Part shown: positions 1 through 41,470 of the stretch, piece after piece
Position numbering within the stretch: the first letter of the stretch is position 1
How the letters are laid out: every line of letters starts with the position of its first letter
Assembly (NCBI GenBank): GCA_947627985.1
Contig: CANQYD010000016.1
Location: 1 to 41,470 of the forward strand
Origin: an uncultured Clostridia bacterium
Lineage (GTDB): Bacteria; Bacillota; Clostridia; Oscillospirales; Ruminococcaceae
DNA: 41,470 bases
Direction of reading: 5' to 3'
Program-made: the position numbers and the translations under genes
The notes under the pieces: model-generated
Database searches by the model: none
What the model saw: only the letters and a program-made list of their open reading frames with translations
What the model was told of the DNA's origin: nothing

Positions 1-78
1 ATTTGTTATTAAATCGCCGCTTTTCAGCACTCTTTCATCCCTATTTGTGCTGACGCTCGCGGCAGAATGGAGATTAAG

Positions 79-1179
79 ATGAAATACGCCGGTACTGCCG
101 CACTGCTTTTGGGAACAATGCTTCTCTTCGGGTGCGGGAGTGCCGGCTCTTTTGAGGATAAGCCCGCCGAGACATACCCCAAAGGTGAAGTGATTATCGA
201 GACTTTTTCTCCGGATATCCCTCAGCCGACCGAATCGCAGGTACCTTCCGAGACGCTTCCTCCAATCACAACGGATGATATCACCACGACCGAGCCGGAG
301 CCCATATATCATGAAGTCTTTGAATTCCCGCAGGAATTTTATGACGAGCTGTCGGGGATCATCGAAAAATACGGTCTCAACGAAGACTGCGACGGCAGTG
401 AGGAATGCCTATGCGAGCCGGAAAACGAGCTTTTGGACGAAGAGGGGAATGTCCTGATCCCCCGAAAAAAGACCCTCTCGATCTATTTTAAGGACCTTAG
501 GAGCGGGTATGAGATGAACATCAACCCCGGCGCGCACTATCCCATCGCCTCGACGGTCAAAGCGCCGTTTTGCGCGTTTATATTTGAAAAGATAGACTCG
601 GGGATAATCGATCCCGAGCAGCTTCTTACATATGAAGAGCGGCACTATTTTGAGGGCACCGGGGAGATCGTCAAAGGCGAATTCGGACAGCAGTACACCG
701 TCCGCGAACTTCTCAGGCTGATGATCACCGAGAGTGACAACGTGGCATATGAAATGCTCAAGGACCTTGTCGATTGGCAGGAATTCTCGGCATTTTTGAG
801 CGATAACGGCTGCCCGCACGATATCGACGTCAGGCAGTCGAAGCAAAAAATATGCACCCGCTCGGCAGGGGTTTACTGCCAGATTCTGTATGATTATCTC
901 ACCTCCGGTCAGCCTTCAGCCGAGAGCTTCGGGGAGGATTTGCAGTCCACCCGGCTTAAGATGATCGACTCCGCCTACAAGACTTACCGCAAATACGGCT
1001 GGGCGGGCTACAGCTTCCACGACATCGCATTTGTGGACGCGCCGAGACCCTATCTTTTGGCGATACTTTCAAACCTTGAAAACGTCGAAAATGCCGATCT
1101 ACCGGTATTTCGGGATATATCAAGGCTGATCGAGAGATACTGCCAGGACGAGGCTAATGTAAGTCTTGTGCAAGAATAA
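79..1179 (+). CDS. Lipoprotein serine hydrolase, class A beta-lactamase-like fold
   Basis: A 366-residue predicted lipoprotein. A hydrophobic leader ends in the lipobox LLFGC (Cys19). A Thr/Pro/Glu-rich linker (about 25-80) is followed by a serine beta-lactamase/DD-peptidase-like domain. The SxxK motif is S158-T-V-K161 and SDN is at 219-221; K305-Y-G307 sits where class A enzymes have KTG. The family acylates a serine with beta-lactams or peptidoglycan peptides, but this linker-bearing Clostridia type is usually annotated only as a serine hydrolase, so resistance should not be assumed. I chose the ATG at 79 over the in-frame ATG at 67 because GGAG at 69-72 sits 6 nt upstream and the signal peptide then starts MKYAG. 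An acidic Cys-containing patch (about 101-115) precedes the domain. Confidence 0.8.
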   Translation: MKYAGTAALLLGTMLLFGCGSAGSFEDKPAETYPKGEVIIETFSPDIPQPTESQVPSETLPPITTDDITTTEPEPIYHEVFEFPQEFYDELSGIIEKYGLNEDCDGSEECLCEPENELLDEEGNVLIPRKKTLSIYFKDLRSGYEMNINPGAHYPIASTVKAPFCAFIFEKIDSGIIDPEQLLTYEERHYFEGTGEIVKGEFGQQYTVRELLRLMITESDNVAYEMLKDLVDWQEFSAFLSDNGCPHDIDVRQSKQKICTRSAGVYCQILYDYLTSGQPSAESFGEDLQSTRLKMIDSAYKTYRKYGWAGYSFHDIAFVDAPRPYLLAILSNLENVENADLPVFRDISRLIERYCQDEANVSLVQE

Positions 1180-1215
1180 ATCGGAAAAAATTTTACGCAT
1201 TAAGCGGATAAAAGG

Positions 1216-1244
1216 TTGACAATCGGCAAAATATATAGTATTAT
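1216..1244 (+). promoter_or_regulatory. Sigma-A promoter of rnpB
   Basis: TTGACA (1216-1221), a 17-nt spacer and TATTAT (1239-1244). The RNA's 5' helix begins 7 nt downstream at 1251, which fits transcription start at the first paired base. Confidence 0.85.
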
Positions 1245-1250
1245 TATTTG

Positions 1251-1605
1251 GTGCTGAGAGCGGGTTATGCGGCAGCGGACGGCGTTTTAAGCCGGATGAG
1301 GAAAGTCCGGGCATCGCAGAGCGGGGTAGCTGCTAACGGCAGCCGAGGGCGACCTTAGGGAAAGTGCAACAGAAAATTACCGCCCGAAAGGGTAAGGATG
1401 AAAAGGCGAGGCAAGAGCTCACCGCAGGGCGGGAGACCGCTCGGGCGTGTAAACCCTACCCGATGCAACACCGATTGGTTCATGGCGTTTTCAACATCTG
1501 CTCGGTGGACGTCATGTTAAAGGTGGCTTGAGCCTGTCGGCGACGGCAGGCGTAGATAGATTGCCGCACACGACAAAACCCGGCTTACAGACCCGGTCTC
1601 AGCGC
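1251..1605 (+). ncRNA. rnpB: RNase P RNA (bacterial class A type)
   Basis: Catalytic RNA of ribonuclease P, which removes 5' leaders from tRNA precursors. Conserved segments are recognisable in order: GAGGAAAGTCCGGGC near 1298-1312, an ACAGAAA segment near 1369-1375, GTAGATAGATTGCCGC near 1552-1567, and an ACAAAACCCGGCTTA segment near 1573-1587. The ends pair as helix P1: GTGCTGAGA at 1251-1259 with TCTCAGCGC at 1597-1605 (one G-U). The gene has its own promoter and no protein-coding reading. Its length of about 355 nt is normal for the class. Confidence 0.95.
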
Positions 1606-1642
1606 TTCGCTCAATAAATAACGGAAAATGAGGTCAACATCT

Positions 1643-2188
1643 ATGAAGAAAATTCTTGCGGCTCTGTCTGCCGCTCTGATTTTGGCGGGATGCTCGGTGC
1701 CCGCGAATACCGGGGCTCTGAGCTTCGGTCCCGCCGAGGATTATGAAAAGGAGCTTGCGTTTGAGGTCAAGGACGACGACGGCAAGATCACCGATCAGCT
1801 CTATATTTTGTATAACGACGGCGAGAAAACCGACGTCGCCGGAAAGCTCGACGTGCACTACCGCGACGACAACGGCGAGCTGAGGGGGTATGAAGTCACC
1901 ATCGGCACGACGGAGATCAGCGAGCTCGTGACCTACACCAACAGCGACGACGGCAGCGTTTACTATAACGAGATATATTTCGACGGCGAGCTCGTGACCC
2001 GAGAGGTCTGGGACAACCGTCTTCCGGGAGAAGGCGGGTCCGAGATGCGCTACACCGGCGAGAATACCTACTACCCCGGCACCTCTGCGCTCAAAACCGC
2101 TCGGGAAAAAGTCTACCGCGACGGCGAACTTGAATCCGAAAAGAACGACAGCTACGATTTAGACGACAGCGAATCGGAAGATAAATAA
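1643..2188 (+). CDS. Small lipoprotein of unknown function
   Basis: 181 residues starting MKKILAALSAALILAGC, a clear lipoprotein signal with lipobox LAGC. The mature part is strongly acidic, with Asp/Gly turns alternating with Tyr-rich strands (for example YRDDNGELRGYEV and EIYFDGELV). That pattern suggests short beta-hairpin repeats like those of MORN or toxin-type YD surface proteins, but I recognise no named family. The ATG at 1643 is preferred to 1628 because GAGGT at 1630-1634 lies 8 nt upstream. It follows rnpB by 37 nt with no promoter seen, so it may be transcribed by read-through. A hairpin terminator follows. Confidence 0.7.
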   Translation: MKKILAALSAALILAGCSVPANTGALSFGPAEDYEKELAFEVKDDDGKITDQLYILYNDGEKTDVAGKLDVHYRDDNGELRGYEVTIGTTEISELVTYTNSDDGSVYYNEIYFDGELVTREVWDNRLPGEGGSEMRYTGENTYYPGTSALKTAREKVYRDGELESEKNDSYDLDDSESEDK

Positions 2189-2201
2189 CCCTCAAAATAA
2201 T

Positions 2202-2231
2202 AATCGCCGACTTTTCAGCCGGCGATTTTTT
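2202..2231. terminator. Bidirectional intrinsic terminator
   Basis: AATCGCCG (2202-2209) pairs with CGGCGATT (2220-2227), followed by a T run on the plus strand. The minus-strand reading also ends in a U-rich stretch. It lies between two convergent genes, the lipoprotein and trpA. Confidence 0.8.
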
Positions 2232-2247
2232 ATGATGTTTTGGGATT

Positions 2248-3015
2248 TTACAGAGCCTGTTTCATCTCTTTAACGAACTCCGCGACGTTTTCAAGCATCT
2301 TTTCTCCGCCCTCATCGATCTTTCTGATGAGAGCCGAGCCGACGATGGCGCCGTCCGAGAGAGCTGCCATCTCATGCGCCTGCTCTGGGTTTGAGATACC
2401 GAATCCGACGGCGCAGGGCACGTCTGTGTTCTCCCTGATGACCTTGACGATGTCGGAGATGTCGGTCGTGATCTTTTCACGCTCGCCGGTCACGCCGAGG
2501 CTGGAGATTATGTAGATAAAACCTTCCGAAGCCTTTGCGATCGTCGCGATCCTGTTTTTTGAAGTCGGCGCGACGAAGGGGATCAGGTCGAGCCCGTACT
2601 TGTGGCAGATATCCAAAAATTCATCGCGCTCTTCATACGGGATATCCGGCAGAATCAGCCCGTCGATACCGAGATCGCGGCAGGTCGAGATGAACTTTTC
2701 AGAACCGTAGGAAAATACGACGTTTGCGTAAGTCATAAAGACGAACGGCGTATCTATCTCCCTGCGGATATTTTTAACCATATTAAACACTTTATCCGTC
2801 GTGATGCCGTTTTTAAGGGCGACGAGGTTGGCATGGGATATCACGGGACCCTCGGCGGTAGGATCGGAGAAGGGGATACCCAGCTCGATGAGGTCGGCGC
2901 CGTTTCTTGCGACGGTCTTGATGACCTCCTCCGAGGTCGCGATATTCGGGTATCCGCAGGTGATGAACGGGATAAACGCCTTGCCGTTCTCAAAAGCCTT
3001 TTTGATATTACTCAT
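2248..3015 (-). CDS. trpA: Tryptophan synthase alpha chain
   Basis: 255 residues. The alpha subunit cleaves indole-3-glycerol phosphate to indole and glyceraldehyde 3-phosphate and passes indole to TrpB. The family signature [16 protein letters not shown] near 43-58 carries the catalytic Glu and Asp, and PDIPYEE carries the residues around loop 2. The C-terminal GFGISNPEQ and GSALIR phosphate-binding segments of the TIM barrel are present. Length is typical (about 255-268). The start overlaps the 3' end of trpB by 8 nt, indicating translational coupling. It is the last gene of the operon and is followed by a terminator. Confidence 0.97.
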
Positions 3016-4198
3016 AGATATCCTCCCCTCTGTATCTCGCGATCGCCGCGACGTCTTTGTCTCCTCTTCCCGAGAGGTTGACGACGATGATCTTGTCCTT
3101 ATCCATCGTCGGCGCGAGCTTCATCGCGTATGCGACGGCGTGGGCTGATTCGATAGCCGGGATAACTCCCTCGGTCCTTGAGAGATATTCAAACGCGTTT
3201 ACTGCTTCGTCGTCGGTGATGGCGACATACTGCGCCCTTCCGATGTCGTGAAGATTGGCATGCTCGGGACCCACGCCGGGGTAGTCAAGACCCGCGGAGA
3301 TGGAATACACCGGAGCAATCTGCCCGAATTCATCTTGGCAGAAGTAGGACTTCATGCCGTGGAAGATTCCCAATTTCCCGACCGCGACGGTAGCGGCGGT
3401 CTCGAAGGTGTCGATACCTCTTCCCGCGGCTTCGCAGCCTATAAGCTGCACCGAGGGCTCGTTGATGAAGTTATAGAACGCGCCGATCGCATTCGACCCG
3501 CCGCCTACGCATGCCATGACGACGTCGGGGAGCTTCCCTTCCTTAGCAAGGCACTGCTCCTTGATCTCTTTTGAGATGACCGACTGGAAGTCCCTTACAA
3601 TAGTCGGGAAGGGGTGAGGACCCATGCAGGAGCCGAGGCAGTAGTGGGTATCGGAAATCCTCCTCGTCCACTCCTTCATAGCCTCGTTTACGGCGTCTTT
3701 TAAGGTCGCGGTACCCGATTTTACCGGCACCACATCGGAGCCTAAGAGCTTCATTCTGTAGACGTTAAGAGCCTGCCTCTTGGTGTCCTCCTCGCCCATA
3801 AAGACCACGCACTCCATTCCGAAGAGAGCGGCAGCCGTAGCGGTCGCGACGCCGTGCTGACCGGCGCCCGTCTCGGCGATAAGGCGGGTCTTACCCATCT
3901 TCTTCGCCAAAAGAGCCTGACCCAAGACGTTATTTATCTTGTGCGCGCCGGTGTGGTTCAGATCCTCTCTTTTGAGATAGATTTTGGCGCCGCCCAAGTC
4001 CTTAGTCATCTTCTCGGCGTAGTAAAGAAGGGAAGGGCGACCGGCATAGTTGTTGAGAAGGTCTTTAAGTTCCGCATTGAATTCCGGGTCGTCCTTGTAG
4101 CGGTTATAAGCCTCCTCAAGCTCGGTGACGGCGTTCATCAGCGTTTCGGGGATATACTGTCCGCCGTGTATGCCGAACCGCCCGCGTTTTTCACTCAT
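3008..4198 (-). CDS. trpB: Tryptophan synthase beta chain
   Basis: 396 residues, the normal length for TrpB1. This PLP enzyme condenses indole with serine to give tryptophan. The PLP lysine lies in [10 protein letters not shown] (near 83-92), the phosphate-binding glycines in [11 protein letters not shown], and the catalytic Glu in the AETGAGQHG segment. The start overlaps trpF by 8 nt and has an AGGAG site. The N-terminus [15 protein letters not shown] is typical of the bacterial TrpB that pairs with TrpA. Confidence 0.97.
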
Positions 4199-4805
4199 GA
4201 TAATTTCTCCTTTGCGTGTGATTTTTTACTTCGTTTATAAATTTTTCGATTTTCCGATTATCCTTTTTTCGATCGGTCTCCACCCCCGAGCTGACGTCAA
4301 CGGCATAGGGAGAAAAGCGATCTACCGCTTCCCCGACATTATCCGGGTCGAGCCCGCCGGCGAGGATATAATCCCTGCCGAAATCGCGTAAAAGCGTCCA
4401 GTCAAAGCGCTCGCCGGTTCCCGTTCCGGAATCCAAAAGAACCAGATCGGCAGGGGAATGATACGCTTTTTCAAGATCGTTATCGCAGGTGATCTTAAAC
4501 GCCTTGATGATCTTCCCGCCTGCGTCTTGAAGGGATTTTATATAGTTTTCGTCCTCGCTTCCGTGGAGCTGGGCATAGTCTATTATACCGCTTTTTATGA
4601 AATTTGCAACCTCGGGCAGGGGATTATCCACAAAAACGCCTACGCATTTTATACTCCCGTCAAGCTCGGGTCGGATTTTTTGAAAATCCTCGGCAAATCT
4701 CCAAAACTTGCTTGAAAGGATAAACCCCGCAAAATCCGGCTTGATTTGATTGAGATATTTGACCGTCGCGAGCTCTCTTATCCCGCAAATCTTGACTTTG
4801 CTCAT
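4191..4805 (-). CDS. trpF: Phosphoribosylanthranilate isomerase
   Basis: 204 residues, a single-domain TIM barrel. It converts N-(5'-phosphoribosyl)anthranilate to the ribulose form (CdRP) by an Amadori rearrangement. The N-terminal strand KVKICGIR carries the catalytic Cys. The second catalytic acid is in [15 protein letters not shown] (near 121-135), and phosphate-binding motifs are [10 protein letters not shown] and VDVSSGVE. The start overlaps trpC by 4 nt (ATGA type). Here trpF is a separate gene rather than fused to trpC as in enterobacteria. Confidence 0.96.
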
Positions 4806-5584
4806 ATGCCTTTTAACTCCCGAAGCTTTTTCTGACGGTCGTCAGCCCTCATCAGCGCCTCCCCTATAAGTACCGCGTCGACGCCGATTTCCGAGAGCTT
4901 TGCCACATCATCATGCGACCTCACGCCGCTTTCCGACACGAAAACTTTATCCTTAGGCACGAGCCCGCGAAGTTTTCCGCTGTTCGAGGTATCGACCGAG
5001 AAGTCCCGAAGATTTCGGTTATTCACCCCGATGACCCTTGCCCCGCATTCGAGCGCGGTCCCGATTTCATGCTCATCGTGAGCCTCGACGAGAGCCGAAA
5101 GCCCGAGGCTGTCGCATATTTCAAGATAATCTTTAAGCTGGTTTTTCTCAAGTATCGAGCATATCAGAAGCACCGCCGAAGCTCCGAGAGTCTTCGCCTC
5201 ATAGATCATGTAACCGTCCACCGTGAAATCCTTTCTTAAACACGGGATACCCACGGCAGCCGCGATCTCACTGAGATACTCGTCGCTCCCCAAGAATTTT
5301 GTCGGCTCGGTCAGAACTGATATGCAGTCCGCGCCGGCTCTTTCGTAGTCGAGCGCGATGTCAAGATACCGAAAATCCGGCGCTATCAGCCCCTTTGACG
5401 GCGAAGCCTTCTTGCACTCGCAGATGAAGGACACGCCCTCCTTTTTGAGCGCCTTTTCAAATTCAAAGCCGGATTTCGGCATCTCCTCGGCGAGCTTTCT
5501 CATCTTCTCGGCGGGGATTATTTTTTTATGCCGCTCTGTCCTCTCTTTGGCGGAGGCGGCAAGGATATCTAAAATATCGCTCAT
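4802..5584 (-). CDS. trpC: Indole-3-glycerol-phosphate synthase
   Basis: 260 residues. It closes the indole ring from CdRP to form indole-3-glycerol phosphate. Family motifs in order: [13 protein letters not shown] (catalytic Lys region, near 52-64), [23 protein letters not shown] (catalytic Lys), [16 protein letters not shown], and VFVSESGV, followed by AVLIGEAL. The start overlaps the trpD stop by 4 nt. Length is normal and nothing appears missing. Confidence 0.97.
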
Positions 5585-6597
5585 TTCGACGCCGCCGCAA
5601 ACTGCTCAAGCTTCTTGACAGCCTTTCCGGAATCGACGATCTCGGCAGCCATCTTGATGCCTTCAGCGATGGAATCCGCCTTGCCTCCGAGATAAATTCC
5701 GGCGCCGGCGTTCATAAGGACCGCGTCGCGCTTGGGACCTTTTAAGCTTCCGTCGAGGATAGCGTAGGTGATGGTCGCGTTCTCGGAAGGAGTGCCGCCG
5801 ACAAGATCAGCCTTCTTGCATGTCTTGAAGCCGAAGTCCTCGGGCTTGATTTCATATGTCTTATACATGCCGTCTTTGAATTCGCAGACGGTGGTGGGAG
5901 AGCTCAAAGAAATCTCGTCCAGCTTATCCTGACCGAACACCACCATGCCCCTTTCGACGCCCATGCTCATCAGAACCTTCGCAAGGGGCTCGCAGAGACT
6001 GCCGTCGTAGACGCCCATCAGCTCGATCTTCGGCTTAGCGGGGTTGGTCAGGGGTCCCAAGATGTTGAATACCGTTCTGAATCCGAGCTCCCGCCTGATA
6101 GCGCCGACGTATTTCATCGACGGGTGATATTTCTGGGCGAAGAAGAAGCAGATACCGACGTCCTCAAGGAGCTTTACGCACTTGTCGGGGTCGAGGTCGA
6201 TGTTCACTCCCAAGGCTTCAAGGCAGTCCGCGGCGCCGCATTTTGAGCTGGCGGCTCTGTTGCCGTGTTTTGAGACGGGAATGCCCGCGGCTGCGATGAT
6301 GATAGCGGCGGTGGTGGAGATGTTGATGGAGCCCGCGTTGTCGCCGCCTGTGCCGACGATTTCAAGGGTCTTCATAGGTGCGTTGACCGCAAGCGCCTTG
6401 TCGCGCATAGCCATCGCGCAGCCGGTGATCTCCTCGATCGTCTCCGACTTGGTACTCTTAGTCGAGAGAGCAGCCAAGAAAGCGGCGTTCTGGGTCGGGG
6501 TGGTCTCGCCGGACATAATCTCCGACATCACCTGATACGCCTCGTCAAAGCTGAGGTCCTCCTTGTTGACGATTTTTGTGATTGCTTCTTTGATCAT
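5581..6597 (-). CDS. trpD: Anthranilate phosphoribosyltransferase
   Basis: 338 residues. It transfers phosphoribose from PRPP to anthranilate. The PRPP-binding GTGGD lies near 82-86, followed by NISTTAA and [15 protein letters not shown]; the NILGPLTNP segment is also characteristic. The N-terminal helical domain and C-terminal alpha/beta domain are complete. The start ATG has AAGGAGG 8 nt upstream and lies 22 nt from trpG. TrpD and TrpG are separate genes here, not the TrpGD fusion. Confidence 0.97.
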
Positions 6598-6619
6598 AAA
6601 AATTCCTCCTTAAAGTAAT

Positions 6620-7189
6620 CTATATTCCGAATATAAAATTCCTGAGCATTTCTTTGCCCTGCGGGGTCATTATGCTCTCGGGGTGGAACTGAACGCCGAA
6701 GATGGGATAATCCCGGTGCTGAACAGCCATTATTTCGCTCTCATCGGTCAACGCGATGACTTTTAAGCACTGGGGGATAGTCTTCGGATCGGCTGCCAAA
6801 GAGTGATACCTTGCGACCGTCACCCTTCCGGGAAGCCCCTTAAATAGCGGGCTTGAGAGGTTTAAAGATACCTCCGACTGCTTTCCGTGCATGAGGCGGG
6901 AGGCGTATGTCACCGTCGCGCCGTAAGCCTGGCATATCGCCTGATGACCGAGGCAGACCCCGAGAGTCGGTATCTTTTTTGATACCGTCGCCGCGACCTC
7001 CTGAGTGATTCCGGCGTCCTCCGGTCTTCCGGGACCGGGGGAAAGGATTATCCGCGAAGGGTTCAATTTTTCGATATCGCGGGCGCTCATTTCGTCGTTT
7101 CTGATGACTTTGATGTCGGGCTCGATCTCGCCCACAAGCTGGTAAAGATTGTAAGAAAAGCTGTCATAATTGTCGATAAGAAGTATCAT
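6620..7189 (-). CDS. trpG: Anthranilate synthase component II (glutamine amidotransferase)
   Basis: 189 residues, class I glutamine amidotransferase. It supplies ammonia to TrpE. The nucleophile elbow is GVCLGHQAI (Cys near 80), and the catalytic His-Glu pair lies in FHPES near the C-terminus. The oxyanion segment LSPGPGRPEDAG is intact. It begins within the trpE stop (ATGA overlap). In some Firmicutes this subunit is shared with folate synthesis (pabA); placement directly after trpE supports at least a Trp role. Confidence 0.95.
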   Translation of the reverse strand: MILLIDNYDSFSYNLYQLVGEIEPDIKVIRNDEMSARDIEKLNPSRIILSPGPGRPEDAGITQEVAATVSKKIPTLGVCLGHQAICQAYGATVTYASRLMHGKQSEVSLNLSSPLFKGLPGRVTVARYHSLAADPKTIPQCLKVIALTDESEIMAVQHRDYPIFGVQFHPESIMTPQGKEMLRNFIFGI

Positions 7190-8661
7190 AAAATCTCCTC
7201 CCCGGCTTGTTCAAGTGCTTTTAAGACCGCTGCGGCTTTGTTGAGGCACTCCTGATATTCCTTTTCGGGAACGGAATCGGCGACGATCCCGGCGCCCGAG
7301 CGAACAAACACCTTGCCGTTCTTTTTATATGCGATTCTTATGGCTATGCATACGTCCAGATTTCCGGTGAAATCGATATATCCGATCGCGCCGCCGTAAA
7401 TTCCGCGTTTGTTGTTTTCGAGCTCTCCTATCAGCTGGCAAGCCCTTATCTTCGGCGCTCCCGACAGCGTTCCCGCGGGTAGTACGGCTCCCACGGCGTC
7501 CAAAGCGTCGTATTTTTCGGAATCTATCTCGCCTCTTACGGTCGAGCCGATGTGCATGACATGGGAATATCTTTCAATAAGGTGATATTTTTCCACCTCG
7601 ACGGTCCCGAATTTTGAAATCTTTCCGAGATCGTTTCTGCCGAGGTCGACGAGCATATTGTGCTCGGCAAGCTCTTTTTCGTCGGCTAAGAGCTCTTTTT
7701 CAAGGGCGATGTCCTCGGCTTCGGTCTTTCCTCTCGGACGGGTGCCGGCAAGCGGGAAGGTGTGCAGGACGCCGTTTTCAAGCTTTACGAGCGTTTCGGG
7801 GGAGGCGCCCGCCACCTCTACGTCGGTGCCGCAGAGATAGAACATATAGGGCGAGGGATTTATCGTCCGAAGGATTCTGTAAGTATTGAGGAGGCTCCCT
7901 TCAAACGGCGCGCAGAGGCGGTTTGAGAGGACGATCTGGAAGATGTCGCCCTCCCGAATGTAGTGCTTCGCCTTCTCGACCATTTCGCAAAAGCTCTTCT
8001 TGTCAAAGAGGGGAGTGACCTCTCCGGTTAAGCGACCGCCCTTTTCCCCCATGATCTCGCCGCGCTTTTGTATCAGCATTTTGGCGAGGCTCAAAAGCTC
8101 CTCTGAGGCGGTTTGGTAGTTTTTGTCGATGTCATCAAGCGGCATGTTTGCGATCAGGATTATCTTCTGCTTAAAATTGTCAAACGCTATGACCTTGTCG
8201 AAGAGCATGAGGTCGAGGTCACGAAAATCCTCCTCATCTTTTACATCGACATGCGCTGCGGGTTCGACGTCGCCGAAATAATCATACGCAAAATAACCGA
8301 CAAGACCGCCTGTAAACGGCGGCAGACCTGGAATCTTCGGGCTTTTATAATCCGAAAGTATCTTGCGGATACTGTCGGCGGGATTGCTTGTCTTAATCTT
8401 GATATCGCCAGCCGAGAAGACCCCGCCCGAGTATGTAAGCTCCATTTTCGGCTCGAACCCCAAGAATGTGTAGCGACCCCATTTTTCGCGGCTCTCGATG
8501 GATTCCAAGAGATAGCAGTGGTTGGAGACGGTCTTTAAGATTCTTAAGACTTCGATCGGCGTGAAGCTGTCCGAGAGCAGTTCGCATGATATCGGGCAGA
8601 CCCTGAACGAGCCGTCTTTGGCAATTTTTTTAACTTCGTCGATATCGGGAAAAATTTTCAT
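7186..8661 (-). CDS. trpE: Anthranilate synthase component I
   Basis: 491 residues. It converts chorismate plus ammonia or glutamine to anthranilate, the first committed step to tryptophan. The N-terminal domain has the LLES motif that forms part of the Trp feedback site. The C-terminal chorismate-binding domain has FPLAGTRPRG, the long ELLADEKELAEHNMLVDLGRND segment (split across 325-350), VLPAGTLSGAPK, and a GGAIGYI strand. I chose ATG 8661 rather than the TTG at 8679 because GGGAGG lies 7 nt upstream and the protein then begins MKIFPDIDEV. It is the first gene after the T-box leader. Confidence 0.96.
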   Translation of the reverse strand: MKIFPDIDEVKKIAKDGSFRVCPISCELLSDSFTPIEVLRILKTVSNHCYLLESIESREKWGRYTFLGFEPKMELTYSGGVFSAGDIKIKTSNPADSIRKILSDYKSPKIPGLPPFTGGLVGYFAYDYFGDVEPAAHVDVKDEEDFRDLDLMLFDKVIAFDNFKQKIILIANMPLDDIDKNYQTASEELLSLAKMLIQKRGEIMGEKGGRLTGEVTPLFDKKSFCEMVEKAKHYIREGDIFQIVLSNRLCAPFEGSLLNTYRILRTINPSPYMFYLCGTDVEVAGASPETLVKLENGVLHTFPLAGTRPRGKTEAEDIALEKELLADEKELAEHNMLVDLGRNDLGKISKFGTVEVEKYHLIERYSHVMHIGSTVRGEIDSEKYDALDAVGAVLPAGTLSGAPKIRACQLIGELENNKRGIYGGAIGYIDFTGNLDVCIAIRIAYKKNGKVFVRSGAGIVADSVPEKEYQECLNKAAAVLKALEQAGEEIL

Positions 8662-8703
8662 GAAACGACCTCCCTGCAAGTGTCAAAAAGTAAAATTTAT
8701 GCA

Positions 8704-8975
8704 ACAAAAATGCCCCCGGCAGAAATCTGCCAAGGACGAATATCAAAAAATATCCGCGTTGCCACCTTGATTCGCCATATCGGCGCACTTAGCAGGCACA
8801 TTATATGCCCCGACCTCATAACGCGGGTCAGGCGTTGCGAGATACTTGGGGATTTCCCTTTCGTCGCACCCTCGGCAGACCATTGTGGCGGTCAGTATCT
8901 GCCCGGTTCACATCATCCCGAGCTCTCTTTGAGACCTTTTACCGTCTTTACTCCTGCTTCATCGGTTTAATATCT
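8704..8975 (-). promoter_or_regulatory. T-box riboswitch leader, tRNA-Trp specific
   Basis: The minus-strand RNA has the T-box sequence AAGGTGGCAACGCGG (8767-8753), then a terminator whose stem is GTCCTTGGCAG paired with CTGCCGGGGGC, followed by a U tract at about 8710-8706. The 5' part of the terminator stem (CCTT) can instead pair with AAGG of the T-box to form the antiterminator. Stem I is recognisable: an AGTA bulge, an AGAGAGC segment, and an apical GGATGATGTGAACC. The candidate specifier loop faces AGTAAA and contains TGG at 8882-8880, the Trp codon. The T-box UGGC would pair with a tRNA ending GCCA, which fits tRNA-Trp of Firmicutes. Uncharged tRNA-Trp should therefore allow trpEGDCFBA transcription. 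Confidence 0.92.
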
Positions 8976-8981
8976 TGCACA

Positions 8982-9010
8982 AGTATAACACATTTTTGTC
9001 CGCTTGTCAA
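8982..9010 (-). promoter_or_regulatory. Sigma-A promoter of the trp operon
   Basis: TTGACA (9010-9005), a 17-nt spacer and TATACT (8987-8982). The -35 hexamer sits inside the perfect inverted repeat CCGCTTG-A-CAAGCGG (9014-9000). Start is predicted near 8975, giving a leader of about 310 nt to trpE. Confidence 0.85.
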
Positions 9011-9027
9011 GCGGTTGAAAAAATTTT

Positions 9028-9255
9028 TTACTGATTCTCTTCGATGAACTTGACGATGTCGGAGACGGTTCTGATCGTCTCGACGGCGTCGTCGGGGATT
9101 TCGACATCGAACTCGTCCTCAAAGGACATTACGAGATCGACGACGTCCAAAGAATCCGCGCCGAGGTCTTCGGTAATAGTGGACTCTTGGGTGATGCTGT
9201 CCGGGTCTATGTCGAGCTGTTCGGCGATGATCTTTTTGACTTTGTCAAAAACCAT
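9028..9255 (-). CDS. acpP: Acyl carrier protein
   Basis: 75 residues, acidic and helical. It carries growing acyl chains on 4'-phosphopantetheine attached to Ser35 in the GADSLDVVDL motif. Length and the four-helix pattern match bacterial fatty-acid ACP. AGGAGG lies 8 nt before the ATG. It stands alone, away from other fab genes, with its own promoter. I see no terminator before the trp promoter, whose -35 box starts 18 nt beyond the stop codon, so acpP transcripts may enter the T-box leader. Confidence 0.96.
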   Translation of the reverse strand: MVFDKVKKIIAEQLDIDPDSITQESTITEDLGADSLDVVDLVMSFEDEFDVEIPDDAVETIRTVSDIVKFIEENQ

Positions 9256-9296
9256 TGTAAAAACCTCCTGTCATGATGATAACTGTCTCGCTATAT

Positions 9297-9325
9297 ATAG
9301 TAATCCCTCAGCGGCGATTTGTCAA
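9297..9325 (-). promoter_or_regulatory. Promoter of acpP
   Basis: TTGACA (9325-9320), a 17-nt spacer and TACTAT (9302-9297), followed by a short leader to the ribosome binding site. Confidence 0.7.
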
Positions 9326-9493
9326 GAGAAAAAAGTAAATTTTTTTCCGGAAGCGGCAAAAAGGTGTCTCCTTCGGAGACGGGATCAGCGCTGTGGTACG
9401 GGGTTTGGAGGGTTTTGGATAAGTGGGGTGGGGGAGGGGACATGGCGGGGGCGTGTGCCTCTTACGGGGTCGGGGTGGGGAAGAGGGGGTGGA

Positions 9494-9538
9494 GGGCGAA
9501 GCCCATGCTCCGCCGCAGGCGGAGCATGGGCTTCGCCC
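9494..9538. repeat. Perfect 21-bp palindromic hairpin, one-armed member of the GGGCGAAGCCC element group
   Basis: GGGCGAAGCCC (9494-9504) and GGGCTTCGCCC (9528-9538) form an outer stem that continues into ATGCTCCGCC / GGCGGAGCAT with a GCA loop, giving 21-bp arms without mismatch. The same outer stem recurs at 30678-30755 and 30851-30927. There is no T run, so it is not an ordinary terminator. The rest of the 9326-9566 gap is G-rich on the plus strand, with no gene seen. Confidence 0.85.
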
Positions 9539-9566
9539 GGTCCTCCCACACCCCACCGCACCCCTC

Positions 9567-10403
9567 CTACCCCATCAAAGCCTCGATTTCCTCCCTGCCG
9601 AGACCCGGGTGCAGCGCCGAGTTGAGAGCCGACGCGATAAGCTCCGCCGTACAGGCTACAAGCTTATCGACAGTCCTCGGCGTGACCATCATCAGGTCGT
9701 CTCCCGAGCCGGTATCCGCAATCGTCGGCACCCCGACCGCGATGCACTTTCTCCCGACGGTCGCTATTGAGAGCTCCTTCCTCGCGTTTAAGACCCCGCT
9801 TCCGGGGGAAATGCCGGTGTCGGTGAGCTGGATCGTCCTACCGAGGTGCCTTACGTCGCAGCAGGCAAGAGCGTCCACCGCTATAAGAGCGTCGGGCTGA
9901 ATCGCCTCGCAGACCGATTTAATTAGCTCCTGAGCTTCTATCCCGGTCTGACCCATCACCCCCGGCGATATCGCGGACACTTCTCCCAAGCCCTCCGACA
10001 TCAGCTCCGGCGCGTTTTCTTTGAGATGCCTTGTCGCAAGTATTTTTGAGCAGACTTTAGGTCCCAAGCTGTCCGGGGTGACTTCCGCGTTCCCGAGCCC
10101 CACTACAAGCACCTTTTTTGACTTCTCAAGCATCGTTTTCAAGCCCTCTTTTAAGCAGTCAGCCCATTCGTCAAAGCTGCTCGGACGGTAGTCCATTCTC
10201 CCGGGGCTTTCGAGCGTAAGATACCTTCCCTTCGGCTTTCCGATCTCCCGGGCAGCTTCCGATGAAGAGACCTTCACGTCGGTGATCTTCAGCCCCATGA
10301 TGCTTTTTTCGATCATCTCGATACCCTCGGGGAGAGGTCTGTTTTTTTCGATGGTCTGGGCTTTTTCGAGCGCGAGATCGGTGCGCAGGTCATTGATATT
10401 CAA
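9567..10403 (-). CDS. gpr: Germination protease GPR
   Basis: 278 residues from the chosen start. GPR is a spore protease (family A25) that degrades small acid-soluble proteins during germination. Recognisable segments are NDLRTDLALE at the N-terminus, GRYLTLESPG, VVGLGNAEVTPDSLGPKV, ISPGVMGQTGIE, DALIAVDALACCD, GISPGSGVLNAR, and AVGVPTIAD. I chose the TTG at 10403 because GGGAG lies 8 nt upstream and zymogens of this family begin close to the RTDLA segment; a TTG at 10442 would extend it by 13 residues. It is divergent from rpsT, a common Clostridia arrangement. Its presence implies sporulation capacity. Confidence 0.95.
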   Translation of the reverse strand: MNINDLRTDLALEKAQTIEKNRPLPEGIEMIEKSIMGLKITDVKVSSSEAAREIGKPKGRYLTLESPGRMDYRPSSFDEWADCLKEGLKTMLEKSKKVLVVGLGNAEVTPDSLGPKVCSKILATRHLKENAPELMSEGLGEVSAISPGVMGQTGIEAQELIKSVCEAIQPDALIAVDALACCDVRHLGRTIQLTDTGISPGSGVLNARKELSIATVGRKCIAVGVPTIADTGSGDDLMMVTPRTVDKLVACTAELIASALNSALHPGLGREEIEALMG

Positions 10404-10449
10404 AAAATCATCTCCCGAAAAATTTTGTGAGAAAATTTTCAAAAAGGGC

Positions 10450-10478
10450 TTGCATTTTTCTTTAAATCGTGTTATAGT
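10450..10478 (+). promoter_or_regulatory. Promoter of rpsT
   Basis: TTGCAT (10450-10455), a 17-nt spacer and TATAGT (10473-10478). The leader to the start codon is about 105 nt. Confidence 0.75.
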
Positions 10479-10591
10479 ATATCCGATACTTGTTTGAATA
10501 ACGCTCTTTTTGCATTTCCTCTCAGTCGTGCAATTAGCTTATCCTAAATAAGTGGATTTCATACCCGAAAGGGAAATAAGGAGGTGTCTTA

Positions 10592-10837
10592 ATGGCAAAC
10601 ATTAAGTCTGCAAAGAAGAGAGTCGAGGTTATCAAGACAAAAACTCTCAGAAACAAAATGGTAAAGTCCAATCTCAAGACCACTATCAAGAAGGCTGACG
10701 CCGCCGAGGGCGCCGACAAGGAAGCCGCCGTCAGAGCAGCCATCAAGAAGGTCGATCAGGCTTGCGCTAAGGGTATTCTCCACAAGAATACCGCTGCAAG
10801 AAAGAAGTCGCAGCTTGCAAAGAAACTCAACGGCTGA
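10592..10837 (+). CDS. rpsT: 30S ribosomal protein S20
   Basis: 81 residues, Lys/Ala-rich and helical, starting [13 protein letters not shown] and ending [16 protein letters not shown], both characteristic of S20. It binds 16S rRNA early in 30S assembly. GGAGGTG lies 8 nt before the ATG. It has its own promoter and terminator. Confidence 0.97.
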
Positions 10838-10847
10838 TAAAAGATTT

Positions 10848-10880
10848 CTCCGCCTGCGGCAACTCGGGCGGAGTATTTTT
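10848..10880 (+). terminator. Terminator of rpsT
   Basis: CTCCGCC (10848-10854) pairs with GGCGGAG (10867-10873), followed by TATTTTT. Confidence 0.8.
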
Positions 10881-10930
10881 ATGAATGCCGTAAAGAATAT
10901 TACTGCAATATTTCGCAAGGAGACTTTTTT

Positions 10931-11443
10931 ATGAAAAAAATTTTGATTTTGATCATGATCTCAACTCTCGCGTTTTCACTCTCAGCCTGCGGAGGTGCTC
11001 CCGATGAGACCGAGCCGAAGGTCAGTGCCGATGTAAATATCGAAACATTTGGCACTACGGCGGAAGAATCTCTGCCCGAAGAGACCGCTCCCGCCGCGAC
11101 CTTGGCGCCCGAGACGTCTTCCGAAACATCAGCCGAATCGGTAACGGAAACCGAAGCGGAGACCACCGTCAGGGAGACGGAGCCCGAGTCCGAAAAGACC
11201 GAGCCGGCGACCAAGAAGCCCGAGACCGAGAAGAAGACGGAAGCCGCCACCAAGGCTCCCGAGGTCACGACGGTGAAGGAGACGACCGCCAAGGCGACCA
11301 CCACAGCCACCGCCGCGCCTCCCGCGTCGAGCGAGGAGGAAGAGGAAGAGGAGGAAGCCCCCGAGGAGGACAACATCATCGAGAACCTTGACGAGTGGCT
11401 TATCAGCATGGGAATCGACCCGAATGAGGTAAATGTCGGGTGA
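10931..11443 (+). CDS. Acidic low-complexity lipoprotein
   Basis: 170 residues. The lipoprotein signal ends in LSACG. The mature region is almost entirely Thr/Glu/Pro/Ala repeats (ETE, KTEPATKKPETEKK types) and ends with an acidic run of eight Glu before a short C-terminal helix (NIIENLDEWLISMG). This looks like an extended cell-wall-spanning spacer with a small terminal segment. No enzyme domain is present and I recognise no family. GGAG precedes the ATG at about 8 nt. Confidence 0.75.
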   Translation: MKKILILIMISTLAFSLSACGGAPDETEPKVSADVNIETFGTTAEESLPEETAPAATLAPETSSETSAESVTETEAETTVRETEPESEKTEPATKKPETEKKTEAATKAPEVTTVKETTAKATTTATAAPPASSEEEEEEEEAPEEDNIIENLDEWLISMGIDPNEVNVG

Positions 11444-11452
11444 TATGCATTA

Positions 11453-11479
11453 AACCGTCCTTTTGTGAGGACGGTTTTT
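11453..11479 (+). terminator. Terminator after the acidic lipoprotein
   Basis: AACCGTCC (11453-11460) pairs with GGACGGTT (11469-11476), followed by a short T run. Confidence 0.75.
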
Positions 11480-11499
11480 CTGCGTTTGGGGGATTTTGG

Positions 11500-12104
11500 G
11501 GTGGAGGAGGGGAGGGGCTTTCACCCTCGCCCCCAGCCCCCTCCCCCTTTTAGGGGGAGGGGGCTACGCTTTGCTGTAAGTCTGTACAAAAGTAAGTCGG
11601 TGGAGGGGGTCTACTTAAAATAGCATATCAAATTTCCGCACCTGCGGGAATTTGATATACCTTTTGGCAAAGGGTGCGGCGGGTATTGGGCACTTGCATA
11701 TTATCAAGGCTTGCCTTATTTCCCATGCTGTGTGTAACAAAGCAGTTTTACAAAGCATAGTGCTATTTTGCCTCGCTGCGCTCGGCAAACCAGAGGGGAG
11801 AACCCTTTTGTAAAAGGGTTCTCCCCTTAAACCCCACTCCTAAAACTTTCCCCTCCCCAACCCCCTCCCCCGAGGGGAGGGGCTTCCCGCCTCGCTTCGC
11901 TCGGCTCTGTGGGGCACCCCTGCGGGGTTCCCCACACCCCTCCGGCTTCGGGCGACTTCGTCGCCCTCTTTTGAACGATAAAAGCAAAAAGGACAGCTCT
12001 CGCTGTCCTTTTTGCGGAGATTTCGCGCTCTGCGGAGCGCGACCAAGGGCTCCGCCCTTGGAACCCGCAAGCCCTTTAAAAAGGGCTTGATCCTAAACTT
12101 GACT
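11500..12104. repeat. Composite intergenic repeat field A
   Basis: No gene is supported between 11444 and 12227. The stretch is tiled by hairpins. An imperfect 15-bp pair is at 11625-11639/11644-11658. A perfect 16-bp pair with a 2-nt loop is at 11794-11809/11812-11827. A module at 11889-12043 recurs at 24156-24310 with about four differences in 155 bp. A tail at 12067-12104 (GCAAGCCC, AAAAAGGGCTTGATCC) recurs inverted at 19696-19730. Small frames across it are by-products of the palindromes. Confidence 0.85.
11617..11769. repeat. Possible MITE-like element with 9-bp inverted ends
   Basis: AAAATAGCA at 11617-11625 is matched inversely by TGCTATTTT at 11761-11769. The 153-bp interval holds a long AT-rich hairpin near its left end. 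No target duplication is visible, so mobility is only suggested. Confidence 0.35.
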
Positions 12105-12135
12105 TTTCTCTCACAATGTCGGGTGCATAATCTAT

Positions 12136-12231
12136 CTTCTACCCTCTAACCTCTAAAGCCTAAAAGCCCTCTGACACGCAGCCGGTAAAAGTCCCGCCTC
12201 TGCCTTCTGATTTCTCACTTCTGCCCTCTAA
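12136..12231. repeat. Heptamer tandem repeats (two short arrays)
   Basis: A 7-nt period is seen at 12136-12163 (CTTCTAC, CCTCTAA, CCTCTAA, AGCCTAA) and again at 12197-12231 (CCTCTGC, CTTCTGA, TTTCTCA, CTTCTGC, CCTCTAA). On the minus strand the unit reads like TCAGAAG. The second array runs into the stop codon of the S41 gene. Related arrays lie at 19628-19670 and 38707-38745. Confidence 0.7.
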
Positions 12232-13427
12232 TTGGGTATTTGGCTCGTCACAACCTCGATCGCCCTTCGCAGCGCGTTATCGCTCGTCTCATCAAGCTGC
12301 GCCAGCTGTTCGTCCGAGTCGCCGTCGGGCTGGGAGGCTTCATACGTCGGCTTGACCCCGACCCCCTCGATCTCATAATTCGGCGTCTTTAAAGTCGAAA
12401 TCGGCAGCAAAATCGCGGTGCCGTCGTAAAGGGGATAGGTCTCGAAATAATCGGCGTCCCCGGCGGTCGTCATGCCGACAACAGGGCTCTTTAAGCTGTC
12501 GTTGAGCGCCGCCGCAAACAGCTCCGCCGGACCCTTCGTCTTCTCGTTGACGATGGTGCAGATCGGCACCAAGGGCGCCTGCGAGCCCGTCGCGGTCTCG
12601 TAAACCGTCTCCACGCCGTCTTTTGCGATATTCATCGCGACCGGGGTGCCCCGAGGCAGCATCGCCGTCAGAATATTTACAGCCGAGTCGTAGACCTCGC
12701 CGGAGTTGTTTCTGAGGTCGATGATTATCCCCGCGACGTTTTGCGATCTGAGCGACGAATAAGCCGCCATGAACTGCTGATATGTCTTCTCATTGAATGT
12801 CGAGACTTTTATGTACCCAAGATCACCGTAAACCTGCGTTCTTACGGTGCCCACGGTCATCTGCAAGGTCGAGAGCACAACTTTTCGGTCTACTCCCGCC
12901 GATCTCACGGTCAGCTCAAGCTGGGTGCCCGCGGCGCTCCGAAGCTGCTCGCATGCTTCCTGATACCCAAGGTCAAGGCAGCTCTGCCCGTTGATCTCGA
13001 CGACGCTCTCGCCCACGCTTATCCCGGAAATGGAAGCCGGGCTGTTTGCGATCACCTCCGTGACAGTCGGATAACCCCCGTCCTCGCGCGTATAAACGCC
13101 TATTCCGAGGTGCGTGCCGCTTTGGTGCTCTTTATATAAAGCATACTCCTGCGCTGTCATATAGTCCGCCTCGGCGTCGTCAAGAATCGAGATATACCCC
13201 TCGGCAAGAGCCTCGATAAGCTTATCCTCATCTATAGTGCCGTCGTAGTAAGCCCTGACGTAGGAGTCTATCTGCTCAAGCTTCTGATACATCTCAGCCC
13301 TCTGCTGAACGTCGGCAACGAGGTTATTGTAGATATTCATCGAGTAGCTCGTTGAAATTATGAATGTGATAGCGGCGGCTATCGCCATTAAAGCGATAGC
13401 CAGTCCCAAAGATATTTTACGGTTCAT
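12228..13427 (-). CDS. S41 (CtpA-type) peptidase homologue lacking catalytic residues
   Basis: 399 residues: an N-terminal membrane anchor (about 5-28), a helical segment, a PDZ domain (about 105-180) and an S41 core. DLRNNSG (237-243) corresponds to the family DLRxNPGG. Where active enzymes have NxxSASxxE, this protein has N294-E-K-T-K-G-P-A-E302, placing Gly299 at the nucleophilic Ser. Where they have TFGKGxxQ it has T-A-G-D-A-D-Y-F (321-328), with Asp324 at the Lys and Phe328 at the Gln. Both substitutions are plain in the codons (GGT, GAC). It is therefore probably a pseudoprotease acting through its PDZ domain. It lies 9 nt after the PcsB-like gene in the ftsEX cluster, suggesting a scaffold or regulatory role in septal wall hydrolysis. 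Confidence 0.88.
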   Translation of the reverse strand: MNRKISLGLAIALMAIAAAITFIISTSYSMNIYNNLVADVQQRAEMYQKLEQIDSYVRAYYDGTIDEDKLIEALAEGYISILDDAEADYMTAQEYALYKEHQSGTHLGIGVYTREDGGYPTVTEVIANSPASISGISVGESVVEINGQSCLDLGYQEACEQLRSAAGTQLELTVRSAGVDRKVVLSTLQMTVGTVRTQVYGDLGYIKVSTFNEKTYQQFMAAYSSLRSQNVAGIIIDLRNNSGEVYDSAVNILTAMLPRGTPVAMNIAKDGVETVYETATGSQAPLVPICTIVNEKTKGPAELFAAALNDSLKSPVVGMTTAGDADYFETYPLYDGTAILLPISTLKTPNYEIEGVGVKPTYEASQPDGDSDEQLAQLDETSDNALRRAIEVVTSQIPN

Positions 13428-13436
13428 AGTGTTTCC

Positions 13437-14729
13437 TTAGTATTTTTTGAGATCGAAGCTCTCGGGGTCTTTTCTCTCGCCGTCTACCCTGACTTCAAAG
13501 TGCAGGTGATAGCCCGTAGACCAGCCCGTGGAGCCGACATAACCGATGACGTCGCCGGTATTTACGCTCTGACCCTCGCTCACGATTATCTTGGTCGCAT
13601 GACCGTAGAGAGTTGAGTATCCGCCGCCGTGATCGATGATGCAGTAGTTTCCGAATCCTCCTCCGCAGCCGCAGGAGCCGTCTTTGCCGTAGTTATGGGT
13701 GCAGCCGTTGTATACTTCAAGTACTACTCCGGAGTTTGCGGCGGTGATCTCATCGCCCTTGGAGGCTCCGATATCGATTCCCTTGTGATTGTTAATGCTC
13801 CTCGGACCGTAGTGTGAGGTGATCTTGTAATTTCCGGGCGCGGGCCAAAGGAAGCTTCCCTCCGGCAGATCGCCCATGTATTCCTTCCTTGCCTTCTGAC
13901 GGATTATTTCCTCTAAGCGGTCGTTATATTCTTCCTGCTTTTTCTTTAGTTCGTCAAGATCGTCTTCAAGATCGTCTTTCTGCTCTTCAAGCTCTCTCTG
14001 AGCCTTTTTGGACTGGCTGTATAAGTCCTCAAGGTCCTCAAGCTTAGAATCCCACTCGTCCTTTTTATCCTCAACCTCGGCTTTTTTCTGCTCGGTGAGG
14101 TCCATCGTCTCCTCAAGTGACGCCTGCTGATTCTGAAGTTCCAGCTCAGCCGATTCCAGCTCGTCTATTTTAGTATGTAAATCCTCAATCAGGCTGTCGT
14201 TATAGCCCGCGATCCTCTTGACGAATTCCATTCTCATCAGCATGTCGAAGAAGTCCTCCGAACCGAGGATTATCGACGCCACCGAGTTGTTCCCGCCGAG
14301 ATACATCGCCCTTATGCTCTGACCGTAGCGGTAGGAAATGTCGTCCACCTCGTCCTGACGGTCGGAAATCTTTTGCTCCTGAATAGCAATTTCAGCCTGC
14401 AAAACGGCTATCTCGTCCTCCAAAGCCTCGACCTGATCGGAATAGTCCTGAATCTGCGTGCTCAAAGCCGCAAGGTAATCCTCTACGGTATCGATCTGCT
14501 CGTCGATGGCTTCCTGATTTTCCTTTTCCTTGGAGATGTCGTTTCTTGTCTCCTTGATCTTTTTGTCAAGCTCTTCCTGCTTTGCCTTGTTTGCCTGAAT
14601 CTCAGCCTCCAAATCGTCCTGCTCGTCGGCTTTAAGAGATGTCGAGAACGTGCAGAAAAACAGCGAGCAGCATATCGCCGCGGCGGTTAAAACAGAGGCT
14701 GATTTTTTCATGAACCTTCTGAGCTTCAA
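13437..14729 (-). CDS. PcsB/EnvC-like murein hydrolase (activator) with M23 domain
   Basis: 430 residues. A signal peptide (cleavage near SLKA) is followed by a very long coiled coil (about 35-285, Glu/Lys/Gln-rich) and a C-terminal M23 LytM domain (about 305-430). Zinc ligands are present: HKGID and HLHFE, plus the GHA His. A cysteine-rich insertion (GCTHNYGKDGSCGCGGG) lies between two strands of the domain. Such proteins are gated by FtsEX through the coiled coil and cleave or activate cleavage of peptidoglycan at division. The TTG start at 14729 has AAAGGAG 6 nt upstream; an internal ATG at 14711 is the alternative. It directly follows ftsX. Confidence 0.9.
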   Translation of the reverse strand: MKLRRFMKKSASVLTAAAICCSLFFCTFSTSLKADEQDDLEAEIQANKAKQEELDKKIKETRNDISKEKENQEAIDEQIDTVEDYLAALSTQIQDYSDQVEALEDEIAVLQAEIAIQEQKISDRQDEVDDISYRYGQSIRAMYLGGNNSVASIILGSEDFFDMLMRMEFVKRIAGYNDSLIEDLHTKIDELESAELELQNQQASLEETMDLTEQKKAEVEDKKDEWDSKLEDLEDLYSQSKKAQRELEEQKDDLEDDLDELKKKQEEYNDRLEEIIRQKARKEYMGDLPEGSFLWPAPGNYKITSHYGPRSINNHKGIDIGASKGDEITAANSGVVLEVYNGCTHNYGKDGSCGCGGGFGNYCIIDHGGGYSTLYGHATKIIVSEGQSVNTGDVIGYVGSTGWSTGYHLHFEVRVDGERKDPESFDLKKY

Positions 14730-14752
14730 CTTCTTCTCCTTTCCCGGAAATG

Positions 14753-15658
14753 CTATACGTTGAGATGTTTTCTTGCCGCGATGACGGTGCCGATGGCGCT
14801 GATGAATATTCCCACGCCGAGATATGATAGACCCGTCGGAAGCGCGATCTCCTCAAAGGGCATGATGGCGCCGAATCCGAAGATCGAGAGCATGCTGACG
14901 TCGGTCGAGAACATCGAATACACCTCGGCATAGGCAAGCCAAGTGATCCCGAATGCGATACCTGCCGACAAAATGCCGATCAGGAGCCCCTCGATGAAGA
15001 AGGGTATCTCAATGAATGATTTCGACGCGCCGACGTAGCGCATGATATTTATCTCCCGCCTTCTTGCGTAGACGGAAGTTCTTGTCGAATTTGAGATGAT
15101 GACGAAGCAGACGATTATCAGCGCGAGAATTACCGCCGAGAATAGTACCGTCACGACGTTTCTTAAGCCGACGAGGATCGACGCGAAATCGTCGGGGGAC
15201 TCGACCGAATCGACAAATTCAAGGGTGGAAATCTCGCTTACGGTCCTTGAAAGCTCGCTGATGTCCTTGACCCTGATGCGGTAGCTGTCGGGCAGGGGAT
15301 TGTCCTTTATATAGCGGAAGTCCCTGATCTCCTCCTCGCTCATCGAGGATAAAAGACCCTCCCAAGCCTCGTCTTTGGAGCAGAACGTGACCTCAAATAT
15401 ATTGGGGTTCTCGCCGAGCTGCTGACCCAAGAGGTTGACGTTATTTTCGGGTGTACCGTCCGAGATGACGACCGTGACTTCGTTTCTTGACTCGATGGAG
15501 CCTATCATATTGTTTATATTTATTGAGATGAGGACGGAAATTCCGACCATCATCAGTGAGATCGTGATAACGCAGAGGGAGGCAAAGGAGTTGATCCTGT
15601 TCGACCAAAGCCCCGAAACTCCCTGTTTTAAAAGATATTTTAAGCTCCTAAGTCTCAT
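14753..15658 (-). CDS. ftsX: Cell division protein FtsX
   Basis: 301 residues. One transmembrane helix near the N-terminus (about 25-47) is followed by an extracellular domain (about 50-165) and three further helices. The cytoplasmic loop has the conserved ARRREINIMRYVGAS coupling segment. FtsX forms the membrane part of the FtsEX complex and passes ATPase-driven change to a periplasmic or external hydrolase, here presumably the adjacent PcsB-like protein. The start overlaps ftsE by 11 nt. The 24-nt gap to the PcsB-like gene supports one transcript. Confidence 0.95.
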   Translation of the reverse strand: MRLRSLKYLLKQGVSGLWSNRINSFASLCVITISLMMVGISVLISININNMIGSIESRNEVTVVISDGTPENNVNLLGQQLGENPNIFEVTFCSKDEAWEGLLSSMSEEEIRDFRYIKDNPLPDSYRIRVKDISELSRTVSEISTLEFVDSVESPDDFASILVGLRNVVTVLFSAVILALIIVCFVIISNSTRTSVYARRREINIMRYVGASKSFIEIPFFIEGLLIGILSAGIAFGITWLAYAEVYSMFSTDVSMLSIFGFGAIMPFEEIALPTGLSYLGVGIFISAIGTVIAARKHLNV

Positions 15659-16334
15659 CGGCGCCTCCTATAACTTCATCGAAGGCGATGGTTCCGCTGT
15701 TGATATTGATGATCCTTCCGCCGAAATATTTCACAAGATCGTGCTGGTGAGTGACCATCATCACGGTGGTGCCGGCGGTATCGTTTATTGACTTCAGAAG
15801 ATCTACGATCTCAAAGCTCCTTGCGGGATCGACGTTTCCCGTCGGCTCGTCGGCGATGATAAGATCGGGATCGGCAACAAGCGCTCTTGCAAGGGCGACT
15901 CTTTGCTGTTCGCCGCCCGAGAGATCGTTAGGGTACGATTTTGCTTTCTGGGTCAGCCCCACAAGACCGATCACATAAGGCACCCGAGAGCGAAGATATT
16001 TAGTCGGAGCGTCGGTGACTCTCAAAGCAAAGGCTACGTTGTCATAGACGTTCATGGTCGGGATCAGCCTAAAATCCTGAAAAACGACGCCTATAGTCCG
16101 TCTGAGCTTCGGGATCATTCTCTTTTTCATCTTTGAGAGATTGAAGCCGTTGACGGTGACTTCACCCTCCGTGGCGGTCAGCTCGCGGAGGATGAGTTTA
16201 ATAAGCGTCGATTTTCCTGCGCCGTTGGCGCCGACGATGAAGGCAAATTCCCCGTCGTCGATTTTCAGGTTTATGTGATTGAGGGCATGCTGTCCCGTAG
16301 GATATGTATAGGATACGTTGCGGAATTCTACCAT
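15648..16334 (-). CDS. ftsE: Cell division ATP-binding protein FtsE
   Basis: 228 residues, ABC ATPase. Walker A is GANGAGKST (near 36-44), the signature is LSGGEQQRVALARAL, Walker B is LIIADEPTGNVDP, and the H-loop His is in MVTHQHD. FtsE powers FtsX. GGAG precedes the ATG. The gene follows the PucR-type regulator by 42 nt in the same direction. Confidence 0.96.
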   Translation of the reverse strand: MVEFRNVSYTYPTGQHALNHINLKIDDGEFAFIVGANGAGKSTLIKLILRELTATEGEVTVNGFNLSKMKKRMIPKLRRTIGVVFQDFRLIPTMNVYDNVAFALRVTDAPTKYLRSRVPYVIGLVGLTQKAKSYPNDLSGGEQQRVALARALVADPDLIIADEPTGNVDPARSFEIVDLLKSINDTAGTTVMMVTHQHDLVKYFGGRIININSGTIAFDEVIGGADET

Positions 16335-16376
16335 TTTGGGAAAACTGCTCCTTTCGGGAAAAAGCGGGAATAATTA

Positions 16377-17462
16377 TCAGAACTTCGTGGGCTCGCTCGA
16401 GAGATATTTCTTGACCATCAGCGCAATCTTGAAGATGATGGCGTGATCAAATTCCCTCAGATCAAGACCGGTGAGCTTCTTGATCTTTTCGAGGCGGTAT
16501 ACGAGCGTATTTCTGTGCACAAAGAGTTTTCTTGACGTCTCGGAGACGTTTAAGTTGTTTTCAAAGAATTTCTGGATAGTAAATAGCGTCTCCTGATCGA
16601 GCGACTCGATGGAGCCCTTTTTGAAGACTTCCTTTAAGAAAGTCTCGCAGAGCGTCGTCGGAAGGTGATAGATAAGCCTTGCGATGCCCAAATTTTCGTA
16701 GCTGATGATGGTCTTGTCGGTATCGAAAACCTTTCCGACTTCCAAAGCGATCTGAGCTTCCTTGAAGGATACAGCAAGAGCCCTGACATTATCTACAACT
16801 GTTCCGATGCCGACGTTTACGCGGGTATAGAATTCGCTCGACAATGTGTCCGCGATCGAGAACGCCAGCTTTTCAAGGTCGGCAAGGTCGATATTTGAGC
16901 GGACCTCTTTGATTAAAACGATATCCGTCTCCGACGTCGTAAAGACGAAGTCTTTATTCTTGTCGGGGAAGAGGTTTTGGATGACGTCGAACGCCGAAAC
17001 GTCGTTGGAGGAGACGATTCTTATAAGCAAAACGACTCTGTGAGCCTCGTTGTTGAAGTGAAGCTCCCTCGCCTTGATCATGATGTCCCCGGGCAGAATG
17101 TTATCCAAAACCACGTTTTTGACAAAATTCGTGCGGTCATACTTCTCGTCGTAGAACTGCTGGAGGTTGGCAAGAGCGACTCCGAGCATAGACGCCGTCT
17201 TATAGGCGCTCTCATCGGTGCCCTCGACGAATACGGCGTACTCGTTTCTGGTCTTGGTGCCGAACGGTTTGTAGGTATATCCGTCGCGCACAAAATAGTC
17301 GTAGGTCTCGCCCATGTCAAGGGACACGAACTCGTTAGCGCTGCCGACCTTTGAAGGGTCGCTGCATGCGATAACGGCAGCGGCTTCGTCTACTACGCCT
17401 ATCTCACAACCGACCGTCTCGCTCATCTGGTGGACAATACCCTGAAAGAATCTGTTTGGCAT
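16377..17462 (-). CDS. PucR/CdaR-family transcriptional regulator
   Basis: 361 residues from the chosen ATG. The N-terminal region (about 1-130) resembles a sensor of the CdaR/GAF type. A GGDEF-like central stretch follows, and the C-terminal PucR helix-turn-helix ends it: NNLNVSETSRKLFVHRNTLVYRLEKIKK, near 310-337, is the classic HTH_30 signature. Family members respond to small metabolites (sugar diacids, purines); the ligand here cannot be read. ATG 17462 has GGGAG 8 nt upstream, whereas the ATG at 17480 does not. Standing directly before ftsE, it may share a transcript with the division genes, which is unusual. Confidence 0.85.
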   Translation of the reverse strand: MPNRFFQGIVHQMSETVGCEIGVVDEAAAVIACSDPSKVGSANEFVSLDMGETYDYFVRDGYTYKPFGTKTRNEYAVFVEGTDESAYKTASMLGVALANLQQFYDEKYDRTNFVKNVVLDNILPGDIMIKARELHFNNEAHRVVLLIRIVSSNDVSAFDVIQNLFPDKNKDFVFTTSETDIVLIKEVRSNIDLADLEKLAFSIADTLSSEFYTRVNVGIGTVVDNVRALAVSFKEAQIALEVGKVFDTDKTIISYENLGIARLIYHLPTTLCETFLKEVFKKGSIESLDQETLFTIQKFFENNLNVSETSRKLFVHRNTLVYRLEKIKKLTGLDLREFDHAIIFKIALMVKKYLSSEPTKF

Positions 17463-17578
17463 ATTTATATCTCCCTGCATTAAAAATTAACAACAACTGA
17501 CAACAAGTCGGCTAAGCGATCAGACCGCCATGCTCGGACAAAAACGCCGTAAAATAACGACGATTACTGTCTTTTAGA

Positions 17579-17587
17579 ATTATATCA
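17579..17587 (-). promoter_or_regulatory. Extended -10 promoter for the PucR-type gene
   Basis: TGATATAAT on the minus strand fits TGnTATAAT. No clear -35 is seen. The rest of the 17463-17784 gap is AT-rich with no supported gene. Confidence 0.55.
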
Positions 17588-17784
17588 TTATTTTTTGCGT
17601 CATGTGTTAATAAAGTGTGAATTCGTCTAAAAAAACGCGGGTTTTTTATACAGAATTACCAACACAGAGATTTTCAGCCCAAAAATCCCCTGAATTTGGG
17701 ATAAATCATACAAAAAAGCACCCCGTAAAAATGAGGCGCATTTTCAAAATATGATTAAAATGTGTAAAAAATGAAGAATTCGCG

Positions 17785-17824
17785 GAAAAAAATAACAGCC
17801 GCCCCGGCGAACCAAGGCGGCTGT
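17785..17824 (-). terminator. Terminator of the HPr gene
   Basis: On the minus strand ACAGCCGCC pairs with GGCGGCTGT (17824-17816 / 17803-17795), followed by TATTTTTTT. Confidence 0.85.
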
Positions 17825-17838
17825 CGGTTTAATAATTG

Positions 17839-18111
17839 TTATCTTGCCTCTTCGGCGAATTCGCTGTCAACAAGGCTTACCAAGCTGTTGACAGCCTTTT
17901 CCTCGTCGGGACCGTCGGCGATGATTCTGATTCCGACTCCGCCGATGATACCGAGGGACAGAACTCCCAGAAGGCTCTTGCCGTTGACTCTGCGCTCTTC
18001 CTTTTCTACCCAGATGGACGATTTGAACTCGTTTGCCTTCTGAATGAAGAAGGTGGCAGGACGTGCATGCAGACCGATCTGATTCTTCACAACTACATCT
18101 TTTACGAACAT
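17839..18111 (-). CDS. ptsH: HPr-family phosphocarrier protein
   Basis: 90 residues. The phosphorylatable His15 lies in IGLHARPA, and Ser46, the HPr-kinase site, in NGKSLLGVLSLG. Both regulatory residues are present, so it could act in PTS transfer and in carbon catabolite control. It is monocistronic with its own promoter and terminator, not next to ptsI, so a Crh-like or other HPr paralogue is possible; His15 argues against a Crh-only role. GGAG lies 8 nt from the ATG. Confidence 0.9.
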   Translation of the reverse strand: MFVKDVVVKNQIGLHARPATFFIQKANEFKSSIWVEKEERRVNGKSLLGVLSLGIIGGVGIRIIADGPDEEKAVNSLVSLVDSEFAEEAR

Positions 18112-18193
18112 AACATACTCTCCGTTTCAAAAATTTTTCCGGTGCTTTGGGCATGAAGCCTCAAAGTCATAAACTTTTGATTGACCTACGCTT

Positions 18194-18222
18194 AGTATAT
18201 AGGGATTTTGCGGGATAGTCAA
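18194..18222 (-). promoter_or_regulatory. Promoter of the HPr gene
   Basis: TTGACT (18222-18217), a 17-nt spacer and TATACT (18199-18194). The remaining 18223-18360 stretch to trmD shows no gene and no clear terminator. Confidence 0.8.
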
Positions 18223-18360
18223 CGGACAAAACCGACGATTTAGCGGTTTTGGGCAAAATTTCTGCTAAATGATGATTTGCCGCCGAATTTACCGCTTTAG
18301 TTTTGGTGAATTTGCACGATATTTTTTAGCGTTTAAATGCATTTTGACGAATCCCAAAAT

Positions 18361-19122
18361 TCACTTAAAATCCAAAAAGTCTGACATATCCTCATATTTC
18401 GCCCTGAGCTCCGATAAAAACGCACGGTCGTAATCGTCTAAAGGCGCCGTTTCCAAAAGCTCGGGACGTTTAAGATACGTCTCTTCCAGCGACCTCTCGC
18501 GCCTCCATTTCAGGATGTTGGCATGATGCCCCGAGGTCAGAATCTCGGGCACCGAAAGCCCCTCCCAGACCTGCGGTTTGGTGTATTGAGGATACTCCAA
18601 AAGCCCGTTATAGTGACTTTCGTCGATGAAGCAGTCAGCCTGCGAGAGGGTCCCGTCAAGAAGCCTGACGACGCCGTCCGCAAGTATCATCGCAGGCAGT
18701 TCGCCGCCTGTCAGCACATAGTCGCCGATTGATATTTCCTCAGCTCCGAGCTTGTCGAGCACCCGCTGATCAACGCCCTCGTAGTGCCCGCAGAGAATGA
18801 AAAGGTCCTCGCCCAAAGCCGCCATCTCCTTCAGCGTCTGCTGGCTCAAAAGCTTTCCCCGCGGGGACATGTAGATCACCCTCGGCTTCCGCCCTTCCGT
18901 TACTGCTTTAAAGCACTGCCATATCGGCTCAGCCATTAAAAGCATGCCCTGCCGCTCGGAGTAGGGGGTGTCGTCAACCCGGTGGTGCTTGTCAAAGGCA
19001 TAGTCGCGTATCTGATGGCAATAGAGCTCGAAAACGCCTTTGTTACGGGCTCTTCCGACGATCGACTGCCCGAGATATGTCTCGCAGATGTCCGGGAAAA
19101 GCGTCGCGATATCAATTCTCAT
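18361..19122 (-). CDS. trmD: tRNA (guanine-37-N1)-methyltransferase
   Basis: 253 residues. It methylates G37 next to the anticodon using S-adenosylmethionine, preventing frameshifts. SPOUT-fold signatures: RIDIATLFPD, RQGMLLMAEP, FILCGHYEGVDQRV, EISIGDYVLTGGELPAM, and a C-terminal W.GLSVPEILTSGHH.NI..WR segment. ATG 19122 has GGAGGGG 7 nt upstream; the TTG at 19125 would add one residue. It overlaps rimM by 11 nt. Confidence 0.97.
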   Translation of the reverse strand: MRIDIATLFPDICETYLGQSIVGRARNKGVFELYCHQIRDYAFDKHHRVDDTPYSERQGMLLMAEPIWQCFKAVTEGRKPRVIYMSPRGKLLSQQTLKEMAALGEDLFILCGHYEGVDQRVLDKLGAEEISIGDYVLTGGELPAMILADGVVRLLDGTLSQADCFIDESHYNGLLEYPQYTKPQVWEGLSVPEILTSGHHANILKWRRERSLEETYLKRPELLETAPLDDYDRAFLSELRAKYEDMSDFLDFK

Positions 19123-19618
19123 CAAAAAGCCCCTCCATCTTAAATATTGTCATAACCCCGGCTTCCGGATCGGTTTTCAGCACCACCGAAGGTATTGCCG
19201 GAATATAGTATTTTTTGTCATTTTTAGTAATTTCATATACATCATTAGCGCCGGTTGAAAGTACGTCTGTGATCTTCCCAAGCGGTTCGCCGTCGGTGGA
19301 GACGATCTGCATACCGATGAGATCAGCGATGAAAAAGCTGCCTTTGGGGAGTTTAAGATCGTCGCGATCGGCGTATAATACGGCGTTTCGGAGGCTTTGA
19401 GCAGCCTCGGGGGTATCGATCCCTCGGATTTTGAGGATTGCCATATTTTCACTTTTTTGGCGTGCGCGATCGAGATCGTAGACGCGGGAGCCGTCCTTGG
19501 AGTAGAGTTTTTTAAGCTTTGAGAGGACGGCAGGGGAGTCAGCCCAGACCTGCGCGTTGACCTCGCCGCGGATACCGTGGATCGAGACGATTTTTACAAT
19601 TTCGAGATATTTCAGCAT
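19112..19618 (-). CDS. rimM: Ribosome maturation factor RimM
   Basis: 168 residues. It assists 30S head assembly by binding S19. The N-terminal IVSIHGIRGEVNAQVW and the central GIDTPEAAQSLRN match the family, followed by a PRC-barrel domain (from about 90: FFIADLIGMQIVSTDGEPLGKI). It is coupled to trmD. Unlike the usual continuous rpsP-khpA-rimM-trmD order, it is separated from khpA by a terminator and a repeat block, and I find no strong promoter for it. Confidence 0.95.
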   Translation of the reverse strand: MLKYLEIVKIVSIHGIRGEVNAQVWADSPAVLSKLKKLYSKDGSRVYDLDRARQKSENMAILKIRGIDTPEAAQSLRNAVLYADRDDLKLPKGSFFIADLIGMQIVSTDGEPLGKITDVLSTGANDVYEITKNDKKYYIPAIPSVVLKTDPEAGVMTIFKMEGLFDEN

Positions 19619-19627
19619 AACAACACC

Positions 19628-19670
19628 TATCAGAAGTCAGAATGTCAGATGGTCGGAGGTCAGAAATCTT
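19628..19670. repeat. Heptamer tandem repeat
   Basis: Units of the TCAGAAG / GTCAGAA / GTCGGAG type are repeated about five times with one-base drift, just upstream of rimM. The unit matches the array at 38707-38745. Confidence 0.6.
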
Positions 19671-19695
19671 TCACCCAACCTTAGTCGGGACAAGA

Positions 19696-19972
19696 CAAGT
19701 TTAGGATCAAGCCCTTTTTAAAGGGCTTGCAGGGGTCTCGGGGACAGAGTCCCCGAGTCGCGCTCCGCAGAGCGCGAAATCCCCGCAAGAGGACGGCGCA
19801 AGCCGTCGTCTTGCGGTTTTATCATTCAAAAAGCGCAGGAAGGGGAAAATGAAAACAGTCCGGTGGACTGTTTTCATCGGGGGAACCCTCGCCGGGGGTT
19901 CCCCCAACAAAAAACCGGCGACGAAGTCGCCCGGAGCCCCCTCTCCCTTGGGAGAGGGGGTTGGGGGTGAGG
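19696..19972. repeat. Composite intergenic repeat C (inverted copy of the A/D family)
   Basis: Read on the minus strand it has the same order as field A: a GGGCGACTTCGTCGCC hairpin, a TTTTGAATGATAAAA segment, a variable hairpin flanked by GCAA/TTGC, the GATTTCGCGCTCTGCGGAGC core (19781-19757), a variable hairpin (CTCGGGGAC / GTCCCCGAG), then a GCAAGCCC tail (19730-19696). Hairpin arms differ from A and D but remain paired. The 19973-20052 remainder shows no gene. Confidence 0.85.
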
Positions 19973-20052
19973 GAAAACGGGAAAGGGGTCTGGGGAAAAC
20001 CCTGCAAGGGTTGTCCCCACACTGCCTCGCGAAGCGAGGCAAAATCCCCCCC

Positions 20053-20084
20053 AAAACAAAAGCGGCTCTTTCACCAAGAGCCGC
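20053..20084 (-). terminator. Terminator after khpA
   Basis: On the minus strand GCGGCTCTT pairs with AAGAGCCGC (20084-20076 / 20070-20062), followed by TTTTGTTTT. It closes the ylxM-ffh-rpsP-khpA transcript before rimM. Confidence 0.85.
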
Positions 20085-20107
20085 ATGCACTTCGGGTTTT
20101 AGACCTT

Positions 20108-20341
20108 TTAGTCTATTTCCACCATAATGTCCTGTCCCATTTTGGCGGCGGCGGAGCGCATCAGGGTCCTGATCGCCTTGGCAATTCTGCCCTGCTTGCC
20201 GATTACTCTGCCCATATCGTCGGGGGCAACATGAAGATGATAAACGACGACGCCCTCCTCGTTGGGTTCGTCAACCGTTACTTCGACGGCGCTCTTGTCG
20301 TCAACAAGCCCTGCCGCGATATTTTTTAAAAGCTCTGTCAT
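20108..20341 (-). CDS. khpA: KH-domain RNA-binding protein KhpA
   Basis: 77 residues, a single KH domain with the GxxG loop in DDMGRVIGKQGRIAKAIRTLM. KhpA (YlqC) binds RNA and, with KhpB/EloR, influences cell elongation and division in Gram-positive bacteria. It sits directly after rpsP as in most Firmicutes. Confidence 0.95.
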   Translation of the reverse strand: MTELLKNIAAGLVDDKSAVEVTVDEPNEEGVVVYHLHVAPDDMGRVIGKQGRIAKAIRTLMRSAAAKMGQDIMVEID

Positions 20342-20433
20342 TTTTTCTTACCCGTCCCCGGATTTTCCGGGGGAATTTCCTTTCTTGATGTATGATTTCG
20401 GCACCTTTTAAGATGCCGTTGACCTAAAGCCTA

Positions 20434-20676
20434 TCAGAGTATGCCGTTCTTTTTGAACAGCGCCTTGACGGTTTCGGTCGGCTGAGCGCCCTGGGAGATC
20501 CATGTCTTAGCCTTTTCCGCGTCGGCTTTGAACGCCGCGGGCTCGGTAGTCGGATCATAGTAGCCTATCTCCTCGATGAATCTTCCGTCTCGGGGATAGC
20601 GGGAGTCGGCAACGACAATGCGGTAGAAGGGGTCCTTCTTCGCGCCGATTCTGCGGAGCCTGATTTTAACTGCCAT
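20434..20676 (-). CDS. rpsP: 30S ribosomal protein S16
   Basis: 80 residues, starting [26 protein letters not shown] (over the first 26 positions), diagnostic of S16. It stabilises 16S rRNA folding in the 30S body. AGGAGGTGACA precedes the ATG. It is located between ffh and khpA. Confidence 0.97.
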
Positions 20677-20740
20677 TTATTGTCACCTCCTGAAAGTGAT
20701 CTTAGGATAACTATATTTCAAGACATTGACGCCTTAAAAA

Positions 20741-22114
20741 CTATTTCATGTTGCGGATTTCGTCCATCAGCTCTTTCGGCATTCCGGGGATAAATTTTCG
20801 CCTCTTGCCCTTGCCGTTTCTTCCGGAGCCTGTGACGCCCATCTGCTTCATCATCTTCTGCATCTGCTCAAACTGCTTCAGCAGTCTGTTGACGTCCTCG
20901 ACCCTCGTGCCGCTTCCCGCCGCGATACGCCTTTTTCTTGAGGGATTTATCAGCGACGGCTTTGCACGTTCGGCGGGAGTCATCGATAAGATCATCGCCT
21001 CCGTCCTCGGGAGCTGTTTTTCGTCGATTTTTGATTCATCGATCTTCCCCGCGCCCGGTATCATCTCAAGAAGAGAGCGAAGCGATCCCATTTTCCGAAG
21101 CTGCTTCATCTGATCCAAAAGATCATTCATGTCAAATCCGCCGTTTTCAAGCTTCTGAGCCATTTTAGCGGCTTCTTTTTCATCGATGGTGTTCTGAGCC
21201 TTCTCAATGAGCGACAGCACATCTCCCATGCCGAGAATTCTCGATGCCATTCTCTCGGGGTGGAAGGGCTCGAAGTCGTCAAGCTTTTCACCGGTACCCA
21301 CAAACTTTATCGGCTTACCGGTAGCAGCAAGCACCGACAGAGCCGCGCCGCCTCTTGTATCGGAATCGAGCTTTGTTAAGATAACGCTGTCTATCCCTAT
21401 CTCCTTATCGAACGTCTCCGCGACGTTTACCGCTTCCTGACCGGTCATCGCGTCCACGACGAGGATTATCTCCGACGGCTCTGCGAGCTCTTTTATATCC
21501 CGAAGCTCCTTCATCAGCTCCTCATCGATCTGCAAACGTCCCGCCGTATCAAGAAGCACGACGTCGTTTCCGTGATCTTTAGCGTGCTTTATCGCTTCTT
21601 TTGCGATAGTCCTCGGGTCGATCTGACCCATCTCAAAGACGGGCACGCCCGCTCTCTCACCTACGATTTTCAGCTGATCGATAGCGGCAGGGCGGTAGAT
21701 ATCGCACCCGACCAATAGCGGGCGCCTGTCCATACCCTTAAAATACTTTGCAAGTTTTGCGGCATGCGTTGTCTTACCGCTTCCCTGAAGCCCGCACATC
21801 ATGATGACGCAGGGGGGCTTCGGCGGAAAGTTTATCTTTGTATTCGATTCGCCCATCAGCTTGACGAGCTCTTCGTTGACTATCTTGATGACCTGCTGAG
21901 CCGGGGTGAGGCTTTCCAAGACCTCGGAGCCTATGCATCTCTCGGTCAGCTTTGCGACGAAGTCCTTGACGACTTTGTAGCTGACGTCAGCCTCCAAAAG
22001 CGCCATTCTGACCTCTCTCATGCAGGTCTTGACGTCGGCTTCCGAGAGTTTGCCGCGGTTTTTCAGTTTTTTGAATACGTTTGAAAGCTTTTCGGACAAC
22101 CCTTCAAAAGCCAA
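20741..22114 (-). CDS. ffh: Signal recognition particle GTPase Ffh
   Basis: 457 residues: N and G domains (1-295) followed by a Met-rich M domain. The P loop is GLQGSGKTTHAAK (near 108-120). The DTAGR motif, TKLDSDTRGG and the SRKRRIAAGSG segment of the M domain, which contacts 4.5S/6S SRP RNA, are present. Ffh delivers nascent membrane and secreted proteins to FtsY. The start is TTG with GAGGAG 9 nt upstream. It follows ylxM, its usual partner in Firmicutes. Confidence 0.97.
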   Translation of the reverse strand: MAFEGLSEKLSNVFKKLKNRGKLSEADVKTCMREVRMALLEADVSYKVVKDFVAKLTERCIGSEVLESLTPAQQVIKIVNEELVKLMGESNTKINFPPKPPCVIMMCGLQGSGKTTHAAKLAKYFKGMDRRPLLVGCDIYRPAAIDQLKIVGERAGVPVFEMGQIDPRTIAKEAIKHAKDHGNDVVLLDTAGRLQIDEELMKELRDIKELAEPSEIILVVDAMTGQEAVNVAETFDKEIGIDSVILTKLDSDTRGGAALSVLAATGKPIKFVGTGEKLDDFEPFHPERMASRILGMGDVLSLIEKAQNTIDEKEAAKMAQKLENGGFDMNDLLDQMKQLRKMGSLRSLLEMIPGAGKIDESKIDEKQLPRTEAMILSMTPAERAKPSLINPSRKRRIAAGSGTRVEDVNRLLKQFEQMQKMMKQMGVTGSGRNGKGKRRKFIPGMPKELMDEIRNMK

Positions 22115-22127
22115 TTTCCAGCACTCC

Positions 22128-22490
22128 TCACTGTCTGCCGTTTGCGACGGCGGATTTTATCCTTTCGAGCTTCTCGATGACGTTTTTGGTCGTGGTATAT
22201 GAGCGGCAGTCGGCGATAATCCCGTCGCAGCCCTCTTTCACGATGTCAAGAAGCCGGTCGTACTTTTCCATCATCTTGACGCACCCGATCTTTTTCTCAA
22301 GATCGTCAAGCGTCTCCTCGCCTCTCTTGATGGCGTCTCTGACGCCTTGGCGGGATATCTCGGCGCCCTCGGCTATTTCGGAAAGTGAGAGGTCCTCATT
22401 GTAATAGAGCTCCAGCATATCCCGCTGTTTGTCTGTCAGAACGCCTCCGTAAATATCCAGAAGAGAGGCATATCTCAAGTCCTTAGCCAC
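22128..22490 (-). CDS. ylxM: YlxM/UPF0122 family helix-turn-helix protein
   Basis: 120 residues from a GTG start. GGAGGG lies 8 nt before the GTG, whereas the TTG at 22523 has no site. The helix-turn-helix reads LSLSEIAEGAEISRQGVRDAIKR. YlxM is associated with the SRP pathway and in streptococci modulates SRP assembly. It ends 13 nt before ffh, so the pair is clearly one operon. Confidence 0.93.
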   Translation of the reverse strand: MAKDLRYASLLDIYGGVLTDKQRDMLELYYNEDLSLSEIAEGAEISRQGVRDAIKRGEETLDDLEKKIGCVKMMEKYDRLLDIVKEGCDGIIADCRSYTTTKNVIEKLERIKSAVANGRQ

Positions 22491-22566
22491 AATATCACCC
22501 TCCAAAATAACGCTTGACCGCAATATGTCGTGTCAAATGTAAAGCTAAACAACTTTACACCTGTAT

Positions 22567-22595
22567 ATTATATACCATTTCCTCCGACTTGTCAA
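22567..22595 (-). promoter_or_regulatory. Consensus sigma-A promoter of the ylxM-ffh operon
   Basis: TTGACA (22595-22590), a 17-nt spacer and TATAAT (22572-22567). Both hexamers match the consensus fully. Confidence 0.9.
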
Positions 22596-22709
22596 GGGGT
22601 TGTGAAAAATTTTTTGAATTTTATACTTTCGGTAATTTTTATGACATTTCTCCGACCCTTGCAATAAAAAGCCTTCACCGCGCATTTATCTTATAAAAGG
22701 AGGGGTATC

Positions 22710-24038
22710 ATGAAAAAATATCTTCCGAGCCTGATCTTCGGGCTCATCAGTCTTGCCGCGGTCGCAGGGCTGTTTATCTATCTCGACCGCAGACCCGATC
22801 GGACGGTAGGGGACAGCGAAAGTCCCGAAAAGGTGCTTAAAATGGAGCTTTGCGATGACGGCAGCTACTACATAATCACCGGGCTCGGCTCATACGATTC
22901 CCCGGACGTCGTGATTCCGTCTGAGAGGGAGGGGATTCCGATTTGCGAGATCGGTGCGCGAGCATTTTGGCAAAATCCGGATATTGCCTCGGTCACGATA
23001 CCCGACACCGTCACGGCAATCAAAGAGGCGGCTTTTCGGGGCACCTCGATATCCGAAATCACGATTCCTAAGAGCGTGAAGGTCATCGAAGGCTACGTCT
23101 TTGCCGACTGTGAAAGGCTTGAGACCGCGGTTCTTCCCGATGATATTGATATTCTGGGCGAGCATCTTTTTGAGGGATGCAGCAGGCTCCGGGAGGTCAA
23201 TATCCCGAAAAATATCACGGAAATTCCGGCAGCGATGTTCCAAAGATGCATAAATCTTGAAAATATTGACATGCCGGACAATATCGAAATTATCGGGGAA
23301 GAGGCGTTCAAAGTTTGCGATAAGCTTCGCAGTATCAGCCTCCCCGAGGGCTTGAAGCATATCCGAAGAAGCGCTTTCAGCGGCGCGAAGATCACCCGAA
23401 TCGACCTCCCCGACAGCCTCGAAACGATCGGCTCCCACGCGTTTTACGGCTGCCCGATTTCGGAAATCGACCTGCCGGAGGGGCTTCGGGAGATCGGCAG
23501 CTTTGCCTTCGGCAGGACCGATTTGGAGAGCGTTTATATTCCAGCAAGCGTGGAAAGCATGGATTTGGACGGCTTCGACGAGAGCTCGGGAAGCCCGTTT
23601 TCGCGGTGTAAAAACCTTAAAAATATTACAATATCCGAGAGCAACCCGGTTTATTACATCAAAAATAACTGCATAATCACGCGCACCGGCGAGCTTTTGT
23701 TTGCCTTAAGACCCGAGGACGTCCCGACCAACGGGAGTATCAAGGTCATCGGGCATTTTGCCTACAGCGGGATCGAGGCTGATCGGATCGTCGTTCCCGA
23801 GGGAGTTGTCGAGATAAAAGATAACGGCATTAGCGATTACGACTGCGTTCGGGAGATTATCCTGCCTTCGACCCTCGCGAAGATGGGCTATAACGCCATC
23901 AGCGCGACGGGGACAAAACTTGAGTCCGCCGAGAGGATCGGCTTTGAGGGCACACGCGAGCAGTGGGCTGAGATGGACAGGGACCCGGAGTGGCTGATGA
24001 ACAGGGATAAGGTGCTGGTGATCGATTTGGCGGGGTGA
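22710..24038 (+). CDS. Membrane-anchored BspA-type leucine-rich repeat protein
   Basis: 442 residues. One N-terminal transmembrane segment (about 5-24, no lipobox) is followed by about ten LRR_5/BspA repeats. The repeating pattern is IGxxAFxxCxxLxxIxIPxxVxxI, seen in variants such as LRSISLPEGLKHI and RIDLPDSLETIGSHAF. Such proteins are usually surface-exposed and may bind host or dietary polymers. The final segment (FEGTREQWAEM) matches the typical end of this class. GGAGG lies before the ATG. It is a single gene, convergent with aspS across repeat block D. Confidence 0.9.
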   Translation: MKKYLPSLIFGLISLAAVAGLFIYLDRRPDRTVGDSESPEKVLKMELCDDGSYYIITGLGSYDSPDVVIPSEREGIPICEIGARAFWQNPDIASVTIPDTVTAIKEAAFRGTSISEITIPKSVKVIEGYVFADCERLETAVLPDDIDILGEHLFEGCSRLREVNIPKNITEIPAAMFQRCINLENIDMPDNIEIIGEEAFKVCDKLRSISLPEGLKHIRRSAFSGAKITRIDLPDSLETIGSHAFYGCPISEIDLPEGLREIGSFAFGRTDLESVYIPASVESMDLDGFDESSGSPFSRCKNLKNITISESNPVYYIKNNCIITRTGELLFALRPEDVPTNGSIKVIGHFAYSGIEADRIVVPEGVVEIKDNGISDYDCVREIILPSTLAKMGYNAISATGTKLESAERIGFEGTREQWAEMDRDPEWLMNRDKVLVIDLAG

Positions 24039-24107
24039 CTTTAAGGGGGACCTGTTGGAAAAGGGCTTTCCCCGCAGATGCCGGGTCACGCCTCTCTCCA
24101 AGGAAGA

Positions 24108-24360
24108 GGGGGCGTACCCTCACCCCTGACCCCTCTCCCTGAAGGAGAGGGGGGAGCCTCGCTTCGCTCGGCTCCGTGGGGCACCCCTGCGGGGTTCCCC
24201 ACACCCCTCCGGCTTCGGGCGACTTCGTCGCCCTCTTTTGAACGATAAAAGCAAAAAGAACAGCTCTCGCTGTCCTTTTTGCAGGGATTTCGCGCTCTGC
24301 GGAGCGCGACGAGGGGCTCTGCCCCTCGACCCCGCCCGCTTTTTGAGGAAAAGCGGGGCA
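24108..24360. repeat. Composite intergenic repeat D
   Basis: Positions 24156-24310 repeat 11889-12043 at about 97% identity over 155 bp. The following hairpin arms differ but stay paired (GAGGGGC / GCCCCTC here, CCAAGGGC / GCCCTTGG in A). A further hairpin (CCGCTTTT / AAAAGCGG) ends the block. No gene is supported between 24039 and 24409. Confidence 0.88.
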
Positions 24361-24409
24361 AAACCTTTTTGCCTTGTCTCATTTCGGACTAATTGTAAAA
24401 TCTAACCCC

Positions 24410-26182
24410 TCACTCATCAACAACCGTCTCAATATGCAGCTCCCTCAGCTGCTTCTCATCGACCGGCGACGGGCAGCCGCTCATCAGTTCGCTTGCGTTC
24501 TGCACCTTCGGGAACGCGATAACGTCCCTCAGATTATCCGCACCGCACAAAATCATCGAGATCCTGTCCAGCCCAAGACCCATGCCTCCATGCGGCGGCG
24601 CACCGTATTTATACGCCTCGACCAAGAATCCGAACTTCGCCTCGATCTCTTCATCACTAAGCCCCAGCGCCTCAAACATGCGGTTTTGCAGCTCGGGATC
24701 GGTGATCCTCATCGACCCGGAGCAGAGCTCGGTGCCGTTTAAAACGAGGTCAAACGCCGTCGCCCGGACCTTTTCGGGATCGCTGTCAAGATATGGCAGA
24801 CACTCCTCGAGCGGCATCGTGAAGGGGTGATGCGCAGCCTCCCACTCGCCGGTCTCCTCATTCATCTCAAAGAAGGGCATTTCGACGATCCACAGAAGGT
24901 TAAATTTGTCCTCGGGGATCATCTCAAGCCGCCTTGCGACGATCTGCCGAACGGCTCCCAAGACCGTGCAGACGGTCTTTTTCTTGTCAGCCGCGATGAA
25001 TACCACGTCGCCCTTTTTAGCGCCGACGGCATTTATAATATCTTCCAATTCTCCCTCTTTCAGGAATTTTGCAAAGGAGCAGGACGGCTGATCCTCCACC
25101 CATCTGATATAGGAAAGACCCTTAGCGCCGATTCCCTTTGCGTGCTCGATGATTTTGTCGATTTCTTTTCTGGAATATGTTCCCGCCCCGGCTTCTGCGA
25201 CGATAGACCTGACGGTCCCGCCGTCCTCCATCGCGCTCTTGAAAACGGGAAACTCGGTTTTACCTGCGATCTCCGAAATATCGATGATCTCCATGCCGTA
25301 TCTCGTATCCGGCTTGTCGGTGCCGTATCTGTTCATTGCGTCCGCAAAAGTCAGACGGGGCAGGGGAGTCGCGATATCAATTCCCTTAATCTCTTTAAAT
25401 AATCTCCTGACCCAGCCCTCGGCGACCTGCCTGATGTCCTCCTCGCTTACAAATGACATTTCGAGGTCGATCTGCGTAAATTCCGGCTGGCGGTCGGCTC
25501 GAAGGTCCTCGTCGCGGAAGCATCTTGCGAGCTGTATATATCTATCAAATCCGGCCACCATCAGCAGCTGCTTGTAGATTTGGGGAGACTGCGGCAGCGC
25601 GTAGAATTTCCCCTCATGGATCCTCGACGGCACGAGATAGTCCCTCGCGCCCTCGGGGGTGGATTTCATCATCATCGGCGTCTCGATCTCGATGAATCCG
25701 TTTTCATAGAAGTAATCCCTCGTGACCTTTGCGATCTTGTGGCGTGTCAGGATATTCTGCGTGAGGCGCTGATTTCTCAGATCGAGATATCTGTATCTCA
25801 GCTTCAGTTCGTCGTTTACCTTATCCGAATTCGAGACCTCAAAAGGCGTAGTCTGGGCTTTTGAGAGGATTTTCAATTCCCTGACCTTGATCTCTACCGT
25901 GCCCGTCGGAATGTCCTTGTTTACGCTTTCACGCGGGGAGATGTCTCCCGTCGCCATCAAAACGTACTCGTTTCTGACCGTCGCCGCCTTTTCAAACAGC
26001 TCCCTGTCGGTATAGTCGCCGAATGCGAGTTGCACGATCCCGGTGCGGTCTCTTAGGTCGATAAAAATAAGGTTTCCCAAATTTCTTATCTTCTGCACGA
26101 ACCCGCAGACCGTCACCTCGCAGGGTTTAAGCGGCACTTCGCCGCAGTAATGTGTTCTCCTTGAATTTCCCATCGTGTCCAT
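24410..26182 (-). CDS. aspS: Aspartyl-tRNA synthetase (bacterial type)
   Basis: 590 residues. It charges tRNA-Asp. An N-terminal OB anticodon-binding fold (VCGFVQKIRNLGNLIFIDLRD), class II catalytic motifs (PQSPQIYKQLLM; CFRDEDLRADRQPEFTQID; GLGLDRI at the C-terminus) and the inserted GAD domain (about 285-420) are all present, which marks the bacterial form. It follows hisS by 27 nt. The ATG at 26182 has GGAG 10 nt upstream; an ATG three codons in is the alternative. Confidence 0.97.
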   Translation of the reverse strand: MDTMGNSRRTHYCGEVPLKPCEVTVCGFVQKIRNLGNLIFIDLRDRTGIVQLAFGDYTDRELFEKAATVRNEYVLMATGDISPRESVNKDIPTGTVEIKVRELKILSKAQTTPFEVSNSDKVNDELKLRYRYLDLRNQRLTQNILTRHKIAKVTRDYFYENGFIEIETPMMMKSTPEGARDYLVPSRIHEGKFYALPQSPQIYKQLLMVAGFDRYIQLARCFRDEDLRADRQPEFTQIDLEMSFVSEEDIRQVAEGWVRRLFKEIKGIDIATPLPRLTFADAMNRYGTDKPDTRYGMEIIDISEIAGKTEFPVFKSAMEDGGTVRSIVAEAGAGTYSRKEIDKIIEHAKGIGAKGLSYIRWVEDQPSCSFAKFLKEGELEDIINAVGAKKGDVVFIAADKKKTVCTVLGAVRQIVARRLEMIPEDKFNLLWIVEMPFFEMNEETGEWEAAHHPFTMPLEECLPYLDSDPEKVRATAFDLVLNGTELCSGSMRITDPELQNRMFEALGLSDEEIEAKFGFLVEAYKYGAPPHGGMGLGLDRISMILCGADNLRDVIAFPKVQNASELMSGCPSPVDEKQLRELHIETVVDE

Positions 26183-26209
26183 ATTTTAGTTGCTCCTTTT
26201 TATATAAAA

Positions 26210-27568
26210 TCAGTTTCTGCCATTTGTCTCGGGAGGAACGGTATTTGCGGGAAGATCGCCTATCGAATCCGCCAAAGCGTCCCCGAGACCTGTCCCGAAG
26301 AGCTCTTCTATCAATAAATTATGGAACTCCCCGATAAATTCCTCCAGCTTAAACGCCTTCTCATCGCCTGTCCGCATATTTTTAAGCTTAGCTTCACCCG
26401 AATCGAGCTCGTTGTCGCCCAAAACGCAGACAAATTTTGCCTTAATTTTATCGGCATATCTCATCTGCGGCTTCAAGCCTCTTCCGATGATGTCAAATTC
26501 CGCCGCATATCCCGCGCGCCTGACCGCGTCGCACAGCAGGGCAGCCTTCTCCTGAGCACGCTCACCCATCGGCGCGATGTATAAATCCGGAGTTTTCGCC
26601 GGCGGGAATTCACACCCCTCGCTCTCCATCGTCAGGATCAGCCTTTCAAGACCCATTCCGAACCCGAGCGCGGGAGTCGGCTGACCGCCGAGCTCGGAAA
26701 TCAGCCCGTCATATCTTCCGCCGCCGCAAACGGTGCCCTGCGCGCCGATGCCGTTCGAGATGAACTCAAACACCGTCCTCGTGTAGTAGTCGAGCCCTCT
26801 GACGATCTTCGGGTCGAGGATATACTTGATCTCGTAGCCGTCAAGGATTTTCCGGAGCTTTTCAAAATGCTCCCGGCACCCGTCGCACAGATAATCCGTG
26901 ATGATCGGCGCGTCCTTTGCGATTTCCTTGCAGATCGGTGATTTGCAGTCTAATAGCCTCATCGGGTTCTTTCCGAGCCTTTCGTTGCATGTCGGGCAAA
27001 GCTCGTCTTTATGCGGCTCGAAGTATTCCCTGAGCGCAGACCGATACTTCTCCCGGCACTCGGGACAGCCTATCGAATTGAGGTGCAGCTCGACATTTTC
27101 CAGCCCGCAGCCGTCCAAAACCGTCGCGGCAAGAAGAATTATCTCGGCGTCGGCATACGGGGACGCAGATCCCGCCATCTCAACCCCGAACTGCCGAAAC
27201 TCGCGGTATCTTCCCGCCTGCGGCTTTTCGTGACGGTAGCAGGGGATGATGTAGTAGACCTTCCGGGGGAAGCCCTCGTTCATGATCCCGTTTTCGAGCA
27301 TCGCCCTGATGACCCCGGCGGTGCCCTCGGGTCTTAGGGTGAATGTGTCGTCGCCTTTTGAGGAGACGGTGTACATCTCCTTGGTGACGACGTCGGAGGT
27401 ATCTCCCACCGAGCGGACGTAGAGCCCCGTCTCCTCAAAGACCGGCGTTCTTATCTCCCTGAATCCGAATTGCTCGGCTGCCTGAGATACCGTCTCCTCG
27501 ACGGCTTTCCATTTGTTGACTACGGAGGGCAGAATATCCTGTGTGCCCTTGGGACGCTTTATCAACAT
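26210..27568 (-). CDS. hisS: Histidyl-tRNA synthetase
   Basis: 452 residues, class II synthetase. Motif 2 is YRHEKPQAGRYREFRQFGVE (near 110-129). The His-specific signatures LDYYTRTVFEF and GGGRYDGL are present, as is a C-terminal anticodon-binding domain. A C-terminal tail of about 30 residues after the FIGEFHNLL segment is longer than usual and Pro/Gly-containing. Transcription passes through a T-box leader just upstream, and aspS follows, so the two synthetases share control. Confidence 0.97.
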   Translation of the reverse strand: MLIKRPKGTQDILPSVVNKWKAVEETVSQAAEQFGFREIRTPVFEETGLYVRSVGDTSDVVTKEMYTVSSKGDDTFTLRPEGTAGVIRAMLENGIMNEGFPRKVYYIIPCYRHEKPQAGRYREFRQFGVEMAGSASPYADAEIILLAATVLDGCGLENVELHLNSIGCPECREKYRSALREYFEPHKDELCPTCNERLGKNPMRLLDCKSPICKEIAKDAPIITDYLCDGCREHFEKLRKILDGYEIKYILDPKIVRGLDYYTRTVFEFISNGIGAQGTVCGGGRYDGLISELGGQPTPALGFGMGLERLILTMESEGCEFPPAKTPDLYIAPMGERAQEKAALLCDAVRRAGYAAEFDIIGRGLKPQMRYADKIKAKFVCVLGDNELDSGEAKLKNMRTGDEKAFKLEEFIGEFHNLLIEELFGTGLGDALADSIGDLPANTVPPETNGRN

Positions 27569-27589
27569 CTAAAATCTTCCTTTCTTTAT

Positions 27590-27815
27590 AAAAAATCCGC
27601 CGTCCCGAATTTCAAAGGACGACGGATGCCGTGTTGCCACCTTTTTTGCCGCATGATGCAGCCTCTCAGACCCCTTAACGCGGGATACGCCCATGTTTTT
27701 GACATGAGGGCTCGCGGGCGTCCTTCACCGAAACTTCCTCCGGACGCTTTCAGCAAAACGCGTCCTCTCTGTTGGATTTGGTATCGGCTACTCTTCCGTT
27801 CAAAGCCTTTTATGG
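27590..27815 (-). promoter_or_regulatory. T-box riboswitch leader of hisS-aspS, probably tRNA-Asp specific
   Basis: The minus-strand RNA has the T-box AAGGTGGCAACACGG (27643-27629). The terminator is CCGTCGTCC paired with GGGACGGCGG (27625-27617 / 27606-27597), with a U run at 27595-27590. Stem I shows AGAGTA and a GAAGGAC segment that reads as the specifier side, giving GAC (Asp) at 27722-27720. UGGC in the T-box requires a tRNA ending GCCA, which fits the G73 of tRNA-Asp but not the C73 normal for bacterial tRNA-His. No strong promoter is seen between it and mgsA. Confidence 0.9.
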
Positions 27816-27842
27816 ATTATTCTGTAAATCTTAAAATGCCCG

Positions 27843-28241
27843 TCACTTTCTTAAGAGGTCTCGCCAATCGAGGTCTCCGCGTTCAAGCGCCATTATGAGG
27901 GCTTCGGCTGTCGCGATATTTGTCGCCGCCGGAATATTGTGTACGTCGCAAAGCCTTAAAAGATCCTGTTCGTTGGGCTCGGTAGGCTTGCGGTTCAAGG
28001 GATCTCTGAAGAAGATGAGGAGGTCGATCTCGTTGCAGGAAATTTTTGCCCCGATCTGTTCGGTCCCGCCCTGTGAACCGATCAGATACTGCTGTATGGA
28101 CAAGCCTGTCGCCTCCGACACCTGTTTACCGGTCGTGCCGGTGGCGCAGAGGGAATGCTTGCTTAGGATACCGCTGTAGGCGATGCAGAACTGAATCATC
28201 AGCTCTTTTTTGGAATCATGCGCGATAAGAGCTATATTCAT
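27843..28241 (-). CDS. mgsA: Methylglyoxal synthase
   Basis: 132 residues. It converts dihydroxyacetone phosphate to methylglyoxal, a phosphate-releasing bypass of lower glycolysis. Recognisable segments: NIALIAHDSKKE, CATGTTGKQV, GSQGGTEQIGAKI, LLIFFRDPLNRKP, and DVHNIPAATNIATAEALI. AGGAGGG precedes the ATG. It lies 274 nt upstream of hisS on the same strand with its own promoter. Confidence 0.95.
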   Translation of the reverse strand: MNIALIAHDSKKELMIQFCIAYSGILSKHSLCATGTTGKQVSEATGLSIQQYLIGSQGGTEQIGAKISCNEIDLLIFFRDPLNRKPTEPNEQDLLRLCDVHNIPAATNIATAEALIMALERGDLDWRDLLRK

Positions 28242-28287
28242 ATTTAGCCCTCCTGTTATTGTGTTATCGTCGCCGTTACATGACTAT

Positions 28288-28316
28288 ATTTTAACACAAA
28301 AATACCAATATGTCAA
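28288..28316 (-). promoter_or_regulatory. Promoter of mgsA
   Basis: TTGACA (28316-28311), a 17-nt spacer and TAAAAT (28293-28288). The 28317-28449 remainder is AT-rich with no gene seen. Confidence 0.85.
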
Positions 28317-28449
28317 AGCTTTTTTTAAAAATTCACAAAATACACAAAAATTTCATCTTACTTTAGTGCAGTAGCTACATAAACCGTAAAAGATGTTTAT
28401 TATCTGCGACGGTTTTTGTTCGCGGGTGCAAAAATATTCAATCAGTTAC

Positions 28450-30522
28450 TTATTTTACTATGCTCTTGTATACGCCTTTCGAGACTTCTTCCACCCCGGG
28501 CTCATAGCCGTAGTAGGCTTCGATGATCTTTCTGACGAGATATTTTGAGTATTCGCCGTTCTCAATTACTGCCGCAAAAGCTATCTCGGGGTCGTCAGCC
28601 GGGTAGAACCCGACGACGGTAGAATTCTGGGTAGCCTTATTTGAAGCCTGCGGGGTGCCGGTCTTGATGGCGGCGGGGTAGGGGAGCGCTTCGAGCGAAA
28701 ACTGCGATAAATAGGCGTTTTGCTCGTTGGTGACATAATACTGCGCCGAGGTGGTATTAGCCGCCGCGAGCTTCATTCCCTCGATGATGCTGTCATAGAC
28801 CTCGGGGGAGCAGTCGATGGTGTTGACGACTTCCGAGCCGGTCTCCGAGAGCTTTTCGGTCATGTTGTAGTCCCATGTCGAATCGACAAGATGAGGTCTT
28901 AAACGCACTCCTCTGTTGGCGATGGTTGCGGCGATAGTGCACATCTGAAGCGGGGTGACTCCTACTTCCGACTGACCTATAGCAGCTTGCAGCACCTGTC
29001 CGACGGTCCACTCAAGCCCGAGCTGAGCGAAAGTGTCGGGGCAGGCAAGATATCCCTTAGAACTTGAAATCTCAAGACCCAAGTCCTCGCCGAGACCGTA
29101 GGCGGCTTCGTAATCCATCAGCCGATCGAGACCGAGCTGCTGCACGACCTGATAGAAGAAGATGTTGCAGCTCTTCTGGATCGCCGTCACGACGTTTATG
29201 CTGCCGTGGCTGCCGGTGCAGTGGACCTCGATGTCGAGATACTGCATGTTCCGGTGGCAGGAGAGGTAGGTGTCGCGGGTGATGACCCCTTCCGCGAGAG
29301 CCGCTGTAGCCGTCACGGTCTTCATGACCGAGCCGGGTCGGTATAATCCGTCAAAAGCGCGATTATAAAGCGGCTGACCGTCAGCCTGCAAAACGGAGGA
29401 GTAGTCGTTGATGAGGTCGTTTATGTCATAATTTGGATATGTCGCCGCGCCCTTTACTGCGCCGGTCTTGACGTCCATCACGACGATCGCGCCGGAGGAG
29501 CAGTCGGTAAAATCATAATCCTGTTTGGTAAGCGTCCCGTCCGCGAGGGAGTGGATAAAATCGCCGAGGATCGTCTGCAATTTCTTCTGAAAATCGCTGT
29601 CGATGGTCAGCATGACGGTTCTTCCGGGCACCGCTTCTTTGGTGATCTCTTCGGTGATCTCGCCGTCGGAGGAGACGGTGATCCGCTTTTCCCCGCGTTT
29701 ACCTGCGAGGTAGGTCTCCATCGAGCGCTCTATTCCGCTCTTTCCGACGGTGTCGCTGATTAGGTATCCCGCTTCTTTGAGAGCCGGATATTCCTCGGCG
29801 TAGATGGGTCCGACGTAGCCGATTCCGTGTGAGAAGATGTCGCCCGATGAATATACCCTGACCGCGTCCTCAACGATCGCGGCTCCCGATAATTGGAAAT
29901 TCAGCTCACGGATTTTGGAGGCGGTCTCGATCGGGACATCTTTCACAAAGACGTAGTCGGTCGAGGAGGAGAAGTCGCCCAAGATCATCTGATATCTGAT
30001 ACCCGCGACTGTTCTTTTCTCCTCGTTTGTGTAAGTTTTGGAAATTTTATACTCTTTCACAAGCGCGTCTATGCAGTTTTCGGCTGTGGCATAGCTTGCA
30101 AGGCGGAGTTTTTCATGAATCTGCTCGACTTTGCGGTCGCTCGGGTCGAGGGTGTATTTATAAGGTCTTTCGCGGGTGATGGGAAGCTCGTCGATCCACA
30201 TGATCCCGTCAGCCTCGAGGATTTTAGAGATCCGCAAAAGGACGTCGTTCTGCTCCTCGACGCTGTCCGGGAAGAATGAGCGGTTGATTACGACGTTATA
30301 TGAGACGCGGTTTTCAACGAGGGGCTTTCCGTTGATATCGACGATTTCGCCCCTTGCCGCCGATACCGACTGCACCGCGCTTTTGGAGGATTTTGACATT
30401 TCAAGGTACATCGCGCCGTCGACGACCTGAATCTTCATGAGCGCCGAGCCGGCGAATACGACAGCCGCTATCAAAATTGCGATGACGGCGATGATGCGAA
30501 GGGTTTCAAATGCTTTTTTCAT
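28450..30522 (-). CDS. mrdA: Penicillin-binding protein 2 (class B transpeptidase)
   Basis: 690 residues from the ATG at 30522. One N-terminal transmembrane helix is followed by a PBP dimerisation domain and a transpeptidase domain with SVMK (398-401), SCN (451-453) and KTG (620-622). It crosslinks peptidoglycan during elongation with MreBCD and RodA. An upstream in-frame extension to 30705 is rejected because it runs through the palindromic array; the chosen ATG has AAGG 8 nt upstream and is followed by a proper membrane anchor. It is last in the mre cluster. No clear terminator is seen. Confidence 0.93.
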   Translation of the reverse strand: MKKAFETLRIIAVIAILIAAVVFAGSALMKIQVVDGAMYLEMSKSSKSAVQSVSAARGEIVDINGKPLVENRVSYNVVINRSFFPDSVEEQNDVLLRISKILEADGIMWIDELPITRERPYKYTLDPSDRKVEQIHEKLRLASYATAENCIDALVKEYKISKTYTNEEKRTVAGIRYQMILGDFSSSTDYVFVKDVPIETASKIRELNFQLSGAAIVEDAVRVYSSGDIFSHGIGYVGPIYAEEYPALKEAGYLISDTVGKSGIERSMETYLAGKRGEKRITVSSDGEITEEITKEAVPGRTVMLTIDSDFQKKLQTILGDFIHSLADGTLTKQDYDFTDCSSGAIVVMDVKTGAVKGAATYPNYDINDLINDYSSVLQADGQPLYNRAFDGLYRPGSVMKTVTATAALAEGVITRDTYLSCHRNMQYLDIEVHCTGSHGSINVVTAIQKSCNIFFYQVVQQLGLDRLMDYEAAYGLGEDLGLEISSSKGYLACPDTFAQLGLEWTVGQVLQAAIGQSEVGVTPLQMCTIAATIANRGVRLRPHLVDSTWDYNMTEKLSETGSEVVNTIDCSPEVYDSIIEGMKLAAANTTSAQYYVTNEQNAYLSQFSLEALPYPAAIKTGTPQASNKATQNSTVVGFYPADDPEIAFAAVIENGEYSKYLVRKIIEAYYGYEPGVEEVSKGVYKSIVK

Positions 30523-30677
30523 GTTCAGAACCTTTTCAGATGGAAGAAGTTTGGGTGGGGTTAGAGGGCGTGATTTGGGGGCGGGTGCCTCGGAATATGG
30601 CTTGCGGGGGAGGAGGGCTTTGAGGAGGAGAGTTGGGTGGGGAGAGAGAGGGGAGTGCAGGAGGGTGGGTTGGAGCA

Positions 30678-30755
30678 GGGCGAAGCCCGTGCGACGAAGT
30701 CGCACCGCCGACGCTTCGCGTCGGCGCGCTGCCTTTGGCAGCGGGGGCTTCGCCC
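30678..30755. repeat. Three-hairpin palindromic element, copy 1
   Basis: Outer stem GGGCGAAGCCC (30678-30688) / GGGCTTCGCCC (30745-30755) encloses three hairpins: GTGCGAC-gaa-GTCGCAC (30689-30705), GCCGACGC-ttc-GCGTCGGC (30707-30725) and CGCTGCC-ttt-GGCAGCG (30727-30743). Drawn as a single strand it is a four-way junction. The whole 30523-31016 gap is occupied by such repeats and contains no supported gene. Confidence 0.88.
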
Positions 30756-30850
30756 CGAGCCTTCAGCTCCTATCAAGCCCTGTAATCGGCACCCAACCCT
30801 GCCGCCGGGCTTGCATATACCGCCGTGCCTTAGATAGGAGCAGGGGGTAC

Positions 30851-30927
30851 GGGCGAAGCCCGTGCGACGAAGTCGCACCACCGACGCTTCGCGTCGGCGC
30901 GCTGCCTCCGGCAGCGGGGCTTCGCCC
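30851..30927. repeat. Three-hairpin palindromic element, copy 2
   Basis: Same outer stem and arms as copy 1 with only a few changes (one base before the second hairpin, loop TCC instead of TTT, one G fewer). The spacer between the copies (30756-30850) holds an inverted CTCCTATC / GATAGGAG pair. Confidence 0.88.
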
Positions 30928-31016
30928 CCGTCCCTCCCACCTCCCACACAAACCCCATACCCCAGAACTAAAACATCCTCCACACCCCATCCTCACACGC
31001 CCCCCAAATTTCCCCC

Positions 31017-31586
31017 CTAAACCCTCTCAATATTCTTATCCTGCTCCTCCAGCTCAAGCTTCCTCGAAGCCCCGCTGAGCCGCTCGGCAAGATACACCAA
31101 AACAAAGACCGGATTCGCCCACGCAAGCGTCTTAAGAGCAGACGGTATCATGATCTTTCTCAGCACCGTCTCATACCCCTCATACGCCCATATTTTGTAA
31201 TAAAAGTAATAATCTATCCAAAGATACACCCCGCCCACCGCAAGAAAAATCAGCAGAAAATTCACAATATTCTTCCTCAGCAGCTGCGCAAAAAGCGACG
31301 CCGCGCCGGCACAGCAAAGGCAGAGCCAGAGCGCCGTAAACCCGGGCAATTTCCCGAGCGACACGTCCAGCAAAAGCCCCGCGCAGGAGCCGAAAATCGC
31401 AGCCGGAATCTCATTTTCATATGCCGCGACCGCGACCGCCAGCGGAAAAAGAATCAACCCCGCGGGCTTGCCGCTTCCCGAGGTCGACGACGTGTACCCA
31501 AGTATCATCATAACAACAAAAAATATCCATTTAAGGATAATTTTTATATTCGGGTGGATATTTATCTGCCCCTCATTCCTCTTCAT
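31017..31586 (-). CDS. mreD: Rod shape-determining protein MreD
   Basis: 189 residues, almost entirely hydrophobic with about five to six transmembrane helices. That pattern and its place directly after mreC identify it as MreD, a membrane partner of the elongation machinery. ATG 31586 has AAGGGG 7 nt upstream and overlaps the mreC end by 14 nt. The C-terminus is charged (LELEEQDKNIERV). Sequence conservation in the family is low, so the call leans on topology and neighbours. Confidence 0.88.
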   Translation of the reverse strand: MKRNEGQINIHPNIKIILKWIFFVVMMILGYTSSTSGSGKPAGLILFPLAVAVAAYENEIPAAIFGSCAGLLLDVSLGKLPGFTALWLCLCCAGAASLFAQLLRKNIVNFLLIFLAVGGVYLWIDYYFYYKIWAYEGYETVLRKIMIPSALKTLAWANPVFVLVYLAERLSGASRKLELEEQDKNIERV

Positions 31587-32427
31587 AAGCCGACCCCTTT
31601 CCGTCAAAGTCGGTGATGACAAAGACATTTTTTAAGGTATACGGATCGACCGCGGGCTTGATATTCCCGCTTCTTGAGAGCCCGTTCGAGGCAATATAAG
31701 TGTCCTCCACGGTGCCCACGACTATTCCCTTGGGCACGGTACCGCTGTAGCCTGAGGTGATGACGATATCTCCCTCCCTGAGCTCGCACTCGAGGGGAAT
31801 ATACACCATTCTTACGAGCCCGTCTAAAGAGAGCTCATAACTTCCCTCGATGACTCCCGTCTCACCGGTCCTCACGCAGTAAACGCCGAGGGAGAGCTCG
31901 TTAGAGAGCACCGTTGTCACTTTTGAATATGTGTACTGCACCTCGGTGACGTACCCCACCAGTCCCGACGAGGTGACGACGGGATCATAGAACTCTATCC
32001 CGTCCTTCTCGCCCTTGTCGATGAAGAAGGACCCGTAGGCGTCGTTTGCGGTTCGACCGATGACGTTGCAGGGCTCGGACAGCTCGATCCCGTTGCTCGA
32101 GGGCGCAAGATCGATCATCTCCCGAAGGCGCTCGTTTTCCTGCCTGATCTGCGTATAGTCGGAAATCTGAGCATACAGCCCCGAAAGCTCTTCTTTCAGG
32201 GCGATGTTTTCGTTATAGTAGTCCTTGGCGTTGATGAGCATGTCGATGGTCTCGGTGACTTTGTCCGAGATGTTGTTTGAAAACCTCTGAACTGGCGCAA
32301 AAGCTCTGCCGATGGCTGACGATATCGCATTTGACGAGCTCACGGCGGCATAGATCATCACGCCGATCAGAAACGCGGCGATGCATGCTATGACTATGAA
32401 TTTTTTAGAGGAAAAGAATTCCTTCAA
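31573..32427 (-). CDS. mreC: Rod shape-determining protein MreC
   Basis: 284 residues: an N-terminal membrane anchor (about 10-30), a coiled coil (about 70-110) and a double beta-barrel domain with NVIGRTANDAYGSFFIDKGEKDG (spread over about 122-145), GLVGYVTEV and DIVITSGYSGTVPKGIVVGTV, typical of MreC. It links the cytoplasmic MreB filament with extracellular PBPs. It is separated from mreB by the two-gene cassette, with 24 nt to the nearest cassette gene. Confidence 0.94.
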   Translation of the reverse strand: MKEFFSSKKFIVIACIAAFLIGVMIYAAVSSSNAISSAIGRAFAPVQRFSNNISDKVTETIDMLINAKDYYNENIALKEELSGLYAQISDYTQIRQENERLREMIDLAPSSNGIELSEPCNVIGRTANDAYGSFFIDKGEKDGIEFYDPVVTSSGLVGYVTEVQYTYSKVTTVLSNELSLGVYCVRTGETGVIEGSYELSLDGLVRMVYIPLECELREGDIVITSGYSGTVPKGIVVGTVEDTYIASNGLSRSGNIKPAVDPYTLKNVFVITDFDGKGSAYEEE

Positions 32428-32451
32428 GCTATTGCACCTCTTTGTTCCCGA

Positions 32452-32730
32452 TCAGCAGAAGTATGAAATTTCGCCGAAATATTTTCTCCATGCAATAATA
32501 ATGTCGTCGCTCTCAGCCTCAATAATTCTCATTATCTGAGCAAGACGTGCTTCCGGAATTTTTGATCTGTTATTTGCAAGAACGCATTTTCCCTTTTTTG
32601 TGATCCATATTTTGGTACCGTTCTCCGCAGGTTTTCCCTCTCTGACGTGAACATGCACCGGTTCAAGCGGGTCATTCTCGTTAGACCAAAAATAAACGAC
32701 ATAGGGACCGATTTTAATAATTTGCGGCAT
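32452..32730 (-). CDS. DUF4160 domain protein
   Basis: 92 residues. The hallmark FWSNENDPLEPVHVHVREG matches DUF4160, followed by a short basic strand pair and a C-terminal helix with W-R-K-YFGE. DUF4160 proteins commonly sit in two-gene units with a small partner and have been suggested to be toxin-antitoxin-like; that is not shown for this one. It overlaps the upstream partner by 17 nt. Placement inside the mre operon means it is co-transcribed with essential genes. Confidence 0.85.
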   Translation of the reverse strand: MPQIIKIGPYVVYFWSNENDPLEPVHVHVREGKPAENGTKIWITKKGKCVLANNRSKIPEARLAQIMRIIEAESDDIIIAWRKYFGEISYFC

Positions 32731-32983
32731 TCATGAATCCCCCGTGCATGGAAAATTCCATTATAAGGTGCTCCACCTTTTCTATCTCATGCTGATATCT
32801 CTTGATTTCCTCCTCCGAAAAGCCGTTGATTTCCTCCCAGCGGTATTCCGGAAGAATACAGTAAGCGTTTTTGAAGCTGTCGTCCGTTGGAAGCTCGACA
32901 AAAACGCGCACCGTTCTGTCCTTTTGCATTTCGGAGTGGACGATCTCGGTTCCGTCGTTTAAAGTCAAAAACGGATACATCAT
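32714..32983 (-). CDS. Small partner of the DUF4160 protein
   Basis: 89 residues, acidic, starting MMYPFLTLNDGTEIVHSE, with a central PEYRWEEINGFSEEEI segment and a C-terminal helix ending FSMHGGFMNAANY. I recall similar small proteins next to DUF4160 genes in Clostridia, but no function. The ATG at 32983 has GAGGTG 6 nt upstream; the GTG at 32992 is less likely. It starts 26 nt after mreB and overlaps the DUF4160 gene by 17 nt, so the two are translationally coupled. Confidence 0.75.
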   Translation of the reverse strand: MMYPFLTLNDGTEIVHSEMQKDRTVRVFVELPTDDSFKNAYCILPEYRWEEINGFSEEEIKRYQHEIEKVEHLIMEFSMHGGFMNAANY

Positions 32984-33009
32984 AAATTTCACCTCATATG
33001 CCGGAAAAA

Positions 33010-34029
33010 TCAGACATTCCCGCTCTCGGCATTCAGGACTTCCGCCAGCTCCTCGATATTGTCAAGCAGCTTGCCGGTGCCGTCTACAACGCAGTCAAGC
33101 GGTCTTTCCGCGATATGGACCGGAATACCTGTCTCCTCATTTATAAGCCGGTCGAGACCCCTTAACAGCGCGCCGCCGCCCGCAAGGGTGATGCCGTTGT
33201 CGATGATGTCCGCCGAAAGCTCTGGAGGAGTGCGCTCAAGCGTGACTTTTATCGCCTCGATAATATGCGACAGCGACTCGGAAAGCGCTTCTCTAATCTC
33301 CTCGGAGGACACGGTGATGTTCTCGGGGAGACCGGTCAGGAGGTTTCTACCCTTGATCTCAAGGTCTGCGTCCTCATCGCCCGGATATGCCGAGCCGATG
33401 GATATCTTGATGTGCTCCGCGGTTCTTTCACCGATGAGCAGGTTGTATTTTCTCTTAATGAAGTTAATTATAGAATTGTCGAATTCATCGCCCGCAACTC
33501 TTACGGAACGGCTGGTGACGATGCCGCATAAGGAGATGACCGCGACCTCGCTGGTGCCTCCTCCGATATCTACGATCATCGAGCCCATCGGGCTCTCGAC
33601 GGGAAGCCCCGCGCCTATAGCCGCCGCCATCGGCTCTTCGATGATCGCGACCTTCTTGGCGCCTGCGCCTTCCGCGGCTTCTTTGACGGCTCTTCTCTCG
33701 ACGGCGGTGACCCCCGAGGGAATACAGATGATGACCCTTGCGCGCGCAAGCGGGTTTCCGAGTGCCTTTCTGATGAACTCCTGAAGCATCGCGGTGGTCA
33801 TGTCAAAATCTGCGATAACTCCGTCCTTAAGCGGTCTCACAGCTCTGATGGAGCCGGGGGTGCGGCCGATGATGTTTTTAGCTTCGGTGCCGACATATCT
33901 CACCTGCTCCGACTTCGTATCGACGGCTACAACGGACGGCTCGCGTAAGATTATCCCCTTGCCCTTGGCGTAAACAAGGGTATTTGCGGTCCCGAGATCG
34001 ATTCCTATATCCTTTTTGAACATGCTCAT
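33010..34029 (-). CDS. mreB: Rod shape-determining protein MreB
   Basis: 339 residues, actin-like ATPase. The phosphate 1 motif is [12 protein letters not shown] (near 9-20), phosphate 2 is [17 protein letters not shown], and the adenosine segment is [14 protein letters not shown]. MreB filaments direct side-wall synthesis in rods. The ATG at 34029 has GAGG about 9 nt upstream. It leads the operon, behind two overlapping promoter candidates. Confidence 0.97.
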
Positions 34030-34063
34030 TTTCAGTATCCTCTTTCTTTATATATTTTGATTC

Positions 34064-34099
34064 AGTATAGAGTATATCACATTTTTTTCAAGGTGACAA
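34064..34099 (-). promoter_or_regulatory. Two overlapping promoters of mreB
   Basis: Candidate 1: TTGTCA (34099-34094), 17 nt, TATACT (34076-34071). Candidate 2: TTGAAA (34091-34086), 16 nt, TATACT (34069-34064). Either or both may be used. Confidence 0.75.
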
Positions 34100-34232
34100 G
34101 GGGGAAAAGAAGAAAATTTCTTTCATATATCCCCACATTCATCTTAAAGGGGGATTATATGCCGCATAAACCCGGGATTTTAGTCATATTTCACAAAAAT
34201 TCCGAGGATATTATATAAATGTAAAAGGGCGC

Positions 34233-34260
34233 ATATTTTCCCTGAACCTGCGCATAATAC
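34233..34260 (+). promoter_or_regulatory. Possible sporulation (sigma-E-type) promoter
   Basis: ATA (34233-34235), 17 nt, then CATAATAC (34253-34260), resembling the ATA / CATACAYT pattern of mother-cell sigma factors. It lies in front of a coat-like gene. The match is short. Confidence 0.35.
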
Positions 34261-34291
34261 TTCCATCTTAAGATTGAAAGGATTGATACCC

Positions 34292-34753
34292 ATGACGCTA
34301 ACACCAAAGGAAACGTCGCTTTTAAAGGACCTCAAAGGTCAGGAGAAGCTCTGCTGGGAGAAGTATGACAAATACAGCACCGACGCCTGCTCTCAGGAGC
34401 TCAAGTCGATGTTCAGCGAGATGGCTCAGACCGAGCGCAGGCACTATGATTCCATCGGTCAGATGCTCTGCGGCACCGTACCCCAGATGCCGACGGGACT
34501 TCAAAACGAGAACAATCACTGGGCAAAGAAGGTCGATTACCGCGACGACATGTCAAAAAATATCGACAGATTCCTCTGCACCGACATGCTCGCCTCCGAA
34601 AAGCACGCTTCAAGCCTCTATGACGTCAGCGTTTTTGAATTCACCGACCCCGCTGCAAGAAAGGCTCTCAATCATATTCAGGCTGAGGAGCAGCAGCACG
34701 GAGAGAAGCTCTGGGCATATATGAACGCCAACGGTCTCTACCCGAACGAATGA
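34292..34753 (+). CDS. CotF-like / ferritin-like spore coat family protein
   Basis: 153 residues, helical, in two related helical pairs: a first with KGQEKLCWEKYDKYS and ETERRHYDSIGQML-type segments, a second with DMLASEKHASSLYDVSV and AEEQQHGEKLWAYMN. This is the CotF/ferritin-like arrangement found in spore coat proteins of Firmicutes. Some Glu/His positions could bind metal, but this is not established. The ATG at 34292 is preferred to the TTG at 34274 (AAAGGA at 34277-34282, 9-nt spacer). Confidence 0.8.
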   Translation: MTLTPKETSLLKDLKGQEKLCWEKYDKYSTDACSQELKSMFSEMAQTERRHYDSIGQMLCGTVPQMPTGLQNENNHWAKKVDYRDDMSKNIDRFLCTDMLASEKHASSLYDVSVFEFTDPAARKALNHIQAEEQQHGEKLWAYMNANGLYPNE

Positions 34754-34796
34754 CAGACCCCCGTTAAAGCGATAAAGCACTCTTTTTTAAAAAATT

Positions 34797-34823
34797 CAAG
34801 ACCCTTCGGGGTCTTGTTTTTTT
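34797..34823 (+). terminator. Terminator with UUCG tetraloop
   Basis: CAAGACCC (34797-34804), TTCG loop, GGGTCTTG (34809-34816) and seven T. Confidence 0.92.
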
Positions 34824-34851
34824 GATATTTTACCTGCCCGGCTTTTAAGTT

Positions 34852-34907
34852 CTTAAGAATCTTAAAATATCCTTAAAAATCTTAAAAATACCTTAATTTT
34901 CTCTTAA
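34852..34907 (+). promoter_or_regulatory. Phased CTTAA direct repeats
   Basis: CTTAA starts at 34852, 34861, 34872, 34881, 34892 and 34903, with spacings of 9, 11, 9, 11 and 11 nt, close to one helical turn. It lies 80-135 nt before the C39-like gene. The pattern resembles the direct-repeat sites of OmpR/PhoB-type response regulators. Confidence 0.55.
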
Positions 34908-34986
34908 TTTTTCATGAATCGTATTGCAGCCCGACGATCCGGAATGATATGATTTTTTATATAAATTTCGGAGGTTATGCATAAAC

Positions 34987-35718
34987 ATGAATAGGAAAAT
35001 TTTTACTCTCATAATGTTTTCCGGGATACTTATCTTCACCGCAATTTTTGCGGGGGGGGGGTATTATCCGGAAAAACCTTATTTACCGGCTTCATCGCAA
35101 AAGCCCCCGACCGAGCCGGAAGGGGAGGAGATAATCATCGAAAATATCATCGCGATACCCCAGCTTCCCGACTTTCCGACGGGCTGTGAGAGCGTGGCGC
35201 TCTGCGTTCTGCTGCGGCATTACGGAGCCGGGGTGACGGTCGATATGATCGCCGACGAGCTTCCGAAGGGACCGCTGCCGTATGAGTTCGCCGGGGATTT
35301 CTTCGGAGCCGACCCGGAGGAGGAATTCGTCGGAGACCCGCGAAAAGAGGGCTCCTACGGGGTCTTTGAGAAGCCGATCAAGACGGTTGCAAGCAGATTT
35401 TTCAGCGGCGCAAAATCAAAAAGAGGAGCTGACCTCGACGACGTTTTGGAGATAATTTCGGGAGGCGACCCGGTGATGGCATGGTGTGCGGTCGATGAGA
35501 ATAAGGCGATCGAGTACCGGCGGCGATGGAAGAGCATAACGACCGGCGAGCAGGTCGTCTGGGGAAGCGGCGAGCACGCAGTCGTGGTCTACGGCTATAC
35601 GGAGCAAAAATTATACATATCCGACCCTATGACCGGAACGCTCAGAGATGTGCAAAAAGCCGCCTTCGAGCGGGGCTTTTCGTCGCTGGGCGGGAGGATT
35701 GTGTATTATGAGACATGA
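34987..35718 (+). CDS. Exported C39-like cysteine peptidase family protein
   Basis: 243 residues. A hydrophobic N-terminus (about 5-25) is followed by a Pro-rich linker and a papain-like C39_2 domain. The catalytic triad is recognisable: Cys in FPTGCESVAL, His in GEHAVVV, Asp in YISDPMTG. Its substrate is unknown. The coding start contains ten consecutive G (35052-35061) within the signal region, in frame as given. GGAGG lies 12 nt before the ATG, and a five-codon out-of-frame reading (ATG at 34978) sits between them. It converges with tmcAL, 4 nt apart. Confidence 0.85.
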   Translation: MNRKIFTLIMFSGILIFTAIFAGGGYYPEKPYLPASSQKPPTEPEGEEIIIENIIAIPQLPDFPTGCESVALCVLLRHYGAGVTVDMIADELPKGPLPYEFAGDFFGADPEEEFVGDPRKEGSYGVFEKPIKTVASRFFSGAKSKRGADLDDVLEIISGGDPVMAWCAVDENKAIEYRRRWKSITTGEQVVWGSGEHAVVVYGYTEQKLYISDPMTGTLRDVQKAAFERGFSSLGGRIVYYET

Positions 35719-35722
35719 ATAT

Positions 35723-36841
35723 TTATTCATTTTTAAGCATAACTGCGCTCTGCTTAAACTCCGATATCCCCCTTGCGGATTTTGTACCCATCGTGCGCAA
35801 AACCGAGGCGGTTTCGATGAGTTCGGCTTGGCGTTCGGCTTCGGGGGATATCTTTGACAGCTCCTTCAGCGACCCTCCGATCGCTATTTTTGAGGCTGAT
35901 TTTATCTCCTTAAGTATCTCTGCCCCTCGCTTGTTCATGGCTAAGACCCTTGCGAATTCCTGGGGCTTAAGATCGTCTTCGGTCAATCCTATCGCGGCGG
36001 AAAATACCGCTCGGCGTACCCTTGAAAGCGTGAAATTTCGGGACTTTGCGCTGTCATAAATCTCAAAAAGCGAAGAGGCTCGCCTCGAAGCCCGATACAG
36101 CCTCGGCGCGAGTTCAAAGCAGTAGGGGAGGCGGCGGAAATCATCTTCCGACATTGTCGAAAGGCGGTACAAAATCGCGCGCTCGGCATTCTCCCAAAGC
36201 GCCGGCTCCTCGGAAATTTCTCCGCACAAAAGCCCGCCGGGATCACGGTTTTCCCGGATTTCCGACCTTATAAACGACGCCGATGCAAAGCCGTCGTGCC
36301 GGTTGTTTCGCTCGACAGCGACGGGGGATATGGGTGCTCCGCGGTCTTTAAGCGCCCGAAGATACTCAAGGGCGAGGGTGTTGTTCGGGGTCAGAAGATC
36401 GGCAAAACCGCTGCCGATCAGCTCCGCCGCAGCTTGGGGATATGTCCTTCCCTTCGAGACGAGCGACTTGATTTTCAGCTCATTTTCGGCGATTTTATCA
36501 CTCAGATCGGAAAGCTTCTCGGCGCATGCTGTCTCGGCTCCGAATGAGAGCATTTCGACTGCTCCGAGGCGGGCGATGACGTCCACACAGCCCTTTGCGA
36601 AGTCCCTTGCGGGCGCCAGAGAAATCTGCGGCTGCATCTCCAAAACAAGATCGGCGCCGTTTTTTACCGCCTCTTTTGCACGGCTTTGGGCTGCGTAGAT
36701 CGCGATATCACCGCGCTGGACGACGCTTCCGCTCATCAGGCAGACGATATGGCTTGCCCCGGCTTCACGTGTGAGCGCAAGGTGGCGGCGGTGTCCCCTG
36801 TGAAAGGGATTGTACTCGCAGATGACGGCTGCAAGCTTCAT
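35723..36841 (-). CDS. tmcAL: tRNA(Met) cytidine acetate ligase TmcAL
   Basis: 372 residues. The nucleotidyltransferase motif is CEYNPFHRGHRRHL (near 9-22), followed by MSGSVVQRGDIAIY, which is highly specific for the YlbM/TmcAL family. The C-terminal half is the family's helical tRNA-binding part (SRVRRAVFSAAIGL). It uses acetate and ATP to acetylate C34 of elongator tRNA-Met. ATG 36841 has AGGTG 6 nt upstream; the GTG at 36850 is an alternative. Confidence 0.95.
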   Translation of the reverse strand: MKLAAVICEYNPFHRGHRRHLALTREAGASHIVCLMSGSVVQRGDIAIYAAQSRAKEAVKNGADLVLEMQPQISLAPARDFAKGCVDVIARLGAVEMLSFGAETACAEKLSDLSDKIAENELKIKSLVSKGRTYPQAAAELIGSGFADLLTPNNTLALEYLRALKDRGAPISPVAVERNNRHDGFASASFIRSEIRENRDPGGLLCGEISEEPALWENAERAILYRLSTMSEDDFRRLPYCFELAPRLYRASRRASSLFEIYDSAKSRNFTLSRVRRAVFSAAIGLTEDDLKPQEFARVLAMNKRGAEILKEIKSASKIAIGGSLKELSKISPEAERQAELIETASVLRTMGTKSARGISEFKQSAVMLKNE

Positions 36842-36974
36842 AAATTTCACCTACTTACTGAATACCGGGTTTTTAAGTGCCGGCGATGGGTTTGGCGGGC
36901 TGTTTTAAGTCTCTGCTGAAACAGGGGAGGGACAATCTGCTGTCTTACCGACTGGCTGCTGACTTGTACCTTAC

Positions 36975-37069
36975 GGGCGCAGCCAACCCGTCGGCGAAGC
37001 CGACGGGTCCCGACTGAGCTTCGCTCAGTCGGGAGCGTCCTCGGCTCCGCCGAGGACGGGGCTGCGCCC
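36975..37069. repeat. Three-hairpin palindromic element, variant sequence
   Basis: Outer stem GGGCGCAGCC (36975-36984) / GGCTGCGCCC (37060-37069) encloses CCCGTCGGC-gaa-GCCGACGGG (36987-37007), TCCCGACTGAGC-ttc-GCTCAGTCGGGA (37008-37034) and CGTCCTCGGC-tcc-GCCGAGGACG (37036-37058). The layout is that of 30678-30755 with different arm sequences. The rest of 36842-37137 shows no gene. A degenerate 7-nt periodicity is visible near 37085-37130. Confidence 0.9.
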
Positions 37070-37137
37070 TCCCTCGCCTCCTGCAGAATCCAAAAATCAG
37101 ACCTCAGACCTTCCTCACCGACTTCCTGCAAGCTCTC

Positions 37138-37941
37138 CTATTCTCCCTTCCCCTTTTTTCTGATATAATTGAAAAGATACAGCTGCGCTATGCCCCGCGT
37201 CCCGTAGAAAGCCTCCGGGAACCCGTCGGGGTAATAGGTCTCAAGGACCCTTTTCATCCACACATCGACGGGGAAAGCCTCGGTCTTCCCAAAACCCGAC
37301 AGAAGCACGCAGTCGGCGACTTTCGGTCCGACCCCCTTGATGCGCATAAGCTCTTTTTTAGCGGCTTCGTAATCCGTCTTCCGGACATTTTCAAGATCGA
37401 CTTCCCCCGAAGCGACCTTCCCGGCGGCGTCAAGGATATACCCCGCCCGAAATCCCGATCTTAAGTACCCGAGGCTCTCGGGGGACTCGACCGCAATCTC
37501 CTTTGGAGTGGGAAAATGCCCGTAGTGCTCGCTCAGGCGGGAGATAATTCCCTTTATCCTCGTGATATTGTTGTTTGAGGAGAAGATGAAGCTGACGAGC
37601 GCCTCCCAGCTGTCCTGCCGAAGAAGCCTTATCCCTCCGGAAAACTCGCAAGCCGACCTAAGCGTCGGGTCCTTTGAATATTCATTTCTCAGCTCGGAAT
37701 AGTCGGTCCCAAGGTCAAAGTACCCCGCCCATACCTTTAAAAAAGTCTCCTCGTCGGTGTTTTTTAAGATAAATTCTCCGCCCGTACCCATGATCTCAAG
37801 CGGGGTGTCAAGGCTCGCCCCGACGTAGTGATTATCGCCTATTTTATTCCATCTGAACGCCTGACCGGTATCTAAAACATCATCGAGCTCAAGATCATTT
37901 TCATACAGGATAATATCTCCGCTGCTTACTTTATATTCCAT
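37138..37941 (-). CDS. ogg: 8-oxoguanine DNA glycosylase (OGG1 type)
   Basis: 267 residues. It excises 8-oxoguanine from DNA. The N-terminal OGG domain has TGQAFRW and SFIFSSNNNITRIKG. The helix-hairpin-helix is MRIKGVGPKVADCVLL, with the Schiff-base Lys in GPKVADC, and the catalytic Asp in FPVDVWMKRV. It is one of the larger, eukaryote-like bacterial OGGs found in Clostridia rather than MutM. It follows the DUF6062 gene by 4 nt. Confidence 0.94.
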   Translation of the reverse strand: MEYKVSSGDIILYENDLELDDVLDTGQAFRWNKIGDNHYVGASLDTPLEIMGTGGEFILKNTDEETFLKVWAGYFDLGTDYSELRNEYSKDPTLRSACEFSGGIRLLRQDSWEALVSFIFSSNNNITRIKGIISRLSEHYGHFPTPKEIAVESPESLGYLRSGFRAGYILDAAGKVASGEVDLENVRKTDYEAAKKELMRIKGVGPKVADCVLLSGFGKTEAFPVDVWMKRVLETYYPDGFPEAFYGTRGIAQLYLFNYIRKKGKGE

Positions 37942-37945
37942 ATTT

Positions 37946-38635
37946 TCACGGCTTTCTCGACGTCAGAAACTCAACCGCACGCTCAACCGAATCCCGGGAA
38001 TTTCCCCAATCTGCGTTTTCACCGTTGTTGCGGTAGTCAAACATTGAGCAGAAGTGGCTGACGTCCTTGTAAAGCTCTTCGATATGCCGCTGCCCGAGCT
38101 TTAAGACGCAGTCCCGAAAGTCAAGAGCGGTCCTCTTATCGAGCGCGTCGGGAGCAAGAGATAAGAGCATTTCGGCATGCGGCATGCATATAAACGGCTG
38201 ATCTTCAAACAGCTCTCTGAATTCCTTGGAATTTTTATACATATCAAAGACCGTCACCATCAGCCTCTCCATCGCCCAATCGACCTTTGAGCAGACAAAG
38301 CAGGTCTCGTTTGTTTTTGCGAGATTTTTTGCGCGCTTTGATTTATTGTCGATAATACCCTGCTTCGTAAAGACTTCTCGCTTGACGGTCTCAAGGCGGG
38401 TCTGGAGCATCAGCGCGAGCGAGAGACGGTTTTTTTGTTTGAGCATCTGATCAAAATGCGTCTTGCAGAATCCGAGGCGGTTTGTTTCGATTCTGACGTC
38501 CGGCTCCATCATGGCGGCGCCCATTATGTACTCCACCGTCCGCTTTTCGAGCATGTCCCTCATTCGGCAGATAGGGCACCCGTCCCGAGGCTCAAATATT
38601 TCATTGACAGGAATTGTCAGTATGGATTCTCGCAT
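37946..38635 (-). CDS. DUF6062 family protein
   Basis: 229 residues, cytosolic and helical. Paired cysteines suggest metal binding: CPIC near 20-23, C-x-x-H in GFCKTHF, CFVC in the middle, and a CMPHAE segment. This Cys/His order matches a conserved Clostridia family that I know only as DUF6062; the function is unknown. GGAG lies before the ATG. It heads a transcript with ogg and probably tmcAL. Confidence 0.75.
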   Translation of the reverse strand: MRESILTIPVNEIFEPRDGCPICRMRDMLEKRTVEYIMGAAMMEPDVRIETNRLGFCKTHFDQMLKQKNRLSLALMLQTRLETVKREVFTKQGIIDNKSKRAKNLAKTNETCFVCSKVDWAMERLMVTVFDMYKNSKEFRELFEDQPFICMPHAEMLLSLAPDALDKRTALDFRDCVLKLGQRHIEELYKDVSHFCSMFDYRNNGENADWGNSRDSVERAVEFLTSRKP

Positions 38636-38667
38636 ACAAAAGCTCCTTTTTATCGGTATTTGCTTTT

Positions 38668-38696
38668 ATTTTATCAGATTCGGGAGGAAAAATCAA
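38668..38696 (-). promoter_or_regulatory. Promoter of the DUF6062-ogg transcript
   Basis: TTGATT (38696-38691), a 17-nt spacer and TAAAAT (38673-38668). Confidence 0.65.
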
Positions 38697-38706
38697 GGGG
38701 GGAGCC

Positions 38707-38745
38707 GTCAGAAATCAGAAATCGGAAGTCAGAAGTCGGAGATCA
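38707..38745. repeat. Heptamer tandem repeat
   Basis: GTCAGAA, ATCAGAA, ATCGGAA, GTCAGAA, GTCGGAG and ATCA follow each other without gap. It lies between two divergent promoters. Confidence 0.85.
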
Positions 38746-38763
38746 TTTTTTATCTTCCGTATC

Positions 38764-38792
38764 TTGCAAAAACTTTCCCCCTGTGCTATAAT
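38764..38792 (+). promoter_or_regulatory. Promoter of the deaminase-tsaE-tsaB operon
   Basis: TTGCAA (38764-38769), a 17-nt spacer and TATAAT (38787-38792). Confidence 0.85.
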
Positions 38793-38836
38793 AACCCTAA
38801 CGGGCTTGCCCAAAAAATTCCCCGGAGGCATGAAAA

Positions 38837-39325
38837 ATGGAAAGACGCGACAAAATCAACTACTATCTCGACATTGCGGACACCGTCTCCGCAAGGTCCA
38901 CCTGCCTAAGACGCCGTTACGGCGCCGTGATCGTCAACCACGATCAGATCATCTCGACAGGCTACGTCGGAGCCCCGAGAGGCAGGCAAAACTGCTGCGA
39001 CCTCGGAACCTGCGTCCGCGAGCAGCTTCAGATCCCGAGAGGCGAGCGGTATGAACTCTGCCGTTCGGTTCACGCCGAGATGAACGCTGTCATCAGCGCT
39101 TCCCGCGACCAGATGATCGGCGGCACCCTATACCTCGTCGGCAGGGAGGTCTCGACCGGAAATTATGTCCGAAACTCGGTCAGCTGTTCGCTCTGTAAAA
39201 GGGTCATCATCAACAGCGGCATTGAGCGGGTCGTCATTCGCGACACCGACACGGAATACCGCGTGATCGAGGTCATGGAGTGGATCATGAACGACGAATC
39301 CGTCACCGGCACAAGGGGCTACTGA
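38837..39325 (+). CDS. dCMP deaminase-like cytidine/deoxycytidylate deaminase
   Basis: 162 residues. Zinc site: SVHAEMNAV gives the His and catalytic Glu, and SCSLCKR gives the two Cys. The usual PCxxC Pro is Ser here. The N-terminal YAxxVSxRSTC-like segment (ADTVSARSTCLRRRYGAVIV) and the CCDLGTCVRE insertion fit the dCMP deaminase/ComEB group. It would supply dUMP for thymidylate synthesis. GGAGG lies 8 nt from the ATG. The stop overlaps the tsaE start by one base. Confidence 0.9.
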   Translation: MERRDKINYYLDIADTVSARSTCLRRRYGAVIVNHDQIISTGYVGAPRGRQNCCDLGTCVREQLQIPRGERYELCRSVHAEMNAVISASRDQMIGGTLYLVGREVSTGNYVRNSVSCSLCKRVIINSGIERVVIRDTDTEYRVIEVMEWIMNDESVTGTRGY

Positions 39326-39762
39326 TGCTCTTTGAATTCATAACTTCCTCTCCGGAGGAGACGGTCGGGCTCGGCAAAAAGATCGGGAAGCTTTTAAAAG
39401 GCGGGGACATCGTCGCATACAGAGGAGGTCTCGGAGCCGGGAAGACGACGATGACCCGAGGAATCGCTCTCGGAATGGGGCTTCGGGACGGCGTCAGTTC
39501 GCCGACCTTTGCTCTTGTTAACGAATATTCGGGACCTCTGACGCTTTGCCACTTCGATATGTACCGCATAACCGACCTCAACGATCTTGAATCCGTCGGA
39601 TTTTTTGACTATCTTTCGGAGGATCGGGTTATCGTCATCGAGTGGAGCGAGAACATCTCCGAGGCGCTTCCGACGGGTACTATATATATAGATATCGAAA
39701 CGCCGGGCGAGGATATCCGAAAAATTGTTATTGATGGAGATGAGCGCTTTGAATCCGTCTGA
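39325..39762 (+). CDS. tsaE: tRNA threonylcarbamoyladenosine biosynthesis ATPase TsaE
   Basis: 145 residues. The P loop is GGLGAGKTTMTRG, with the family segment VSSPTFALVNEY, the acidic HFDMYRI, and VIVIEWSENI. TsaE is part of the complex that forms t6A37 in ANN-decoding tRNAs, with TsaB and TsaD. It is coupled to the deaminase upstream and to tsaB downstream by overlap. Confidence 0.96.
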   Translation: MLFEFITSSPEETVGLGKKIGKLLKGGDIVAYRGGLGAGKTTMTRGIALGMGLRDGVSSPTFALVNEYSGPLTLCHFDMYRITDLNDLESVGFFDYLSEDRVIVIEWSENISEALPTGTIYIDIETPGEDIRKIVIDGDERFESV

Positions 39763-40450
39763 GATAAATATTCTGGGACTCGACACCTCGGGAAAATCTG
39801 CTTCCTGCGCGATCATGAGCGGCGGGATTATCGCCGCCGAGACGGCATTTCTGACAAAACTCACCCACTCGCAGATAATCCTCCCGACGATGCTCAGAAC
39901 GATTGAGGACGCGGGACTTTCCCTTTCCGATATCGACCTCTTCGCCGTATCTTCGGGACCCGGCAGCTACACGGGGCTTAGGATCGGCATTTCGGCAGTC
40001 AAGGGATTATGCGCCCTCGGCAAGCCCTGCATCGGGGTCTCGACGCTCGAGACGGCGGCATATAACGCAGCTCGGAAAGGGCTGATAATCCCCGCAATCT
40101 ACGCCCGCCCGGGTGTATATTACTTCGGCGCGTACATATTCGACGGCTATAAGATGAGCACATATTCGGAAGATAAAGTCGGGGACGAAAGCGGCATAAA
40201 AGCCCTTGCCGACGGGTATGAGGGGGATACCGTCATCTGCGGAAGCCATGCCGAAAAGATCAAGTCCGAGCTTTTTAATGATCGGGATAATGTCCGCCCC
40301 GCGCTTGCAAATCAGTGCATGATGAGCGCCGCGGGGGTCTGCCTTGCCGCAAAAAATCACATATCCGAAGCGGGACCGGCTGAAAATCTCAGGGCGAGAT
40401 ATCTTCAGAACACGATGGCTGAAAAACTGAAGGACAGGGAGAAAAAATGA
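39749..40450 (+). CDS. tsaB: tRNA threonylcarbamoyladenosine biosynthesis protein TsaB
   Basis: 233 residues from the chosen TTG. The N-terminal strand ILGLDTSGKSASCAI and FAVSSGPGSYTGLRIGISAVKGL identify TsaB, an inactive TsaD paralogue that forms the complex core. The TTG at 39749 has GGAG 9 nt upstream. Upstream ATGs at 39734 and 39740 would add 5 or 3 residues but have no suitable site. tsaD is not in the window. Confidence 0.93.
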   Translation: MNPSEINILGLDTSGKSASCAIMSGGIIAAETAFLTKLTHSQIILPTMLRTIEDAGLSLSDIDLFAVSSGPGSYTGLRIGISAVKGLCALGKPCIGVSTLETAAYNAARKGLIIPAIYARPGVYYFGAYIFDGYKMSTYSEDKVGDESGIKALADGYEGDTVICGSHAEKIKSELFNDRDNVRPALANQCMMSAAGVCLAAKNHISEAGPAENLRARYLQNTMAEKLKDREKK

Positions 40451-41052
40451 AGAGAAAGCGGCTTGATCGGGACCTCGGCTGGGGGTTCCAGGGATTTCCA
40501 TACTACCAATTCAGGCTCGAAACGAAGGGCTTTTGCGGGCTGGTCTCGATGATCGACATACTCTCGGGCGAGCAGTATTTCTGGAGCACCGAAAAAGCCG
40601 GAAACGTGCCGACGACGGGTGCCGGAATGAAATGGCTCCAGCTCGTCCCCGACGGCAAAAGCCGCCTTATAACCGCGATGTATAAGCCCGACGGCACTCT
40701 CTCGGTGTGCTATATTGATGTAATAGAGCGGCTCGAATTCGACCCCGACGGCGTTGCCGCGTATGTAGACAAATACCTCGACGTGGTTTTCACTCCCGAG
40801 GGGGACGCGTCGGTTCAGGATCGCGACGAGCTCGATGAAGCCCTGCGCGGCGGCGATATCACAAAAGATCAGTATGCCGCGGCTATCCGGGAATGCGAAG
40901 ATATTTATAATGAAATGTGTTCGGACATTCCGAAAACGGTAAACCGGCTCGACGATATTTACAAAACCGTGCTTGAAAAAGCCCGAAAAGGTGAAATTTT
41001 ACCTATGCGCACAAAATATTCAAAACCGAAACCTGCAAATAAAAGTCAATAG
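40447..41052 (+). CDS. DUF402 domain protein
   Basis: 201 residues. The family core is FQGFPYYQFRLE, then strands ending in the conserved YIDVIERLEFDPDGVAAYVDKYLDVVF region (about 89-117), followed by a helical tail. DUF402 includes nucleotide phosphatases and RNA-binding relatives, so a phosphatase role is possible but not proven. It starts with a 4-nt overlap with tsaB. The basic C-terminus (KPKPANKSQ) ends about 95 nt from the transposase. Confidence 0.8.
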   Translation: MKRKRLDRDLGWGFQGFPYYQFRLETKGFCGLVSMIDILSGEQYFWSTEKAGNVPTTGAGMKWLQLVPDGKSRLITAMYKPDGTLSVCYIDVIERLEFDPDGVAAYVDKYLDVVFTPEGDASVQDRDELDEALRGGDITKDQYAAAIRECEDIYNEMCSDIPKTVNRLDDIYKTVLEKARKGEILPMRTKYSKPKPANKSQ

Positions 41053-41146
41053 GAAAAATGAAAAAATATATGAAGAAGAAAAAGGTATAGCAAAGCAGGC
41101 GATGCCTAAAACATCACCGAGTTATGTACGCAATCATAGTTACGGT

Positions 41147-41470
41147 TTAAACGTTTGCTTCAGTCAGGCATTCTTTGACTCTCGCGTAATATATGCGCAG
41201 GAACTTATTGCACCCGGCGACCATGTAGACATAATACTTCTTTCCCTCGGCTCGCTTGCGGTCTAAGAAGTCATATACAGCGTCGTCAGACGGTGAGGTT
41301 TTGAGAAGCACCTGCATTACTTGAAACAGAGTTTTACGAAGATACGGAGAGCCGCGCTTAGAGATGCTTCGGTCAGTTGCCTCAAAAGAGCCCGACTGAA
41401 ACGGCGGAGCATCTACGCCTGCAAAAGCTACAAGAGCTTTTTTGTGAGGGAATCTTGTGACGTCTCCGAT
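41147..41470 (-). CDS. IS110-family transposase, C-terminal part (runs off the window)
   Basis: Reading the minus strand from the window edge gives 107 codons to a TAA. They include FPHKKALVAFAGVDAPPFQSGSF, spread over residues 7-29, and ISKRGSPYLRKTLFQVMQV, which match the Transposase_20 domain of IS110/IS116/IS902 elements (Gly-Val/Leu-x-P, QSG, SKRG-LR). The QSG Ser is the expected catalytic serine. The start lies outside the window. The element end should be between 41053 and 41146, but no terminal repeat is visible, as expected for IS110. Confidence 0.88.
   Translation of the reverse strand: MGDVTRFPHKKALVAFAGVDAPPFQSGSFEATDRSISKRGSPYLRKTLFQVMQVLLKTSPSDDAVYDFLDRKRAEGKKYYVYMVAGCNKFLRIYYARVKECLTEANV

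Follow-up and report, generated by a model that had tools for sequence, protein, structure and literature searches.

Closed three-hairpin repeats that hold their shape while their arms vary in a clostridial genome

The closest described relatives of the elements reported here are the small palindromic repeats of bacteria. REPs are palindromes of 20-40 bp in which GT pairing is often observed; their subfamilies host alternative, complementary residues in the stem, and CGTC REPs are described, in the passages cited, as having no known dedicated transposase (PMC3733652). The words Clostridi and Firmicutes are absent from the main text of that paper. In REPINs the ends are conserved and the inside is a less conserved, variable hairpin, of which length and the capacity to form a hairpin matter, and compensatory changes are common, according to the part of the work drawn upon (PMC3116915). 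The original prediction for the locus described below mentioned REP and BIME elements but knew of none with this layout, and the comparison is in fact closer than it supposed. For bacterial inverted repeats in general, the portion of a recent census used here gives 4 bp as the commonest spacer (PMC13155455).

We analysed a stretch of 41,470 nucleotides from an uncultured Clostridia bacterium, called the window throughout; named relatives suggest a gut bacterium of Oscillospiraceae type. It hosts three elements with a closed, three-hairpin core, which we call trefoil repeats, and a one-hairpin relative. These elements, to which no strand is assigned, and their neighbours are as follows.

9494..9538, no strand: one-hairpin relative, a 21-bp perfect palindrome with loop GCA that begins with the same outer stem sequence
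9567..10442, minus strand: germination protease gene (TIGR01441), adjoining the 9494 hairpin
28450..30522, minus strand: penicillin-binding protein 2 type gene (pbp2; PF00905, PF03717), downstream of the double element and on the same strand as the mreD-like gene
30678..30755, no strand: trefoil copy 1, type A (fold and own-genome matches); outer stem 30678-30688 with 30745-30755; hairpins 30689-30705 (loop GAA), 30706-30726 (TTC) and 30727-30743 (TTT)
30756..30850, no strand: the 95-nt spacer separating copies 1 and 2, the start of which resembles repeat module M1 (CGAGCCTTCAGCTCCTATCAAG...)
30851..30927, no strand: trefoil copy 2, type A; hairpins 30862-30878 (GAA), 30881-30897 (TTC) and 30900-30916 (TCC)
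31017..31628, minus strand: mreD-like gene, lying upstream of the two type A copies and so called from its place after mreC; family searches of the protein gave no match
31573-32427: MreC gene (family match), neighbour of the mreD-like gene
35723..36850, minus strand: HIGH nucleotidyltransferase gene (PF05636), presumably TmcAL, on the opposite side of element 36975 from ogg
36975..37069, no strand: trefoil with other arms; hairpins 36986-37008 (GAA), 37009-37033 (TTC) and 37036-37058 (TCC)
37138..37941, minus strand: 8-oxoguanine DNA glycosylase type gene (ogg; PF07934), adjoining element 36975

The two near-identical copies between mreD and pbp2 fold as had been claimed, with an 11-bp outer stem (GGGCGAAGCCC/GGGCTTCGCCC) closing three triloop hairpins. 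The minimum free energies as DNA are -42.9 kcal/mol (z -8.1) for 30678-30755 and -38.3 kcal/mol (z -7.8) for 30851-30927, which has a single mismatch in its middle arm. The element at 36975-37069 (-52.3 kcal/mol, z -10.6) does have the predicted layout and loops with different arms; its outer stem needs correcting to a 10-bp variant, GGGCGCAGCC. The fourth element, at 9494-9538, was picked up through the outer-stem pattern. It shares the outer stem sequence, as predicted, but forms one uninterrupted hairpin (-30.7 kcal/mol, z -10.2) and has no junction. None of 200 shuffles folded equally well for any of the four elements. Across the window the closed three-hairpin chains are exactly the elements at 30678, 30851 and 36975, and 20 dinucleotide shuffles of the window contained none.

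Such layouts are abundant in the rest of the genome and in its relatives. The strict stem, GGGCGAAGCCC...GGGCTTCGCCC, occurs 191 times in the own genome (G000; other G-numbers denote relatives' genomes) and its control does not occur. A looser pattern that leaves the inside unconstrained, GGCGNAGCC N50-80 GGCTNCGCC, has 219 matches there, compared with 1 for the reversed pattern that served as its control. Four additional own-genome places chosen by this pattern alone were all three-hairpin elements. When 30678-30755 was used as a query against the own genome, there were at least 49 matches at at least 41 places, with 92-100% identity over 67-78 nt (40 of 215 candidates scored). Within the genus the looser pattern matches 18 of 31 genomes, e.g. 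158 times in G021, 78 in G028, 54 in G022 and 33 in G019, with controls of 0-2. Three of these (G001, G006 and G016) have 1-2 matches each, which is at control level, leaving the 15 genomes with at least four copies. A covariance-model search, built from type A copies, also matched 15 of the 31 (up to 150 candidates scored per genome, E-values rough); its list gains G015, at a place that does not have this stem, and loses G024.

Across the family, the looser pattern matches 36 of 297 genomes (controls 0-4), 33 of them outside the genus, where most of the printed matches resemble coding sequence by eye. Five of the 33 were inspected: three-hairpin elements, each with arms of its own, were found in G045 (three places), G232 (four), G031 (one) and G184 (one), and the match in G059 is not such an element. 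Three genera of the family besides the own one are thereby confirmed to have three-hairpin elements, although at two of these nine places the outer stem requires a mismatch or a longer partner. Genus g16 has some AT-rich arms, therefore the structure is not made by GC content alone. The strict stem was absent from all 146 other genomes drawn from the order (138 from other families, eight from the same family, with the own genus absent from the draw); G045, G184 and G232 are among those eight and host looser-stem elements that the strict pattern misses. Searches of phage and plasmid databases gave no trefoil match. Three viral contigs match the outer pattern, and the three-hairpin core was seen by eye in none of the three printed sequences.

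A side observation concerns the assembly. The contigs C57, C61, C69, C52 and C64 of G000 end inside or at trefoil elements, hence these repeats seem to break assembly and bear on the quality of metagenome assemblies.

The core spans about 75-100 bp, with a conserved stem of roughly 11 bp at its bounds and three almost perfectly paired hairpins inside. Of 138 distinct pattern matches, 124 fold into exactly three hairpins closed by the outer stem, which is not a genome-wide rate as many of the loci were fetched for an element match. If the length is left free to about 260 nt, 103 of the 106 closed cases have three hairpins. The loop and pair statistics come from this fetched subset, which is weighted to G000, G017, G018, G019 and G005. 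Of the 372 loops, 295 are triloops, 257 of them with the sequence GNA or TNC. The closing pair is C-G in 340 loops, thus the tips are mostly C(GNA)G or C(TNC)G. Loops also show a polarity, read alike on both strands, with the 5′ hairpin tending to GNA and the 3′ hairpin to TNC: 35 of the 124 elements have this order (19 of them from G000, many being close kin) and one has the reverse. The same loop type is found at both ends in 30 elements, and another loop at one or both ends in 58. A loop type common to the hairpins of one element was no more frequent than expected in G000, G017, G018, G019 or the remaining genomes; in G005 the sharing is marginal (7 of 7 pairs, equalled in 39 of 1,000 permutations). 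The stem stops abruptly, extending only 0 or 1 bp past the 9-bp pattern at 124 of 151 places. Complementarity between the flanks is -7.90 kcal/mol, compared with -7.46 for exchanged flanks, so any extra pairing there is weak at best.

The arms are where the elements differ. Among the 372 arms there are 228 distinct sequences, yet 3,074 (98.5%) of 3,122 arm pairs are Watson-Crick, with 16 GT, 7 AC and 25 others; these counts come from minimum-energy stems in which 1x1 and 2x2 mismatches were admitted and bulges and unpaired stretches left uncounted. In an alignment of 101 distinct rows, fitted by the model to the structure from the best 150 of 192 matches and including both strands of the same elements, 99.4% of 3,349 cells pair, and for 29 of the 34 pairs there are rows in which both sides have changed. 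Both sides differ in 623 cells, and none of 500 shuffles reaches the observed values; structures slid along the same alignment pair in 34-46% of cells. RNAalifold, applied to 46 elements, misses the third hairpin and agrees where the elements are alignable, with 13 of 23 pairs changed on both sides. Copy counts, three-hairpin folds, arm pairing, covariation and the elements of other genera together give strong support to the claim that architecture is kept over sequence. Neither of the two outcomes that would have spoken against it appeared: similar layouts are plentiful, and paired arms change in concert.

Whether this structure is read as RNA or as DNA had been left as an alternative. Two structured RNAs in the window were used as controls for G-U pairing.

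1257-1603, plus strand: RNase P RNA, class A (Rfam)
27612-27812, minus strand: T-box leader (Rfam)

Their minimum-energy folds contain 18 of 108 and 8 of 62 G-U pairs respectively (13-17%). When the 124 elements are folded as RNA on both strands, 60 of 8,842 pairs (0.7%) are G-U. Wobble pairs are almost missing, hence the choice leans to DNA, and the arms probably differ with their pairing preserved at the DNA level. The elements could still be cis-acting RNA structures selected in transcripts, such as mRNA stabilisers, processing sites or attenuators. Their folds are very stable, and some lie between genes of the same strand (mreD-pbp2, ogg-nucleotidyltransferase), where they may be transcribed. 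We nonetheless consider this quite unlikely, given the scarcity of G-U pairs, a layout that is identical on both strands, neighbouring genes in every relative orientation, including divergent, and no Rfam match at the elements.

The orientations come from a crude gene call around 71 elements: the neighbouring genes are co-directional for 26, convergent for 16 and divergent for nine; a further 12 overlap long ORF calls (that at 30678 being an over-extended ORF) and eight lie at the ends of stretches. GC-rich hairpins between genes, with convergent neighbours in 16 of these 71 crudely called cases, might also suggest intrinsic terminators that act in both directions. This is highly improbable as a T-tract follows one of 142 own-genome element ends, 30500-31100 has no terminator-like site, and the co-directional and divergent placements do not fit. 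Two further candidates were rejected. Structured RNA of a known family was searched for with Rfam at gathering thresholds, which found only RNase P and the T-box in the window and nothing at the elements; a lax search of 30500-31100 gave four matches, all far under their gathering scores. An origin from tRNA was discarded since the window has no tRNA.

Comparing copies shows how they relate. Across the 40 type A copies that are 77 nt long (other lengths being excluded), 1,352 of 1,360 stem cells are unchanged, seven are changed on one side and one on both. The one-sided mismatches persist, therefore any correction of one arm from the other is not instant. The same 40 copies have 13 loop combinations, including flips of the middle loop between TTC and GAA. 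Where copies have a flanking module in common (sets of 11 and 13), their stems are 99% identical, their loops 74-79% and the modules themselves 77-85%. Type A stems are thus nearly identical within diverged flanks, which calls for selection or for conversion between copies; self-templated correction alone is insufficient.

These patterns have to be weighed against an account with no mobile unit, in which template switching during replication builds and keeps the palindromes, and local duplication and gene conversion spread the copies. In E. coli, template switching completes imperfect palindromes or brings them closer to perfection, as the cited portion of PMC7202029 reports, and it would fit the dominance of two-sided changes across subfamilies and the GAA/TTC loop flips within identical arms, which amount to an inversion of the hairpin tip. 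It leaves unexplained the fixed outer stem sequence across species, the number of exactly three hairpins and the sharp end of the stem. Nor do differences show a clear, consistent concentration at the hairpin tips, in a set of 98 arm pairs in which a single arm family prevails. We regard this account as rather unlikely.

Some copies suggest that the core behaves as a unit. An identical mutant core is found in two different flanks (own-genome C11:21414 and C35:16956), and the element at G000:C3:75462 seems to be a hybrid, with arms of type A and one of type B. Module M2 (GTTGGTCGCACAGAGGACAGA) adjoins the stem end in 17 of 17 copies irrespective of their arms, a result favoured by the selection for elements of the own-genome stretches fetched and scanned. 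Together with the identities of copies that share a module, these cases suggest copying or conversion of the whole core at once. That M2 abuts cores with different arms in all of these selected copies, and that conserved ends enclose a variable palindromic inside, would also suit a recombination site recognised by its structure, like the attC of integrons, with cores exchanged as cassettes. The core sites of attC are of the type RYYYAAC/GTTRRRY and work with a cognate IntI; the trefoil ends read GGGCGNAGCC, which is unlike these, and such a site is very unlikely.

Several other repeats were observed beside the trefoils. At about 11477 in L043, on the reverse strand (G000:C3), one of the 17 M2 copies is left with the right half of the outer stem, the hairpins and the left half being lost. 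Degenerate intergenic repeats of type AGAGGTCAGAAGTCAGA and its complement often lie directly beside trefoils (own loci e.g. L043, L044 and L048) and are found in the window at 12205-12230 and 19630-19665. A second, longer family is a row of hairpins at 11889-12089 and 24156-24373 of the window, and inverted at 19672-20040. One of its hairpin positions has swapped, self-consistent arms (ccaagggc, ctcggggac, cgaggggc; caaggggc elsewhere in the genome), and similar rows are found in relatives at L076, L081 and L082.

Gene pairs shared with relatives illustrate presence and absence, with one genome taken per species. The ogg and nucleotidyltransferase genes are neighbours on one strand in all 30 genomes with an ogg match (G028 has none), with a gap of at most 53 nt in 24 of the 30. 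A trefoil lies between them in only two, G000 and G019, and, at this orthologous locus, the comparison of which had been proposed beforehand, the two elements carry different arms. The gaps are longer (130-628 nt) in G002, G005, G017 and G018, which have no closed element there. The core thus occupies a gene pair that is free of it in most relatives. The gap between mreD and pbp2 is 494 nt in the own genome, compared with 14-183 nt in six relatives (five 'Lapin' MAGs, presumably from rabbit, and one roe deer MAG) that have no element of this stem. The largest of these relative gaps hosts, at about 5850-5940 of L079, a different three-hairpin element with closing stem GCAGCCCGC, which is nested in another pair of flanks that are apparently complementary by eye, i.e. 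nested palindromes.

A Y1 transposase was considered as the mover and rejected, as its presence does not track the elements. The domain (PF01797) occurs in eight of the 31 genus genomes and is missing from G019, G023, G025, G026 and G027, each of which is at least 97% complete and matches the pattern 12-33 times. No trefoil was found beside the Y1 genes at any of seven loci inspected (two of them own), with flanks to about 2 kb. Target-site duplications were sought as direct repeats between flanks: the mean is 2.01 nt, compared with 1.83 (sd 0.12) for exchanged flanks, at 78 own-genome places, and 1.92 compared with 1.79 (sd 0.10) at 90 places in other genomes, giving no sign of duplication. 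The flank profiles contain neither a GTAG nor a CGTC tag. They do show a GC skew within 50 nt in G000, the 5′ flank being G-rich (+0.31) and the 3′ flank C-rich (-0.29) on each strand; the left skew exceeds the right at 97% of 68 places in G000, 100% of 17 in G017 and 62-88% in other groups. A G3 quadruplex motif is found in 21% of 5′ flanks and 0-3% of 3′ flanks in G000, with G017 alike, and in no 5′ flank of G018, G019 or the others. An exploratory scan of all 3- and 4-mers found TGCG/GTGC over-represented in the 15 nt next to the stem, on the 5′ side of either strand, in G019, G005 and g16.

The explanation that we favour, with confidence somewhat above even, is that trefoil repeats are a family of very small DNA repeats, REPIN-like and non-autonomous, with a core that is copied or converted whole. 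The core would move or convert in one piece and be active as single-stranded or extruded DNA, on the lagging strand or as a cruciform, where GNA triloop mini-hairpins would fold readily. A recombinase, a transposase or a conversion process may recognise the conserved stem, in which case the inner arms would need only to pair. Arms could stay paired because misfolded cores fail to propagate and because one arm is rewritten on the template of the other by hairpin-templated (quasipalindrome) correction, which would give changes on both sides with no wobble intermediates. That said, many copies in G005 and G019 have arms of their own, so plain copying from a master is insufficient. Another DNA-level system would account for these copies: recombination or repair machinery that recognises the closing stem and swaps the three inner hairpins for fresh, self-complementary ones, seeded at GNA tips, thereby writing new palindromes into a fixed frame. 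We hold this to be unlikely. A copying mechanism that builds palindromes was an alternative within the original prediction and, taken as dedicated machinery, it was not borne out.

If the favoured explanation of a REPIN-like family is true, these repeats keep their shape more faithfully than the sequence of their arms, at the DNA level and across several genera. With about 200 copies in one genome and 228 arms in 124 elements, they are a natural data set on how perfect bacterial palindromes are made and kept. Among the open-access literature matches listed we found no description of a three-hairpin core, which does not imply absence from print, and the literal 11-mer occurs in seven papers, of which, as judged by title, none concerns bacterial repeats.

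Compared with known systems, trefoils share with MITEs and bacterial stem-loop sequence families a short, repeated unit with an inverted terminal sequence, here the outer stem (PMC2267715, in the sections cited); they differ in having no target-site duplication, and a parent insertion sequence was not found. The tips, C(GNA)G or its complement, resemble the extraordinarily stable mini-hairpin d(GCGAAGC), which is, as presented in the cited part of PMC10527192, a physical motif studied in vitro and not a genomic element. Like GTAG- and CGTC-tagged REPs and BIMEs, trefoils form mosaic arrays of small palindromes with recurring spacer sizes; unlike REPs, they are multi-branched and almost free of GT pairs. 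REPINs are the closest match, being likewise intergenic and of high copy number, with conserved ends around a variable, self-complementary inside. A REPIN is one long hairpin, whereas a trefoil is a closed three-hairpin core with no GTAG tag and no link to Y1 transposase (RAYT) genes. Given the branched core, the missing tag and Y1 link, and the near-absence of GT, we describe trefoils as REPIN-like in their working and do not file them as members; if this is correct, they add a multi-branched core, from Oscillospiraceae-type Clostridia, to the REPIN-like elements.
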